From an uncultured Opitutia bacterium (GTDB lineage Bacteria > Verrucomicrobiota > Verrucomicrobiia > Opitutales > Coraliomargaritaceae): a stretch of 64,000 nucleotides of DNA. Positions 1 through 64,000 of this stretch are shown here, piece by piece; position 1 is the first letter of the stretch; every line of letters begins with the position of its first letter. The stretch covers positions 310,001 through 374,000 of the forward strand of contig CAKZOI010000022.1 in the NCBI GenBank assembly GCA_937136395.1, written 5' to 3'. The notes under the pieces were generated by a model. The model saw only the letters and a list, made by a program, of their open reading frames with translations. It was not told the origin of the DNA and did no database searches. Made by a program: the position numbers and the translations under genes.

Positions 1-2
1 TG

Positions 3-3000
3 AAGTCATCGATTGATGCCGTTTCCGCGCGAGCTACGGAATTGCGGAAGCGACTCGAAGTGCATACAGAATCTTTAGATGCCGATGAAACTGCATTAGC
101 TGAGAAAAAAGCGAAGCGCGTCGAACTGTATGATAAAATGCAGGAGTTTCAGCAGTTGGTCTATAATTTACGTTCTGAGAAGGAGAATGCGGATAATCAG
201 GCAGAATTTTCAGGTATTCGAACTAAGGATCTAAACGCTCGGATCGAGGAATATAAAAAGGAAATTGCGGATTTAGAAAGTCAGCAACGTCAACTCGCTG
301 AGCGCGCGGAGAGTGAATCCGAGAACAAGCAAATGCAACTCGACGTAGTGGATGACTCGGATCGAATCTTTCGGGACCGCAGTGCAGAACTTGTCGCCTC
401 GCAGGAGCAACTTGGCGAAATGGAGGCCCAGCTTCAACAACGCCGGCAACATGTCTTAGAGGCTGAAAATCGTATTAACCGCGCTCGCTCACGTTGCACC
501 ACATTAGAGGTGGATCTCAAAACCTATCAGGTAAAGCACGCGTCGCTGACGGAGACCCTGGTCACATTAAAAGAAGAACTGCTTGTTCTAGAGAAAGGCG
601 CATCAGACATTCAGCGTTTGCTCGAAAAAAGTCGTGAAGAGCAAAGCATGAGCGAAGCCGCGGTCGAAAAGGCCCGCAATGATTCTCGCGAAATTTTAGG
701 TCAATTTCGTGCCATGCAGGAGCGCATTCAAGAGCAGGACAGAGGAATTGCTCGTAAGACAGCCCAGTTGAACATTCTTGAAGGGCTGCAGGCTAAATTT
801 GAAGGCTTCGGTGAGGGCGCGAAAGCCATACTTGGTGATAAGCTAAGTGAAGTTGTCTCGAACAATGGTGTATCCATAGTTTCCAAAGAGTTAAAGGTGC
901 AGCCCGCATATGTGAATGCTATTGAGACTTTATTAGGGTCAGCTGCGGAGGCGCTCTATCTCGGGAAAGCCGACACCGCGTTGTCGGTTATCGGCAAGCT
1001 CGACGAGTCACGTCTAGGGCGTGCCTGTCTACAAATCGATATAGAAACCACGGCAAAGCTACCAAAGGTTGATTTGCCCGACCATATTGTTGCCGCTAAA
1101 ACCGTAGTTGTGCTGCGTGACCCTGCGCTGCAAGGCGCCGTGGATCGATTGCTTAGTGGCTGTTATTTGGTCGATACACTGGAGAACTTCGTTTCATTTT
1201 GGAAGGCCCATCCAGGTTTCAACTTCCTGTTGGCGGCCACTCAAAACGGCGAAATTATTGATTGCCGTGGTTTGATCCATGGGGGGCGCACATCAGGTAA
1301 AAAATCCTCCAGCGTTATGGAGCGTGAATCAGAGATTCGTCGCCTGCGTAGTGAGATCGAAGAAGAGCGCAAAGCTTTAAATAGTCTGCGTGAGGAATCC
1401 GCAGAGTTGGATGACCGGCGCAATACTGCAGAGGCGACTGTTGAAGAGCAACGACAACGCCAAAGCGAACTCGCGAGTGAAGTCTCTGGACTGGTCGCTG
1501 AGGAGCGAAACCAAAAGCAAAAAACGGAGCAAAATGCACGTTTACATTACAAAAGCCAAGAAGAGCTTGAAAAGCTAGATGCCAAGCATGGCGATTCAGT
1601 TCAAGAACTTGAAGCGGCAAAGCAGGAATTAGCCGCAGCTGAACAGGGCTTGAATGAGGCGCGTCAGAGTGGCACCGACCTTGAAGACGAAATTGCACGT
1701 GCCCGTGAAATTCGTGATGCCAAGCGTGAGGCACTTTCAGATGTTCGCCTCGAGCTCGCTGAAAAGAAACAGCGTTTAGAATCTGTGGACAGAGTGCTTG
1801 GTGAAGTGCAGCGTGAAACCGCTAATTTGCAAAACCGTATTTCACGTCGTAATCAAGAGATTGATACGATCAATGAGCAGATTGCTCAATTATCACGCAG
1901 TGGTTCTGCTGAACGTGAAAAAAGTGCTGAGCTGGAAAAGACACTACAGGTATCGACTGAACAATTAGAGCAAGATCGTATCGCCTTAAAGGCACTCGAT
2001 GCAGACATCGCACAAGTCGATGGCGGTTTGACAGGGCGACGAAACGAAGGACGCTCGTTTGATCAAGAACTGACGAAGCTAGAGATTCGCCTCGCTGAAG
2101 AGCGTTCGCAGATTGGATTCATCCAAAGTTCGGCAGAAGATGAATACCAAATTGAACTCGGCGAAGTTTCATGGAAAACAGAACTCTGGGAAGGTAACGT
2201 TGAATTTGAGAAACGCGTGAATCTCGATGACATGGACGATCCAGATAAGCTTGCGGCGCAGCCCAAGCACGAACGTCGTGACCCCACCGAAGAGGAGCTT
2301 GCGGAGATGGACAGCACCGACTGGAAGGAGATCGAGAGCGAAGTTCACGAACTCAAAGGACGTATCGCAAACATGGGTCCTGTGAATCTTGATGCGATTA
2401 GTGAGTATGCGGACCTGAAGGATCGTCACGATTTCTTGAAGGGGCAAAGCGAAGACTTGTGGAATTCGAAAAATGCGCTGGTTAAAACCATCGATGAAAT
2501 CAACGAGACGTCACAAACGCTCTTCCGAGATACCTTCGAGCAGGTGCGTAAGAATTTCGCCTTCACCTACGAAAAGATTTCCGGTGGTGGTGATTCAGAC
2601 CTCTTACTTATCGATTCCGACGACCCGCTCGAATCAGGCATCGATATTATTGCGCGCCCTCCAGGCACGCGTTTGAAGAGCGTCACATTGCTCTCAGGTG
2701 GACAACGCACAATGGCTGCGGTGGCCTTGTTGTTTGCGATCTATATGGTCAAACCAAGTCCATTCTGTGTGTTGGATGAAATTGATGCTGCGCTGGACGA
2801 TGCAAATATTGGCCGTTTCTGTGAGACACTTCATGGCTTTACCGATAAGTCTCAGTTCCTTATCGTCACGCACAACAAGCGCACGATTTCGAATGCAGAC
2901 ACTGTCTTCGGTGTCACGATGCCAGAGAAGGGTGTGTCGACCTTGTTATCCATGCGTTTTAATAAAGACACAAACCACCCAGATCTTGGCAATTTAGGCG

Positions 3001-3017
3001 ACGGGCAGCCTTTTTAA
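3..3017 (+). CDS. smc: Chromosome segregation ATPase SMC, 5' end cut by window edge
   Basis: SMC dimers bind DNA and compact and segregate the chromosome using ATP. The frame is open from base 3 without a stop, so the gene starts to the left of the window and the head with Walker A (about 200 residues) is missing. In the visible part, numbered from the TTG at 42, there is a Glu/Lys/Gln-rich coiled coil (about 1-250), a hinge domain (about 255-400), the returning coil (about 410-760) and the C-terminal head with signature LSGGQR near residue 884 and Walker B CVLDEIDAALDD near 907. This order is diagnostic of SMC rather than RecN or SbcC. No ScpA/ScpB gene is visible; the next gene follows after 12 bp. 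Confidence 0.96.
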   Translation, partial: KSSIDAVSARATELRKRLEVHTESLDADETALAEKKAKRVELYDKMQEFQQLVYNLRSEKENADNQAEFSGIRTKDLNARIEEYKKEIADLESQQRQLAERAESESENKQMQLDVVDDSDRIFRDRSAELVASQEQLGEMEAQLQQRRQHVLEAENRINRARSRCTTLEVDLKTYQVKHASLTETLVTLKEELLVLEKGASDIQRLLEKSREEQSMSEAAVEKARNDSREILGQFRAMQERIQEQDRGIARKTAQLNILEGLQAKFEGFGEGAKAILGDKLSEVVSNNGVSIVSKELKVQPAYVNAIETLLGSAAEALYLGKADTALSVIGKLDESRLGRACLQIDIETTAKLPKVDLPDHIVAAKTVVVLRDPALQGAVDRLLSGCYLVDTLENFVSFWKAHPGFNFLLAATQNGEIIDCRGLIHGGRTSGKKSSSVMERESEIRRLRSEIEEERKALNSLREESAELDDRRNTAEATVEEQRQRQSELASEVSGLVAEERNQKQKTEQNARLHYKSQEELEKLDAKHGDSVQELEAAKQELAAAEQGLNEARQSGTDLEDEIARAREIRDAKREALSDVRLELAEKKQRLESVDRVLGEVQRETANLQNRISRRNQEIDTINEQIAQLSRSGSAEREKSAELEKTLQVSTEQLEQDRIALKALDADIAQVDGGLTGRRNEGRSFDQELTKLEIRLAEERSQIGFIQSSAEDEYQIELGEVSWKTELWEGNVEFEKRVNLDDMDDPDKLAAQPKHERRDPTEEELAEMDSTDWKEIESEVHELKGRIANMGPVNLDAISEYADLKDRHDFLKGQSEDLWNSKNALVKTIDEINETSQTLFRDTFEQVRKNFAFTYEKISGGGDSDLLLIDSDDPLESGIDIIARPPGTRLKSVTLLSGGQRTMAAVALLFAIYMVKPSPFCVLDEIDAALDDANIGRFCETLHGFTDKSQFLIVTHNKRTISNADTVFGVTMPEKGVSTLLSMRFNKDTNHPDLGNLGDGQPF

Positions 3018-3029
3018 GGGGATTCGCGT

Positions 3030-3263
3030 GTGATCGGTCTGGATGTTGATGTTTTCTTTCTGCTCTACCTCGGGGCTGGTTTTGTGCTGCTTTTTGGTCT
3101 GTGGTTCTATTACGATTGGCGCGACAAACATCTGCACGTCGCGCAACGTTCGAAAGTTATTTATCATTGTATCAAATGCAGCCAAATTTACACGGGTCCC
3201 CATCGGAGTGAAGAATGCGATTGCCCTCAATGCGGCTTTACCAATGGTCGATTACGATTTTGA
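3030..3263 (+). CDS. Small membrane-anchored zinc-ribbon protein, unknown function
   Basis: 77 residues starting at GTG, with an AGGGGA Shine-Dalgarno-like stretch about 8 bases upstream. An N-terminal hydrophobic segment (about residues 7-27) is followed by a basic stretch and a C-terminal zinc-ribbon pattern: CIKC near 47-50 and CDCPQCG near 63-69. It sits 12 bp behind smc and 56 bp before guaA and is probably cotranscribed with smc. I do not recognise a named family. The four-cysteine knuckle suggests a zinc-binding protein tethered to the membrane with the ribbon in the cytoplasm (inference). Its conserved-looking motif argues that it is real despite the short length. Confidence 0.75.
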   Translation: MIGLDVDVFFLLYLGAGFVLLFGLWFYYDWRDKHLHVAQRSKVIYHCIKCSQIYTGPHRSEECDCPQCGFTNGRLRF

Positions 3264-3319
3264 TACAAAACACAGCTCACATTTTTTATTCATATTTCAA
3301 CTTTTTTTAAATCTTCATT

Positions 3320-4867
3320 ATGCCACAACACATTGCCGTTCTCGATTTTGGTTCACAATATACGCAGGTCATTGCCCGTCGTATTCGTGAAGCCAATGTT
3401 CTTTCACGCATCTATCCATATACCACCCAAGCAAGTGTTCTCAAAGATGCTGGCGTTTGCGGTGTCATCTTATCTGGAGGGCCTTCATCGGTCTTGATCG
3501 AGGGGTCTCCGCGTCCTGATGCAGCCGTATTTGAAATGGGGGTGCCTGTTCTTGGCATTTGTTATGGTGAGCAATTGATGGCACATATGCTCGGGGGTAA
3601 GGTCGCCAAGAGCGAGGAGCGCGAGTTCGGCCATGGCACATTGAATATCGCGAAAAAGGGGAAGCTTTTTGAAGGTATGCCTGATTCCTTGCGCGTGTGG
3701 AATTCGCATGGTGATCGCTTGGAGTCTCTACCAGAGGGGTTTGAAGCTATCGCTTCTACCGAGAATTCGCCCTATGCGACGATTCAAGATGCGAAACGTA
3801 ATTTCTACGGTATGCAGTTTCACCCCGAAGTGGCGCATTCGGAGATGGGCACTGAGGTGATTGCAAATTTCCTCTTCAAGATTTGTGGCTGTGAGTCGGA
3901 CTGGTCGATGGCGAACTATATCGAGCAATCCGTGCAAAAAATTCGCGAAACGGTAGGCGATGCACGTGTCATACTCGGCCTTTCGGGTGGTGTGGATTCA
4001 TCGGTCGCCGCTGCATTGATTCATAAGGCGATTGGTAAGCAATTGACCTGTGTATTTGTCGATAATGGTCTGTTGCGCTTACACGAGCGCGAACAAGTCG
4101 AAAAACTCTATGGCGACCACTTTGATCTTGATGTGCGTGTTGCGGATAAGGCGAAGTTCTTTATCGATCGTCTTGCCGGTGTTTCCGACCCGGAGACGAA
4201 ACGCAAGATTATCGGAAACTCCTTTGTCGAAGTCTTTGACGAAGCAGTGACTGAGCTTAAAGAAATGGGCGATTATAAGTTCTTGGCCCAGGGCACACTC
4301 TATCCTGATGTGATTGAGTCCGTAGCAATTGATGGTAATCCAGCTGCCTTGATTAAGAGTCACCACAATGTTGGTGGGCTTCCAGAGAAGATGAATCTCC
4401 AATTGCTAGAGCCACTGCGTGAATTGTTTAAAGATGAGGTGCGCGAGCTTGGCACACAGCTCGGCTTGCCCAAAGAAGTAGTTTGGCGTCAGCCATTTCC
4501 AGGGCCAGGTCTTGGGGTTCGTGTGATGGGGCCAATCAAGGAGGAAGATCTCGTTGTTTTGCGCAAGGCGGATGCGATTCTTCAAGAAGAGATGATGGCC
4601 TCGGATATTTACTATAAAGTGTGGCAGTCCTTTTGCGTGTTTCTGCCGGTTAAGACTGTCGGAGTCATGGGAGATGAGCGCACTTACGAAAATGTTATCG
4701 CACTTCGCATTGTCGAAAGTGTTGACGCGATGACGGCTGATTGGGCACGTGTTCCTTACGAAGTGCTGCGCACGATTTCCAGTCGTATCATCAATGAAGT
4801 AACAGGTTGTAATCGTGTGGTCCTGGACATTAGCTCGAAGCCACCGAGCACGATTGAGTGGGAGTAA
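3320..4867 (+). CDS. guaA: GMP synthase (glutamine-hydrolysing)
   Basis: Converts XMP to GMP using glutamine and ATP, the last step of guanine nucleotide synthesis in the cytoplasm. The 515-residue length is normal. An N-terminal class I glutamine amidotransferase domain (about 1-190) carries the nucleophile in LGICYGEQ (Cys about 81) and the FHPEV His/Glu near 168-170. The ATP pyrophosphatase P-loop [14 protein letters not shown] lies near 219, and the C-terminal dimerisation domain ends with the typical PPSTIEWE. Upstream is AT-rich with no clear Shine-Dalgarno sequence. All key residues are present. Confidence 0.98.
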
Positions 4868-4926
4868 GTGTGCTCATTGAATTTGCATGAACCTCTTGTC
4901 ACCTTGTTTGTCTTAACGTATCTACC

Positions 4927-5655
4927 ATGAAATTAGTGTTATCGATTTGTTTACTGGCGCTCGCATCGCCTATGTTGGCTCAAACTGTAAATGTTGCTGA
5001 TGTCATTAACCGAGCAAGGGCAACACTTGGGACCGAAGCGGCCTTAGATGGGCTGGTGACCTTGCAAATTTCAGGTCGCTTGGATCCGAATGGCACAAAT
5101 GTGCCCGAGGCGACCTTGGTGATTATCGCCCGCAAGCCGAGTTCTCAGCGTATGGAGATACGCATCGATGATATCGTAGAGACACATATTCTAAACGGAG
5201 AAGAGGCCTGCATCATTCGCTCTAACTTGCAGGCTGAAGCCTCTCAGATGCGTAAACTATCGCCCAAAGAGCGTGCGCGCGTGGTCTTTACCACGCGACA
5301 ATTCTTTAGCTTTTACCGCCCAGATTTCAAGAATGGCGAACGCGTCACCTATGAGGGGGTTGAACAGCGCCGTGATATTCGCTGCCATAAGCTTCGTTAC
5401 GCCTATCCAGATGGTCTGACGACCACGCGTTTCTTCTCTGTGAATGAGGATAAATTAGTGTCGACGATTACTGAAAACGAACTCGAAAGTGTTGCTGTGG
5501 GCGTGCAAAATATTGGCGGCATTCGCTTCCCCGTGGCGATCGAGTATTACGAGGATGGGGTCAAGTTACACACTGTAATTTTGTCCTCTATTAAAACGAA
5601 TAAGCCTTTGAAAGAAGGTATTTTCGATATTCCTCAAGGACAGAAGAAAAAATAG
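4927..5655 (+). CDS. Secreted LolA-like protein of unknown function
   Basis: 242 residues with a clear Sec signal peptide (hydrophobic residues 3-17, cleavage probably after MLAQ near 19). The mature part is rich in beta-strand-like alternation and reads like the LolA/LolB-like outer-membrane lipoprotein-sorting fold: a lipid-lineage opening, RMEIRIDD-type strands and a C-terminal KTNKPLKEGIFDIP segment of the type that ends many such proteins. That assignment is a pattern match, not a family identification. It lies between guaA and hisD, both on the same strand, with 59 and 47 bp gaps, so cotranscription is possible. Probably periplasmic. Confidence 0.7.
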   Translation: MKLVLSICLLALASPMLAQTVNVADVINRARATLGTEAALDGLVTLQISGRLDPNGTNVPEATLVIIARKPSSQRMEIRIDDIVETHILNGEEACIIRSNLQAEASQMRKLSPKERARVVFTTRQFFSFYRPDFKNGERVTYEGVEQRRDIRCHKLRYAYPDGLTTTRFFSVNEDKLVSTITENELESVAVGVQNIGGIRFPVAIEYYEDGVKLHTVILSSIKTNKPLKEGIFDIPQGQKKK

Positions 5656-5702
5656 GGCCGCTGACTTGCGGTTAACTCATACAATTATTTTCTTACCACG
5701 CT

Positions 5703-6998
5703 ATGCAAACTATCGAGTTTTCCGATTCGTCTACTTTTCAAAACGCATTACGCAAGTTCTGTGAGAACACTATTGTATCCGGTGATGTCTCCTCAGTGGT
5801 GACGACTGTGCTCGCTGACGTGAAAAAGCGGGGCGTTAAGGCGGTATTAGAATATACCGAGAAATTTGATGGAGCCAAACTGACTGCACCTTCGATGCGT
5901 GTGGACCCCTCCGAACTAAAAGCGGCGGTGAAGTGTTTATCTCCAAAGGATCGTAAAGCAATTCGCGAGTCGATCACGATGGTTCGGGATTTTCACAAGA
6001 AGACATTGCCTAAGGACTGGAAGGCAAAAAACGCCCACGGCGGCGTTGTCGGAGAGCGTTTTTATCCGATTAATCGTGTCGGTCTGTATATTCCTGGTGG
6101 AAATGTGCCCTTGGTATCGACCGTCGTGATGACTGCGGTTCTGGCAAAGCTGGTTAAATGCCCAGAGATCGCTGTATGCACGCCACCCGCTGCCGATGGT
6201 TCGATTGCGCCTGGCATGCTTGCGGCACTTTCGCTGTGTGGTATTGAAGAAGTGTATAAAGTGGGCGGCGTTCAAGCAGTCGGCGCTATGGCGTATGGCA
6301 CGTCCACGATTCCTGCCGTTGATAAAATCTTTGGTCCGGGCAATGCATTTGTCATGGAAGCCAAGCGCCAAGTCCTCGGCACTGTTGGCATTGATCTACT
6401 GCCAGGTCCAAGTGAAGTAATGGTCATTACCGATGCGGGTGCCAACCCTCGTCACGTGGCTGCCGATTTATTGGCACAGGCAGAGCACGGTAGCGGTAAA
6501 GAAATCATTTACCTAGCCAGCACCAGTAAGGCTTTGATTGCTAAGATCGAAAAAGCCATCGCACAGCAACTTCCAGAATGCACACACGCGGATAAGTGCG
6601 TGAAAGTGTTGAAATCACGTTTCTTAGCAGTCGCATGCAGAACGCTCGCGCAAGCTGCTGAAGTGGCCAACTACATCGCTCCCGAGCACTTAGAGCTTCA
6701 AGTTGCAGATAAATCGATCGACACGCTTACAAAACAAATAACGACCGCAGGTGCGATTTTGCAGGGCTATATGACGCCGACAGTCTTGGGTGATTTTACC
6801 GCTGGTCCTAGCCATACACTGCCTACAGGACGCGCAGGGCGTTTCTTCAGCGGTCTGCAAGCCACTGATTTCTTACGTCGTTCAAGCGTCTTGCGCTATA
6901 ATGCGAAGGGCTTGGCAAAGGCAGCTCCGGTAGTGGAGACGTTTGCGCGTCTAGAGAAGCTCGATGCGCATGGCCGTTCGCTGACGATACGTTTGTAG
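5703..6998 (+). CDS. hisD: Histidinol dehydrogenase
   Basis: Oxidises L-histidinol to L-histidine with two NAD+ molecules, the last two steps of histidine synthesis; zinc enzyme. The 431 residues match the family. Visible motifs include YIPGG (about 125), the GPGNAFV stretch (about 210), LPGPSEVMV (about 237), the QAEHGSG motif with zinc/catalytic His (about 258), APEHLEL (about 327) and FTAGPSHTLPTG (about 362). No other his genes are adjacent, although a HisN-type phosphatase gene is at 28.1 kb, so the pathway is dispersed. Confidence 0.97.
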   Translation: MQTIEFSDSSTFQNALRKFCENTIVSGDVSSVVTTVLADVKKRGVKAVLEYTEKFDGAKLTAPSMRVDPSELKAAVKCLSPKDRKAIRESITMVRDFHKKTLPKDWKAKNAHGGVVGERFYPINRVGLYIPGGNVPLVSTVVMTAVLAKLVKCPEIAVCTPPAADGSIAPGMLAALSLCGIEEVYKVGGVQAVGAMAYGTSTIPAVDKIFGPGNAFVMEAKRQVLGTVGIDLLPGPSEVMVITDAGANPRHVAADLLAQAEHGSGKEIIYLASTSKALIAKIEKAIAQQLPECTHADKCVKVLKSRFLAVACRTLAQAAEVANYIAPEHLELQVADKSIDTLTKQITTAGAILQGYMTPTVLGDFTAGPSHTLPTGRAGRFFSGLQATDFLRRSSVLRYNAKGLAKAAPVVETFARLEKLDAHGRSLTIRL

Positions 6999-7435
6999 CG
7001 AGTTCGATCTCTATCTGTAAGTTCCTCAGTATAGACTACTGACTCCTGACTTCAGTATTCTGACTCCCGTATCTAGGATAATGCCTCTTTACGGAGGGCT
7101 ACTTAAACCTACAAAAATGAGTTGAACCGTTAATTAATGTGACGGAGGTCTGCCGTAGATGGCGAAGCAATGAACATTAATTATTAGTGCATAAGTTTCT
7201 GTATATGATAGGATTACACTTATATTGTTTCCGATTTTTATTCTGCAATCCAAAGCCAAATTGGCGCAGCCTCTGATTGACGTTAATTGACGTTCATTAA
7301 CGGTTTACAAGAATACACTCAGGTGAACTGCCGATTTAAGGTTAAAACACCTTTCAGAAGTATTGCTTAGCCGCTCGCTACGTTAGAGCTCGCAGAGAAC
7401 TGACGCTGAGCCTGTCATAAGGGCTTTCTTGTGCT
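6999..7435. other. 437-bp gene-free stretch with a long-range inverted repeat
   Basis: I see no convincing gene here. It separates hisD from the convergent phosphatase gene. It contains a 10-bp perfect inverted repeat (TAATTAATGT at 7131-7140 against ACATTAATTA at 7174-7183) enclosing a smaller ACGG/CCGT stem, and a short direct repeat TGACGTTAATTGACGTTCATT near 7278-7298 in two imperfect halves. No transposase fragment or tRNA was recognised. Confidence 0.45.
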
Positions 7436-8377
7436 CTACAGTTCGAGCATTTCAGCTACCAGACCGTATCGAAGATTGTAGAAGGAGTGTGTCACTCGGT
7501 CGCGTTGTGCGTAGTTCATCAATGTCTCAATGGTGATCAGTGCTGTTGGCACGATGTCTGCGCGTGAGGCAGGTAGATGAGGCACAGACATTCGCTCATG
7601 CAAAGGCATCGCTGAAAGTTTTGATTTGAGAGTGGAAATGCCGTGAGTGGTGAGTTCCGCAGGGAAATGCTCAATGGTGGTGCCAGCTTCAGCTGCGAGC
7701 ACGGCCCTAGTGACGGAGAACGCACCACCAGTGGCAATTAAAGGATTTGTGTGTGGTAAAAATGAAAAACCGCTTTGGGTCAGTTCTGCCTGCACGTGTT
7801 TTTGAATGGCTGCCTCGGCAGATGAACTGATGGGGCGCTCTCGATCCTCAATAAAGCGTTCAGTTAAGCGCACCGCACCGAGTTGGAGGGAGATGGCCTG
7901 CTCAATTTTGCTGTGGCTGAAACGGATGAGTTCCAAGCTGCCGCCGCCGATGTCCATTTGGATAAACTCGGGTGTCTGCTCAATTGCAGGATCACAAGCT
8001 AGGCCTTTGCCTATAATAGTAGCTTCGTCGGTGCCACTGAGGATGCGTATGTCGTGGCCTGTGGCGTCTTTGACTGACTGTATGAAGTCTACACCATTGA
8101 TGGCATCTCGCACTGCGCTCGTGGCGACGATGGTCATCGCCTTAGGCGTGAAACTGCCTGCGGTGCGCACGAGCTCTGCGATGGTTTCAGTGCCCGCGTG
8201 TATGGCCTCGTTGCTGAGACTCGGGAGTTCATTGCTGATGCCTGCACTGATTCGTGTTTCAATGGTTTCAGAGAAGACGGTTTCGATACATTCGCCCGCT
8301 TCGCCTCTACGCGCAACGAGGAGTTTGATGGAATTACTGCCGACATCGATAGCGGCTACGGTTTCTGACGAAGTCAT
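7436..8377 (-). CDS. Ppx/GppA family exopolyphosphatase / pppGpp phosphatase
   Basis: Hydrolyses terminal phosphate of polyphosphate or pppGpp; member of the actin-like ATPase superfamily. With the ATG at 8377 the protein is 313 residues, the two-domain core without the C-terminal HD-like extension of E. coli Ppx. Motifs: phosphate-1 AAIDVGSNSIKLL near residues 6-18, ATSAVRDA near 85, GTDEATIIGKG near 113 and the second phosphate motif QMDIGGGSLELI near 138. A longer frame runs up to 8485 but would overlap the divergent obg start, and DVGSN normally lies within a few residues of the start, which decides 8377. Substrate cannot be decided from sequence. Confidence 0.92.
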   Translation of the reverse strand: MTSSETVAAIDVGSNSIKLLVARRGEAGECIETVFSETIETRISAGISNELPSLSNEAIHAGTETIAELVRTAGSFTPKAMTIVATSAVRDAINGVDFIQSVKDATGHDIRILSGTDEATIIGKGLACDPAIEQTPEFIQMDIGGGSLELIRFSHSKIEQAISLQLGAVRLTERFIEDRERPISSSAEAAIQKHVQAELTQSGFSFLPHTNPLIATGGAFSVTRAVLAAEAGTTIEHFPAELTTHGISTLKSKLSAMPLHERMSVPHLPASRADIVPTALITIETLMNYAQRDRVTHSFYNLRYGLVAEMLEL

Positions 8378-8483
8378 ATTTTGAAATATCGAAGATTCAA
8401 GTCCGAAGGTCGAACTTAGAATTAGCGGTCGCGCGCGCGTCTTTGCAGTTGCAATACGATGCGCATGCGATGAAAACGGAGCC

Positions 8484-9509
8484 ATGTTTTATGACGAGGT
8501 AAAGGTCAGCTTCAAGGCTGGCAATGGAGGTGATGGCTGTTTCAGTTTTCGCCGTGCTAAATATGAGCCCAAAGGCGGCCCTGATGGTGGCAATGGCGGC
8601 CGTGGCGGCGATGTCTATATTGAGGGGGATACCAATGTGGCTGATTTGACGCGCTTTCACTTTAAGCCGGGCTGGAAAGCGAAGAATGGCGAGCCAGGGC
8701 GCGGCGCGGATCAACATGGCGCGAATGGTGAAGATATCGTATTAAAGATACCCGTCGGCACTATTTTAGTGGATCGTGAGACGGGCGATACTGTTGCTGA
8801 AGTGCTGAAGCACGGTGACAAAGTTCTGATTCTTGAAGGTGGCGACGGCGGTAAGGGGAATGAAACGTTCAAATCCTCGACCAATCAGGCGCCACGTCAA
8901 TTTACACTAGGTAAGCCAGGTGAAGAGGGCGATTTCCGTTTAGTGATTAAAACGATAGCTGATGTCGGATTGATTGGTTTTCCGAATGCGGGTAAATCTA
9001 CCTTGCTCAATATGGTCACTAATGCGCATCCAAAAACTGGTGCGTATCCATTCACCACAATGTTCCCGACTGTAGGTGTGCTGGAGTATCCAGAGCAATA
9101 CGAACGGATCACTGTGGCGGACATTCCGGGGCTCATTAAAGGTGCCAGTGAAAACCGTGGCTTAGGGCACCGCTTTTTAAAGCATGTGGAGCGCTGTAAA
9201 GTGCTCTTAATTATGCTGGATATGCAAGGCACTGATGGACGTGAGCCGATCTCCGACTACCGAGTTCTCATTAACGAACTGAAGCTCTACATGCCAGGCC
9301 TTGTGCGTAAGCCGGTGCTGATTGCCGCCAATAAAATGGACGAGCCTGATGCGCCAGAAAACCTTAAGGCGTTTCAAAAGAAAATTAAGGAGCCTGTGTA
9401 TCCTATCTCTTGTGTGTCCGATGAGGGCTTTGAGGAATTAAAGCAAGCGCTGCTGGAAGCGGTTCTAGATGTGCGTCGTCAAGAAGCCGAACTGGATGAA
9501 GAAGAGTAA
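8484..9509 (+). CDS. obg: Obg family GTPase ObgE/CgtA
   Basis: Essential GTPase acting in 50S ribosome assembly and stress response. 341 residues. The glycine-rich Obg fold (1-158) begins with the family hallmark MFYDEVKV...KAGNGGDG; the G domain has G1 GFPNAGKST near 166-174, G3 [10 protein letters not shown] near 212 and G4 NKMD near 282. The C-terminus is short and acidic (EEE end), without a long OCT domain. It is divergent from the ppx/gppA gene with a 106-bp gap. Unlike many genomes it is not next to rplU-rpmA, which are at 31.4-32.0 kb here. Confidence 0.97.
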
Positions 9510-9555
9510 TATTTAGTTCTTTATCTATATCAAAGCGTTAGTTAAGTATTCATGT

Positions 9556-10344
9556 ATGAAATATCGTTCGCTGTTTTTGGTTTTTGGTTTGATCGCCTGT
9601 ATTTTTCAACACAATGCCTTGGCTGAATTTGAGACGTTCACCAATGATGCAGGGCAGAACCTTGAGGCCGAGTTACTTGAACTGAATGAACGTGGCGACA
9701 CGGTTACCTTGAAGATGCGTAGCGGCAAACAGATCGAAGCGGCCTTGTCGGCGTTTAGTTCTAAGGATCGTCGACGAATCAGAGAATGGTGGGCAAAGGT
9801 TCAAGCAGATAAAAGTATCCTACAGCCTGAATCGCGCTTGGATATTAGTGCAAAGATGAATCGGAAATCCAAGAAGGGCATCTACGATGATTGGGATTAC
9901 GGTATCGACGATCGAACACAGTCATTTTTTCCAGAAGTTATCATACAAAACGATGAACTGCAGAAGTTTAAGGAAAATTCTGTTCGTGTAGTGATCATCG
10001 CTGAAGATTTATACTATAAGGACCAGCGACTCGTGGTTTCTGCCGGCACGTTAAAAACAGACTTGTTGGATCGTTTTAAGACGGTCTTAGAGAGCACGCC
10101 CTTTCGTTTACGCTTTTACGAATATGATGACTCTTACTATGGTGATTATGCCAGAGGTTATAAGTATGAAGGCTACGTCGTTGTGATTAAAAACTCCAAA
10201 GGAGAAATCACTCATACTAAAGCGTCGAAAACTAAATACCTGACCAACATGAAAGTGATTATGGAGTGTCAGGCCGGTGAAATTTACGATGAAAATATAA
10301 ATCGCAAGTTGGACGTTTCTCCAAATTCGTATTTCGTTCGTTAG
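9556..10344 (+). CDS. Secreted SHD1-domain protein
   Basis: 262 residues with a Sec signal peptide (hydrophobic residues 5-21, cleavage probably after NALA). Residues 25-75 fit the SLA1-homology domain 1 (SHD1) pattern common in Planctomycetes/Verrucomicrobia: an F.T...G..LEAEL...GD.V.LK...GK.IE..LS.FS..D opening followed by RRRIREWW. The rest is hydrophilic and Tyr/Asp-rich (EYDDSYYGDYARGYKYEGY is typical) with no recognised catalytic motif. Function in bacteria is unknown for this domain. It follows obg by 46 bp and may share its transcript. Confidence 0.75.
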   Translation: MKYRSLFLVFGLIACIFQHNALAEFETFTNDAGQNLEAELLELNERGDTVTLKMRSGKQIEAALSAFSSKDRRRIREWWAKVQADKSILQPESRLDISAKMNRKSKKGIYDDWDYGIDDRTQSFFPEVIIQNDELQKFKENSVRVVIIAEDLYYKDQRLVVSAGTLKTDLLDRFKTVLESTPFRLRFYEYDDSYYGDYARGYKYEGYVVVIKNSKGEITHTKASKTKYLTNMKVIMECQAGEIYDENINRKLDVSPNSYFVR

Positions 10345-10386
10345 TGATGATTGCATCAATGATGAGGCAGTCATGAGAAGACTCAT

Positions 10387-12039
10387 ATGCCTACTTTAAA
10401 TTGTTTAGATATCAACGAAGAGGCCTTTCAGAAGCGCCCAGAGCTAAAAAGTCATTTAGCATTTCAGAGCTTTCTTTCTTTGGCGCGTCGTCCGGGTCGT
10501 GTGCTGATCGTAGATCGCACCATGCAGCGTCGTGAAATGAAGTCAGGCACGCTACTCGCAGCCTCGTGCCTCTTGTCAAAGCGTGTCAATGAGTGGACCG
10601 ATAAAACGCGCGTAGGTATCATTTTCCCACCCGGACTAGGTGGCTATATTGCGAATCTCGCCGTAGTGCTCGCTGGTAAGGTTCCAGTGAATCTGAATTT
10701 CACGCTCGGGCATACGAGTGCAGAAGCCTGCATGCGCAAAGCCGATATCGATTGCATTTTATCAACCAAAGGAGTGCAGGTTAAAATGCCTGCCTTCCCA
10801 TGGCCTGAGACTGGCGTAGTCGACATTGTCGACGAGCTCAAATCGCTACCGCGATTAAAAGCGCTCGGTTTGCTGGTGGCAATGTATGCACTGCCTAGCA
10901 AATTCCTAGCGAAATTATTGAAAGTGCCGTCAGTGGGGGATCATAAAGAAGCGGCACTTTTATTTACAAGTGGTAGTTCGGGAGAGCCGAAAGGCGTGGT
11001 GCTTTCGCATCGTAATATTCTGGGGAATTGTGCGCAAATTGATGCATCCGGCTTGTTGCCCACAGATGAAAAACTCATCGCTAATCTCCCAATTTTCCAT
11101 AGCTTCGGTTTCACCGTGGCCTTGTGGTATCCATTACTACGTGGTTGTGGGGCAGTCACCTTGCCTTCGCCTTTGGAAGTGAAGAAAACCGCCGAGGCGA
11201 TCGAAGCAGAATCAGCATCCATCTTACTCGGCACGCCCACCTTTTTTAAACCTTATCTGAAACGGATCAAACCAGAGCAACTGAAGTCCTTGAAGTATGT
11301 AATCGCTGGAGCCGAGAAGACACCTGACGGCTTTGCCGATTTGTGGGAGACGACTTTTGGCAGCACCTATTTGGAGGGCTATGGTCTCACTGAAACTGCC
11401 CCAGTCGTCAGTGTTAATTTACCTCATGCGCCGCGCGGTGGCACCTACCCAGGGGATTCCGCAGAAGGCAACCGCCGTAAATCAGTAGGGCGTCTGATGC
11501 CAGGTCATTGTGCCCGCATCTTACACCCCGATACACGCGAGTCACTGCCGGTCGATTCAGTTGGCTTGTTGATCCTTAAAGGTCCAAATATTTTTAGTGC
11601 TTATCTCGACGATCCAGAGCGCACCGCAGAGGTCAAAGACGGGGAGTGGTTTATCACTGGAGATCTCGCACGTTTTGATGCCGATGGCTTTCTTTATATC
11701 GAAGGTCGCCTGTCACGCTTCTCAAAAATTGGCGGCGAGATGGTCCCCCACGGCACCGTCGAACAAGCACTGTTTGAAGCATACGATTTATTAGAATCCG
11801 AATTTCCGATGCTCGCAGTTGCTGCACGTCCAGACGAAGCCAAAGGCGAGGCACTGGTGCTCATGGTAGCGTCTGATTTAACCATTGAGCTCAGCGACGT
11901 GCGTCAGCGCTTGACTGAAGCAGGCCTCCCAAATCTTTGGATTCCGAAAGAAATCAAAGAGGTCGATATCATTCCTACCTTAGTCACTGGGAAATTAGAT
12001 TTGAAAGCGATACAACAACTCGCACTAGAGCCGAGCTAA
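10387..12039 (+). CDS. AMP-forming acyl-CoA/acyl-ACP synthetase family protein
   Basis: ANL-superfamily adenylating enzyme that activates a carboxylic acid, most likely a fatty acid, as acyl-AMP and transfers it to CoA or ACP. 550 residues. P-loop [14 protein letters not shown] near 192-205; A5 motif YGLTETAPV near 334; A7 [13 protein letters not shown] near 418 and A8 [14 protein letters not shown] near 437; catalytic-lysine motif TGKLDLK near 538. The sequence resembles the synthetase half of Aas (2-acyl-glycerophosphoethanolamine acyltransferase/acyl-ACP synthetase) but lacks the N-terminal acyltransferase and its membrane segments. Substrate is inferred. Confidence 0.88.
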
Positions 12040-12621
12040 GCGCTTATCTGCAAAGCAGTATTCAGCACTTCTCTTCCGTGCCCGAGCTCGCTCGGGCCTA
12101 CGTGTCAGCAGCCCAAGGTAGCCGTGCACGCGTGCCACGGGGACGTCTCATGACTTGTTAAAACTCCAAGGTGCGTTCGATGATCTCGCCCTCAGAATTT
12201 AGCGTGCAAATCTCATGCGACTTGTCGCTGCGATCGATGCCGATGGTATGGGTGTTTTTTGCTGTATTCATAGTGGCGTAGTTCTATGCGATTCAGCTCC
12301 ATTTTTGAAGCCTACTCGCTACGCCTTCTCATGCCTACTGGTTGGGGTTTATGTTCCAAAGAGTTCAAAGTTACCTATTAATTGTGGGGTTCTGTCTGTC
12401 CCAGTTTCTTCATTCAGCATCCTATTAAATTCGTCCTCTTGAATTCTCTCCCACTCGCGTCTGCAAGAATATCCTTTTTCAGTCCTATGTGAGATCGTTG
12501 AGGTGTGACACGGAGAGTCGCGCAGCTACTCGGAGTTGTCTCCAACGTCTTGTTGGCTCCTTTAGTATCCGAAGACCCATAAGCTATGAACGTTTGAATA
12601 ATTCTTAGCATCAAAAAATGG
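12040..12621. other. Non-coding stretch with repeat remnant, transposase stub and cassette-boundary-like motifs
   Basis: Holds a partial copy of the GGTAGC...palindrome repeat (about 12117-12146), the IS110-type stub described separately (12158-12271), and near its right end GTTGGCT at 12552-12558 with CCAACG at 12542-12547. No intact gene was seen. Composition shifts from about 50% GC to clearly AT-rich at about 12600. Confidence 0.5.
12158..12271 (-). pseudogene. N-terminal stub of an IS110-family-like transposase
   Basis: A 37-codon minus-strand frame starts with ATG at 12271 and reads M-NTAKNTHTIGIDRSDKSH-E then ICTLNSEGEIIERTLEF before a TAA. The GID-S-K-H pattern followed by a GE turn about 12 residues later matches the start of the RuvC-like DEDD domain of IS110-family transposases, whose first catalytic Asp is the D in GID. 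The remaining 250-300 residues and the C-terminal serine-containing domain are absent, and the sequence past the stop is not recognisable, so this is a remnant. Too short for certainty, but the start is characteristic. Confidence 0.5.
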
Positions 12622-13083
12622 TTACAATCTATCAGAAACTTTTCGAAAACAATCATAAGACTTACTGTTTTTATTATGCCTTAATTCATTTGGAACAAAT
12701 AAAAATAAATGATTTGCGGAACAACATAAATGGCACTTCCACATATCTAGCATATCCACGTTATTCATTATTGTTTTTCCTCTTTCAACTTCAATTATAA
12801 TACCTGAATCTCTTACCTTTCGATAATAATCAGGCCTCAAATTAGTAGTAGGAATGTTTTGAAATAATTTTTTCTTTTCTGACTGAAAACCTAATTTAAT
12901 AGCCTGAGAGAGAAATACATCTTGAACCTTTGAACTGCTATTACCTGGTGCATTTGCACTTTCGAAAGCTTTAGCAATAGCAGGTGTCTTAAGATACTCA
13001 TACAGGGTATTGCCGATCATCTCTACTTCTGAAAAAACAGAGTCATCCTGTTTCTCTTGCTTAAAAATCTTTAGCCTCATCAT
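12622..13083 (-). CDS. AT-rich small protein with a nuclease-like (PD-(D/E)XK-type) motif
   Basis: 153 residues, starting at a double ATG (13083). Residues about 82-120 contain LRPDYY then IIIEVERGKT and later NNVDMLDMWKCHLC, a D...E-x-E...K arrangement resembling PD-(D/E)XK endonuclease cores, in which the hydrophobic strand carries the E-x-(E/Q)-(R)-G-K. This is inference from pattern only. The gene is far more AT-rich than its surroundings, which points to recent transfer. It is oriented away from the integrase at 13.9 kb and is flanked by GTTGGCT (12552-12558) and AGCCAAC (13089-13095), so it may be an integron cassette gene. C-terminus could be truncated. Confidence 0.6.
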   Translation of the reverse strand: MMRLKIFKQEKQDDSVFSEVEMIGNTLYEYLKTPAIAKAFESANAPGNSSSKVQDVFLSQAIKLGFQSEKKKLFQNIPTTNLRPDYYRKVRDSGIIIEVERGKTIMNNVDMLDMWKCHLCCSANHLFLFVPNELRHNKNSKSYDCFRKVSDRL

Positions 13084-13103
13084 TCTTTAGCCAACGTAGA
13101 AGA

Positions 13104-13133
13104 CACTCGATGGCGCGTTAGCGACATTGAGTG
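13104..13133. repeat. Hairpin between the two candidate cassette ORFs
   Basis: Imperfect inverted repeat with 13-base arms, CACTCGATGGCGC (13104-13116) and GCGACATTGAGTG (13121-13133), 11 of 13 positions complementary plus one G-T wobble, around a GTTA loop. It lies 24 bases beyond the stop of the ORF at 13157-13585 and 21 bases before the start of the next one. It could be a terminator lacking a T run, or part of a divergent attC-like site; the spacing does not match a standard attC. Confidence 0.45.
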
Positions 13134-13156
13134 CTCTGACTGGTTCTGTGCTTCCT

Positions 13157-13585
13157 TTATTTGGGTATGCTGATTGAGGTGAGGTGCAAGACGGTAGTTG
13201 TGACGTTGTTTCCGTCGACTTTCACTGATCGTGGACTAATTGCAAATTGTATAACTCGCTGAGTAGTCAAAGATCCTCCGCCATTCTCTTGGTATAGGAC
13301 AGTATACTCGTCGTTGGTCGAACTGAGGACGCTAAATCGAAGCATCTCTCGGTCTTTACGGAATGTAACCCATTTCGATTCTTTCTTCACTAAATCATAG
13401 TCGAATTGATTTCGATTCGATCTGACCGCATCAAGGTTGATTTCGGTAATCACGGGACTGATTGTATCGGACAACCAACAGTCTATCATTTGGAAAACTT
13501 TCGGATGGATGTCGGTTGGCTTCCATTCCGCTGCACTGATCGTAGTCACCACGGATAATAAAGCTAATGTTACGAAGGTCTTCAT
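13157..13585 (-). CDS. Small secreted protein of unknown function, possible integron cassette gene
   Basis: 142 residues with a clear signal peptide (MKTFVTLALLSVVTTISAA, cleavage near 19). The mature part alternates charged and beta-prone segments with one cysteine and no recognised motif. Single-gene unit pointing away from the broken integrase, 280 bp from its start codon, followed by a hairpin and another small ORF in the same direction: the usual layout of cassette genes. Function unknown. Confidence 0.6.
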   Translation of the reverse strand: MKTFVTLALLSVVTTISAAEWKPTDIHPKVFQMIDCWLSDTISPVITEINLDAVRSNRNQFDYDLVKKESKWVTFRKDREMLRFSVLSSTNDEYTVLYQENGGGSLTTQRVIQFAISPRSVKVDGNNVTTTVLHLTSISIPK

Positions 13586-13864
13586 TTTTTTCAGAACAGT
13601 TTTATTAGTGTATTTTTTATATACGTTAGGCGCTCGTGGGTAGCTGACAAGTTTATAGTTCGTTTCTGTTTAGTTAATTGCTAATCATGTGCTTATGCGA
13701 TTTTAGTTCGTAAGGTGAACTGCCGTCGGATTGCTGCGTGTGTCAAAATGTCTCCGAAAACGCGCGCGGGGTTAGTGTATCATCATATAGGTGTTCGCTC
13801 TGATAGATCGCGGGCTCCAAATTTTTCGCTTGCCATAAGTGATCATTTGTTCACTTATAGTTAT

Positions 13865-15235
13865 ATGGTTACTGTATCCTTCCCAAATTGGTCGTACGCT
13901 CTAGATGCGACAAAATTGTCAGCAGAAGTCAGCAATCGGCACCGTATCATTATCAATTGGTTCCTTGGACATCTAAAGCGGGAACACCAACCAGCGACTG
14001 TGGACTCGGCGCGGGAGTTTGTGGAGCATTTGATAGAGACACGGAAGCCTCAGGATTGGCAGGTTAAACAGTGGAGCGATGGGCTGAACTGGTTCTTCAA
14101 GGAAGCGCCTGCGCGCAGGCGTGTAGGCGCAAAGAGTGCCAGTGTCGTTGTGGGCGAAGGGCAAGTGAAGTCACATGAAGACGCTGGTGTGGATAATGAC
14201 GAAGACTCGGGCGATGGACGCAGGCAGTATGCGCACACGGTGGCGGAGATGCAGGCGAAGGTGCCGATGGATCCGTGGTTCGAGGAAACGGTGCGTTTGA
14301 TGCGGGTTCGGCATATGGCTTATCGCACGGAGGAGGCCTACTTGGGCTGGATTCGACGGATGGAGCGTTTTTTACAGAGCAAGGATGGGCTGGAGGCTTT
14401 TGGCGAGGCTGACTTGAAGCGCTTTTTAAGCTATTTAGCGACCGAAGAGGGTGTCTCAGCCGGAACGCAACGTCAGGCCTTGAATGCGGGTGTCTTCTTT
14501 TTACGTGAAGTGCGCAAAATGGAGCTGGGGGATTTTAGTGATTATGTGAAGGCGAACCCGCGGAAGTATTATCCGGTGGTGTATTCCAAGGGCGAGATTA
14601 GTCGTCTGTTGGCTGAGGTTAGGGGCAAGTGGTGCTTGATGGCTCGTTTACAGTATGGCTGCGGACTGCGGGTCTCGGAGCTGTGTCGACTGCGAGTGAA
14701 AGATGTGGATATCGAACGTGGAAAGCTCTACATCCGAGTTTCAAAAGGGTATAAGGATCGCTGTGTGCCGCTGCCCAAGTGTCTGCGAGAGTCGTTAACG
14801 GCGCATCTGGCAGAAGTGCGGAAGGTGTATCAGGCGGACCGAGCGGCGGATGTGCCGGGTGTCTTTATGCCAGGTGCGCTGGATAAGAAGATGCCGAAGG
14901 CAGGATGCAGCTGGCAGTGGTTTTGGGTGTTTCCGATGAAGAGCCTTTCGCGCGATCCGCGCGGTGAGGTGGGTGCGCCGAGGCGGCGACACCACATCCT
15001 GCCGCGTGCTTACCAGAAGCAGCTCTCCATTGCTGCGGTGAAGGCAGGGATTCCGAAACGCTCAAATTCACATATTTTGAGGCACAGCTATGCGACGCAT
15101 CTTTTAGAGAACTGAACGAATGTCCGCACCGTTCAGGAGTTCTTGGGGCATACGTGCGTGGAGACGACCATGATTTATCTGCACGTGATGGAGGATCAAA
15201 AAGATGAAACGCTGAGCCCGTTGGATAGCTTGTGA
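13865..15235 (+). pseudogene. Integron integrase (IntI-type tyrosine recombinase) broken by an in-frame TGA
   Basis: Site-specific recombinase that inserts and excises gene cassettes. From ATG 13865 the frame has an N-terminal extension, a SAM-like core-binding domain starting near MDPWFEETVRLMRVRHMAYR and a catalytic domain with Arg in CGLRVSELCRL and HILRHSYATH. The insert rich in W, F and R between them (positions about 14905-15005, QWFWVFP and RRHHILP) is the extra segment specific to IntI. A TGA at 15113-15115 follows LLEN; beyond it the same frame continues VRTVQEFLGHTCVETTMIYL (catalytic Tyr) and ends at 15235. GGA to TGA would explain it. Truncated before the Tyr, the product should be inactive. 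Confidence 0.9.
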
Positions 15236-15390
15236 ACTTAGGTTGAATTTTAGGACTTTTAGCTTAGCCGCAAAGGAACAAACGGCTGAAGGCTGAATTT
15301 GGATTTCCCATTCCTTGTTTCGTGTTTTTGGTGCCTTTCGTGCTTGAAAATACGTAGGAGAAGTGGGACGTGTGCGCCGCTATCTTTGTC

Positions 15391-17154
15391 TTACGATTCG
15401 GGGATGAGGTCGCTTTGATGCTGCCAGAGCTTCGCGTAATGGCCGTCGGCAGCGAGTAGCGCTTCGTGGGTGCCAGATTCGATAATGTTGCCGCCGTCGA
15501 GGACGACGATGTTGTTGGCGCGTCGCACGGTGGAGAGGCGGTGGGCGATTACGAGCACGGTGCGGGCTTCGACTAGGTGATCGAGGGCTTCTTGAATCTT
15601 GCGCTCGGTGATGGTGTCGACGCTGGCGGTGGCTTCGTCGAGGATCACGAAGGGTGGATTCTTTAGCAGCACGCGAGCGATGGTGAGGCGTTGTTTCTCA
15701 CCTTGACTGAGTCGGATACCTTTTTCGCCAATATTGGTGTCGAGTTTTTCGGGGAGGGCATCGACGAAGTCCCAAGCGCAGGCTTTTTTGAGTGCGTTGA
15801 TGATTTCTGTTTCGGTGCCGTCTGCTTTAGCGAGGAGTAGATTATCGCGCACGGTGCCTTCAAAGAGGAAGGGGTCTTGGGCGACATGGCCGACACAGTT
15901 GTGTAAGTCTTCGAGCTTGATATCGCGTATATCGGTGCCGGAGAGTTTTACGGTGCCTTGAGTGGCATCGTAGGTGCGCATGGCGAGGTTGGCGATGGTC
16001 GACTTGCCTGCGCCGGTGTGTCCGACGAGTGCGGTGACTTGATTGGCGCCCATTTCGAGCTTAAAATTTTCCAGCACTGCGGGGCGGCCGGGATATTCAA
16101 AGCGCACATTTTCAAAGCTCACGTTGACGGGGCCGCTGGGCATGGGTTTGGGGGCGGCTGCTTCAGCCACTTCGACGGTGGCATCGAGCACTTCGAACAC
16201 ACGTTCGCCAGAGGCGCGTCCTGCGGCGATTAGGTGGTTGAGGCCATGCAGCTGAGAGATCGGCATATAGAGCATGTTGGCGTAGAGGAAGAATGCGATG
16301 AGCTTGCCAATGGTGAAGTCGGCATTGCCTTGTAGCACAAAGTAGCCGCCGAGGCCGACGATACTGAGGAAGCCAAGTTTGGTGACTAAGTTGGTGCTGG
16401 GATTATACAGTGCCCACCGATACATCGCTTTGAGTGTCTTGAAGCGGAGGTCTTCGGCTTTTTCCTCGAATCGAGCGGACTCACGTTTCTGTAGGCCGAA
16501 GGTCTGAATCAGTCGGTTCCCTTGAATATCTTCGACAAGCAGACTGTTCAGCTCGCCTGAGCTTTCACGCACCCCTTTCCATATTTTGCGCGAGCCTTTG
16601 GAGTAGAGTATGCCAACGGTGAGGAGTATCGGCACGGGCAAAAAGACGCACCAGGCAAGTGTCGGTTCCATGACAAAGAGAATCGCGGTGATCCCTACAA
16701 TTCGGAGGAGTGCGCCTGTGCCTTGTTCGGTGCCGTCGAGGAGTGCACGCTCGACCGCGGCCACGTCTTCAATCACGCGGGAGGAGATCTCGCCACTCTT
16801 ACGCTGATCGTAGAATGAGACCGGGAGGTGTAGGAGCTTGGTGTGCAGGTCTCGGCGCATTTCTAGGAGCACTTGCTGCTCAAGCTTGTTATTTACCCGA
16901 ATACGTAGGCTGTTGAAGATTTCGCTGCCGACGTAAAGCAGGGCAATCAGCGCAACGCCCCAGACGAGAGTGTTCGTGCCACCTTCGCCTTCGATACTGT
17001 CTAAAATGACTTTGATCGAGTAGGGGACGGCGATTTCAAGCAAGGTCATGCTGGCCGCGAGGCCGATCGTCAGCCAAAAGAGTGCTTTGTAGCGGAACAA
17101 GTAGGCGGACACGCGTAAAATGGTGCCTTTTTGTTTTTTTGTGGTGTCAATCAT
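15391..17154 (-). CDS. ABC exporter, MsbA/multidrug type (fused membrane and ATPase domains)
   Basis: Half-transporter acting as a homodimer in the inner membrane, probably exporting lipids or drugs. With the ATG at 17154 the protein has 587 residues; a TTG at 17196 would add 14. Six membrane segments lie in about 20-310, with the ABC ATPase after about 345: Walker A GHTGAGKSTIANL, Q-loop QDPFLFEG, signature LSQGEKQR (Q in place of the usual second G), Walker B FVILDEATASVD and switch His in VIAHRLST. Substrate not deducible. Convergent with the dead integrase and divergent from the RRM gene. Confidence 0.9.
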   Translation of the reverse strand: MIDTTKKQKGTILRVSAYLFRYKALFWLTIGLAASMTLLEIAVPYSIKVILDSIEGEGGTNTLVWGVALIALLYVGSEIFNSLRIRVNNKLEQQVLLEMRRDLHTKLLHLPVSFYDQRKSGEISSRVIEDVAAVERALLDGTEQGTGALLRIVGITAILFVMEPTLAWCVFLPVPILLTVGILYSKGSRKIWKGVRESSGELNSLLVEDIQGNRLIQTFGLQKRESARFEEKAEDLRFKTLKAMYRWALYNPSTNLVTKLGFLSIVGLGGYFVLQGNADFTIGKLIAFFLYANMLYMPISQLHGLNHLIAAGRASGERVFEVLDATVEVAEAAAPKPMPSGPVNVSFENVRFEYPGRPAVLENFKLEMGANQVTALVGHTGAGKSTIANLAMRTYDATQGTVKLSGTDIRDIKLEDLHNCVGHVAQDPFLFEGTVRDNLLLAKADGTETEIINALKKACAWDFVDALPEKLDTNIGEKGIRLSQGEKQRLTIARVLLKNPPFVILDEATASVDTITERKIQEALDHLVEARTVLVIAHRLSTVRRANNIVVLDGGNIIESGTHEALLAADGHYAKLWQHQSDLIPES

Positions 17155-17320
17155 CGGTTTGGCTGCAACGGAAGCTCCCGACAGCCGTTTTGGCAAATCT
17201 GAATCGCTCTTAATTAAAGGTTGTCAGCACCCGCTTTCCTACGCTTCTTTCTAGCTCATTCGAATTTAGTAGCGATAATCTATCAGCTATTACCCATTAT
17301 TCATTAGCCATTCTTTTATT

Positions 17321-17608
17321 ATGTCCGTTCGACTCTACGTAGGAAATCTTTCTTTTGACGCCACTGCAGACGATCTCCGTGAGATCTTTTCACCATCTGG
17401 TGAGGTGGAAGATGCAATTATCGTGACGCGCCCTGGTGGTGGTCGTCCACGTGGATTCGGATTTGTCACGATGGTCGACGAAGCTGCAGGTGCGGAGGCG
17501 ATCCGCCAGTTGGATGGCCAAGAGGTATCTGGTCGTGCGCTACGTGTGAATGTGGCTAAGGAGCGCGATAGTGACTCCGAAAAGCCAGCCAAAGCTGACG
17601 AAGCGTAA
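17321..17608 (+). CDS. RRM-type RNA-binding protein
   Basis: 95 residues, a single RNA recognition motif plus an acidic/Lys tail. RNP2 is LYVGNL (residues 5-10) and RNP1 is RGFGFVTM (about 44-51), with the aromatic residues for RNA stacking present. Family members in cyanobacteria and other bacteria (Rbp proteins) bind single-stranded RNA, often under cold or stress conditions. Monocistronic by context: divergent from the ABC exporter and followed by about 230 bp without a gene. Confidence 0.93.
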   Translation: MSVRLYVGNLSFDATADDLREIFSPSGEVEDAIIVTRPGGGRPRGFGFVTMVDEAAGAEAIRQLDGQEVSGRALRVNVAKERDSDSEKPAKADEA

Positions 17609-17837
17609 GCTTCGAACGGTGTGAACGTCAAACGTTCAAGGTCGAACTTTGAATGGTGAATATGTAGTCGTCTGAGACTTTTGAGAGTGTGGCGTCTGAG
17701 TTGACTCGGGGCATTCGAATGAGCCGGTCTTGCTTGGCTTTGCTGAGACTCGGTTGCTGCGAGTAAGGAAACTGTGTCAAAAATAGTATAGAGTAGCGAT
17801 TTCGAGGGGCTACGAAGAACGGAGGATGTGAGTCCTG

Positions 17838-18965
17838 CTATAGCTCTCGTGAACCGACATAGACTCTTGGCACGCGTTTAGTGACGGAGCAGAGGGTTTC
17901 CCAGGGAATGGTGTTAGCGGTTTTGCTAAATTCAGCAGTCGTGATTTCGCTTTGTTCACTTTTTCCGATGAGCACGACGGATGTGCCGGCGGTGACCGTT
18001 GGGGCGTCGGTGACGTCGACGATGGTTTGATCCATGGTGACGCGTCCAATAATGGGGCAGTGATGGCCGTTCACTAGAACGCGACCTCGGTTACTGAGGT
18101 CGATCGGGATACCGTCGGCATAGCCCGCGGTTAAAATGGCGATGGTGGTGGGGCGTTGAAGTTTATGAGTGCGGCCGTAACTGATGTCGGTGCCTGCGGG
18201 GAGTTTTTTAACGAGACCCACACGTGCATGAAAACTGAAGACGGGTTCGACCTTGGCTCGCCCGAGTGCGGAGTCGGGATAGGGCGGCACACCAAATTGT
18301 AGTAATCCTACACGCACTGCATTAAATGGGCTGTCGCCGCTCAAACTGTCGAGCCCGGCTGAGTTGTCGGCGTGTATCATCAGTCCATCCGTCGATCCAG
18401 GCAGTGTAGCGAGAAAACGCTGGCGCTGTTTTTGAGTGAACGCGACGTCGGTATCGGCACTGGAGAAATGGGTATAGATACCTTCTAAGTGTAAGTTTGG
18501 GAGCGCTTGAATACGTGCGATGAGCTCGGTCGCGGCTTCGTGCCAGACGCCGAGTCGCCCCATGCCAGTATCAATTTTGAGATGCACCTTGAGGGTCGTT
18601 TGCTTGGCCGCGCCCAGTGCGTTGAAACGTTCGGCTTCTTCGGCGGTGCTGATCGTTGCGATCAGGTCGTAGTCGACGAGATAGTGATCTTCCTCGGGCA
18701 GTAGGGCGCTGAGAATTAAAATCGGCCAGCCCATACCCATGTGGCGGATATCGGCAGCCTCATGGACATTGGCGACGGCAAAGGTGTCGACGCCGCTTTG
18801 CATCAAACGTCGCACCATTTGCGCCATGCCGTGACCATATGCATCTGCTTTGACGACCGAAATGTAGCGCACGCCATCTGGCAGCGCAGCTTGAATACGT
18901 TTCAAGTTGCGCTCAAAAGCGGCGAGATTGATCTCGGCCCAACAGCGATGGTTTTGTGTTTTAAT
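17838..18965 (-). CDS. alr: Alanine racemase; start codon apparently non-standard (ATT)
   Basis: PLP enzyme interconverting L- and D-alanine for peptidoglycan. PLP lysine in [10 protein letters not shown]; catalytic Tyr region [17 protein letters not shown] near the C-terminus. The conserved N-terminal stretch [16 protein letters not shown] is encoded upstream of the first TTG (18905), so translation must begin further up. The frame is open to 19004 (TAA at 19005-19007) but contains no ATG, GTG or TTG there; the best candidate is ATT at 18963-18965 followed by AAA ACA CAA. Either an AUU start or a mutated ATG. The 178-bp tandem repeat begins only 26 bp upstream, so promoter and leader may have been altered. 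Confidence 0.88.
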
Positions 18966-18990
18966 GATGGTTGGTGTGAGTTTAGGGGTT

Positions 18991-19414
18991 GAGCTTCGTT
19001 GGTTTTATGGACTCGGTTGGCAAACGGTTGTCTCGGTGAGACAAGCCTAGCGTTTGAGCAATGTTCCGTCATTGCGGTGGAAATATCTACATGTTTTAGC
19101 TTGTCGGCGGTTGCGACGGAGCGCAACCCTCCAGCTTTTTACTGAATGTTTTGTTAAGTTCGTGCGATTGAGCTTCGTTGGTTTTATGGACTCGGTTGGC
19201 AGATGGTTGTCTCGGTGAGGCAAGCCTAGCGTTTGAGTAATGTTCCGTCTTTGCGGTGGAAATATCTACATGTTTTAACTGGTCGGCGGTTGCGACGGAG
19301 CGCAACCCTCCAGCTTTTTACTGAATGTTTTGTTAAGTTCGTGCGATGAGCTTCGTTGGTTTTATGGACTCGGTTGGCAGATGCTTGTATCGGCGAGGCA
19401 AGCCTAGCGTCTGA
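18991..19414. repeat. 178-bp tandem repeat, about 2.4 copies
   Basis: Copies begin at 18991, 19170 and 19348 with GAGCTTCGTTGGTTTTATGG; the third is cut near 19414. Units are 178-179 bp and nearly identical. Each full unit contains GGCGGTTGCGACGGAGCGC followed by AACCCTCCAGC, a sequence that recurs elsewhere in the window in variant form (50990, 61927). The array fills the gap between alr and tsaB. The small ORFs in it are repeat translations and not genes. Confidence 0.9.
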
Positions 19415-19419
19415 GGTTT

Positions 19420-20103
19420 CTAGGCTCGGTGACGATCCGGCGTCCATTTGGCAAAGGTGTTGACACCACTGGAGTAGAGTTCGACGCGGTTGGTTTCACG
19501 AAGCCAGTTTGGATTGTTGAGTAAATCGGGGAGTCGTTCGGGCGCGTAGGTGATCGTTTGGGCGTTTGCGGGTGGCTTTTGCCAGCCTTTGCGTTGGGGT
19601 AAGTGATAGACGGCTCCGTCCCACTCAGCGATGGTGGCGTCGTCGGCAACAGTGGTGGCACCGATTATCCCGTTCTCAATGTGAATGGCGTTCCAGGCGC
19701 CTTTTTTCCAGTCGGAGACGAGCAGGGTCTTGGCGGGTAGGTCGTGATCCTTGCAGAGTAGCTGAGCGCAGAGTTGCAGTGTATTGTAAGCGAAATAGTG
19801 TGCCGATTGGGGGCAGAGTCGGCTCCACGTTTCGACGGCCATGGCACAGAGGCGCAGCCCCAGCACAGAGCCTGGGCCTTCACAGTAGATGTAGCTTTGT
19901 AGCGCCGAGAGCTTGAGTCCGGCGTCTTGCAGCACGGCTTCGACGCTCGGAAAGAGTTGTTCGAGTGGAGCGCCTGCTCGCTTGGATGTGGCGAGCCATG
20001 CGCCGTCGTCGCCAAGCACACCGGCAAAGACATCGCTACCGCTGCCATCAATAATGAGCGCGGGCGTGCGGATGGATGGTGCTGAGCTTGATGCGGTATT
20101 CAT
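19420..20103 (-). CDS. tsaB: tRNA threonylcarbamoyladenosine synthesis protein TsaB
   Basis: TsaB partners TsaD in forming t6A37 on ANN-decoding tRNAs. 227 residues. The ASKHA-type start ALIIDGSGSDVFAGVL (15-30) corresponds to the usual LaIDTS...SVAL, and YCEGPGSVLGLRL (about 89-101) corresponds to the family hallmark GPGSFTGLRIG, with V-L replacing F-T. Divergent from model TsaB in the C-terminal half but the order and length fit. It lies upstream of alr on the same strand with the tandem repeat between them. Confidence 0.8.
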   Translation of the reverse strand: MNTASSSAPSIRTPALIIDGSGSDVFAGVLGDDGAWLATSKRAGAPLEQLFPSVEAVLQDAGLKLSALQSYIYCEGPGSVLGLRLCAMAVETWSRLCPQSAHYFAYNTLQLCAQLLCKDHDLPAKTLLVSDWKKGAWNAIHIENGIIGATTVADDATIAEWDGAVYHLPQRKGWQKPPANAQTITYAPERLPDLLNNPNWLRETNRVELYSSGVNTFAKWTPDRHRA

Positions 20104-20181
20104 GGTGTGGATACTAAACGTTTAATGACAGCGAGATGGGGGAATGACTGAAGGGGGATTTGGATTAAGAGTCAGAGTCGT

Positions 20182-20907
20182 TTAAATTGGGCGGCGAATG
20201 CGGTGACGAAATTTCTTGGCCAGTGCTTCGTTATGTTCAGCTCCGCCATCGGCGTTTTGACTGACGTAGGTGGGCGGGGTGACGCCTTGAGCGAGTAGTT
20301 GTTCGATGATCTCCATCGAGAGTAGGTTGAGCAGGAGTGCGCCGCTCATGGTAGAGGTGGGCCCGACTTTGTAGGGAAAGCCTGGTGCATCAATTGCGGC
20401 ATCTCCAGGCACGCCGCCGTTGTCTAATACATAGTCGCCTATTTCGTAGAGCTTTTTACCTGATGGGTGACGCGATGTGGTGGCTTTTGACATATCGAGC
20501 GATGTCATCACCAGCACATCAAGACCCGCTGCCTTGGCTTCGAGCGCCACTTCAATTGGGCTGGCATTACGCCCTGAATTTGAGATAACGAGCACGACAT
20601 CGCCCGGGCGGACTGCGTATTGGTAGGCGTAGCGTTGAAAGAGTCGTGCGCCGTAACCAGGGATTTGTTCCGGCCAGCCATTGGCAGGGTCGTGGATACT
20701 GCTGACGGGCACGAGGCCGCCCGCGCGGCGCTCGATTTCGCAGGCTAAGATCTGGGAATGACCGCTGCCAAAAGTGTGGAGCACGCCATCGGCGGCGATG
20801 GAGTCGGCGATACGTTTGCCCGCAGCTTTGAGGGTCTCGGCATTGGCTGCGTAAACGGATTTTTGGAGCTCATTTGAGCTGTCGAAGAATTTCTTAGCAA
20901 GTGACAT
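20182..20907 (-). CDS. SIS-domain sugar-phosphate-binding protein (UPF0309-like)
   Basis: 241 residues from ATG 20907; a TTG at 20943 would add 12 but MSLAKKFF looks like the natural start. Sugar isomerase fold: [18 protein letters not shown] near 47-64, [19 protein letters not shown] near 108-126 (the Ser/Thr-rich phosphosugar-binding loop) and a Gly/Ala-rich [16 protein letters not shown] helix near 188. Such proteins are stand-alone SIS proteins thought to act on phosphosugars such as N-acetylmuramate or glucosamine derivatives; the substrate is unknown. Near tsaB and alr on the same strand. Confidence 0.85.
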
Positions 20908-21066
20908 GTTGCGTATGCTGTAAGGTCTTTTTCGATTGAGCAAGTTTCCTTAGTCTCTGCTAGCACTTGAACTAATAGTTTGGGGATGCGCACACTAATA
21001 GTCGGGCATTAGATTACTTTTAGAGTCGTGATTGCTATAAGTTTTACTGATGTAAGAGTGGTTATT

Positions 21067-22491
21067 ATGGCAGAAAATTTAATGAAAGAGAGCGCAGCCT
21101 TATTACCCGAGATTATTCAAGTTGGTATGGGGGTCGCTGTTTCTAATTGGTGCTTGGCTCGTGCAGTCGCTCAATGTGGAGAGCTAGGCGTTGTGTCGGG
21201 AACGGCTCTTGATTCCGTGCTAGTGCGCCGTTTGCAGCAGGGCGATCAGGGTGGGCATATGCGCCGTGCCTTGGCTGCATTTCCCGATCAGGACATGGTC
21301 GCCCCAATTCTTGAAAAATGGTTAAATGAAGGCGGTAAGCCTAAGGATCAACCGTATAAGATTAAGGCGATGCCGACTGTAAAGATGACACGCGAGTCGG
21401 AGATACTCATCATTGTGGCGACCTTTGTAGAAGTCTACCTAGCGAAAGAGGGACACGATGGGTTTGTTGGTATTAATTTGTTGGAGAAAATTCAACTGCC
21501 CACGCTACCTGCACTTTACGGGGCGATGCTTGCCGATGTAGATGCGGTGCTCATGGGAGGTGGTATACCGTTGGCGATTCCAGGTGTTTTGGATGCGCTT
21601 TCGAAATCGGCACCAGTAGAGCTAAAGGTTCATTTGGTGAGTGCCAAAACAGAGAACTCACATCAGTTAGTTTTCGATCCGAGCTTGTTTCCTTCTTTAG
21701 GTTCAAGGGCATTGAAGCGCCCTCAGTTTCTTGCAGTCATTTCGTCTGATGTGTTAGCCAAAACGCTTGTGCGTAAAGCCAGCGGGCTGGTCAATGGCTT
21801 CGTGGTGGAACATTATACTGCGGGCGGCCACAATGCGCCACCACGTCGCGAAGGTGCCTATGGTCCGCGCGATGTCTGTAATCTTGAGAAAATAGTGTCT
21901 TTGGGAAAACCGTTTTGGCTGGCTGGTGCGTGTGCATCTCCAGAGCGTTTTCAAGAAGCGCAAGCACTCGGTGCACGCGGCATATAGATTGGGACTGCAT
22001 TTGCCTGCTGCGATGAGTCAGGTGCATTGCCAGAAATCAAACGAGATGTTGTTGAGCGCTATCGCAAGGGGACCTTGGAAGTGATCACTGACTTCAAAGC
22101 ATCACCTACAGGCTATCCATTCAAACGCTTGGTGCCTACGGATAAAACTGAAGTCGAACCTTGTCGTGTATGTGATCTCGGTTACCTCCGTCATGTGTAT
22201 GAAAAGGAAGACGGAACGATCGCATATCGTTGTCCTGCGGGGCCACGTAACCGTTTTTTAGCCAGCGGCGGGACCGAAGCCGAGGCGGACGGTAAGCACT
22301 GCCTATGCAATGGTCTTATGGCAACGATTGGCCTCGGACAAATTCGTGACGGTCAAGCGATCCCGCCTCTGATTACTTTTGGTGACAACCTAAGTTTTTT
22401 GGATGCGTTGCTTAGCCCAGATGAAGTTAGCTACACGGCAAAGCAGTTGATTGAGTATTTGCGGAGTGGTGTGGCGACTGAGGTTAGGTAA
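21067..22491 (+). pseudogene. Nitronate monooxygenase / PfaD-like flavoprotein interrupted by an in-frame TAG
   Basis: FMN TIM-barrel family (nitronate monooxygenase, enoyl-ACP reductase II, PfaD). Starts [20 protein letters not shown] at ATG 21067, with [10 protein letters not shown] and later [14 protein letters not shown] (FMN/substrate loop) and [12 protein letters not shown]. The frame meets TAG at 21985-21987 directly after ALGARGI; without it the family text continues unbroken, IGTAFACCDESG, then a Cys-bearing EPCRVCDLGYL segment, to TGA/TAG at 22491. The family normally has GIQIGTAF, so CAG to TAG is the simplest lesion. The first half lacks the C-terminal part of the barrel. A real nonsense mutation, suppression or sequence error cannot be separated here. 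Confidence 0.88.
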
Positions 22492-22502
22492 TTTCTGTAA
22501 TT

Positions 22503-22536
22503 TTGGTAGGGGCTTCATCGATGAAGCCCCTACCAA
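22503..22536. terminator. Perfect 34-bp palindrome between convergent genes
   Basis: TTGGTAGGGGCTTCATC followed immediately by its exact reverse complement, with a CATCGATG centre. It lies 12 bp after the nitronate monooxygenase stop and 7 bp before the stop of the convergent AEC gene, so it probably terminates both. There is no long T run. The exactness over 17-bp arms is unusual for a simple terminator. Confidence 0.7.
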
Positions 22537-22542
22537 TAGAAG

Positions 22543-23493
22543 TCACCATTCTAAGACTTTTATGCCGATGCTGATCCAGAGGGGAATTGTTATCAGGCTT
22601 AATAAGGTGGTCCCGAGGACTACTTTTAAGGCCACTTCGGCAGAGCCGTCGAAATGTCGTGTGAGCACGATCGGAAAGACTGCGCAAGGCATGGCCGCTT
22701 GGACGATGAGCACTTGCTTTAACTCCTGAGAGAACGGGAAAATCGCCACGAAAAAGAGGAACGCGATGGGAAATATACCGAGACGCAGTATGCTGGCAGT
22801 AATCGGTATGTGGATACGTTCCAGTAGGTGCACGCCTTTGGCAAGATCTGCAAAAGTGGCACCGATTAGAATGAGCCCTAAGGGGATCGCGCAGGTGCCT
22901 AGGAGATTGAGTGTTTCGAAACAAAAATTAGGTAGAAATAAATCGACCTGCATCCAGTTCAGCGGCACCGCGACCAGGATGGCGATAACGGGTGCGCTGA
23001 AGACTCGTCGCCAGAGTGATTTAGGATCGTTGGCGTAAAGTATGAAGCCGACGCCGAGTGCCCACATGGCGATTTCCACGCCTAGATTATGCACCAATAG
23101 AACGCCTGTAGTCTCGCGATCAAATAACAGTGCAATGATTGGGATCGGAAAGTAGCCGTAGTTCTGCATGCCTGTCGTGAAGGCAAAGGTGCGACATTCT
23201 TTTTGGTCACCTATTTTGAGACGACGTGCGAGTAGCATGTTCACGCCGAAAGCGGCGACGATTGATGTGAAACCGATAAGCGGCGGTAACACTGCATTAC
23301 TGGGGACACGCAGTGCGTCGTTGCCTAATATATACGAAAAAATCAACGCAGGGTAGAGCAAGTTGACGACAACTGTCATCAAGCTGCGATCCGCATTTCG
23401 ATCGAGCCAGCCGATACGCCGCGCAAGAAAGCCAGAGCCGATCACTACAAAGATCGGAATGACCGCGGTGAAAATGAGCATACTAGTGTCCAT
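22543..23493 (-). CDS. AEC (auxin efflux carrier) family transporter
   Basis: 316 residues, ten predicted membrane segments spread across the length and split by a middle loop, with the N-terminal [17 protein letters not shown] and helix-breaking prolines/Asn typical of AEC carriers (bacterial members export or take up malate, malonate or other organic acids). [11 protein letters not shown] and the second-half [13 protein letters not shown] fit the inverted-repeat organisation. Substrate unknown. It ends 9 bp before ilvA begins to be read on the same strand (ilvA stop at 23503), so it is downstream of ilvA in a likely two-gene operon. Confidence 0.88.
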
Positions 23494-23502
23494 TGTAATT
23501 TA

Positions 23503-25032
23503 TCAGCTTAAGATGCGTTGCATCGCTTGTTCAGAAACGCGCTCGTAAGCGCGGTAGGCATCTTTAGCGGAGGCGAGCACATTCTCAAAATTGGCATTTT
23601 GCTCAGGCGTATCGAATTCAAATCCGAGTAAGGCACGACCGACACGTTCGCCTGAATAGGCGTAGTTGAAATAGCATAAGTTGGCATGTGGGCTGACTGC
23701 GCGTAAAAATTCTGCGAGCGCACCTGGACGCTCGTGAAACTCGAGTGTGATGAAAAAGGGTAGGTGTAGGAGCTTGCCTTCGTAATGAATGAGCCGAAAG
23801 GCCACATCGGTCTCGGAGGTGACTTCGACATAGGGAAAGCCGCCGTCACTGAGTGCTTTAGTGAGCACGGCAAAGTGCATCGGTGCGACGTCGAAACCGA
23901 TTACAGGGCTGGCATCTGCAGTGTCGGTTTTTCCATACTGAAAATCAACGATGTTGACGGTGTCGGGAAGTGCATTGAGTAAGTGATACATGGCACCTGG
24001 CTGCTCTTTGATATCGATACGCAAATAGTGGCGTCGTGCGGCTCCTACCGCAGAGCGTTGGGCCACCATCGCGAGTTGTTCGAAGTCCATGTTGGCTCCA
24101 CAGAGAATGCTCAGCACTCGTTTACCTGTGAGCGATGCTTTATGCTTGAGCACTGCTGCCACGCCCATGGCACCAGATGGTTCAGGGATGCAGCGCAGCT
24201 CTTCCCATAGAAATTGGATCGCTGCGGAAACTTCGTCATTCGAGACGGTCATCCATTCATCGACGACTTCGGTGCATACTCGGTGTGTGAGTGTGCCTGC
24301 TTTACGCACGGCAGTGCCATCGCAAAACACATCGATTTTATCAAGAGTTACTGGTTTGCCCGCTTTGATTGCGGCAGCCATGGATGCCTGATCAGCACCC
24401 TCAACACCGATGATATGGATGTCTGGAAATTGCATTTTGAGCCACGTCGCTGTGGCCGCTGCCATACCACCGCCACCGACTTGTAAATAGGCGACGTCAA
24501 AGGGACCTTTGCCTGACATTACAATTTCGTCAGCGAGCGTGCCTTGCCCAGCCATGACGGCCAGGTCGTCGTAGGCGTGGATGTAGGTTTTACCTTCTGC
24601 GGTCGCGCACTCATGAGCGGCTGCACTGGCAGCATCATACGAGTCGCCGCAGAGTTGAATCGTCACTTGATCGCCGCCGTGTTGTCGGACCGCTACTTGT
24701 TTCATCCGTGGCGTTGAGAGTGGCATGAAAATTATCGCCTGGGTGCCCAGTTTTTTGGCGGCGAGGGCGACGCCTTGCGCATGGTTGCCAGCAGATGCGG
24801 TGACGACACCGCGAGCCAGTTCTTCAGGCGTGAGTTGCGCCATACGGTTGTAGGCACCACGCCATTTGTAGGCATGAATCGGAGAGAGGTCTTCCCGTTT
24901 AACAAAGAGGTCGAATTCGGGATCGCTCAAGTGAATCGCCTCAAGCGGAGTGGCCTGGCCGATTTCGTAAATCCTACGGCGCGCAAAGAGAATTTCTTGC
25001 CGTAGCGAACGTATGAGTGCTTCCGTTTCCAT
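23503..25032 (-). CDS. ilvA: Threonine dehydratase, biosynthetic
   Basis: PLP enzyme forming 2-oxobutanoate from threonine, first step of isoleucine synthesis. 509 residues: catalytic domain (1-330) with PLP lysine in [21 protein letters not shown] and the phosphate loop [10 protein letters not shown]; then two ACT-like regulatory domains (about 335-420 and 425-505), as in isoleucine-inhibited E. coli IlvA (514 residues). The ACT pair marks it as biosynthetic, not catabolic. Upstream neighbour of the AEC carrier. Confidence 0.96.
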
Positions 25033-25105
25033 TGGCAGAATTGCAACGCCATGCGAGTGTCAGCGCAAGCGAGGTTTTGGGTAAAGCTCGTGAAAGTTTT
25101 GCCAT

Positions 25106-25402
25106 GACAACGCGGATAGGACTCGACCTGTGAGCTGCGGCACTTTGCAAGCAAAGGCCCTACAACTTTAGGCTCGAATCGCTTAAGTTAGCGTCATTCG
25201 AATTATAGTCAGGCTGGGGTAGCGGCGTGCCTCTTCAAGTTAAGCGCCGAAAACAAAACTGCACATGGATGGAACATAGATTCATTTGTAGGGCTCGAGC
25301 TTGCTCGATGCCGACAACGCGAATAGGACTCGACCTGCGAACTGCGGCACTTTGCAAGCAAAGGCCCTACAACTCTAGGCCCGAATCGCTTAAGTTAGCG
25401 TC
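25106..25402. repeat. 90-bp direct repeat, two copies
   Basis: Copy 1 at 25106-25195 and copy 2 at 25313-25402, differing at only a handful of positions; both run from GACAACGCG through GCACTTTGCAAGCAAAGGCC to AAGTTAGCGTC. They lie in the 521-bp gene-free gap (25033-25553) between ilvA and the methyltransferase. The stretch 25213-25488 is bounded by GGGGTAGCGGCGTGC on the left and ACCCGCGCCGCTACC on the right, the two ends of the dispersed palindromic repeat, suggesting that one repeat was inserted into another. Confidence 0.85.
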
Positions 25403-25553
25403 CCCGCGCGCCATACGTTTGAGCGGTTCATTTACAAGCAGTTCGATGTATGATGGCGTGGAGGGACCCGCGCCGCTACCATTAAGGTTGCGACTTTAAA
25501 TAGTATGTCTGCTTCTTGCGTTCCTGTGTTCCTTATTCACTTTATGTCTACAA

Positions 25554-26135
25554 ATGAAAAATTGGGAAGCAGCCTACGAAGAGAATGACATTCCTTGGGA
25601 CAAAGGAATGCCTGCGCCACCTTTACGGGAGTATTTGAGAATGCATTCGGTTCAAGGTTCAGTCTTGGTCCCTGGTTGTGGGACTGGGCATGATGTCCGA
25701 CTCTTAGCGGAGCAGGGGGCTTCGGTGATTGGTATAGACATCGCGCCGAGTGCGGTTCGTAGAGCGAATGCTTTTCCAGTGAAAGCCAACGAGTGCTATG
25801 AAGTGAGTGACTTTTTGAACTTACCAAAAGCATGGCATGGTTACTTCGATTGGGTGCTTGAGCACACTTGCTTGTGTGCTTTAGAGCCGTCTCAACGTCA
25901 TGCGTATGCTGCTTCCGTGGCGAAGGCTTTAAAGCCAGGAGGTGCTTACCTCGCGATTTTTTACCGAGAAGTTGTCGACTACGACGGCGACGGCCCGCCG
26001 CATCCGATCTCAACGGATCAGATCGAAGCACTGTTTGGCGAGGACTTCGAGCGAATGGATTCGTTTGTGCCAACAGAGAGCTATCCGAGCCGTCCCATCG
26101 GGAGTGAGGAAGTGGTGCTGTTTCGGTGTAGGTGA
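25554..26135 (+). CDS. TPMT-like SAM-dependent methyltransferase
   Basis: 193 residues, thiopurine/thiol methyltransferase-like family. The start has the family W-----Y----PWD-G-P-P---L pattern (NWEAAYEENDIPWDKG). SAM motif I is VLVPGCGTGHDVRLLAEQG near 38-56, the acidic ribose-binding residue follows in VIGIDIAPSAV, motif II/post-II is DWVLEHTCLCAL near 100 and motif III KPGGAYLAIFY near 128. Members methylate S or Se nucleophiles such as halides, thiols or thiopurines; the substrate is not deducible. Monocistronic, between the repeat-filled gap and the convergent SulP gene. Confidence 0.9.
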   Translation: MKNWEAAYEENDIPWDKGMPAPPLREYLRMHSVQGSVLVPGCGTGHDVRLLAEQGASVIGIDIAPSAVRRANAFPVKANECYEVSDFLNLPKAWHGYFDWVLEHTCLCALEPSQRHAYAASVAKALKPGGAYLAIFYREVVDYDGDGPPHPISTDQIEALFGEDFERMDSFVPTESYPSRPIGSEEVVLFRCR

Positions 26136-26256
26136 AGCTGCAGCGTTTAAGCTGTCTGATGTATGGCGGTCAGAGACGACCGCTGCTACCTATTTAGTGA
26201 AAATTCGTGTTGTTGGGGGACAGATCACGCATTCGTTCATTGCACTGTGCTGTCGT

Positions 26257-28068
26257 TTAGGGACGTTCGCCTTTTTTCTGACTATCGCGGACTGGATCTA
26301 TGTAGATAGAGACGTTTGCGGTGCTGTCGCCAAGGTGCTCTTTAGCTCGTTTAAGGGCTTTCGCGGTGGAAAGTGTTGGGTTACTTGGCTCGTAAACGAA
26401 GATGTTGCGTTCTTCGATGATCGAGTAGAGCCCAGAATTTTTGAGCACGCGTATAAGATCGTTTTTAACTTCGCTGAGGATGAGGTAGCGGCCCCGTTCA
26501 CCCATATAGAGCAAGAGTTCTTCGAGCGCCATGACACCAGTGGCGTCCAAGTTGTAGGCGTTGCGCATCTTGAGCACCACAATCTTGAGGTTCGGCTCTT
26601 CACAAATTCGGCGCATTTGATCTCGGAACAAGTCGGCGGCGCCAAAGAAGAGTTCGCCTTCTACGTGGACGATTGAAACTTCGGGCGATTCACGTTGCTC
26701 GGGCTTCTCCATTTCAGTGAGCTGACCATCATCGTTGAAGGCGTATTCGACCATTTCAGGCCGCGCAACTTTCTTAAGAAAGAGCACTATTGAAGTGCCG
26801 ACCCCGACATAAATCGCTGTGTCAAGTGGCATGAAGAGACCGCTGATGAAGGTCGCTCCAAACACGGCAGCATCGGACCGAGTCGACATTGTTACGACAC
26901 GAATGGCGTGCTTATTAATCAGCGAGAGACCGATGGCTATGACGAGCACTGCCAAGGTGCACTGAGGTATGTAGCTAGTGAAAGGGCCGAGCACAAAGGC
27001 ACCGATGAAAACGATGATGCCGCTGATATAGCTCGCTAGGACAGTCTTCCCGCCACTCGTGGCGCTCAGTGTAGAGCGGGTAAGTGAGCCTGAGGCGGGC
27101 ATTCCCGAGAAGAATGCACAGCCAATATTTGCCATGCCGATGGAAAACATCGCTTGGTTGGTGTCGAGGCGTGAGCCTGTTTTGGCGGCGAGTGATTTAC
27201 CGATAGAAATGCCTTCAAGTATGCAGAGTAGCGCTATGGCAAGTGCGGGGCTAACGAGTAGGCGGATGTCTTCGACGGAAAATGAGGGAGCTTGAAAACT
27301 CCAGTCGGCTGCATTGATACCAGGCAGTAGAACGAGGTCGGATTTATGTTGAAATACAAGTTCAGTTAGCACTGAAACGACGACCAGACAGATCGCCACG
27401 TTGGGCAGTTTCTTAAATTTTCGATCTAAAACAAAGAATAAGACCGCAGTGACAATGCTGACAGTCACCGTTTCCCATACAACGGTGTCTATGGAGGCAG
27501 CCATGAGGCGCACGGCGTCGTAGAAAGTGGCCGCTTTACGTTCGAGAGTCAGTCCCAGTGCCTTAGGGACTTGATTAGTTATAATCAAGAGTGCGGCGGC
27601 TGTGATATAGCCGGTTATGACAGAGCGCGAAATATATTGGATGAGATTTGCGACCTTTAAATAGGCCCCTAAGCAAATGAACAGTCCGACGAGCAGGATC
27701 AGTAGCGGCACCATGCTCAGCATTTCTGGACCTGCGATACCCAGCCCCGCAAAGGCTGACAGCAGCATGACAGAAGTGGCATTGGTGGGGCCGAGCGTGA
27801 TGAGGCTGGTTTTGGCAAAAATCGGCGCGACCATCGCTGCGATCGCTGAGCCGTATATTCCGTATTGAATCGGCAGTCCAGCGATCAGGGCATAGGCCAT
27901 GCCTTGCGGAAAGGCGAGGAGCGCTACATTGAGACCAGCGCGGACGTCGCCTTGAACATAGCTCTTTTGATAACCAGCAAGTGAGCTCCTGAGTGGAAAG
28001 AAATCCAGACAGTTATATTCCCTCGCTGCGGCGAAGGTTTGTTGTAGTTTTTGGAAGACTTGAGCCAC
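26257..28068 (-). CDS. SulP-family anion transporter with STAS domain
   Basis: 603 residues. Membrane core (about 40-440) with SulP signature-like PQGMAYALIAGLPIQYGIYG near 53 and many hydrophobic helices; C-terminal STAS domain (about 465-570) with VHVEGELFFGAADLF and the conserved turn LDATGVMALEELL. Known family members carry sulfate, bicarbonate or dicarboxylates; here the ion is not evident. No cys assimilation genes and no carbonic anhydrase gene are adjacent. The stop codon lies 34 bp beyond the start of the next gene's neighbourhood: the hisN-like gene is 34 bp upstream in the same direction, so the two may be cotranscribed. Confidence 0.93.
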   Translation of the reverse strand: MAQVFQKLQQTFAAAREYNCLDFFPLRSSLAGYQKSYVQGDVRAGLNVALLAFPQGMAYALIAGLPIQYGIYGSAIAAMVAPIFAKTSLITLGPTNATSVMLLSAFAGLGIAGPEMLSMVPLLILLVGLFICLGAYLKVANLIQYISRSVITGYITAAALLIITNQVPKALGLTLERKAATFYDAVRLMAASIDTVVWETVTVSIVTAVLFFVLDRKFKKLPNVAICLVVVSVLTELVFQHKSDLVLLPGINAADWSFQAPSFSVEDIRLLVSPALAIALLCILEGISIGKSLAAKTGSRLDTNQAMFSIGMANIGCAFFSGMPASGSLTRSTLSATSGGKTVLASYISGIIVFIGAFVLGPFTSYIPQCTLAVLVIAIGLSLINKHAIRVVTMSTRSDAAVFGATFISGLFMPLDTAIYVGVGTSIVLFLKKVARPEMVEYAFNDDGQLTEMEKPEQRESPEVSIVHVEGELFFGAADLFRDQMRRICEEPNLKIVVLKMRNAYNLDATGVMALEELLLYMGERGRYLILSEVKNDLIRVLKNSGLYSIIEERNIFVYEPSNPTLSTAKALKRAKEHLGDSTANVSIYIDPVRDSQKKGERP

Positions 28069-28101
28069 TTTACTATTTAATGAATAGCCCTCTAGCGTGG
28101 A

Positions 28102-28887
28102 TTAACTTTGAGGGTAAAGAGTCGCCATGACTTCGTCATGGAGCGGTGCTTTTGCCGCGATAATCGTGCGTTCGTCAAACGAGTCGCCGCCGTTCCATCC
28201 AGTTACCTTGAAGCCAGCACCTTGGATGCATGGGATGATGGCCGCGCAGTCCCAGATTTCCATGAGTGGATCGCACATGATGTCGATAAAACCTGAGCAG
28301 AGAAGGATGTAGCCACCTGCATCGCCCCATGAGCGGTAGAGTGCTGTTTTGGGTGGCAAATCGCTCCATTGAGCGTTGTTTTGCCAGAGCGTTGGGCGAA
28401 TGGGATCGGTGGTGCAAAGAGTCGCTTCGCTGAGCTTGCAGGGCTCGCGGCCGGTAACAACCTTACCGTTCAAAGTAGTGGTTTCGCAGTCGCCAATCAC
28501 CATTTGCTTGAGCACTGGTTGATTGATCGCGCCGATGACTGGGCGGCCCTTGTGGAGTAGAGCGATGAGTGTGGCGAAGAGCGGCACACCCGAGATGAAG
28601 GATTTGGTGCCATCGACAGGATCGAGCACCCAAACGAAATCGGCATCTGTGTTTTCCTGGCCATATTCTTCACCGATGATTCCGTGTTCCGGATAGCGCT
28701 CAGCGAGGATCTCACGGATGCGTTTTTCAGCATTGCGGTCGGCTAAGGTCACGGGTGTGGCATCGGACTTGCGTTCGATTTCTACATCCGGACCGTAGTG
28801 CGGCATGATTTCTTTTGCGGCCTCCTCACAGAGGTAAGCAATAAATTCAATAAATTCGTCTTTTTGAGCGCGTGTAAGTTCTGACAT
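28102..28887 (-). CDS. hisN: Inositol-monophosphatase-family phosphatase, histidinol-phosphatase (HisN) type
   Basis: Mg2+-dependent phosphomonoesterase. 261 residues. Metal-binding motifs: GEEYG near 72, VLDPVDGTKSFISG near 90-103 and WDCAAIIPCIQGAG near 210-223. The SWGDAGGYILLCSG segment near 185 matches the WGD-x-x-GY signature that separates HisN-type histidinol phosphatases from general inositol monophosphatases. hisD lies at 5.7 kb, so a role in histidine synthesis is plausible. It may share a transcript with the SulP gene. Confidence 0.85.
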   Translation of the reverse strand: MSELTRAQKDEFIEFIAYLCEEAAKEIMPHYGPDVEIERKSDATPVTLADRNAEKRIREILAERYPEHGIIGEEYGQENTDADFVWVLDPVDGTKSFISGVPLFATLIALLHKGRPVIGAINQPVLKQMVIGDCETTTLNGKVVTGREPCKLSEATLCTTDPIRPTLWQNNAQWSDLPPKTALYRSWGDAGGYILLCSGFIDIMCDPLMEIWDCAAIIPCIQGAGFKVTGWNGGDSFDERTIIAAKAPLHDEVMATLYPQS

Positions 28888-29263
28888 GACTGCAGCTGTT
28901 GTTTGTAAAACATAAAATGTGGGCAGTGATTTCTATAGAGGCAACCGCATAGTTGAGAAAGGAGTGGTTAGTTGGGGAAGGAGAGGGTAGTGCTTCGAGA
29001 TTGCGACTGAGATCTTATAGGGCTGGAAGTTTAACCGCAGGGACGCCGAGAGCGCATAGGATAGTGGAGGAAGGGTAAGGGATGGAGGATATTGGGCTTA
29101 TGGTTGGCTTTGTTGCTTTGCGGATATTTATATTTAATCGAGACGCTAAAATAATTAGGTAAGTCAGTCGACGCGGACGCGACGGAGGGCGTCCCTCCAT
29201 TAAAATTCAAAATTTGACGTTCGATGTTGAACCTTGGACATTAAATGGCACATAGTGCGCTCC
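28888..29263. other. Gene-free stretch with a GC-rich hairpin
   Basis: About 375 bp between divergent genes. Around 29172-29200 it holds GGACGCGACGGAGGGCGTCC followed by CTCC, a hairpin related to the GCGACGGAGCGC-type dispersed repeat. I see no gene. Confidence 0.4.
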
Positions 29264-29923
29264 ATGTTTTCGACGCCGATACATGTGATTGATTTTGAGG
29301 GGAGCCGCCAAAGTGGGGTGGTGGAATATGGCGTCGTGACTTTGCATGGTACACAGGTCGAGGCGACGTATTCACGACTGTGTGCACCGGCCGGAACCAT
29401 TTCAGATCGAGATCGTCTGCAGCATGGTATTTCGGAGGAAGTGGCTTCGAAAGAGCCGCTGTTTGAAACGGATTGGAAACTGTTTGCAGATCTACGAGAG
29501 TCGGGGCCTTTCTGTGCGCATAATGTGGCTGTTGAAGATGGCCTGCTGCGCTCGGTCTGGTCGTATCCGCGAAGTTCGCCTGATTTTTCGGAGGGGGATG
29601 TATTGACGGCAAGCTGGGGGCCATGGGTGGATACCTTGCAATTGTATCGCCGGATTTACCCACAGCTGGAGAGTCATAAGTTGGGCGATTTGATCGCCTT
29701 GTTCGACCTTGGCAGTGAGTTGGAAGCACAGGCGGCTTTGTATTGCCCGGAAAAACGTGCGCGCTATCACTGCGCTTTGTTTGATGCCTTGGCTTCGGCT
29801 TTGTTGTTGCGGCGTTTATATGCCGAACCTGAGCTGAGTGAGCTGACGCTGCGATGGTTGATTGTGAATAGCGCGTCGTCGACTGCGTCGCGTGATGGAT
29901 TGGAACAGCAGGATTTATTTTGA
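29264..29923 (+). CDS. DnaQ-like 3'-5' exonuclease
   Basis: 219 residues from ATG 29264 (a TTG at 29234 would add 10). Exo I motif HVIDFEGSRQSGVVEYGVV near 7-25 has the D-x-E metal ligands; exo II AHNVAVEDGLLRSV near 85-98 has the conserved H-N and D; exo III YHCALFDALASALLL near 168-182 has the H-x(4)-D typical of the DEDDh subclass. Could proofread or trim RNA/DNA; DinG- or polC-type partners are not adjacent. Two repeats flank the gene. Confidence 0.85.
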   Translation: MFSTPIHVIDFEGSRQSGVVEYGVVTLHGTQVEATYSRLCAPAGTISDRDRLQHGISEEVASKEPLFETDWKLFADLRESGPFCAHNVAVEDGLLRSVWSYPRSSPDFSEGDVLTASWGPWVDTLQLYRRIYPQLESHKLGDLIALFDLGSELEAQAALYCPEKRARYHCALFDALASALLLRRLYAEPELSELTLRWLIVNSASSTASRDGLEQQDLF

Positions 29924-29933
29924 AGATTTTTAA

Positions 29934-30012
29934 GGTAGCGGCGCACGTCTCGGTGCGCCATTTCTGGAGAGGCCTACCTGATATGTGGCGCGCAGGGACA
30001 CGCGTCGCTACC
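29934..30012. repeat. GGTAGCGGCG-type palindromic intergenic repeat
   Basis: Begins GGTAGCGGCGCACGTCTCGG and ends CGCGTCGCTACC; internal arms GGCGCAC/GTGCGCC and GTGGCGCG form a two-part palindrome of about 79 bp. Related copies lie at 44013-44047 (short), 50730-50812 and, split, 25213-25488. It fills the gap before fmt. Confidence 0.8.
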
Positions 30013-30022
30013 TGAATTAAAT

Positions 30023-30994
30023 ATGAGTGAGTTACCTAAAGTTGTTTTCTTCGGATCGGATGCGATCTGTTTGCCAGTGCTGAATTTTCTAGTAGGAGCA
30101 GGCGCGGCTCAGTGTGAGTTGTGTGCGGTCGTTTCGCAGCCGGACCGTCGTCAGGGGCGTGGTAAGAAGCTGCAGCCGAATCCAGTTGCGGCATGGGCTG
30201 CAGCGCAGGGGATCACTCTGTTGCAACCAGAGAAGCCTGATTCTGAGTTGGTGGAATGGATTGAATCACGTGCTGTCGCGGTGGCGATGGTGATGGCGTA
30301 TGGACACTTTTTACCCAAGCGTTTACGTGAAGCGCCGATTCATGGGATGGTCAATTTTCATGGATCGATATTGCCAAAGTATCGAGGAGCCTCGCCTGTG
30401 GAGACTGCGATTGCCATGGGCGAATTAGAGACGGGTGTGTGCCTCATGCAGGTGGTTAAAGAAATGGATGCGGGAGCAGTTGCCGATGTCGAGGTAGTGC
30501 GTATTGAATCTTCGGATACGGGGCCGAGTGTGCGTGCGAAGGTTGGCGAAGCGGTGGTGCCTTTGATTGAGCGTTGTCTTGAGGCGACTTTGACAGGCAC
30601 TTTGGATTTTAAGCCACAGGATGTGGCAGCGGTGACGCATTGCCGCAAGTTGAGTAAAGACGATGGGGCTTTAGATTTTCGCTTACCTGCGCAAAGTATT
30701 TACGATCGCCTGCGTGCCTTCACGCCATGGCCGGGGGGCTATTTTGACCACGTCGATACTCGAATTAAAGTCGGGGAAGCTTCTGTGGACTTGGATGCGG
30801 TGGCCTTATTGCCTGGGACGGTGATTGCCGTTGGTGATACTTTATCGGTAGCGACTGCCGCAGGCGCGATCTGCTTTCATGAATTACAGCGTCCTGGTGG
30901 GCGAATGTTACCGGTGCCCGATTTTGTGCGTGGCTATCCGATTGCAGTTGGCGAGGTGCTGCCGAGTGTTTCAAGTCCACCGTTGGTAGATTAA
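30023..30994 (+). CDS. fmt: Methionyl-tRNA formyltransferase
   Basis: Transfers formyl from 10-formyl-THF to initiator Met-tRNA. 323 residues. The formyltransferase domain has MVNFHGSILPKYRGASPVE near 110-128 (catalytic Asn/His and the SLLP-RGA signature) and D-x-G-MD-like KEMDAGAVADVE near 152; the C-terminal OB-like domain follows residue 210. No def gene is next to it, which is unusual. The stop overlaps by 4 bp that of the convergent membrane protein gene. Confidence 0.96.
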   Translation: MSELPKVVFFGSDAICLPVLNFLVGAGAAQCELCAVVSQPDRRQGRGKKLQPNPVAAWAAAQGITLLQPEKPDSELVEWIESRAVAVAMVMAYGHFLPKRLREAPIHGMVNFHGSILPKYRGASPVETAIAMGELETGVCLMQVVKEMDAGAVADVEVVRIESSDTGPSVRAKVGEAVVPLIERCLEATLTGTLDFKPQDVAAVTHCRKLSKDDGALDFRLPAQSIYDRLRAFTPWPGGYFDHVDTRIKVGEASVDLDAVALLPGTVIAVGDTLSVATAAGAICFHELQRPGGRMLPVPDFVRGYPIAVGEVLPSVSSPPLVD

Positions 30995-31338
30995 TCCAAT
31001 AGGTAGGGAAGCCCGAACAGTAGAAATAGGAAGCCGCCAACCCCAAGGATGAATAAGGCGAGACAACCGATTTTTGCTTTAAAGACATCGTTATGCAGTG
31101 GAGGAGCCATTCTTTCTAGCTCGACGTCAATGTGTGCCGTTTCTGAACTTGATTCAGGTGGGGCTTCGCCGCTGTTCTTTGTTTCAGGAGTTAATGGCTC
31201 CGTATCCTGGGGCTCATTGCTCTGCGGGGCTTCGGTGCTTGTGCGGTTATCTGCTTGAGCGAGCTGACGGTCGATCCAGTCCAAATGCTGTTGGATCAGA
31301 TCGCGTTGTTTTCGTAGCTCTTCGAGTCGTTTATCCAT
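30991..31338 (-). CDS. Small single-pass membrane protein, unknown function
   Basis: 115 residues. N-terminal coiled coil (about 1-30, MDKRLEELRKQRDLIQQHLD type), a Pro/Glu/Ser-rich low-complexity middle (35-75) and one C-terminal membrane helix (LALFILGVGGFLFLLFGLP, about 92-110). No family recognised. It starts right after the rpmA terminator, so it is probably separately transcribed or reads through from rplU-rpmA at low level. Confidence 0.65.
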   Translation of the reverse strand: MDKRLEELRKQRDLIQQHLDWIDRQLAQADNRTSTEAPQSNEPQDTEPLTPETKNSGEAPPESSSETAHIDVELERMAPPLHNDVFKAKIGCLALFILGVGGFLFLLFGLPYLLD

Positions 31339-31340
31339 AA

Positions 31341-31374
31341 AAAAATCCCGCTCCTATTAGGAGGCGGGATTTTG
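31341..31374. terminator. Rho-independent terminator of rplU-rpmA
   Basis: AAAATCCCGCTCCTA and TAGGAGGCGGGATTTT form a stem of about 11 bp flanked by A and T runs, so it can work on both strands. It lies 26 bp beyond the rpmA stop in the direction of transcription. Confidence 0.85.
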
Positions 31375-31399
31375 AAAGTTTTGTCGATTTAAAATCGTC

Positions 31400-31654
31400 T
31401 TACGCTTCTACGAGCTCGACGACGTTGATTTTACGGTGTGCTTTGTCGAAAGCGACGTTACCGTCTTTAAGTGCGAACAGAGTATGGTCGCGACCCATGC
31501 CTACGTTGGCGCCTGGGTGGTAACGTGTGCCGCGTTGGCGCATGATGATGTTACCAGCAACGACAGACTCGCCGCCGAATTTTTTAACACCGAGACGCTT
31601 TGACTGGCTATCGCGTCCGTTGCGTGAAGTTCCTTGTCCTTTTTTATGTGACAT
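31400..31654 (-). CDS. rpmA: 50S ribosomal protein L27
   Basis: 84 residues. The N-terminus is [20 protein letters not shown], the standard L27 opening with K-K-G-x-G-S-x-x-NGRDS. No Firmicutes-type N-terminal cleavage extension. Downstream of rplU by 25 bp on the same strand and followed by a strong terminator. Confidence 0.97.
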
Positions 31655-31679
31655 AGCTTAAGTTCTCCTTGGTTGGCGA

Positions 31680-31994
31680 TTAGCCGTTGATAGATTCGAT
31701 TTTGATCACAGAAAGGTGCTGACGGTGACCGCGGCGGCGCTTGTAACCTTGACGGCGCTTTTTCTTAAAAACGATGACTTTCTTGTCTTTCTTGTTTTCG
31801 AGAATCGTTGCTTTAACGGAAGCACCCTCAACGAGTGGTGAACCGAAGCGTGCATCCGCACCTTCACCGATCATGAGGACTTCATTGATGTCTATAGTGT
31901 CGCCCTTCTCCGTGCCTGGAAAAGAGTTTAGCTTGAGAACATCGCCTTCAGTTACAGTAAATTGGCGGCCTTGTGTTTTGATAGTGGCTTTCAT
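31680..31994 (-). CDS. rplU: 50S ribosomal protein L21
   Basis: 104 residues from ATG 31994, [18 protein letters not shown], corresponding to the usual MYAVIKTGGKQY.V..GD; a longer frame to 32036 adds 14 residues with no ribosomal similarity. The C-terminal [17 protein letters not shown] is the RNA-binding tail with the L21 signature (K-x3-YKR-x3-GHRQ). First gene of rplU-rpmA. Confidence 0.97.
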
Positions 31995-32159
31995 GGGAAA
32001 AGTGGGAGAGCAAATAGGTATGGGCTGTGAAATCAAGAAGTATTTAGCATATTTTCGGACTTATTGCATTTTACTGAGCATGGATCGAGTTAATAGACGC
32101 CCAAATCGAAGGCATTGCTTATTTGACGGGTATTGGCAGAGTCGTTGTTTTCATTGTAA

Positions 32160-32801
32160 ATGGATTTTCATCTACAGTCCTATGGCGAGCGCGCTGTGTT
32201 TATTCAAAAATTGAGTGGTAGGCGGCAGTCTTGTGTGTTGAATGCGCTGAAAGTCTCTCCGCCTCATGGGTTTGTGGAATATGTTGTCGGTTACTCAAAC
32301 GTCTTGGTGATCCTAGATGGCGTGCTGTCTGCGAAGCGTTTTCCTGAGTGGTTGTCTGCTATTCCGGAGGTGAACCAAGCGGATTTATTGCCCACACGAT
32401 TGCTGGAGATACCGGTGAAATACTCGGGTGCTGACCTAGCTGCCGTCGCGAAAATGGCGCAACTCTCTATAGATGAGGTGGTGGCGATTCACTCCGGAGC
32501 AGATTATCGGGTGCGCATGATGGGTTTTGCGCCTGGTTTTCCGTATTTGGACGGGCTGGATTCACGCTTGCACTTCGAACGTCGGGCATCGCCTCGTAAT
32601 CACATTGTGCCTGGCTCCGTGGCAATTGGTGGCAGGCATGCGGGGATCTATTCAGTTGCTAGCCCGGGGGGCTGGCATATTCTTGGGCACAGCGAGCATC
32701 CTTTATTTCAGCCAGAAATGGCGAAGGGAGCTGCTCCTGATGAAAACGCAGTATTTGCGCTGGCGCCCGGGGATCGGGTCAAATTTGTGGCCATCAATTA
32801 A
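32160..32801 (+). CDS. pxpB: 5-oxoprolinase subunit PxpB (KipI family)
   Basis: With PxpA and PxpC it hydrolyses 5-oxoproline (pyroglutamate) to glutamate using ATP. 213 residues. Hallmarks: the opening Y-GE-A-F, the cyclophilin-like core with MMGFAPGFPYLDGLD near 120-134 and the SVAIGGRHAGIYSVASPGGWHILG segment near 155-178, both highly conserved in KipI/PxpB. pxpC starts 3 bp after the stop. Confidence 0.95.
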   Translation: MDFHLQSYGERAVFIQKLSGRRQSCVLNALKVSPPHGFVEYVVGYSNVLVILDGVLSAKRFPEWLSAIPEVNQADLLPTRLLEIPVKYSGADLAAVAKMAQLSIDEVVAIHSGADYRVRMMGFAPGFPYLDGLDSRLHFERRASPRNHIVPGSVAIGGRHAGIYSVASPGGWHILGHSEHPLFQPEMAKGAAPDENAVFALAPGDRVKFVAIN

Positions 32802-32804
32802 GTT

Positions 32805-33662
32805 ATGCGTCCCTTATTGGAAATCATATCAAAAGGAGTCGGGCTTTCTATCCAAGATGGTGGCCGAGCTGGCTGGCGCCGTTTTGGCGTGCCTGTTGGT
32901 GGCGCGATGGATCGACATTCGATGGCTGTGGCGAATGGTCTACTCGGGAATCGAGAAGATGCGCCCGTTTTAGAGCTTTGTCGGCAAGGAGCGAAAGTGC
33001 TTATTTTACAAGATACATGGCTAGCGCTGGCGGGTGCTGATTTAGGCTGTGCGCTCAAGCCATGGCGAGCGAGTCATGTGCGGGCGGGCACACTTCTAGA
33101 TTTTTCAGGCAGGCAAGCAGGCTTATTTGCCTATTTGGCGCTTCCAGGGGGGATTCAGGCAGATCAGTGGTTTGGCAGTGCTTCGGCAGATCCACGTAAT
33201 GGGCTTGGAGTCGTTCTTGAAAAGGGGGTGCGGTTATTGGCAAACCAACGCGCGGTATCGTTCTCGGATGATCGGATCGCTGGGCGCATTGCAATTCCCG
33301 ACGAGCGACGTGTCTTTGAGGGCTTGGTTCAGTTGCCTTTGTTCAGGGGGCCACAGTTTGCCGCCTTTTCGGAGGTCGCGCAAAACACTTTGGTTGAGAG
33401 CGAATGGACGGTGTCCGAGCGCTCTGATCGCACAGGCTTTCGTTTGGAGGGGCGTGAGTTGGAGGTGCCGGCTTCTATCGCCAGCGAACCAGTTTTGCCA
33501 GGTAGTTTTCAAGTTACAGGCAGTGGGCAGCCGATTGTCACTATGGTGGATGGGCCGACGGTGGGTGGTTATGCAAAGCTAGCCATTTTGCCAGAGGCGG
33601 CACGCGATAGACTTGCGCAATGTGTGCCAGGCACGCAGATTTCATTTCGATGGCTCGACTAA
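32805..33662 (+). CDS. pxpC: 5-oxoprolinase subunit PxpC (KipA family)
   Basis: 285 residues of the KipA/AHS2 (allophanate hydrolase subunit 2-like) family. The start LEIISKGVGLSIQDGGRAGW and RRFGVPVGGAMDRHSM (about 24-39) is the family signature; later SDRTGFRLEG and G-GQPI-MVDGPT-GGY near 250 are also conserved. Partner of PxpB in the ATP-dependent 5-oxoprolinase. Overlaps pxpA by 13 bp, which supports translational coupling. Confidence 0.95.
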   Translation: MRPLLEIISKGVGLSIQDGGRAGWRRFGVPVGGAMDRHSMAVANGLLGNREDAPVLELCRQGAKVLILQDTWLALAGADLGCALKPWRASHVRAGTLLDFSGRQAGLFAYLALPGGIQADQWFGSASADPRNGLGVVLEKGVRLLANQRAVSFSDDRIAGRIAIPDERRVFEGLVQLPLFRGPQFAAFSEVAQNTLVESEWTVSERSDRTGFRLEGRELEVPASIASEPVLPGSFQVTGSGQPIVTMVDGPTVGGYAKLAILPEAARDRLAQCVPGTQISFRWLD

Positions 33663-34357
33663 TTATAAACTGCGATCTTGGTGAGAACGAAAGCACCGAG
33701 TCCACTCGTGAGCTCATGGCGTTAGTAGATGCAGCAAATATTGGCTGTGGCACGCATGCTGGGAGTTTAGAAAAGACGCGTGAGTCGCTTGAAATGGCGA
33801 AGGCGAGCGGTGTCATGGTTGGGGCGCATCCAGGGCTCGCTGCCGGTGGTGGACGCAATGCGGTGCTGCCAAGTTTGAGCGAATTTATCAGTCTACTGGA
33901 GGCGCAGGTGACTGTGTTTCTCTCAATGGCAGAAGGTATTGGTGTGACCGTCCGTTATATAAAGTTGCACGGCACCTTGTATCACGCAGTGGAGCAAGCT
34001 GCAGATTTAGCGCATGTTTATTGCGATTTTGTGAGGTGCATGCAGCCAGAATTGGGTATTTTTGCCTTGGCTGGAGGGACTTGTGCGCAGCAGGCACAGT
34101 CCATGGGCATTCCTGTGTGGGAAGAGATGTTTGCGGATCGCGGTTATTTAGCCAGTGGAGCATTGGTTCCTAGAGGAGATGTAGGGGCACTGTTGGATGC
34201 GGAAGAAGCCTCTGATCGCTATGTCGATTGGTTAAAGGAGGGGCATGTGCGAACGGTGGACGGTGGATTGATCGCACTTTCGGCGGATACTATTTGCGTG
34301 CATTCAGATTCGTCCGGTGCGTTGCAGTTATTACGTTCGTTACGAGCGCAGTATTGA
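33650..34357 (+). CDS. pxpA: 5-oxoprolinase subunit PxpA (LamB/YcsF family)
   Basis: 235 residues from ATG 33650, inside pxpC. The start MARLIINCDLGENES matches the LamB/YcsF N-terminus I-LN-D-GE-; IGCGTHAGSLEKTRES near 33, MVGAHPGLA near 58 and KLHGTLYHAV near 105 are the metal/active-site loops (family consensus NIACG-HAGDP and KPHGALYN). EMFADRGYLASGALVPRG near 165 is also typical. Together with pxpB and pxpC it forms a complete set in B-C-A order; no transporter gene is attached. Confidence 0.95.
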   Translation: MARLIINCDLGENESTESTRELMALVDAANIGCGTHAGSLEKTRESLEMAKASGVMVGAHPGLAAGGGRNAVLPSLSEFISLLEAQVTVFLSMAEGIGVTVRYIKLHGTLYHAVEQAADLAHVYCDFVRCMQPELGIFALAGGTCAQQAQSMGIPVWEEMFADRGYLASGALVPRGDVGALLDAEEASDRYVDWLKEGHVRTVDGGLIALSADTICVHSDSSGALQLLRSLRAQY

Positions 34358-34484
34358 GGCATTAATCTTATATTAGCTACGTAAACCGATGCTTTACATG
34401 TGGGAGGCATCCTCTAGCGTAGTTTTTTTTGAATGACACCCAAGGCTCTATGCTGGGCGTCGCTTTGACTAATTACCTACACTT

Positions 34485-35819
34485 ATGAAACAACGCACCA
34501 TCCTGAGGGAAGTCTCTATTAAGGGAAAGTCCTTGCACACGGGCGACGAAGTCCACCTTACCATTAAACCTGCGGCAGAAAACCACGGTATCGTGTTTAA
34601 ACGGACTGATCTTTACGGTAAGCCAGAGTTGAAGCCGATGATTGAATTGGTCGAAGACCTGGTTCGCAGCACCACGATTGCGGACGGTCATGCAAAGGTG
34701 CACACGGTCGAGCACATATTGAGCGCCTTGAATGGTTGCGGTGTGGATAATGTCCTCATCGAGATGGATGCCAGTGAGCCGCCGATTCTTGATGGTTCGG
34801 CAAAGCATTTCGTGAATTTAATTCAGCAAGCAGAGCCAGTTGAGCAGGACGCAGAGCGCGAATACTACGTTCTCGATGAGCCGATTTCTGTGACCCGTGG
34901 TGGGAGCTCGATTATTGCGCTACCGCACGATGGCTTTCGCATTACTTGCACCTCTACGGATGACCGTGGAATTCACACCCAGCACTTGAGCTTGGATGTC
35001 GATCCTGAGACCTACGTCGCGCAAATTGCACCCGCTCGCACATTTACTATTTATGAAGATATCGAAGAGTTGTTGAAGCTCGGTAAGATCAAAGGTGGTA
35101 GTCTTGATAGCGCGATTGTGATCAAGGGCGATAAGATCGTATCTAAAGAGCCACTACGTTTTAAGGATGAGTTTGTTCGTCATAAAATGCTCGATATCAT
35201 CGGCGACATCGTGCTCGCAGGGATGCCAATTAAAGCGCATATCGTGGGCGTTCGTCCGGGGCACGCATTGAATGCCGAGCTTTCCAAGGTGCTCCGTAAG
35301 AAGATTCTCGAAAAAGCGAAAGGTGCCAAAGCGGCTGCTAAGTCAAAGAAATCTGCGGTCGTCGAAGCGCATGAGACGACGATGGATATTCGCCGCGTGC
35401 TCGATACCTTGCCACACCGCTATCCATTCGTGATGATCGATAAAGTAATCGAGATCGTCAGCCCTGATGAGTTGGTGGCTTTAAAAAATGTCACGATCAA
35501 TGAACCGTATTTCCAGGGGCATTATCCTGGACGTCCTGTGATGCCAGGTGTGCTTCAAGTCGAAGCTATGGCGCAGGCGGCAGGGGTATTATTATTGCGT
35601 AAGCTACCGGTTGAGGAAAACAAAATTGCGTTCTTCATGAGTGTGGATAAGGTAAAATTCCGTCAAGCGGTCGAGCCAGGTGACTCGATTGAGATTCGTG
35701 TGAAGTTGATCAAGATTCGAGGCAACAAGATCGCGACGGCAACTGGTGAATGTAAGGTCGGCGGAAAGACTGTTTCCAGTGCCGAGCTCATGTTCATGCT
35801 CGCTGACGCATCGGATTAA
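34485..35819 (+). CDS. lpxC-fabZ: Bifunctional LpxC deacetylase / FabZ dehydratase
   Basis: N-terminal LpxC (about 1-290) deacetylates UDP-3-O-acyl-GlcNAc, the committed step of lipid A synthesis; C-terminal FabZ (about 300-444) dehydrates 3-hydroxyacyl-ACP. LpxC zinc/catalytic motifs: [10 protein letters not shown] near 67-76, [17 protein letters not shown] near 227-243 and RPGHALN near 259. Fab[14 protein letters not shown] near 308 and [20 protein letters not shown] near 345 with the active His/Glu. A Lys/Ala-rich linker ([14 protein letters not shown]) joins them. lpxA follows after 13 bp. The fusion is known from Bacteroidota and related phyla. Confidence 0.96.
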
Positions 35820-35832
35820 TTAGGTTTTAGCC

Positions 35833-36609
35833 ATGGCTACTCAAATCCACCCAACTGCACTTATTGAAGCTGGTGCTGAACTTGACGAGGATGTGATCGT
35901 TGGTGCGTATGCATATGTCGGTCCGCATGTTCGAATCGGTAAAGGCACTGAAGTGATGCACCACGCCACAGTTGATGGCGCTACTTCGATGGGCGAAGGG
36001 AATGAAGTGCATCCGTATGCCTACGTTGGTGGTAAGACGCACGATTTAAAGTATCGTGGAGGTGTGCATGGTCTTCAAATCGGCAACAAGAATGTCTTTC
36101 GAGAGTTTACCACGGTTCATTGTGCGACCGCTGAAGGGATGCTCACTTCTGTAGGTGATCATAATTTGATCTTATCTTATAGCCACATTGCGCACGAGTG
36201 TGTTGTGGGCGATCACCTCGTTATGAGTAGCCATTCTGCTTTAGGCGGACATGTAGAAGTCGGGAACCATGTCAATGTCGGTTGGGGTGTGGGGATTCAC
36301 CAATTTTGTCATTTAGGTGATTATTCCATGGCGGGTGCCGCATCGAAGGTGGTGCAAGATGTGCCTCCTTATATGATTGCAGATGGTAATCCAGCAACTG
36401 CGCGCACGATTAATAAAGTCGGCCTTGAGCGTGCGGGTTTTTCGGCAGACGAGATCGCTTTGATTCGTCGTTTGTTTAAAGTCTATTATAAGGAAGGCCT
36501 GAACCGTCGCCAAGCGGCTGAGAAACTACAATCAGATCCGGACTTCATGAACCCTTTGATTCAGAATTTCTTGAAATTCGCTGAAAGCAGCGAGCGGGGG
36601 CTTTCCTAG
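35833..36609 (+). CDS. lpxA: UDP-N-acetylglucosamine O-acyltransferase
   Basis: First step of lipid A synthesis, adding a 3-hydroxyacyl chain to UDP-GlcNAc. 258 residues. Left-handed beta-helix of hexapeptide repeats (starting [20 protein letters not shown]) to about 185, then a C-terminal helical domain. The segment [15 protein letters not shown] near 115-129 aligns with the E. coli catalytic-His segment. Follows lpxC-fabZ by 13 bp in the same operon. Confidence 0.96.
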
Positions 36610-36617
36610 TCTCGACT

Positions 36618-37508
36618 TTATAGTCGAGGGATGAAGATCGAAGAAGCTCCGAGTAGTTCGTTTGTGACTGGATCGCGAATTTCACAAGCGGCATAATTTT
36701 CATTGCCTCCAAGTTCAGCGCGTAGAAGTAGGTATTGGCGAGCGATTTGACGTGCTTCGAATACGTAGTTGACCTGTGTTTCTTCTTTGGGCAGCCATTT
36801 GAAAATGAGTGCATCTTCCCCAATCTCAAGGGAGATGGAATCGTAGTTCAAGTGGCACCATAGCCGCATCTGAGTGGTATATTCGGCTTTCCCTTCGGGA
36901 GTGTTTATATCTGGAGTGCTGTCTTCAATTGTTGATGCTGTCGAATCAGTAGTTTGTAGCTCATAGCGCCCCGCATATTTCTCAGCGAACCATTCTGTAA
37001 AATTAGTTTCTTCATGTGCGAGGCTTAGATGGTTGCCATTGATAATACAGTAAATGTCTGAGGGAGCGGTTAGGGCAACTACTTCGACTTCTGAATCAGC
37101 CGTAAATTCCATGTGGCCGTAGATCTTATCCTGATAGCGAATGGGGACTTTCTTTGAGTGGTTGAGTGCGACAGTTTTGGGCCAAAGATGAGAGGACTTA
37201 ATGATCTCGGAAAAGGTAATTACTTGCGGCGGCGGTGGTTCAACTGGGACAGTTGGAATCGGCTCAGCAGGCATCGGTTCTGGCTCGATCACCGGTGGAG
37301 GAGTCGGCTCTTCTTTGAGTGCGGTTTGAATCGGTTCGGGCGCTTGGATGCCTACAGCGCTCCGAATTTTTTCGGCCAGCTCAGAGTCTTGAGATTTCGC
37401 TGCCCACATCAATACGATCGTGCATAGACTACATAACAATATGAAAAAGGCCAATGCCTTAACCAGTGCCTTACGCTCTTCAATGTGTTTGTTTTTTGCA
37501 GCCTTCAA
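36618..37508 (-). CDS. Membrane-anchored protein with proline-rich spacer, unknown function
   Basis: 296 residues. Cytoplasmic basic start, one membrane helix (about 17-36), then a Pro/Glu-rich stretch (about 57-92, EPTPPPVIEPEPMPAEPIP type) that resembles the periplasm-spanning region of TonB-like proteins, followed by a beta-rich domain without a recognised motif. It lacks a TonB C-terminal signature. Convergent with lpxA, the stops being 8 bp apart. Confidence 0.65.
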   Translation of the reverse strand: MKAAKNKHIEERKALVKALAFFILLCSLCTIVLMWAAKSQDSELAEKIRSAVGIQAPEPIQTALKEEPTPPPVIEPEPMPAEPIPTVPVEPPPPQVITFSEIIKSSHLWPKTVALNHSKKVPIRYQDKIYGHMEFTADSEVEVVALTAPSDIYCIINGNHLSLAHEETNFTEWFAEKYAGRYELQTTDSTASTIEDSTPDINTPEGKAEYTTQMRLWCHLNYDSISLEIGEDALIFKWLPKEETQVNYVFEARQIARQYLLLRAELGGNENYAACEIRDPVTNELLGASSIFIPRL

Positions 37509-37844
37509 TGCGCGTTATTTACTTTGAAATTCCTTAGTGGGTCAAGTGCCAGTTAGTTATATATTGTTCAATTTGCAGACTTAATTATGTCTATAACGTT
37601 TTATTCTGTAGTGACTGGAAGCTTTGATGTCCCGCATGTGCTGATTGTTACACATCGTCGATAGTTGGGATTTTATTGGAGAAATTCCCATATTTGAGAG
37701 CGGTCGAGACTCTTTGGATTCTGTGGTGCTTGAATCGTTCTTACAGCGTAGACAATCTTAAGGCGGGCTTTAGTTGCAGTAATAGGATAGAGGAGGTGGC
37801 AACTTTTGTTTGGTTTCGGCGATAGTAAATAGGCATTTTAAATT
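37509..37844. other. Gene-free stretch of about 335 bp
   Basis: Between divergent genes. AT-rich on its left half. I see no gene and no recognised riboswitch or regulator site; it probably holds promoters for both neighbours. Confidence 0.4.
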
Positions 37845-38242
37845 ATGAAACCTGGACTAAAAAATCCTCTGCTACGAGTGACGAATCTATTGCTCTATCT
37901 TTCTTTCTGCGCACTCCTCGGCACGGGTGCGCTGTTAACCTGGAAGCTCGTGCCAGGTTACGCGGTGGGGGCGGTTTACAAGTGCTCGACATGGGGCGCC
38001 ATGAATGGGGGGATGTCCATTTTTGGTGTGGTGTAGTATGCGTCATCGCGACTGTAGTGCACATGCTGCTCAATTGGGTATGGCTGAAGAGAATTGCGGC
38101 CTCTGGGCATTTCTGGCGCTTACTTGCTGGGGTCGGAGTGGGCCTTGTGTTTATTTTTGGGATCTTCTTTCTGCCGATGTCCCGTCCTTCGGGGGGGCAT
38201 CATGGCCATGGTGGCTCTCAAGTGGAATCCTCTGGATGGTAA
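37845..38242 (+). pseudogene. DUF4405-type membrane protein, frameshifted in a G run
   Basis: The first frame (37845-38036) gives a four-helix-bundle type opening LRVTNLLLYLSFCALLGTGA and then degrades after WKLVPGYAV; the second frame continues VLDMGRHEWGDVHFWCGVVC and HMLLNWVWLKRIA to 38242. The R-HEWGD-HFW signature and the two hydrophobic helices fit DUF4405 (a membrane domain related to cytochrome b561-like proteins). The shift fits loss of one G in the run at 37967-37971. Histidines of the second half could bind haem (inference). Next gene is a TonB receptor, itself frameshifted. Confidence 0.75.
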
Positions 38243-38391
38243 CTCGTTTGGTTTTCTTTAGGTTGAGAGGTGGCAGGTGATGGCACTGATTAGACTTTTC
38301 TTATTCTAGATACTTAATTGTTTTGTAAGCGCATCTGATACTTGAAGTCGATTGCTTGTCAGCATGAAAAGGTGCTGTAAAAACATACTAC

Positions 38392-40428
38392 ATGAAGTGT
38401 TATCAGGTAGTTTTGCTTGCAGTTGCCTTACCCCTTATCGGATCTGCGCAGCCTTTACATGTGATTGAACTAGAGTCGTTCTATGTGACCGCCCCTCAGC
38501 AGGGAGTGGTCCAGCAAGACCTCGGCGGACAGCAATGGCGCAGTCGCGGTGTGGTCGGTTTGGCTGAGTTGTTGGAGGATTCTGAACCAGGGCTCGCACT
38601 GGTTCGGAGGGCTGGTATGTCCAACGATGTGGTGATGCGTGGTCTTGGGGGTGATGATGTGAGTGTGACCTTGGATGGTCGTAAAATTTATTGTGCCTGT
38701 TCGAATCGAATGGACCCACCGCTTTCGCATGCAACTGCAGAGGTCGCAGCTAAGGTGGAAGTGGCGGCTGGCCCATTTAGCTTGAAGCGTGCTGGATCGT
38801 TGGCAGGGCATGTGAATGTCACGTCTGAACCTATTCTGGATGGTTTGCACGGTCGATTTGAGGCGCTATGGCTCTTTTAGTGAAACTGTCTTGTCTGGTT
38901 GGGGATCGACTGGAAACGAGGACTATGCTGCGCGCGTCCAGGTAGGCTGGCTTAGTGGCGATCCTTATGAGAATGGTGATGGCTTACGAATGACGGAGAT
39001 GGCGGCCGGCAAGTCCGCTTACTTACCAGAGGTGTTGGATGCCAAGGCTTATGAAGCATGGCATGCTGGTCTGGAGTTTCGTTGGCGCTTGAAAGATTCG
39101 ATACAAATGGTCGCCAATGCGCTACGGCGTGAAGATACCAGCGTGCTCTTTCTAGGGCTAAAGATGGATGCCGATCATACACGGACGGATCAGTTTGGGC
39201 TACGATTTGAAGACGAAGCGAGCCCAGGATACTTTGACCAATGGGCTGTGGATTTCTATTATAACGAGACGGATCACTTAATGAGTGATCGTCGACGCAT
39301 GACGAGCCTGATGGGGCCAGGTGGTCGTGGTTGGTTTATGGTTACTGATGCCCGATCAAGTAATTTTGGAATGACCTTTGATGCTGAGTTCGAGACCAAT
39401 GAGTATGGACATTGGGAAGTGGGTGCTGAGTTTGATCGTCGCTTGTGGGATAGTGATAATGTAATTGGCCCAAACCAGAATGAGATGCTGCCAGACACGA
39501 TGCTGGATACGCTCGGAGCTTACGCCGAGGGCCGCTTTAAGTTGTCGGATACTCGATTGCTTGAACTGGGAATGCGGCTGGATCGCTTTGCTGCCGAAAC
39601 CAACGGCGACACTACATTTTTGCAAAGTCTACAAGGCTCTGATCGCAATCGTGAGTATATTGAGCCAGGTGCCTTTATCAGTTTACGACAGGAATTGGGT
39701 GAGCATTCTGGAGTCTTTCTTGGCCTCGGGAGTATTGCACGTTCGCCTAATCCGCAGGAGCTTTACATACAAGTGGATAAGCCGATGGCGAAGCCAGATT
39801 GGGTGGGGAATCCTGACCTTGATGCGCCACGTTCCACCGAGTTGACCGCTGGCTGGGAATTTGCGCGTGATGATTTATTTCTTCGTGCACGGGTTTTCCA
39901 TGCTTGGCTGGATGATTATATTTACCCAGTGAAAGTAACCACCCCGAGCGCATTCCAAAGCTATGACAACATTGATGCCCGTCTCTATGGCGTCGAGTTG
40001 AAGTCCGAGTATTCCCTAGCAGAGCATTGGAGCCTTGGTTTGGCTTTGGCTTGGCAGCAAGGTGAGAAACGCAGTCGCCCCAACGCTTCGACGAATGATG
40101 TGCTTGCCGAGATTCCACCACTGCGCGTGCAGGGGTCGTTAAATTATGTTGATTCAAATACGGAGCTCAGCCTTGAAGCCCGTGCTTCAGCTGGGCAGGG
40201 GCGCACCGATCGTGACTTGTTTGAACAGGACATGGCAGCTGGTTTACACTCTCGATTCGTGGCCGTCAGCAACTCAATGATCATTGGGCGCTGAGTCTTG
40301 CTGTTGAAAACTTGCTCGACGAAACCTATGCTCTACATAATTCACAGGTGCGGAATCCATTTAGTGCTTTCACGGTGGTCGATGAGCCTGGACGTGTGCT
40401 CAAGGTGAGCCTGAGCTATGAATTTTAA
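38392..40428 (+). pseudogene. TonB-dependent receptor with two frameshifts
   Basis: Outer-membrane metal or vitamin receptor. Signal peptide in residues 1-19, then IELESFYVTAP (TonB-box-like), the plug with GMSNDVVMRGLGGDDVSVTLDG and barrel ending in LLDETY and a terminal SLSYEF. Frame 1 stops at 38880, but the barrel continues in the next frame (YGSFSETVLSG from about 38867), fitting loss of two bases in a GCGC stretch. A second shift near 40231 restores frame 1 (GAC-ATGG where GACCATGG fits) and the frame reaches TAA at 40428. CACSNRMDPP near 105-114 resembles the plug of TonB-dependent copper receptors (NosA/OprC); weak inference. Confidence 0.85.
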
Positions 40429-40482
40429 GTTTTGTCAGGGCTCACTTGCCAAACGAGAGGATTTGTGCACAAAACGTAGTGT

Positions 40483-41505
40483 ATGCAAAAACGACGTTTA
40501 GGACGCAGTGGTATCGTGGTTTCGGAGATATGTCTGGGCACGATGACTTTCGGCTCACAGCTCGATAAGAAGACCTCTTTTGAGATTTTGGATCATGCCG
40601 TCGAGCATGGCATTGATTTTCTTGATACGGCAGAGATATACCCTGTGCCACCCAAGACCGAGTGGGTCCATCGCACTGAGGAGATCTTGGGCGAATGGCT
40701 ACAAGGCAAAGATCGTAGCTCGCTAACGATCGCGTCGAAAGTGGCTGGCCCAGGGCATGGTTGGTTTAAGCCGCCCGTTCGCAGTGGACTGACTTCGCTG
40801 GATCGCCACCATATTCGCACTGCGATCGAAGGCAGCTTACGTCGCTTGCAGACTGACTATATCGATCTCTATCAAACTCACTGGCCAGATCACGATTTTG
40901 GCTATGAGGAAACTCTACAGACCTTAACGGAGCTCCAAGAAGAAGGTAAAGTTCGCGTAATCGGCTCTTCCAACGAAACGGAGTGGGGCACGATGAAGGC
41001 CAATCAAGTGGCGGCTGAGCATGGTTACTCGCGCTATCAGACAATACAGAATAATTTCTCGATCAACAACCGACGCTTCGAAGATGCGCTCGCGGATATC
41101 TGCCGTCGAGAAGGGATGAGTCTGTTGCCGTATTCGCCGATCGGTGGTGGGGTGCTGAGTGGTAAATACAACGGCGGCCAGCTACCTGAAGGGGCACGTT
41201 TTTCCGAATATTTGCGTCCGGAATCAGGTGAGCGCCAAAAGATTATGGGGCGTCGTTTTGTCAACGACAAGAGCCTCGCCACGACTGCTGCGTTGATGGA
41301 GCTCGCTGCCGAAATCGGGATCGATATCGTTACGCTTGCGGTGGCATGGAGCAAGCAGCACGACTTTGTGGCATCGACCATCATCGGCGCGAATTCTATT
41401 GAGCAACTCCAGCCCAGCTTAGCCGCCGCGGATTACAAGCTAAGCGAAGACGTTCTGAAGAAGATCGATGCGATTTCGGAAAAGTATCCGTATCCGATGG
41501 GTTAG
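40483..41505 (+). CDS. Aldo/keto reductase (Tas-like)
   Basis: NADPH-dependent oxidoreductase of the AKR superfamily, 340 residues. Opening [21 protein letters not shown], catalytic Asp/Tyr in [10 protein letters not shown] (about 46-55), catalytic Lys in TIASKVAG (about 83) and His in YQTHWPDHD (about 127). Residues [20 protein letters not shown] after the Tyr match the Tas-type insertion. Physiological substrate unknown. Intact, though it lies next to the broken receptor gene. Confidence 0.93.
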
Positions 41506-41572
41506 ATGTAAAAAAACGACTCGTCACTCCAGGGAAAGGGATTTACTGCTAGGTAGATACCATTGATTCAGT

Positions 41573-42505
41573 ATGACGACTTTTGATACCGCTAGAACCT
41601 ATTCCTTAAACGACCTCGGCAAAACCGACTTCGGTGGCACACCCTTGGCGGTGCTGGGGCATCCGGTCAAGCATTCGGTCAGTCCAGCCATGCACAATGC
41701 GGCACTCGCTAAAATGCAGCAGGCGAATTCACGCTTTAGGAATTGGACTTATTTTCGTTTTGATGTCGCGCCAGAAGATTTGCCTGAAGCCTTACCACTG
41801 TTTCATAAGCATAACTTTCTAGGGCTGAATCTGACAATTCCGCATAAGGTGCAGGCGCTCGATTTGATTAAAGGAATTTTACCAGACGCCGAGCGCATGG
41901 GAGCGGTCAATACCTTGGTTTGGGATGAGTTTGGCTATGATGGTTTCAACACCGATGGTTATGGCCTAAAGGCAGGCCTCGCACAGGATTTAGCTGTGTC
42001 GCTTAAGAATACGACAGTTGTTTTACTTGGGTCCGGTGGTGCGGCACGAGCCGCTGCGGTGCAGTGTGTGCTCGATGGGTGCGAAAAACTCTATATCGGA
42101 AATCGCACACCTGAACGTTTACAAAGTGTGATGGATGTAGTCGATGCCATGCCTGGGGGTGGGGTTGCCGAAGCATTTGCGATCAAGGAGTTTCCAGATG
42201 GATTGCCCGAGGAAGGCATTGTCATAAACGCAACCTCGCTAGGTTTAAAAGAAGGGGATCTCGCACCGATGGATGTGAGCTTACTTCCGAAAGGATGGAA
42301 GGTGTATGATATGATTTATAACCCTTCGCAGACGACTTTACTTAAAGAAGCAGAGGCACATGGTCTCGCGACGGCGAATGGCTTATCCATGTTGGTGCAC
42401 CAAGGTGCGCGTTCCTTAGAAATATGGTCGCACGCCGAGGTGAGCTCGCACGCGATGATGACGGCTGCCCTACATGCTCTAGATTTACCCCCGCGTTATG
42501 ATTGA
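41573..42505 (+). CDS. aroE: Shikimate dehydrogenase
   Basis: NADP-dependent reduction of 3-dehydroshikimate in aromatic amino acid synthesis. 310 residues, with an extra N-terminal 20 residues. Motifs: HPVKHSVSPAMHNAAL (about 32-47), LNLTIPHKVQAL with the catalytic Lys (about 84), FNTDGYG with the catalytic Asp (about 127) and the NADP loop VVLLGSGGAARAA (about 148). The 3' end overlaps the prepilin peptidase start by 8 bp. Confidence 0.95.
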   Translation: MTTFDTARTYSLNDLGKTDFGGTPLAVLGHPVKHSVSPAMHNAALAKMQQANSRFRNWTYFRFDVAPEDLPEALPLFHKHNFLGLNLTIPHKVQALDLIKGILPDAERMGAVNTLVWDEFGYDGFNTDGYGLKAGLAQDLAVSLKNTTVVLLGSGGAARAAAVQCVLDGCEKLYIGNRTPERLQSVMDVVDAMPGGGVAEAFAIKEFPDGLPEEGIVINATSLGLKEGDLAPMDVSLLPKGWKVYDMIYNPSQTTLLKEAEAHGLATANGLSMLVHQGARSLEIWSHAEVSSHAMMTAALHALDLPPRYD

Positions 42506-43427
42506 AACATTTGAATTTATTAACGACGACTTTCCATGGTTCTTTACCTCGGTAGTGTTTGTCTTCGGTGCTGTCGTCGGAAGCTTTTTGAACGTGTGCA
42601 TCTATCGCATTCCTGCCGAGCGATCGGTGGTCTTTCCAGGATCAACCTGTGCCTGTGGAAAACCCATTCCGTGGTATCATAACCTGCCGATTCTAACCTG
42701 GATACTACTGCGAGGGCGCGCTAGTTGCTGCGGTGAAAAATTCAGTGTTCGCTATCCCGCAATTGAATTGCTCACAGGGCTGCTCTTCCTCGCGAGTTGG
42801 CTCATGCATAGCCCCGTCGTTGCCATCATCGGCATGCTCTACATTGCCTTTTTGATTTGCTCCACCTTTATCGATTTGGACCACATGATCATACCAGACC
42901 GTTTTTCAATCGGTGGCATGGTGATCGGTGTAGTGATTTCAATCTGCTTTCCTGTATTGCATGGCATCGAAGGCGGCATACCGATTCTGCAAAATATTCA
43001 GTCGGGCGTGATTGCCATCATTGGCGCATTGATAGGTGCGGGGCTCGTTTACTGGATCGCAGTGCTGGGTGAAATCGTCTTCCGTAAGCCAGCAATGGGT
43101 GAAGGCGATGTGAAATTTGTCGGCTTTATCGGTGCCTTTTGTGGATGGCAAGGTGCGGTATTTGCCATGTTTGGTGGCGCACTGCTTGGATCGATTATTT
43201 TGCTACCGATTTTGATGGTCGGTCGTTTGCTGGGTAAAGGCGGATCTCAGTCCTGTGAACCCGAAGCAGCGGTGGCTGATGATTCCGAAGAAGAAGCTGT
43301 TCAATTTGGTTTACAGGTGCCTTTTGGTCCGATGCTCGCGGGCGCAGGCTTATTGTATTTTTTAGGTGCAGATGTTTACGTCGATGCCTATTTCGCCGAA
43401 TTTTCGCTGAGCTTTTTCGGCCGTTGA
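42498..43427 (+). CDS. pilD: Type IV prepilin peptidase / N-methyltransferase
   Basis: Integral membrane aspartate protease (A24A) that cleaves and methylates type IV pilin-like precursors for pili or type II secretion. 309 residues. N-terminal GSFLNVCIYRIP, four-cysteine cytoplasmic loop (CACGK near 53 and CCGEKF near 77), catalytic Asp motifs FIDLDHMIIPDRF (about 122) and GEGDVKFVGFIGAF (about 200). No other pil/gsp genes are in the window. Coupled to aroE by overlap. Confidence 0.95.
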   Translation: MIETFEFINDDFPWFFTSVVFVFGAVVGSFLNVCIYRIPAERSVVFPGSTCACGKPIPWYHNLPILTWILLRGRASCCGEKFSVRYPAIELLTGLLFLASWLMHSPVVAIIGMLYIAFLICSTFIDLDHMIIPDRFSIGGMVIGVVISICFPVLHGIEGGIPILQNIQSGVIAIIGALIGAGLVYWIAVLGEIVFRKPAMGEGDVKFVGFIGAFCGWQGAVFAMFGGALLGSIILLPILMVGRLLGKGGSQSCEPEAAVADDSEEEAVQFGLQVPFGPMLAGAGLLYFLGADVYVDAYFAEFSLSFFGR

Positions 43428-43433
43428 GTGGTG

Positions 43434-43628
43434 CTATTTTGCTGGTCTCACGACCGTCAGCAGTATTTTGAAATCTTGCGGTGCGTCGACTGCGTGTGGC
43501 ACGTTGGCGGGCAGCACGATGGTGCGACCTTTGGGGACTGCGACGGGAGCTTGATCGCCGACTGTAAACTCACCGATGCCGTCAAGCACTTGCACCATGG
43601 CATCACCCGTTGAGCTGTGTGTGAGCGA
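43434..43628 (-). pseudogene. C-terminal remnant of a cupin-domain protein
   Basis: On the minus strand an open frame reads HSSTGDAMVQVLDGIGEF, then VPKGRTIVLPANVPHAV, and ends LLTVVRPAK with TAG at 43434-43436. The G-(X)5-hx-G-x6-G and PxxxxH patterns fit the second half of a RmlC-like cupin. A TAA at 43629-43631 closes the frame upstream and no start codon precedes the conserved part, so the N-terminal half with its first His pair is missing. It overlaps nothing intact. Confidence 0.7.
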
Positions 43629-43712
43629 TTACAGTGTCCGCTCGGACCCGGCTGGTGTGGCAATGGTGATCCATGTCCACTGCATGATCAATTAGTAGAA
43701 TTAGACGACCAG

Positions 43713-43937
43713 ATGACCGACTTCCTCGAAAGCACCGCGCTAGACGTATTTGTCGCGAGTGGTGCCGCATCAGGCGAAGATGGTGGTGATGAAATCGACC
43801 TCGTGGCTTCGTATAAAATCAACAAGTATCTGTCACTCTTAGCGAAGTATGGTAGCTACGATTCAGACGGTGGTGTCGGTGGTGCAGGTGCAGTTGATAA
43901 GGACATGTTCACATTCGAGATGAACTTTACCTACTAG
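43713..43937 (+). pseudogene. 3' remnant of a beta-barrel outer-membrane protein
   Basis: The 75 codons from about 43713 read FLESTALDVFVASG, then a run of alternating strands EIDLVASYKINKYLSLLAKY and a terminal MFTFEMNFTY ending in an aromatic, the standard C-terminus of porin-like barrels (alginate-export/porin-like family in appearance). Everything upstream, including any signal peptide, is missing; the ORF upstream reads antisense to the cupin remnant. A rho-independent terminator follows at the expected distance, so this is the end of a once longer gene. Confidence 0.7.
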
Positions 43938-43966
43938 AAAGTTTAGATTAGTTTTGTTTAGGAGTG

Positions 43967-43997
43967 AGCGGGGTCGTTTCGGCGATCCCGCTTTTTT
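43967..43997 (+). terminator. Rho-independent terminator after the OMP remnant
   Basis: AGCGGGGTCG and CGATCCCGCT pair over 10 bp with one G-T wobble around a short TTTCGG loop, followed by six T. Confidence 0.85.
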
Positions 43998-44012
43998 GTA
44001 TGAATTTAGGAT

Positions 44013-44047
44013 GGTAGTGGCGCAGGTCCCTGTGCGCCACCGCTACC
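44013..44047. repeat. Short copy of the GGTAG-palindrome repeat
   Basis: GGTAGTGGCGCAGGTCCC followed by GTGCGCCACCGCTACC; a single-hairpin version of the repeat at 29934 and 50730. Confidence 0.7.
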
Positions 44048-44229
44048 TGAAATACTGGCACGACTGTAAGTTAGAGCGTTCTGCGATTAAGTTGACGTAT
44101 CGTAGATGGTAGGGAGCTCCGTTGGCATGCTGTGGCGGTTCGATAAGGATATAGAACCCTGCCTTTTTTCTCTGATTAAACACAGTTGCTCTAGTGGTCA
44201 GACAAGAGTGTCTGACTTACGATTTACGT

Positions 44230-45294
44230 CTACGAACCTTCCGGGAAGTAGGCAGCAGCGCCGGTGAGACCGAGTGTGATCGTGATATTCAAAAAGGTGA
44301 TTTCACCCATCGATTGGCAGAGCATGAAGCGGAAGTCGTCATGCAGCTTTGCCAGTTCCTGACGGAGTTGTTTCATTTTTTCGTCGGTGGAAATTTTATC
44401 TGCGCACATACAGGTGCGCAAGTGTTGCACACGTGGGAGTGCGAAGTTCAGGCGCCGTTTAATGAGTGTGCGTTCTTCGCGTTGATACTGCTTACTGGTT
44501 TCAACATTGATCAAATCGGTGCAGAGTTTGACCACTGGAAAATTGTTTTTGAAAAACTGCGGTAGGTAGAGAGTGCGACGACCTTCGTAGCTTTGTTGGT
44601 CGAAGTCGATCGCGCGCACACGATATTGATTTTGCTCAAAATCAGGCGTGACCTCGACCACATAATTGTAGGCGCGCATATCGCCCAGCAGGCGCACGAA
44701 GCAGCGCTCGTTAAACTTGATAAACTCTTTAGCTAGGCGCACCTCGTGTAGATCAGGGCGGGGGAGGTATTCACGAATGAAATCGTCGCCAGGCACACCG
44801 ATAATGTGCTCCTCGATCAAGGTGTCTTCATGGACAAGGAAATTAATATGATTGGGCGAGAGCAGCTCTTCCAGTTCGAGTCCGTAGATGCGGGAGGCAT
44901 CGGCCTTCTTGACGTAAAAGTAGTCATGGTTGTCGTTATATTGATTCACCACACGCACGCGCATTGGCTTCGTGTTGCCAAAGGTGCAAAAATCGACGCG
45001 ATCGATATAGAGATTGCTTAAAATACTTTCATCTCCGCCAGAACGCAGTAGGACATAGATCTTTTTTAGCCCTTCGTAAATGTCACGGCCGTGTTGTTGT
45101 TCATAGATCAGTGTCTGCCATAGGGTGTCCTCGCCATCACGATCGACCAGCGGGAACGAGTCTTCGTATTTCAACAAATCCTCGTAAACCACCGGTAACT
45201 CCATTGAGCGATGAAACTCCTGCAAATATTCACGGAAGAGATCGTTGATCGGGAAAAATTGTTTACGATGTTGTGTGGCGGCAGCTGCAGGCAT
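44230..45294 (-). CDS. Conserved-looking 354-residue protein with kinase-fold-like motifs
   Basis: Not recognised as a named family. Features: YVKKAD near 127-132, RIYGLELEELL near 135-145, LIEEHIIGVPGDDFI near 159-173, then LLGDMRAYN (202-210) and, 20 residues on, AIDFDQQ (228-234). The D-x(4)-N followed by a DFD resembles the catalytic and metal loops of the protein/lipid-kinase-like superfamily (HipA, aminoglycoside phosphotransferases), with a candidate ATP lysine at 129/130. This is inference. The C-terminus has a coiled stretch and a last hydrophobic helix. It is flanked by the short palindrome and the REP/RAYT unit. Confidence 0.65.
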   Translation of the reverse strand: MPAAAATQHRKQFFPINDLFREYLQEFHRSMELPVVYEDLLKYEDSFPLVDRDGEDTLWQTLIYEQQHGRDIYEGLKKIYVLLRSGGDESILSNLYIDRVDFCTFGNTKPMRVRVVNQYNDNHDYFYVKKADASRIYGLELEELLSPNHINFLVHEDTLIEEHIIGVPGDDFIREYLPRPDLHEVRLAKEFIKFNERCFVRLLGDMRAYNYVVEVTPDFEQNQYRVRAIDFDQQSYEGRRTLYLPQFFKNNFPVVKLCTDLINVETSKQYQREERTLIKRRLNFALPRVQHLRTCMCADKISTDEKMKQLRQELAKLHDDFRFMLCQSMGEITFLNITITLGLTGAAAYFPEGS

Positions 45295-45363
45295 AGTAAA
45301 AATTTGAGTCGCTTAGAGTGGATTGCCAATACCTAATCGCCCTGACGTAGAGTTAGAGGTCTC

Positions 45364-45506
45364 GTAGCGTGCCGCTTTAGCAAACGTTCGTTTGAGAGGC
45401 GCTGTAGTTCGTTTGCTGAAGCTGCACGCTAAGGGAGGAGGACGTTTGCTGAAGCTGCACGCTACGGATTTCGTGCAAAAACGTTTGCTAAAGCTGCACG
45501 CTATAG
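45364..45506. repeat. REP-type palindromes, left of the RAYT
   Basis: GTAGCGTGCCGCTTTAGCAA (from 45364) pairs with TTGCTGAAGCTGCACGC near 45413-45431; two further half-sites follow (45441-45465, 45481-45504), the three of them translating as RLLKLHA in the RAYT frame. The same unit recurs at 46135-46239. Confidence 0.9.
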
Positions 45507-46138
45507 CTTGCGTTTTTAGTATTAATATTCCAACGCGGGAACGATGGCGCTTACGCTTACCTCATTGGGAGGTCGATGGTCATTGGCACTTTGTGACGAT
45601 TCGCTGTCATGGTAGTTTGCCTGCAGCAGTTAAAGCTAAACTCTACGAAATTCGGCAAACGTTGGGTGCTATAGAGGCTCAGTCTGAAGCGTTCCGACTG
45701 TTGCAACGGCAGTATTTCCTCACTACTGTAAAATATATGGATACTGGTTTGGGTTTTGCCCCTTTTGGGGAGGCGCGCAGTTGTGAACTGTGTTTGAAAG
45801 CTATGAATCAAATGGAAGACGATGGATGGTCGGTTGGAGAGGCCACGGTTATGCCCAACCATGTGCATATGTTGGTGATTCGTCAGGATGAACATTTTTC
45901 ACTGAAGCAAGTATTGAATCGTTTCAAAGGTCGCTCCAGTCGCTGGATCAATCAGGAGCTCGGGCGTTCTGGGAGGTTTTGACAAGAGGATTGGTTTGAT
46001 CGTTGGATGCGCCAAGAAAGTGAGCGCGACAAATGTATCGACTATATTCGCAAGAATCCGGTGAAAGCGAAGCTTGTTGCAGACTGGCGCGAGTATCCAT
46101 GGCGGATTTCGAGCGATTGGATTTCTGAGACATCGTAG
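45392..46138 (+). pseudogene. REP-associated tyrosine transposase (RAYT, IS200-like Y1 family), broken by a TGA
   Basis: Single-strand transposase of the Y1/HUH class thought to move REP palindromes. The core begins at about LPHWEVDGHWHFVTIRCHG; the HUH metal motif is MPNHVHMLV near 45850-45876 and the catalytic helix SLKQVLNRFKGRSSRWIN near 45904-45957. The frame meets TGA at 45980-45982 after GRSGRF; the family continues FWQEDWFDRW, and past the stop the same frame gives EDWFDRW, IDYIRKNPVKAKLV and YPWRIS to TAG 46138. TGG to TGA explains it. No standard start codon lies in frame; the first 40 codons are translated REP. Confidence 0.9.
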
Positions 46139-46239
46139 CGTGCCGCTTTAGCAAACGTTCGTTTGAGAGGCACTGTAGTTCGTTTGCTGAAGCTGCACGC
46201 TACGGGGAGGAGGACATTTGCTAAAGCTGCACGCTACGG
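46135..46239. repeat. REP-type palindromes, right of the RAYT
   Basis: GTAGCGTGCCGCTTTAGCAA (46135) with its complement TTGCTGAAGCTGCACGC (about 46184-46200) and an additional half-site at 46214-46238. The first 70 bp match the left copy at 45364 almost exactly, so the transposase sits between two copies; its stop codon is the first bases of this repeat. Confidence 0.9.
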
Positions 46240-46309
46240 CTCGACGGGTTCTGAGCAGAATTTTCTTCATTTTAAGGTTGCCGCGCACGAGGATGTCGGT
46301 GTCTTCTGG

Positions 46310-46412
46310 CGTTGGCCGGGTCCTATGCAATGACGGACAGGTTAACCTCGTCAGGCCCGGAAGGGAGCAGCGATCGCCTAATCCTCATGTGCCGTAGGGT
46401 GCCTGGCCACTT
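46310..46412 (+). ncRNA. ffs: Signal recognition particle RNA (4.5S-like)
   Basis: The SRP RNA helix 8 signature is present: GTCAGGCCCGGAAGGGAGCA near 46358-46377, with the GGAA loop, preceded by TGACGGACAGGTTAACC and followed by the strand CATGTGCCGTAGGGTGCC; the ends TTGGCCGGG and GCCTGGCCA pair. Length about 100 nt fits the small bacterial type. It lies 89 bp before dnaX, the order seen in B. subtilis (scr-dnaX). Boundaries uncertain by a few bases. Confidence 0.9.
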
Positions 46413-46500
46413 TTGTGTCCGGATATAAGGAAGTGCCGGAGAGATTTTTAAAATAGGTGAAAAAGCACCTTGCCACTGAGCTCCAATCCAAGCTTTTCTA

Positions 46501-47643
46501 GTGTCCTCGATGGAGAAAGGATATCAAGTGATCGCACGCCGCTGGCGCCCTAAGCAGTTTAGTGAACTGGTGGGGCAAGATCATATCGTGACAACATTGC
46601 GTAACGCCATCGACACCAACCGGATAGCGCATGCTTATCTCTTTGTGGGACCACGCGGCACGGGTAAAACCAGCACCGCGCGTCTGTTTGCGAAGGCGCT
46701 GAATGCGGAAGGGGGGCCGAGCGCGACTCCGGATAATGAGTCGGAGATCAGCCAGTCGATCATGAATGGCTCCTGCATGGACGTGATCGAGATTGATGGT
46801 GCGTCCAATAACAGTGTCGATCAGGTGCGTGATTTGCGGGACGATTGCCAATACGCGCCGACTCAGTGCACCTACAAGATCTACATTATCGACGAGGTGC
46901 ACATGCTTTCGACAGCAGCGTTCAATGCCTTGTTGAAGACGCTGGAAGAGCCACCCGAGCACGTGAAATTTTTCTTTGCGACTACGGAAGCACATAAGGT
47001 GTTGCCGACGATCGTGTCTCGTTGCCAGCGCTTTGAATTTCGTCCGATTTCGGACGCGGTGATCGCGGCAAAGTTGGAAGAAATTTCCAAAGCTGAGGGC
47101 ATTGATGTCGAAGCGGAAGCCCTCGCTTCGATTTCACGTTTGGCGAATGGCGGTATGCGTGATGCGCAGTCGATTCTTGATCAGATGATTTCCTTCTGTG
47201 GCGACACAATCGCTGAGAGCGATGTCTTGGACGTCTATGGTCTGGTGTCACGCGAGCGTATTGCTGAATTGGCTTCGGCGATTGGATCGCTGGACTATGC
47301 CACGATCATTGCCTCGGTGGATGCCTTTGCAACTGAGGGCCGCGATTTATTTCGAGTCTTGCTCGATCTGGAAGCCTATGCGCGCGAAGCCTTGCTCGAT
47401 GCCATTGCTAAGAAGGGCAATACCGATATGCTCGGCACGCCGCTGAGCACCGAATCGATCATGCGCATGCTCGACGCGCTGCATCGTGGTGAAGCATCCG
47501 TTCAACGTGGGCTTTCCGAGAAGGTGAATTTTGAGGTGGTGTTGTTGAAGGCAGCTGAGGAGTCGCGTTCGCGTGCCATCGATAGTTTAATTAAGCAGGT
47601 CGCCGCAGCTAGTGGCACGACACCCGAAAAAAAAAAGCCCTAG
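46501..47643 (+). CDS. dnaX: DNA polymerase III subunit gamma (DnaX), zero-frame form
   Basis: Clamp-loader AAA+ ATPase, 380 residues in the zero frame. Opening [21 protein letters not shown], Walker [13 protein letters not shown] near 44-55, Walker [12 protein letters not shown] near 126-136 and SRC motif VSRCQRFEF near 170-178. The zinc-module cysteines usual after the P-loop (ALNC...PCG.C..C) are not there: the sequence reads [17 protein letters not shown], only one Cys following. GTG at 46501 or ATG at 46510 may start it. The frame ends PEKKKP-TAG right after ten A residues; a -1 shift there opens 47634-47960. SRP RNA upstream. Confidence 0.93.
47627..47637 (+). promoter_or_regulatory. 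A10-G slippery site in dnaX, candidate -1 frameshift
   Basis: Ten A from 47627 to 47636 then G, containing the heptamer A-AAA-AAG (47631-47637) in the phase used by E. coli dnaX. Zero frame stops at TAG 47641-47643, two codons later. A small CTCC-TGAT-GGAG stem follows at about 47653-47664. No clear upstream Shine-Dalgarno stimulator was seen. Confidence 0.65.
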
Positions 47644-47960
47644 TCGTCCCGTCTCCTGATGGAGGTGGCGCGCGTCTCGGTTCTGTAGAAGACGGAGCTT
47701 CACAGTCTGAATCTGAGGACGACGAGCTTGATTTGAGCCGTTATGTAACCGTTGAGCATGATGCCGACGGTCGAGTGATTGAGGAGCCTAGTAAGGCTTT
47801 AGTTGAAAAGGTCTTGGAGTCATCTAATCAAGGGCCATTGATCGCGCTGCCCGTTGCCGAAAAGAAGATTGGTGTCGAAATTTTGGAGGTGTTGGATGCC
47901 AAATTTAAAGGGCAACTCACCGAGGTGCGGCACCCAGATGCTTTGGATCGATTGTTTTAA
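47634..47960 (+). CDS. Frame -1 extension of DnaX (tau-like C-terminus)
   Basis: Continuing from the A run in the -1 frame: [11 protein letters not shown], an acidic linker ([11 protein letters not shown]), then a basic/hydrophobic end with [30 protein letters not shown] and HPDALDRLF before TAA. It reads as real coding sequence (no stop for 109 codons, linker then folded-looking helices) and has no start codon of its own before 47733. The full-length product would be about 486 residues, shorter than E. coli tau (643). Confidence 0.65.
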
Positions 47961-48117
47961 GTGGTTTTACATCGCGGGTAGGGTTCGATTTTCCTATCGA
48001 ACGGCTCTGGCAATACGCGGCGCGTTAAGGCTCACACGTCCTAACTTTTATATTGAACCTAGGGTCTGACTTGCGCCTTGTTGGGAATAAGTCTATCCTC
48101 GAGGCCGTCTTTTTTCT

Positions 48118-48750
48118 ATGTATAATCGATACCAACGTTTAAAAACATTCCTGTCCATTGCCCTCATCTTGCTACTAGGGGGCACTTTTTTGATTTTTGC
48201 TATGCCTGATAAACCAAACTCTCCCGAGCCGACTGATGTCGACGTTAATGAATGTGTCTCTGCCTGTGCACTGCCTTCGCATGTGGATTTAAGTGGTGAT
48301 GGCTTCCCAGTAAAGCGCACCGAAGCTGAGTGGCGTGAGCGTTTAACCGAGCTTCAATACAGTGTGACTCGAGAGCAAGGCACTGAGCGCCCGTTTGAAA
48401 ATCCATACAACGACAATAAGCGAACAGGTTTGTATCGTTGTATTGGCTGCGACACACCTTTGTTTAGCAGCACCGACAAGTTTAACTCCGGCACAGGCTG
48501 GCCTAGTTTTACGCAGCCAATTGATTCACGCACACTTGGAGAGCACAAAGATACCAGCTACGGTATGCAACGTGTCGAAGTGCACTGCAAAATTTGCGGC
48601 TCTCACCAAGGCCACGTTTTCCCCGATGGCCCGAAGCCTACGGGGCTACGCTATTGCATCAATTCTGCTTCTTTAAGTTTTGAAGAGACGGAATCGCCCG
48701 AAGCCGTGAAGAAACTGGTAGAGGCCTGGTATCAGGTGGAGGGCGAGTGA
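48118..48750 (+). CDS. msrB: Peptide methionine-(R)-sulfoxide reductase MsrB, membrane/export targeted
   Basis: Reduces methionine-R-sulfoxide in proteins. 210 residues: N-terminal hydrophobic segment (about 10-29) acting as signal or anchor, a Cys-containing spacer, then the MsrB domain (about 65-205). Zinc ligands CIGC (about 103) and CKIC (about 158); substrate/catalytic region [11 protein letters not shown] (about 122) and the nucleophile in RYCINSASL (about 181). Periplasmic location is inferred from the N-terminus. Confidence 0.93.
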
Positions 48751-48912
48751 GCTGATCTGAGCAGGGAAAATGCATTGTTACAACCGCTCCGCTAGAGGGT
48801 GGAGCTTTGGGAGTTTTTTTAGCTCGCCTCCTTGCCGTAGGGAACGCGTGTGATTTCATCGGTCAAAGACTTTCGATCTTTCCTTATTTGGGCAGCGAGT
48901 TAGAAAAACGAT

Positions 48913-50343
48913 ATGCCATCTACTTCGAACGATCCTTCTCGCCGACAATTTATTAAAGGAGCTGGCCTGGTCAGCGCCGCAACGGCTCTCACTGCTTGTA
49001 GCAGTATCGCAAAGCCAGCAGCATCTGGCTCGATTGTTTCAGCGAAGAAAGCCAAGAATATGATCTTCCTGATTGTGGACGGCATGTGCTTGGGCACTCT
49101 GGCGCTGGCACACCATTGGAATCTTCGCCACCACAAGGCGCCCTTGAATTGGATGCAGCTCTATGGCCGGGAAGGCGTCACACGTGCGATGCAAGATACT
49201 GCGTCAGCGAGCTCCCCAGTTACCGACTCGGCAGCAGCGGCGAGCGCATGGGGTGGTGGCGAGCGGGTGAATAATGGCTCCATCAATTTCTCCGTAGAAG
49301 GCAACCCACTCACGCCTTTATTTAGCTATGCGAAGGCGGCGGGTAAGGCCACTGGACTGGTGACGACGTGCACGGTCACGCATGCGACGCCGGCTGGTTT
49401 TAGTGCGAATGTGAAGGCCCGTGGTCGCGAAAAAGAAATTGCTCAACAATATTTACAACGCGAGATCGATGTCATTCTCGGGGGCGGTTCGAAGCATTTT
49501 AACTATGAAGCATTCAAGCTCGATAATGTTACCCAACCAGCGGCAAATTTGATTCCTGATTTTGAAGCGAAAGGCTATCAAGTGGTTCGTGATCGTCAGT
49601 CGCTTGCCGCAGCGAAAGAGCAGTCGAAGTTGCTCGGCTTGTTTTCTCCAGGGCACATTCCGTTCGCAATCGATCGCAAGAATGACCCGGCATTGAAACA
49701 AGTGCCAAGTTTGCCAGATATGTTTTCGACAGCACTGTCGAGTTTGAGCGGAGCTAAAGATGGCTTTGTCCTTCAGGTCGAGGGCGGGCGGGTCGACCAT
49801 GCCGGCCATGCGAATGATCCCGCGACGATTTTGCACGAACAACTGGAGTTTGATAACTGTATCCCGATCGCACTCGAATTCATCGAGAAGCATCCCGATA
49901 CCCTGTTGATTGTCACTACGGATCATGGCACGGGCGGTTGCCAATTAAATGGTAAGGGCAGTGCCTATGTCGAAAGCGGTCCCGCGCTTGATGCGATTAA
50001 TGATTTTAAGCAAAGTTTTGAATGGCTGCAGGAGCGTTTTAAGAAATCCGGTCGTTTCAGCGCGAAAGCGTTCAAGCAGGCGACAGGCATTGAGCCCCAT
50101 CCTGAGCAGGCAGACGTGATTCAAAAAGCCATCGACGAAGAGGTGAAATATCTCTCTAGCACGATGACAGCTATCGTGCAGGATGATCTGTTTGCAAAGA
50201 CCGCAGTCGGGTGGACGTCGAACAACCACACATCCGAATGCGTGGAGTTGTTTGCCTTCGGGCCTGGATCGGCAGAGGTGCCTGCATTCTCAGAAAACTA
50301 CAAACTGAATCGCGTGATGCGAAGTGCACTTGGTTTGGCTTAA
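48913..50343 (+). CDS. Alkaline phosphatase (PhoA family), Tat-exported
   Basis: Periplasmic phosphomonoesterase. 476 residues. Twin-arginine motif SRRQFIKGAG (about 10-19), then a hydrophobic stretch ending TACSS, a possible lipobox (LTAC) near 28. Metal/catalytic sites: FLIVDGMCLG (about 51-60), nucleophile Ser in VTDSAAAASAW (about 97), VEGGRVDHAGHANDP (about 292) and VTTDHGTGG (about 334). All PhoA metal ligand blocks are present. Substrate range unknown. Monocistronic by context. Confidence 0.95.
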   Translation: MPSTSNDPSRRQFIKGAGLVSAATALTACSSIAKPAASGSIVSAKKAKNMIFLIVDGMCLGTLALAHHWNLRHHKAPLNWMQLYGREGVTRAMQDTASASSPVTDSAAAASAWGGGERVNNGSINFSVEGNPLTPLFSYAKAAGKATGLVTTCTVTHATPAGFSANVKARGREKEIAQQYLQREIDVILGGGSKHFNYEAFKLDNVTQPAANLIPDFEAKGYQVVRDRQSLAAAKEQSKLLGLFSPGHIPFAIDRKNDPALKQVPSLPDMFSTALSSLSGAKDGFVLQVEGGRVDHAGHANDPATILHEQLEFDNCIPIALEFIEKHPDTLLIVTTDHGTGGCQLNGKGSAYVESGPALDAINDFKQSFEWLQERFKKSGRFSAKAFKQATGIEPHPEQADVIQKAIDEEVKYLSSTMTAIVQDDLFAKTAVGWTSNNHTSECVELFAFGPGSAEVPAFSENYKLNRVMRSALGLA

Positions 50344-50407
50344 GCGAAATGACTCGCAACTGTGTTTCGAGATCGACCCCCTGCATGAATTGAACAGATA
50401 GTCCTCT

Positions 50408-50626
50408 ATGCCAGATCAAGCCGATACGGAAATTATACTCCAACGCCTCCAAAAAATGGAGCAGCATGTCGCGGAGCAGGACACCGAAATATACCGCCTC
50501 TCTAAGCGCGTGGATAATTTGGTGAACGCACTTCAAGTCCAGAAGTTACAGATTGAAGCCTTGGCGCAAGGCGGAGCTGGCGGAGCCGACACCATGCCCG
50601 CGGATGAAAAGCCGCCGCACTATTGA
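50408..50626 (+). CDS. slyX: SlyX-like coiled-coil protein
   Basis: 72 residues: heptad-rich coiled coil (about 8-55, LQRLQKMEQHVAEQDTEIYR type) and the SlyX terminal signature P-HY (KPPHY end). Short proteins of this family are widespread in Proteobacteria, function unknown. It follows the phosphatase gene by 64 bp. Confidence 0.8.
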   Translation: MPDQADTEIILQRLQKMEQHVAEQDTEIYRLSKRVDNLVNALQVQKLQIEALAQGGAGGADTMPADEKPPHY

Positions 50627-51023
50627 TGCTGTTATGGACGCGTGAATCGCGTCTCTCCAGTTGATTTACGTTGAGCGTTCGGGAGGTTGTCCAAATGGGA
50701 CTGTTCAATTTGATTCGCCAGTAGTTAGCGGTAGCGGCGTGCGCCCCTGCACGCCACACGTTTGTATGGACGTGCCAAACTACTATGGCGCTGAGGGACC
50801 CGCGACGCTACCTGCTGGATAATGGGGTTTTCAAAAAAAGTTTGATCCTTGGCGATGATTCTCTTGTAGCCTCGGTTCTCGGAACCGGGGTCTAAGTTCC
50901 AAGACCCAAAAACAGAGTTTCGAGGCTGCGCATCATGCCAACATTTTGCTCAATTATTTTTAGATTCGGTATAATCGAGTGAGCTTGCAGACGGCGGTTG
51001 CGGCAGAGCGCAGCCCTCCGGTT
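50627..51023. other. Repeat-rich gene-free stretch
   Basis: Holds the palindromic repeat 50730-50812, a long hairpin near 50870-50935 (TAGCCTCGGTTCTCGG against CGAGGCTGC with internal GGTCT/AGACC) and, at 50990-51022, a degenerate copy of the GGCGGTTGCGACGGAGCGC element. No gene was seen. Confidence 0.7.
50730..50812. repeat. GGTAGCGGCG-type palindromic intergenic repeat
   Basis: GGTAGCGGCGTGCGCCCCTG at the left and ACCCGCGACGCTACC at the right; about 83 bp, related to 29934-30012 and to the split copy at 25213-25488. Confidence 0.85.
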
Positions 51024-51725
<702 letters not shown>

Positions 51726-51853
51726 TCTAATCGTGAGAGTGAGAGTTGTCGATAGGGCGCGTTATCCTTAACGCGTCGTTTGGATTGATGGAGACGGTTC
51801 GATAGGGATACCGAAGCCTACCTGATAGTAAATACGAATCGAAAGCACAGTTA

Positions 51854-53461
51854 TTACGATTTCTTTTGCTTTGCATTATTAACGCTACGCACGACCCAAT
51901 TGGAGAGCTCCCTGTCTGGATTCGTTACGGCGAGCTTACCGATCTTGAAGACTGTTTGGCCGCTATTGTTGTGTATGATCGATAGGCCATGTTTGTAGTC
52001 TTTGAATTTTTCTTCACAGAGCGACTGAATGGTGCGACCCGTTTGGGTGGCTTCTTCGATTAGGGCGTCATGTCCGAGTGGTTTAAATTCGAGGGTAAAG
52101 CCATGTTGCGCCTCAAAGTGGGCAGCGAAGCGTTTGATGTCGTTGAGCCAGACGTCTTTTTGCAAGTGCGCATTGGCCTTTTTGAGTGCCTTCAAACTCG
52201 CTAGTGGGTCTGCAATCATATCAGGCGTCACTTCAAAAGACTTGATCGCCGTGGAGGGGAGCTCGAATTTGTAATCGCGGAATAGGCGCTCTAAAACGGT
52301 CATGAGGCCGCGTGCACCCGTGCCTTCTTTACTAGCCGCTTCGGCGATTTGTAGGATGGCCTCGGCGTTGATGTTGAACTCGATTCCATAACCTTTGAAG
52401 TCGTCATGATATTGCCTCAAGATGCTGCCTTCGGAGTTGGTGAGGATGTGGGCGAGATCGTCTTTGGAAAGGGCGTTGCAGGCGACGCGCACGGGCACAC
52501 GACCAATGAACTCCGGCTCGAAGCCGTATTTAGTGAAGTCTGTGGTCTCGGCGTATTTCAGGTAGGTGGAGACTGCCTCCTCGTCTTCATCATGTGAGGC
52601 ACCAAAGCCCATCTCACTTTTTGCCATACGCTTTTTAATGTTCTCGGCGAGGCGATCGAAAGCGCCACTGACGATGAACAATATATTTTTGGTATTGATG
52701 GTTTTACGCTGCACCTTGCCCCCGCGTTGGATTTCCATGGCTGCCTGCATCTGCGAGAGCATATCGGTCGGGCTGAAGAGGTTCACTTGGGTTTCCTCCA
52801 TCAGCTTGAGTAAATTGATTTGCACACCGCGGCCAGAGACGTCGCGTCCGCCCATACCGGCTTCGCTGGCAATCTTATCAATTTCATCGACAAATATAAT
52901 GCCGTGCTCTGCGAGTTCGATATTTCCGTCAGCTGTTTTCACCAAATCGCGGACCAGGTCTTCGACGTCGGAGCCCACGTAGCCTGTTTCAGAAAATTTA
53001 GTCGCATCCGCTTTGACGAAGGGCACGCCAATCAGTTTGGCTATATTCTTCATCAGGTAGGTTTTGCCCACACCAGTCGGACCGAGTAGTAAGAGATTTT
53101 GCTTACTGTAGTCTTTTGAGGCGTCTGTTTTTTGACTTAAGCAGCGTCGCACGTGATTGTAATGGTCGCAGATCGCGACGGATAAGACTTTTTTTGCTTC
53201 GTCCTGACGAATCACATAGCGATCTAAATAATCGCGAATTTCTTTTGGTTTCAGCTGAAAATTCCGGATCCCCTTAAGTGGATCCGTCATATCCTCTTTC
53301 GAAGGCGACGATTCTTGTCCATCGGGAGCGGTCAAAAACTCCTCAAAGTCTTCAGATTCGTTAAAGGCATGCGCGGACACCTTGACATTTGAATCTTTAA
53401 ACAATTCTTTGAGTTGTCGTTGGATTTCTTCGAATGGATTGGGTGGTTCTTTATCACTCAT
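51854..53461 (-). CDS. Atypical ClpX-like AAA+ ATPase without the zinc-binding domain
   Basis: 535 residues. The ClpX core (about 70-410) is clear: [21 protein letters not shown], Walker [12 protein letters not shown] near 123-133, [16 protein letters not shown], Walker [16 protein letters not shown] near 190, EFIGRVPV with sensor residues near 315 and sensor-2 [12 protein letters not shown] near 393. The N-terminal four-Cys zinc domain is absent, replaced by 65 acidic/Ser-rich residues, and about 120 residues are added at the C-terminus. The ClpP-docking loop reads MGF instead of IGF. Whether it pairs with ClpP is open. Divergent from the HU/IHF gene. Confidence 0.85.
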
Positions 53462-53504
53462 ATTTTCAAGTTTGACAGCGTTTGGGCGATCAGAAGTATC
53501 GCGC

Positions 53505-53533
53505 TCACAATAACTTTCGATTTTTTATATAAT
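53505..53533 (+). promoter_or_regulatory. Candidate promoter of the HU/IHF gene
   Basis: TATAAT at 53528-53533 within an AT-rich tract, with a weak TCACAA at 53505-53510 at 17-bp spacing, 28 bp before the start codon. Only the -10 element is convincing. Confidence 0.4.
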
Positions 53534-53560
53534 ACTGCAAGTTCTCTGAACAACTAGAAC

Positions 53561-53869
53561 ATGTCTAATAATCTTACAAAACGCGATATCGTCCTCGATA
53601 TTTATGAAAAAACTGACTTCCCGCAAAAGGAAGTGCGCGAAACCGTGCAATTAACTTTGGATGCGATTGCTCAAGCGCTTAGCGAAGGTCGTAATGTTGA
53701 GTTACGCAATTTTGGTGTGTTTGAAGTGCAAATTCGTAAATCCCGCATTGGGCGTAATCCGAATAAGCCAGAAACCGATGTGATCATTCCAAAGCGTGCC
53801 GTTATCAAGTTTAAGGCGGGTAAGGAGTTGAAGTCGAAACTGAAGGATTTAGACGTCGACGCTTTGTAA
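53561..53869 (+). CDS. HU/IHF-family DNA-binding protein
   Basis: 102 residues, nucleoid-associated dimer that bends DNA. Two N-terminal helices (NLTKRDIVLDIYEKTDFPQ), the beta-arm region with VELRNFGVFEVQIRKSRIGR and RNPNKPETDVIIP; the R-N-P arm tip and VIKFKAGKELK C-terminus are standard. IHF-like spacing; paralogue assignment (HU or IHF) cannot be settled. Divergent from the ClpX-like gene; followed by hisS. Confidence 0.93.
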   Translation: MSNNLTKRDIVLDIYEKTDFPQKEVRETVQLTLDAIAQALSEGRNVELRNFGVFEVQIRKSRIGRNPNKPETDVIIPKRAVIKFKAGKELKSKLKDLDVDAL

Positions 53870-53952
53870 GCAATTCTTATATAGCGCTTTGCGACTCTCG
53901 CTCTTGCGTTTTCATAGAGTTCATCGATTCCGATTAAGGGAGGTCATTGACC

Positions 53953-55287
53953 ATGCAATTTGAAACACTACCTGGATTCCGCGAATTTTATCCTGAGGCG
54001 TGTGCCCGCAGAAATCATATCTTTGCGCAATGGCGTAAAGTGGCGCGGGCATTTAGTTTTTCGGAATATGATGCACCTGTATTGGAGCCTCTAGAGCTCT
54101 ACATCGAGAAGTCTGGCGAGGAAATCGTTGGGCAATTGTTTAACTTTGAAGATCGTGGTGGTCGTGCAGTGGCGATGCGCCCTGAAATGACACCGTCACT
54201 CGCTCGGCTTGTCGGTGCGAAAGCAAATGGTCTAAAACGCCCGATTAAGTGGTTTAATATTGGCGAACATTACCGCTATGAGCGCCCACAAAAGGGGCGG
54301 TTACGCGCGTTTTACCAGTATAATGTAGATATTTTTGGCGAAGCAGGCCCGGCAGCCGACGCTGAATTGATCGCACTCTTGGTGCAGGCTTTAGAAGCCT
54401 TTGGTCTAGGGTCGGCTGATTTCAAAGTGCGTCTCAGCGACCGCGACCTTTGGTTGTTGATGCTGGCTGCAGAAGGTTTAGATGAGGCTTCCAGTGCGGT
54501 AGTGCTGGGTATCGTCGATAAACTTGAACGCATGGACCGCGAGAAAGCAGTCGAAAAGCTTCAGCCCGTGTTAGGAGAGGATGCCTCAGCCTTTCTTGGT
54601 CGAATTGAAGAAGTGATTGCGATCCGTGATTTCGACACACTCAGTGTATACATGAAAGGCCTCGCCCTCGAAGGCGATATTGCCGATCAGATTGCAACAC
54701 GTTTGAATGATTGGGAGCTTTTGCTCAATCGCTTGAAAGCCGCTGGTGCGGGCGAGTATGTTCAAATCGATCTAGGGATTGTCCGTGGTCTGGCCTACTA
54801 TACAGGATTCGTTTTCGAAGCTTTTGAGGCAAGTGGAGCTGGTCGTGCACTCGCAGGTGGGGGTCGCTACGATGCATTAGTCAAAAAACTTGGTGGCCCT
54901 GATATGCCTGCCGTTGGATTTGCGATGGGTGATGTGACCCTTGCTGATCTACTCGATTCCAAAGGTTTGACTACGAACTATGTGCAGTCGCCCGATTTTA
55001 TTGTGATCATCGGTGGTGCCGAGGCTCGCGAAGCCGCGATGGGCGATGCTGCGACGATACGAAGCCTAGGTTACAGCGTCGATTATCCATTGAAAGAGCA
55101 GTCATTTGGTAAGCAGTTTAAAGAAGCCAACCAAAAGGGAGCTCGCTTTGCTTTGATCTATGGTAGCGAAGAAATTGAAAAGGGTGTGTTTAAAGCCCGA
55201 GACTTCGCGAGCGGCACTGAAAAAGAATTTCCACGCGAGGCGATTGCAGAGGTGATTCCAGAGTTGATGCTGTCTGGTTTAGAGTAA
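53953..55287 (+). CDS. hisS: Histidyl-tRNA synthetase
   Basis: Class II aminoacyl-tRNA synthetase, homodimer. From ATG 53953 444 residues, preceded by GGGAGGT (53938-53944) at 8-base spacing; a TTG at 53947 is too near that site. Motif 1 region LPGFREFYPEA, motif 2 FNIGEHYRYERPQKGRLRAF near 98-117, the histidine-binding GLAYYTGFVFEAF near 278 and motif 3 AGGGRYDALV near 300, GFAMGDVTL. The C-terminal anticodon-binding domain follows 340. No stop in frame. Confidence 0.95.
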   Translation: MQFETLPGFREFYPEACARRNHIFAQWRKVARAFSFSEYDAPVLEPLELYIEKSGEEIVGQLFNFEDRGGRAVAMRPEMTPSLARLVGAKANGLKRPIKWFNIGEHYRYERPQKGRLRAFYQYNVDIFGEAGPAADAELIALLVQALEAFGLGSADFKVRLSDRDLWLLMLAAEGLDEASSAVVLGIVDKLERMDREKAVEKLQPVLGEDASAFLGRIEEVIAIRDFDTLSVYMKGLALEGDIADQIATRLNDWELLLNRLKAAGAGEYVQIDLGIVRGLAYYTGFVFEAFEASGAGRALAGGGRYDALVKKLGGPDMPAVGFAMGDVTLADLLDSKGLTTNYVQSPDFIVIIGGAEAREAAMGDAATIRSLGYSVDYPLKEQSFGKQFKEANQKGARFALIYGSEEIEKGVFKARDFASGTEKEFPREAIAEVIPELMLSGLE

Positions 55288-55957
55288 TTTGCAAAGCAGA
55301 CAGTTGCGTGAAGATATGGTAGAAGCTGCCTTTCTGTTAAGCTACTTAGCCTCAAAAATTGGAAAATGCCGAACGCGCAGTCTCTACTATTGGTCAGATC
55401 TAGAACGTGCTAAGGAAAGCGACCAATAGAAGGTGACTAAAAATAAATTAGGAAGATTCTAGATGATCATAAAGAAACATTCTGGCAACAGGCGGGACAT
55501 GACAACTCCGAGTATCCCCTTTATGACCTACGGAAGTGAATTGACCGCGTAACAATCAACCCTCTCATTAGATTATGCTCACATTAATGGAACTGATGTG
55601 CCCTGAGAAAGCTGCACAGATCATTTGGCAGAAGAAGTCCTCAGGTCGTCTAGATCTGTGGAGCAATAATTGGATCTCATTCGAAGGATTTTGAACACTC
55701 ACTCCATAGGCACTTGCAGTCACCCAAAGTCGGTTTGCGATGGGTAGAGGGTTCACCTAAGTGGTGGTTGGAGATGATTGAGGGCTCTTGCGGCGATTTT
55801 ATCGACTGGGTGAAAAAGTATATCAGCACTAAGGTTTAGACCCTTATTTCTGTGAGGGGTTGTAGTTAATTGCGCGTTAAGTAACTGTTAATCAGAGGGA
55901 AATGGTCTTTGTTAGCTTTACTGATTGGTGGTTTTTTGTGATAGCTCACCGCCAATT
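55288..55957. other. Gene-free stretch of about 670 bp
   Basis: Between hisS and a membrane-anchored protein gene. A 39-codon frame on the plus strand at 55574-55693 (MLTLMELMCPEKAAQ...) shows no recognised similarity and no start signal. AT-rich. No tRNA or transposase remnant was seen; the stretch may hold the remains of a lost gene. Confidence 0.4.
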
Positions 55958-56407
55958 ATGAAACCAAAACGAATACTTCTTTGGCTTATCTGTGCGACCT
56001 TAGTCTACAATATATACGGCTATACAAAGCAACATACCAGCGGCGATGTTTTGGCCTATAAGCGTTTAGCCAGCGCTTTGGTGGAAAATGATACCGCTGC
56101 TGTACAAAAGATATTGATCGATGAAAAAGATGACATGTTGCTCCTTGCTGGGGCTCAACAAGAACAGAAGGAACTCATCGGAGACAGTTCTGTTCTTTTT
56201 ACGTATTATGTGATCAAGAAGCAGCGTTACAGTCATGATGGGAATACGTCGCACATTTTGGCCGAACAAATCTTTCGCGTGAATCCGCCCGGCGCAAAAG
56301 CTATCATCGGGGAAAACGAAGTGCGCGTTCGTCACAATGTGCAACTGGTCAAGCAAGACAATGCATGGTATGTGAAGGCGTTTGAAAACCCTACGGCGGT
56401 TCAGTAA
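55958..56407 (+). CDS. Membrane-anchored protein of unknown function
   Basis: 149 residues from ATG 55958 (an upstream GTG-type extension to 55925 adds 11 non-hydrophobic residues). Hydrophobic segment 5-22 (RILLWLICATLVYNIYGY) then a soluble domain of about 125 residues, charged and helical, with an NTF2-like look (VRHNVQLVKQDNAWYVKAF near the end, a W-YV strand often seen in such folds). No family identified. Followed by a bidirectional terminator. Confidence 0.65.
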   Translation: MKPKRILLWLICATLVYNIYGYTKQHTSGDVLAYKRLASALVENDTAAVQKILIDEKDDMLLLAGAQQEQKELIGDSSVLFTYYVIKKQRYSHDGNTSHILAEQIFRVNPPGAKAIIGENEVRVRHNVQLVKQDNAWYVKAFENPTAVQ

Positions 56408-56417
56408 TTGAAGCACA

Positions 56418-56449
56418 AAAAAAGCCCGCATCTTGCGATGCGGGCTTTT
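56418..56449. terminator. Bidirectional rho-independent terminator
   Basis: AAAAGCCCGCATC and GATGCGGGCTTTT form a 13-bp stem around TTGC, between convergent genes ending at 56407 and 56470. Confidence 0.9.
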
Positions 56450-56469
56450 GATTTAAAGAGTGCTTGAGC

Positions 56470-57558
56470 TTATTCAGCTTTGAAGCTGGCGACATCCCAA
56501 AGAGGTTGTCCGCATTCTTCAGCGATTTCATTGAAGGCTTTGATCTCTGCTTCAGTGAAGAGGAGACCGCCGGCTGTGTCGACGCGTTCGGCCCAGCGGG
56601 CTTCGAGCTGTCCGGGAAGGAGGCAGTTTTCGTTGCCGTGTCCGAGGATGTCTTCGATGACTGCTTTGACATTGGCCGCTTGGTCGCGTCCTTGTGCAAA
56701 AGCGCCGCCGTTGATGGCGTCAGGGTGAATGACTTGGAAGTAAAATGCTGGCGTGCGTTTCTCACCCTCAGGGATTTCGCGGCTGCGAAGTGTTGGCAAG
56801 CTGCCGCCGATAAAGCCACCGACGATTTCGTTGATGAGACTGAGCCCGTAACCTTTGTGTGCACCGAATGGAACGAGGGCGTTCACTTCGTTGGCATCGG
56901 TGGTTGGTTTGCCGTCTTTGTCGACTGCTGCATTTGGAGGGAGTGGTGTGCCTTCACGTTGGAATTGTTGCACGCGGCCCATAGCGATCACGGAAGTTGC
57001 CCAGTCGATGACGATGGGGAAGCCAATCGCATCGGTAGTGGGGAAGCCCCAGCTGTGAGGATTGGTGCCGAGTGTTGGAAATTTACCCATAAACGGCACG
57101 ACTTCCGCGAGCGCAGCGGTGCAGTTGGTGTAGGCGATGTAGCCGCGCTTTGCGGCTTCCATCACGTAGCCGCCACCCCAGAGGTAGTGGAAGGCGTTGT
57201 CGACAGAGACTTGGCCGATACCATACTTATCCGCAAGCTCGCAGGCTCGATCCATTGCGTCGTATGCAGTTGCTTGACCGAGCTTCTTGTTCGCATTCCA
57301 GACTTCGCTGGCTTCGAAGCGGCACGGCACTTTCTCGATTTCGACCGCGGGTGTGCAGCCGCCAGTTGTGCTGCCAAATAGGTGGTCAAGGTGGAGTGCC
57401 TTAATCGCATTGTGTGTGCGAATGCCGTGGTGTGAGGCGAGGTCGGAGAAACGTGCGGCTTGCGCAGCCTCGTCAGCCGTGTATCCGCGATGTTGATACG
57501 CTGCGGCAACGAGGCTGTTGTGTTGCTCTTGTGGGACGATGTAGAATTGTTCGGACAT
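56470..57558 (-). CDS. Malate/lactate dehydrogenase (Ldh) family oxidoreductase
   Basis: NAD(P)-dependent 2-oxoacid reductase of the LDH2/MDG1 family (YlbC, DlgD, ComC, ureidoglycolate or diketogulonate-type). 362 residues. Family marks: SHHGIRTHN near 42 (with the acidic/His core), VSVDNAFHYLWGGGYV near 118, FMGKFPTLGTNPHSWGFP near 153, PFGAHKGYGLSLINEIVGG near 240 and LPGQLEARWAER near 320. Substrate not obvious; in a uronate cluster 2,3-diketogulonate or hydroxy-acid reduction is plausible. Confidence 0.85.
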   Translation of the reverse strand: MSEQFYIVPQEQHNSLVAAAYQHRGYTADEAAQAARFSDLASHHGIRTHNAIKALHLDHLFGSTTGGCTPAVEIEKVPCRFEASEVWNANKKLGQATAYDAMDRACELADKYGIGQVSVDNAFHYLWGGGYVMEAAKRGYIAYTNCTAALAEVVPFMGKFPTLGTNPHSWGFPTTDAIGFPIVIDWATSVIAMGRVQQFQREGTPLPPNAAVDKDGKPTTDANEVNALVPFGAHKGYGLSLINEIVGGFIGGSLPTLRSREIPEGEKRTPAFYFQVIHPDAINGGAFAQGRDQAANVKAVIEDILGHGNENCLLPGQLEARWAERVDTAGGLLFTEAEIKAFNEIAEECGQPLWDVASFKAE

Positions 57559-57685
57559 ATTTGAAAGGAGGTAGGAGTTGGAAGTTGGAAGTTGGAAGGA
57601 TCAGTTTCTTGATCGTAATCTTACTCTTAAACTTAATCTCCCCATTTGCCGGGATTAAGAGTAGAATTAGGATTAAGACTCGGGA

Positions 57686-58663
57686 TTACATTAAGGCTGC
57701 GGGTGGTGGCACGTCGTTAACTTGTGCCAGGGCTTTTTCGCCTTTGAGTAGGTTGACGAGATTTTGTGTCGCCATGCCTGCTTGACGCTGAACGGATTCG
57801 AAGGTGCGTGAGCCGACGTGTGGTGTGATAATGCAGTTCTTCGCTCCGAGTAGAGGGTGATCGGCAGGGGGCGGCTCTTTGTCGAGCACGTCGGCACCAT
57901 AGCCACTGAGCTTGCCGCTTTCGAGTGCTGCTGCGATATCGACGGAGTTTGTCAATTCGCCGCGACCGCAGTTGATGAGTATAGCGCCGTCTTTCATGTT
58001 CCGAATCGAATCGGCGCAAATCATGTCGTGCGTCTCTTTCGTCAAATTGGTGTGTAGTGAGACGATGTCGCTTTCGCGTAGTAGCTGTGTGACACCGTTC
58101 ATGCGTGTAATGTTTTGCTCTTTGGCAAAGTCATCTGGCCAATAGAGATCGTAACCGATGCATTTCATACCGAAAGCGTTGGCGCGAATAGCGACTTCGC
58201 GACCGATACGACCGAGGCCAATGATGCCGATGGTTTTGCCCATGATCTCATGGCCTGTCATACGCTTCCAGCCGCCGGCAGCGGTGGTGTTGGCTTGCTC
58301 CATGAGGTTTTTAGTGAGTGCTAGTAAAAGCATGAAGACGTGCTCAGATACCGTGGTATGATTTACACCAGGGCAGAAGCTGACTGGGAGCTGCTTTTGC
58401 GTCGCATAGGCGACATCGATTTTATCGACACCGATACCGTATTTGGCGATGACCTTGAGCTTCGGTAGCGACTTGTCGATCACCGCTTGAGTGATCTCGT
58501 CGTCGCCGCATAAGAAGGCGTCGAAGTCGCCGGCAAGATTGAGCATTTGCGCTTCGGAAAGTGGGCCGCGCTCGCGAACGATTTCGGCTCCAGTGCTTTC
58601 GAGGAGTGCGTGGTGATCGCCAGGGCAATCTTGGTAGGAAGTGGTGGTGAGTAAGATACGCAT
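57686..58663 (-). CDS. D-2-hydroxyacid dehydrogenase (phosphoglycerate dehydrogenase-like)
   Basis: NAD-dependent reduction/oxidation of a D-2-hydroxyacid. 325 residues. The NAD motif IIGLGRIGREVAIRA near 145-159, catalytic Arg in INCGRGELT near 230, Glu in DKEPPPADHPLL near 257 and His in TPHVGSRT near 276. No ACT domain, so not classical SerA. Between the Ldh-family gene and uxaC on the same strand; probably part of the same uronate-catabolism operon. Confidence 0.88.
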   Translation of the reverse strand: MRILLTTTSYQDCPGDHHALLESTGAEIVRERGPLSEAQMLNLAGDFDAFLCGDDEITQAVIDKSLPKLKVIAKYGIGVDKIDVAYATQKQLPVSFCPGVNHTTVSEHVFMLLLALTKNLMEQANTTAAGGWKRMTGHEIMGKTIGIIGLGRIGREVAIRANAFGMKCIGYDLYWPDDFAKEQNITRMNGVTQLLRESDIVSLHTNLTKETHDMICADSIRNMKDGAILINCGRGELTNSVDIAAALESGKLSGYGADVLDKEPPPADHPLLGAKNCIITPHVGSRTFESVQRQAGMATQNLVNLLKGEKALAQVNDVPPPAALM

Positions 58664-58701
58664 GAGAAAATTAAGAATTGGAGGTTGTTTGAATGCTGTG
58701 A

Positions 58702-60111
58702 TTAGACTCCAGGGAAGTTGAAGTATTTTTGTGCATTGTTAAAGCAAATGCCTGCGATGAGTTCGTCGAGGAGGTCTTTGTCGTCAGGAATGAGGCCTGC
58801 TTCGACGTCCTGTCCGATCACACCGCAAAGTAGGCGGCGGAAGTATTCGTGGCGCGGGAAGCTGAGGAAGCTGCGTGAATCGGTCAACATGCCGACAAAT
58901 TTGCTGAGCAGTCCGACACTTGAGAGCACATCGATTTGTGTGCGCATACCGTCGAGCGTGTCGACGTGCCACCAGCCGGAGCCGAGCTGCATCTTACCCG
59001 CGACGCTGCCATCTTGATAGCTACCCATGAGTGTCGCAAACGGGTAGAGGTAGGCTGGGTTGATGTGGTAGAAGATTGTTTTCGGTAAGGCGTCTGCAGA
59101 TGCCAAGCTGTCGAGGAAGGCGACCGTTTTCCGAGCGACGGGTTCGTCGAGCATGGAGTCGTAACCTGTGTCAGGTCCGAGTTGTTTGAACATCTTGGTG
59201 TTGTTGTTGCGGATTGGGCCGAGGTGAAGCTGCATTGTCCAACCGCGTGCGGTATTCCAGCTGGCGACTGCTTGCATCAGGTAGGTCATCCACTGCTCGG
59301 CTTCGTCGGTGCTGGGTGCTTCAGAGTTGCGGAGCTTTGTAAAGATGGCCTCTGCTTGGCTGTCGCTGCAGGCAATGTATGGGCATGCTTCGAGACCGTG
59401 GTCGGTCAAGCGGCAGCCGTGCTGATGAAAGAAGTCGTGCCGAGACTTTAGTGCGCTGAGGAAGTCGGCGGCTGTTTGGACTACTTGACCGGAGACATTT
59501 GCGAGCTGATCGGTCCATGTGTTCCAAGCGTCTAGGTCCGTAGTGATCATTCCTTTGTCAGGACGGAAGGTCGGGAACATTTTGGTGGTATGACCATTGG
59601 CGTTGAACGCAATGTGGTGCTCTAAGGTATCGATCGGGTCGTCGGTGGTGCCGACGGCGCGGACGTCGAATTGCTTGCAAATGTTTTGTGTGCTAAAGCT
59701 GTCTTCGGCAATTTTCGCGTTGGCTTGCTCCCAAATAGTATCGGCGGTTTGTGGGCTCAGCACGAGGTCGCAATCGAAGTAGCGCTTGAGCTCAAGGTGG
59801 GTCCAATGGTGGAGTGGGTTGCGAACGGTTTGTGGGACAGTGCGCGCCCAGGCATCGAACTTTTCTTTAGGACTGCTGTCCTTGCCCGTGATCAATGCTT
59901 CAGGCTCGCCGGCAGCACGTAAGGCACGCCATTTGTAATGGTCGCCGCCAAGCCACATATCAGCGAGGTTCGAGAATCGAGCATTTCCCGCCACCTCAGC
60001 AGGGTTCAAGTGACAGTGGTAGTCCATGATCGGCTGTGAAGCCGCGACTTCATGGAAAAGGCGTTGTGCTGTTTTGTTGGGTAGAAGGAAGTCTTCGTTT
60101 AAGTAGGTCAT
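58702..60111 (-). CDS. uxaC: Glucuronate/galacturonate isomerase
   Basis: Isomerises D-glucuronate to D-fructuronate or D-galacturonate to D-tagaturonate. 469 residues from ATG 60111. Amidohydrolase-like MDYHCHLNPAEVA near 28-40 with the H-x-H motif; family segments RYFDCDLVLSPQTAD near 108, GTTDDPIDTLEHH near 155, LHLGPIRNNNTKMF near 300 and FPRHEYFRRLLCG near 412. First step of hexuronate use. Its operon (uxaC, SDR upstream, two dehydrogenases downstream) is divergent from an AraC-family regulator. Confidence 0.94.
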   Translation of the reverse strand: MTYLNEDFLLPNKTAQRLFHEVAASQPIMDYHCHLNPAEVAGNARFSNLADMWLGGDHYKWRALRAAGEPEALITGKDSSPKEKFDAWARTVPQTVRNPLHHWTHLELKRYFDCDLVLSPQTADTIWEQANAKIAEDSFSTQNICKQFDVRAVGTTDDPIDTLEHHIAFNANGHTTKMFPTFRPDKGMITTDLDAWNTWTDQLANVSGQVVQTAADFLSALKSRHDFFHQHGCRLTDHGLEACPYIACSDSQAEAIFTKLRNSEAPSTDEAEQWMTYLMQAVASWNTARGWTMQLHLGPIRNNNTKMFKQLGPDTGYDSMLDEPVARKTVAFLDSLASADALPKTIFYHINPAYLYPFATLMGSYQDGSVAGKMQLGSGWWHVDTLDGMRTQIDVLSSVGLLSKFVGMLTDSRSFLSFPRHEYFRRLLCGVIGQDVEAGLIPDDKDLLDELIAGICFNNAQKYFNFPGV

Positions 60112-60205
60112 GAGATAAATGGCTAATGCTAAATAGGTAATGGCTAATGAGTGATCGAAATGGCAGCGGACATTCACTTAACCATTATTCAATAGTCATT
60201 AGAAA

Positions 60206-60991
60206 TTAAATGGTCATCGATGCGTAGCCACCGTCGACGACGATTTCGGCGCCGTTCATGAAGCTCCCAGCATCACTTGCGAGCAGCAGCGTGGCGCCGA
60301 CGAGCTCTTGAGCTTCACCGAAACGCTTGGCAGGTGTATGGCCCATGATCGATGCGACACGTTCTGCGTTGAGCACTTTCTTGTTTTGCTCGGCAGGGAA
60401 AAAGCCTGGCACGATGGTATTGACGCGCACTTTTTGCTCGGCCCATTCGCGAGCCAGGTTTTTGGAGAGATTGTGCACCGCTGCCTTGGTCGCAGAGTAG
60501 GTGAAGACACGCGAGAGAGGAATAATGCCGCTCATCGAGCCAATGTTGATGATGCTGCCACCTTCGCCGCGTTCAACGAGGTATTTGCCAAAGATTTGCG
60601 AGGCAAAGAGAACCGCCTTTAAGTTGGTGTTTAAGATGTTGTCGAACTCGTCTTCTTCGATGTCGAAGATCGGGGTCGGTGAGTTGACGCCTGCGCCGTT
60701 GACGAGGATGTCGATTTTGCCGGACTTCGCGATCACCTTGTCGAGTAGCTCCTGAATGGATGCCTTCGAGTTGACGTCGACTTTTTCAAAATAGGCTTTG
60801 CCGCCAGCGGCCTCAATTTTCGCGAGGCGTGCAGCGGCTTTTTCTTCGCTGCGGCCGACAAGCACGGTTTCAGCGCCCGCTGCGGCAAGGCCTTCAGCCA
60901 TTGCGCCACAGAGTTCACCAGTGCCGCCGATAACGACAGCTACTTTGTTTTCGAGTCCGAAGAGAGAATTTAGGTAGGTTGAGGAAGACAT
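60206..60991 (-). CDS. Short-chain dehydrogenase, probably D-mannonate/fructuronate-type
   Basis: NAD(P)-dependent SDR, 261 residues from ATG 60991 (GTG at 60997 adds two). Nucleotide loop [20 protein letters not shown] near 17-36 (TGxxxGxG variant), NGAGVN near 98, catalytic Ser in [10 protein letters not shown] near 147 and [10 protein letters not shown] near 163, closing [10 protein letters not shown]. SDRs next to uxaC commonly act as fructuronate reductases (YjmF-type) yielding mannonate. UxuA, the usual next enzyme, is not visible. Confidence 0.85.
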
Positions 60992-61066
60992 CACCACATA
61001 GTATCAGAAATACTGGCGCGTATAAATGGATTGCTCTCTCATTAATTTGCACTTTTTAATCATTCT

Positions 61067-61897
61067 GTGTCACATTCATTATCCATATCCAATTCAGACG
61101 TTCCCTTTGAGGGCGTGGAGCTTGTCGACCGGCCATGGTTCCCTTACTTATGCACTGAAGTTGATCATTGGCAGTGGAAAACAGCAGGCGACGGGCACTA
61201 TAATTTTTGGGTCGCGCTCTCGGGCGATGGGTATTTGACCTGCGATGGGGAGACTTTTCGGATAAAACCCGGAATGTTTTTCATTTTTTCACCACAGCAG
61301 AATATATCGGCTGCCCATTATTCAGGGCCACGTATTACTCGGTTTTCCGCTCACTTTCATCCGTTGAAGTCGGGTGAACGAGTTGTCGATCTGGGTAAAG
61401 ACTATCGAATGCTCGGGCAGGAGGCTCAGTCGTTGCCCACTTTGCAGCGTCGGATTGATGCATTGATGCGTATCGCGATGCGACGTGAAGATGATGCGAT
61501 TTTGGCAGAACATCTGTATGATCTGATCCGCGAGGTGTGCGGAGGGGTTGATTCGTCGGGCGATGTCATGGTGCATCCCCGTGTCGCTGAAGCGATTCGT
61601 GTGTTCCGAGAAGATCCATCCTCGGTGCAGTCGATTGATGCCTTGGCGAAACAGCTCGGGGTCTCACGTTCACATTTTGACCGAGAGTTCACCGGGCAAG
61701 TTGGCCAAGCGCCGAAACAGTTTTTGATCAACTGTAAGATTATTGAGGCGCGTCGGTATTTAGAAAGTAGTCAGTTGCGGGTAGGCGAGATCGCCGAAGC
61801 GCTTGGTTACAAAGATATTTATTTCTTTAGTCGCCAATTTAAGCAGAGCTGTGGGATGTCACCTGTGAAGTATCGTCAGTCGCTGCGCAGAGGCTGA
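61067..61897 (+). CDS. AraC-family transcriptional regulator
   Basis: 276 residues from GTG 61067. N-terminal cupin-like ligand domain (about 20-110, [30 protein letters not shown]) and C-terminal double HTH (about 165-270: [47 protein letters not shown]). Divergently placed 76 bp from the uxaC/SDR operon, so it probably senses a uronate or derivative and controls that operon (inference from position). Confidence 0.9.
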
Positions 61898-61926
61898 ATG
61901 CGGCTAACTTCAGAAGATGTTTGGTG

Positions 61927-61961
61927 AAAAGCTGGAGGGTTGCGCTCCGTCGCAACCGTGG
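61927..61961. repeat. Copy of the GCGACGGAGCGC repeat, inverted
   Basis: AAAAGCTGGAGGGTTGCGC then TCCGTCGCAACC; reverse complement of the element inside the 178-bp tandem repeat at 19100 and 19281. Located in the gap between the AraC gene and the SRPBCC gene. Confidence 0.75.
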
Positions 61962-62083
61962 ATAGTTCGAAGCATTTAGGCGGTTTTGTGGCAATGACGG
62001 AGTATTACCCTCCAGGTAGAGTGATGAATGCCATTTCACTAAAGTCAGATTACGATTAAGACGTCGAAAGTGAAAGATTCCTA

Positions 62084-62545
62084 CTATTGGGATAGGCAGC
62101 CTGGAGTGACCTTCTCGCGGTGATCGAATATGTGTTTCAATTTATTCTTCACATAGAGACAGTGGGCAATCGATCCGAAGGGGCCGAAAGGCATGACATA
62201 GTTCACGCGATCGACAAAACGAATGCCGCCTTCGACTTCGGTGATTTCATGGTAGTGATACCAGACTTTGTAGGGGCCGATACGCTGTTCATCGACAAAG
62301 GAGAGTTGCTCTCGAATGTGTTTTAATTCGGTCAGCCAGGTCTGCTTACCGAGCAATGGGATGCCTACTTTGTATTCGATAAGGAGCCCGTTATACATCT
62401 TTTCGGGCACTTCAGTAATGATTTCGAAAGAAAGGTCATCGGGTGTGATGGTATCGAGATTTTTTGGCGAACTGATAAAGTCCCAAGCGGTGGCTAGGTC
62501 TGTCTGGATGATCTGTTCGCGGTAGAGTTGATATATTTTTGGCAT
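62084..62545 (-). CDS. SRPBCC-family ligand-binding protein
   Basis: 153 residues, START/PYP-like helix-grip fold: opening Q-I-TDLATAWDFISSPKNLDTITPDDL typical of SRPBCC proteins of the polyketide-cyclase/CoxG-like type, then strand-rich middle (YKVWYHYHEITEVEGGIRFVD) and a C-terminal amphipathic helix. Binds hydrophobic ligands. Divergent from the desaturase gene; such proteins are often found in lipid-modification clusters with a desaturase and DUF1295. Confidence 0.8.
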   Translation of the reverse strand: MPKIYQLYREQIIQTDLATAWDFISSPKNLDTITPDDLSFEIITEVPEKMYNGLLIEYKVGIPLLGKQTWLTELKHIREQLSFVDEQRIGPYKVWYHYHEITEVEGGIRFVDRVNYVMPFGPFGSIAHCLYVKNKLKHIFDHREKVTPGCLSQ

Positions 62546-62634
62546 ATCAAATACATCGTAATCGACAGAGGTAACTTACGGTGTAAATATCTGTAAGGAT
62601 TTTGCCTCTGTGTCGTTCACTTAAATACACTTCT

Positions 62635-63549
62635 ATGGCTTCAATACGTAATATTTTTCGACACGCCCTTCAAGATGAAGATAATCGCCTGCTAATGGCA
62701 TCTTCGCCAATTTTTATTATGCACATTTTGGCGCTGGGTGCTTTGTTTACAGGTTTCAGTTGGGCTGCGGTGCTTGCTTTACTGATCACATACGTGGTGC
62801 GTGTGTTTGCCTTAACAGCAGGCTTTCATCGGTATTTCTCACATCGATCGTTTAAGACCAGCCGCACCTTTCAGTTTATTATGGCATGGGTGGGCACGTC
62901 CGCAGCTCAACTGGGCCCAATGTGGTGGGCAGCGAATCATCGTCATCATCATCAGCACTCAGATAAGGAAGAGGATATACACTCACCAGTAGTCAAAGAT
63001 GCTTTTTGGGCACATATCGGTTGGGTGATGTGCCGTGCGTATGGCACGATTCAGCACCATCGGATAAAGGACTTAAACAAGTATCCTGAGCTCCGCTTCA
63101 TCGATCGCTTTCACATCTTACCCGTTTTGTCGTTAATAGGACTACTGTATGTCGTCGGCGCAGGGTTAAATATATATTTCCCAAGCCTTGGGACCAGCGG
63201 TATGCAGATGGTTATGTGGGGTTTCTTCTTAAGCACAATCCTAGTGTATCATGTGACCTTCTGTGTGAATTCGGTCACGCATATCGTTGGTTCAAAGCGT
63301 TTTAATAATGATGACGAAAGTCGTAACAGTTGGTGGGTGGCGTTACTTACCTTCGGGGAGGGCTGGCATAATAACCATCACCGTTGGCCCCTTTCGGCGC
63401 GTCAAGGCATGTATTGGTGGGAGTTCGATTTGAGTTACCTATTGTTGTGCGGCTTGGAGAAAGTCGGACTTGTTTGGGACATTAAGGTGTATCCGAAAAG
63501 TATCTATGAAGAAGCTGCAAATATCACAGTTGATGATAAAGCTGTATGA
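62635..63549 (+). CDS. Fatty acid (acyl-CoA) desaturase
   Basis: Di-iron membrane desaturase. 304 residues from ATG 62635 (upstream frame to 62602 is not needed). The three His boxes are GFHRYFSHRS (about 63-70), NHRHHHQHSDKEED (about 101) and GEGWHNNHHRWP (about 248), the delta-9 type H-x4-H, H-x2-HH, H-x2-HH arrangement. Four hydrophobic segments. Its stop overlaps the next gene's ATG (ATGA), so they are translationally coupled. Confidence 0.93.
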   Translation: MASIRNIFRHALQDEDNRLLMASSPIFIMHILALGALFTGFSWAAVLALLITYVVRVFALTAGFHRYFSHRSFKTSRTFQFIMAWVGTSAAQLGPMWWAANHRHHHQHSDKEEDIHSPVVKDAFWAHIGWVMCRAYGTIQHHRIKDLNKYPELRFIDRFHILPVLSLIGLLYVVGAGLNIYFPSLGTSGMQMVMWGFFLSTILVYHVTFCVNSVTHIVGSKRFNNDDESRNSWWVALLTFGEGWHNNHHRWPLSARQGMYWWEFDLSYLLLCGLEKVGLVWDIKVYPKSIYEEAANITVDDKAV

Positions 63550-64000
63550 GTGAATTTTGGATCAGTCTATTTGTTGTTGGAGTCTTTGTTGCAGGAGCCG
63601 CCTATTTGTTAGCACTACGTCTAAAGCTGATGGCGGTAGTCGATTTAGTTTGGACGGCAGGTTTAGGCATTGGTGCGATCGCCTATTTATTTGTTTCAGG
63701 GCAAGATAGTCTCCGAGCTTATGTCGTGACTTTATTGATCGCAATTTGGTCCTTGCGGCTGACCTATCACTTGCTGACAGATCGTGTGCTTCAGCGAGAA
63801 GAAGATCCGCGCTACAAAGATCTCGCAGATTTTTGGGGTGCTTCAGCGAAGCGTAATTTCCTAGGCCTCTTTTTGGCGCAAGTGGTGTTTGTCGCTCTTT
63901 TTTTGTGGCCTCTATCGATTGCAATCGATGCAGAACCGTCCAGATGGATGTGGCTTGATTGGTTGGGCGTTTTGATCGCTATGACTGCATTCATGGGCGA
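63546..64000 (+). CDS. DUF1295 membrane protein, 3' end cut by window edge
   Basis: First 151 codons visible. Hydrophobic protein with five or so helices and the DUF1295 (steroid 5-alpha-reductase-like) signature WSLRLTYHLLTDR near 76-88 followed by EDPRYKDLADFWG near 94-106. Overlaps the desaturase stop by 4 bp. Together with the SRPBCC gene it fits the marine-bacterial lipid clusters that contain a desaturase, a cyclopropane-synthase-like enzyme and DUF1295. The C-terminus is beyond the window. Confidence 0.8.
   Translation, partial: MSEFWISLFVVGVFVAGAAYLLALRLKLMAVVDLVWTAGLGIGAIAYLFVSGQDSLRAYVVTLLIAIWSLRLTYHLLTDRVLQREEDPRYKDLADFWGASAKRNFLGLFLAQVVFVALFLWPLSIAIDAEPSRWMWLDWLGVLIAMTAFMG

Follow-up and report, generated by a model that had tools for sequence, protein, structure and literature searches.

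Within the window, the 64-kb stretch of DNA analysed here, the gene body of a RAYT (TnpA_REP) pseudogene lies at about 45518–46138 on the plus strand, as delimited by profile matches and alignment with relatives, and is flanked by two repeat arrays. The left array (45362–45467, no strand assigned) holds a REPIN, that is, two inverted 23-nt REPs (45364–45386 on the plus strand and 45410–45432 on the minus strand), and an extra minus-strand REP at 45443–45465. The right array (46133–46239, again without strand) holds a REPIN (46135–46157, plus; 46181–46203, minus) and a minus-strand REP at 46215–46237. Another upstream REP, with its GTAG degraded to ATAG, adjoins the gene at 45482–45504 on the minus strand. 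A sequence-only reading had described near-identical palindromic units on both sides of an HUH/Y1 transposase, and this is borne out: the direct repeats 45362–45435 and 46133–46206 are 97% identical and, with one indel allowed, the arrays 45362–45467 and 46133–46239 are the same at 102 of the 107 columns aligned. All seven REP half-sites found in the window are at the RAYT locus, where shuffled sequence gives an expectation of zero. The same reading had equated the palindrome with a REP; the repeats are real, but each palindrome comprises two REPs in inverted orientation and is therefore a REPIN.

The open frame spans 45392–46138 and consists of three RLLKLHA units followed by the Y1 domain. 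The three in-frame half-sites are present as had been noticed, but they are no evidence of coding, because in two relatives (G024 and G011) matching REPs precede the ATG, and relatives start 3′ of the REPs; we regard the stretch as upstream REP DNA that is open by chance. The claim that the stop codon falls within the right palindrome is correct: the TAG at 46136–46138 lies inside GTAGCGTGCC at 46135 and is part of the GTAG of the right REP. It cannot be counted as a new feature, as REPs are often located at rayt stops (PMC2817692) and flanking ORFs often receive a TAG stop from GTAG REPs (PMC3733652).

Family assignment was supported by profile and structure matches, in agreement with the identity first proposed. 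Pfam Y1_Tnp scores 39.1 bits, above its cut-off of 23, and NCBIfam REP_Tyr_transpos gives E 4.8e-22 and 78.4 bits, 1.6 under its cut-off of 80, with X placed at the TGA position. A comparison of an intact relative with solved structures gave E. coli TnpA_REP (4er8, E 0.0062) as the top match, in an alignment that spans the HUH motif together with the Trp and Tyr; through this relative the HUH motif region of the locus, NHVHMLV, is placed at 45854–45874 (plus strand). The gene sits between inverted GTAG-tagged REPs, and its cognate REPs are overrepresented elsewhere in the genome (none in the reversed control). An intact catalytic protein is lacking: a TGA lies 5′ of the catalytic Tyr and the start used by relatives is absent. 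Judged from its sequence, the gene is thus a pseudogene of the RAYT family and not an active member. A Y1 transposase flanked by palindromic ends also recalls IS200/IS605 elements. In contrast to these, the unit is single-copy, the genome's other matches having at most 31% identity, and its palindromes are REPs that are dispersed independently; the NCBIfam IS200 model scores far under its cut-off. The locus shares with the REPtrons of Stenotrophomonas, Pseudomonas and E. coli the HUH and Tyr domain with one copy per type per genome, a stop codon that adjoins or overlaps a REP (PMC2817692, PMC3733652, PMC8266576), inverted GTAG REPs in the flanks and further REP copies in the genome. It differs from known REPtrons in that the RAYT is broken, an empty site is available for comparison and the phylum is Verrucomicrobiota.

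The palindrome is not unique to this locus. A genome-wide search allowing up to three mismatches returned 27 REP copies, seven at the RAYT locus and 20 distributed over 13 other loci, compared with none in the reversed control, a modest number beside the hundreds of some Stenotrophomonas REPs. REPIN pairs occur elsewhere on C22, the contig that carries the RAYT (near 107.6k, 214.7k and 219.5k), and on C25, C35, C70 and C83, showing that REPINs are dispersed in this genome. Like the published REPIN (PMC3116915), these are pairs of inverted REPs whose linker varies and which are dispersed through the genome; here, however, both gene-flanking copies have one common linker and the genome's other copies differ from it, and there is therefore no sign of a recent burst. 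Contig C22, 12.5% of the genome, holds five of the 13 outside loci (binomial p 0.017, for a test picked post hoc), and several orphan REPs were seen by eye beside tRNA-like sequences or terminator-like hairpins. In G024, all 11 REP matches fall on one 73-kb contig (C104:634–18977), no more than about 18 kb from its RAYT, resembling the local REP clustering reported for marine gammaproteobacteria (PMC2817692).

The REPIN at the locus folds at −20.4 kcal/mol (z −4.2). A lone 23-nt REP folded on its own was no better than shuffles, and the support for its hairpin comes from covariation. The REPs compared were ten different cognate sequences, chosen by eye from RAYT flanks in this genome and in seven relatives. 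All pairs of the structure GTAG-stem-internal loop-GC-TTYA-GC-stem are kept across the ten, and two pairs of the outer stem change on both sides while shifted versions are unpaired; these counts are not independent events, since the structure was drawn from the same ten REPs, some of them from one genome. The REPs of intact RAYT relatives, whose proteins are 57–72% identical to that of the locus, are either identical or covarying. With an internal loop in an imperfect stem, the REPs here resemble the bulged REPs of the E. coli model (PMC8266576), a resemblance only.

The site itself can be compared with its unoccupied counterparts. The neighbour gene, the SRP RNA gene and dnaX are kept together without a RAYT in three genomes: G001, of the same genus, G024 and G014. 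From the start codon to the SRP RNA motif there are 147, 157 and 136 bp, respectively, against 1023 bp here. Subtracting the unit of 878 bp, which was measured from the outer edge of one repeat array to that of the other and not fitted to the spacer, leaves 145 bp, matching the empty spacers. The spacer has diverged, so the insertion junctions are not placeable to the base, and as the unit has no second copy its gain is read solely from this between-species comparison. The comparison suggests that gene and REPs were gained together as one unit, giving comparative support to what had been a guess from anatomy, that the unit moved as a whole. In G001 (C74), the interval between the SRP RNA gene and dnaX carries about 300 extra bases with hairpin-like repeats of another kind. 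REPINs have also been gained or lost since the two species split, as one that follows a stop codon in G001 (C87:35682) is absent at the orthologous spot on C70 here.

The unit may have reached the spacer by transposition or by transfer. One version of our explanation has it arriving by horizontal transfer and recombination, without RAYT-driven transposition, and we give this a substantial chance, somewhat short of even. The distribution is patchy, with the unit absent from both congeners, and the RAYT tree conflicts with the grouping into genera: a single clade was rejected for g3 (p 0.003), was borderline for g9 (p 0.054) and was not rejected for g30. From the tree, this mismatch would be as compatible with transfer, or with old paralogs followed by losses, as with intragenomic movement. 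Two observations, neither of them decisive, are set against transfer: REPs of the same type occur at 13 loci besides this one, and the neighbourhood of the gene differs in every relative. Ten members of the RAYT group have no neighbouring genes in common, in a comparison weakened by several contigs that are short on one side and by one member, in G280, being a fragment.

The RAYT carries two lesions. As the sequence-only reading had proposed, one TGA stands at a family Trp: at 45980–45982 (plus strand) it replaces a residue that is Trp in each of the six relatives examined and that aligns with the Trp of E. coli TnpA_REP. It lies between the HUH motif (about 45857) and the presumed catalytic Tyr codon (46043–46045, plus strand, in YIRKNPVKA), which was placed by alignment with relatives and E. 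coli TnpA_REP. The start is also missing. Relatives begin just 5′ of the conserved domain, with ATG in five of six and GTG in UBA7441; in G024, G011 and UBA4506 the ATG is three codons 5′ of I/IPTRERW, where the locus gene has AGT, and no ATG, GTG or TTG is present at the relatives' start position. Together these support the earlier view that the unit is probably dead, and the RAYT appears to have been inactivated recently, after the unit arrived. Synonymous sites are saturated in dN/dS analysis of the RAYT. G280 carries another broken member of the RAYT group (C64:2506–3073), split into two pieces that overlap, one of them interrupted by a TGA.

A functional RAYT would require the TGA to be an assembly error or to be read through at a low level, and a start at a TTG in the REP array or at ATT. 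The frame is otherwise open, free of frameshifts and, start apart, one substitution from fully open, which leaves room for a sequencing error at 45980. A TGA followed by C is a leaky stop context, and the TGA of the RAYT is followed by C. In-frame TTG codons exist at 45392 and, behind GGAGGAGGA, at 45446. Nevertheless, we consider a functional RAYT improbable, as this reading must accommodate two independent lesions, in start and Trp. TGA ends 12 of the 45 long frames in the window and is thus an ordinary stop here, leading us to reject recoding. SD-like motifs precede the first ATG in only two of the 45 frames, and so an SD-led start within a REP is unsupported. This frequency is lower than chance, with starts that are rough guesses.

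That the unit is ancestral at the site and was lost independently elsewhere, leaving clean spacers, is very unlikely: RAYTs of this kind were lost somewhere in the genus, since the congener G001 keeps four REPs without a cognate RAYT, but loss would have had to be precise in three genomes (G001, G024 and G014), and two of these still have group RAYTs elsewhere. We are fairly confident that a RAYT/REPIN unit was gained whole in the spacer between the neighbour gene and the SRP RNA gene, and that the RAYT has since been inactivated.

The possibility that intact RAYT copies act in trans found no support. This genome assembly contains no second RAYT of the same subfamily that could serve as a trans-acting paralog; the other Y1 genes show 31% (C70) and 25% (C39) identity to the locus RAYT or no match (C95 and C21). 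The C39 and C70 genes have repeats of their own. In both of these RAYT-like genes (C39:88228–88737 and C70:57613–58014) the TAG stop comes from the GTAG of their own, different REP-like repeat. At this sequence divergence, none of the other Y1 genes would be expected to act on the REP of this locus.

We propose that a Puniceicoccaceae-like bacterium (Verrucomicrobiota), with a Puniceicoccaceae MAG as its closest named relative, carries a REPtron at the locus, a RAYT with cognate REP/REPIN arrays. Via transposition or transfer, the unit of ~878 bp would have entered the spacer that separates the SRP RNA gene, itself upstream of dnaX, from a divergent gene, and the RAYT would have been inactivated after its arrival. 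TnpA_REP binds single-stranded REP hairpins via GTAG and the imperfect stem, and its Tyr cleaves nearby (PMC8266576). By analogy, the intact enzyme would bind single-stranded REP hairpins beside GTAG, cleave via its Tyr and mobilise REPINs. A product without the Tyr could not cleave, and the REPs remaining in this genome are probably orphans.

A REP at the RAYT stop, a REP-supplied TAG, REP clustering near the RAYT and coevolution are already known (PMC2817692, PMC3733652, PMC8266576), so the locus is a broken RAYT of known type. As a RAYT/REPIN unit it is ordinary; its evidence of unit gain is unusually clear, and the empty site is the part of the finding worth keeping. RAYTs have been reported to be single-copy and apparently unable to mobilise themselves (PMC3116915), and to show no signs of changed location (PMC2817692); in the open-licence papers covered by our search, unit gain is rarely documented for the family. 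It is conceivable, if doubtful, that RAYTs of this Verrucomicrobiota group still move as whole REPtrons, with the REP arrays serving as transposable-element ends. The filled and empty sites with matching spacers, together with neighbourhoods that all differ, make the mobility of the unit directly testable with further genomes or strains. If true, movement of whole REPtrons would contradict the view of RAYTs as immobile domesticated transposases.
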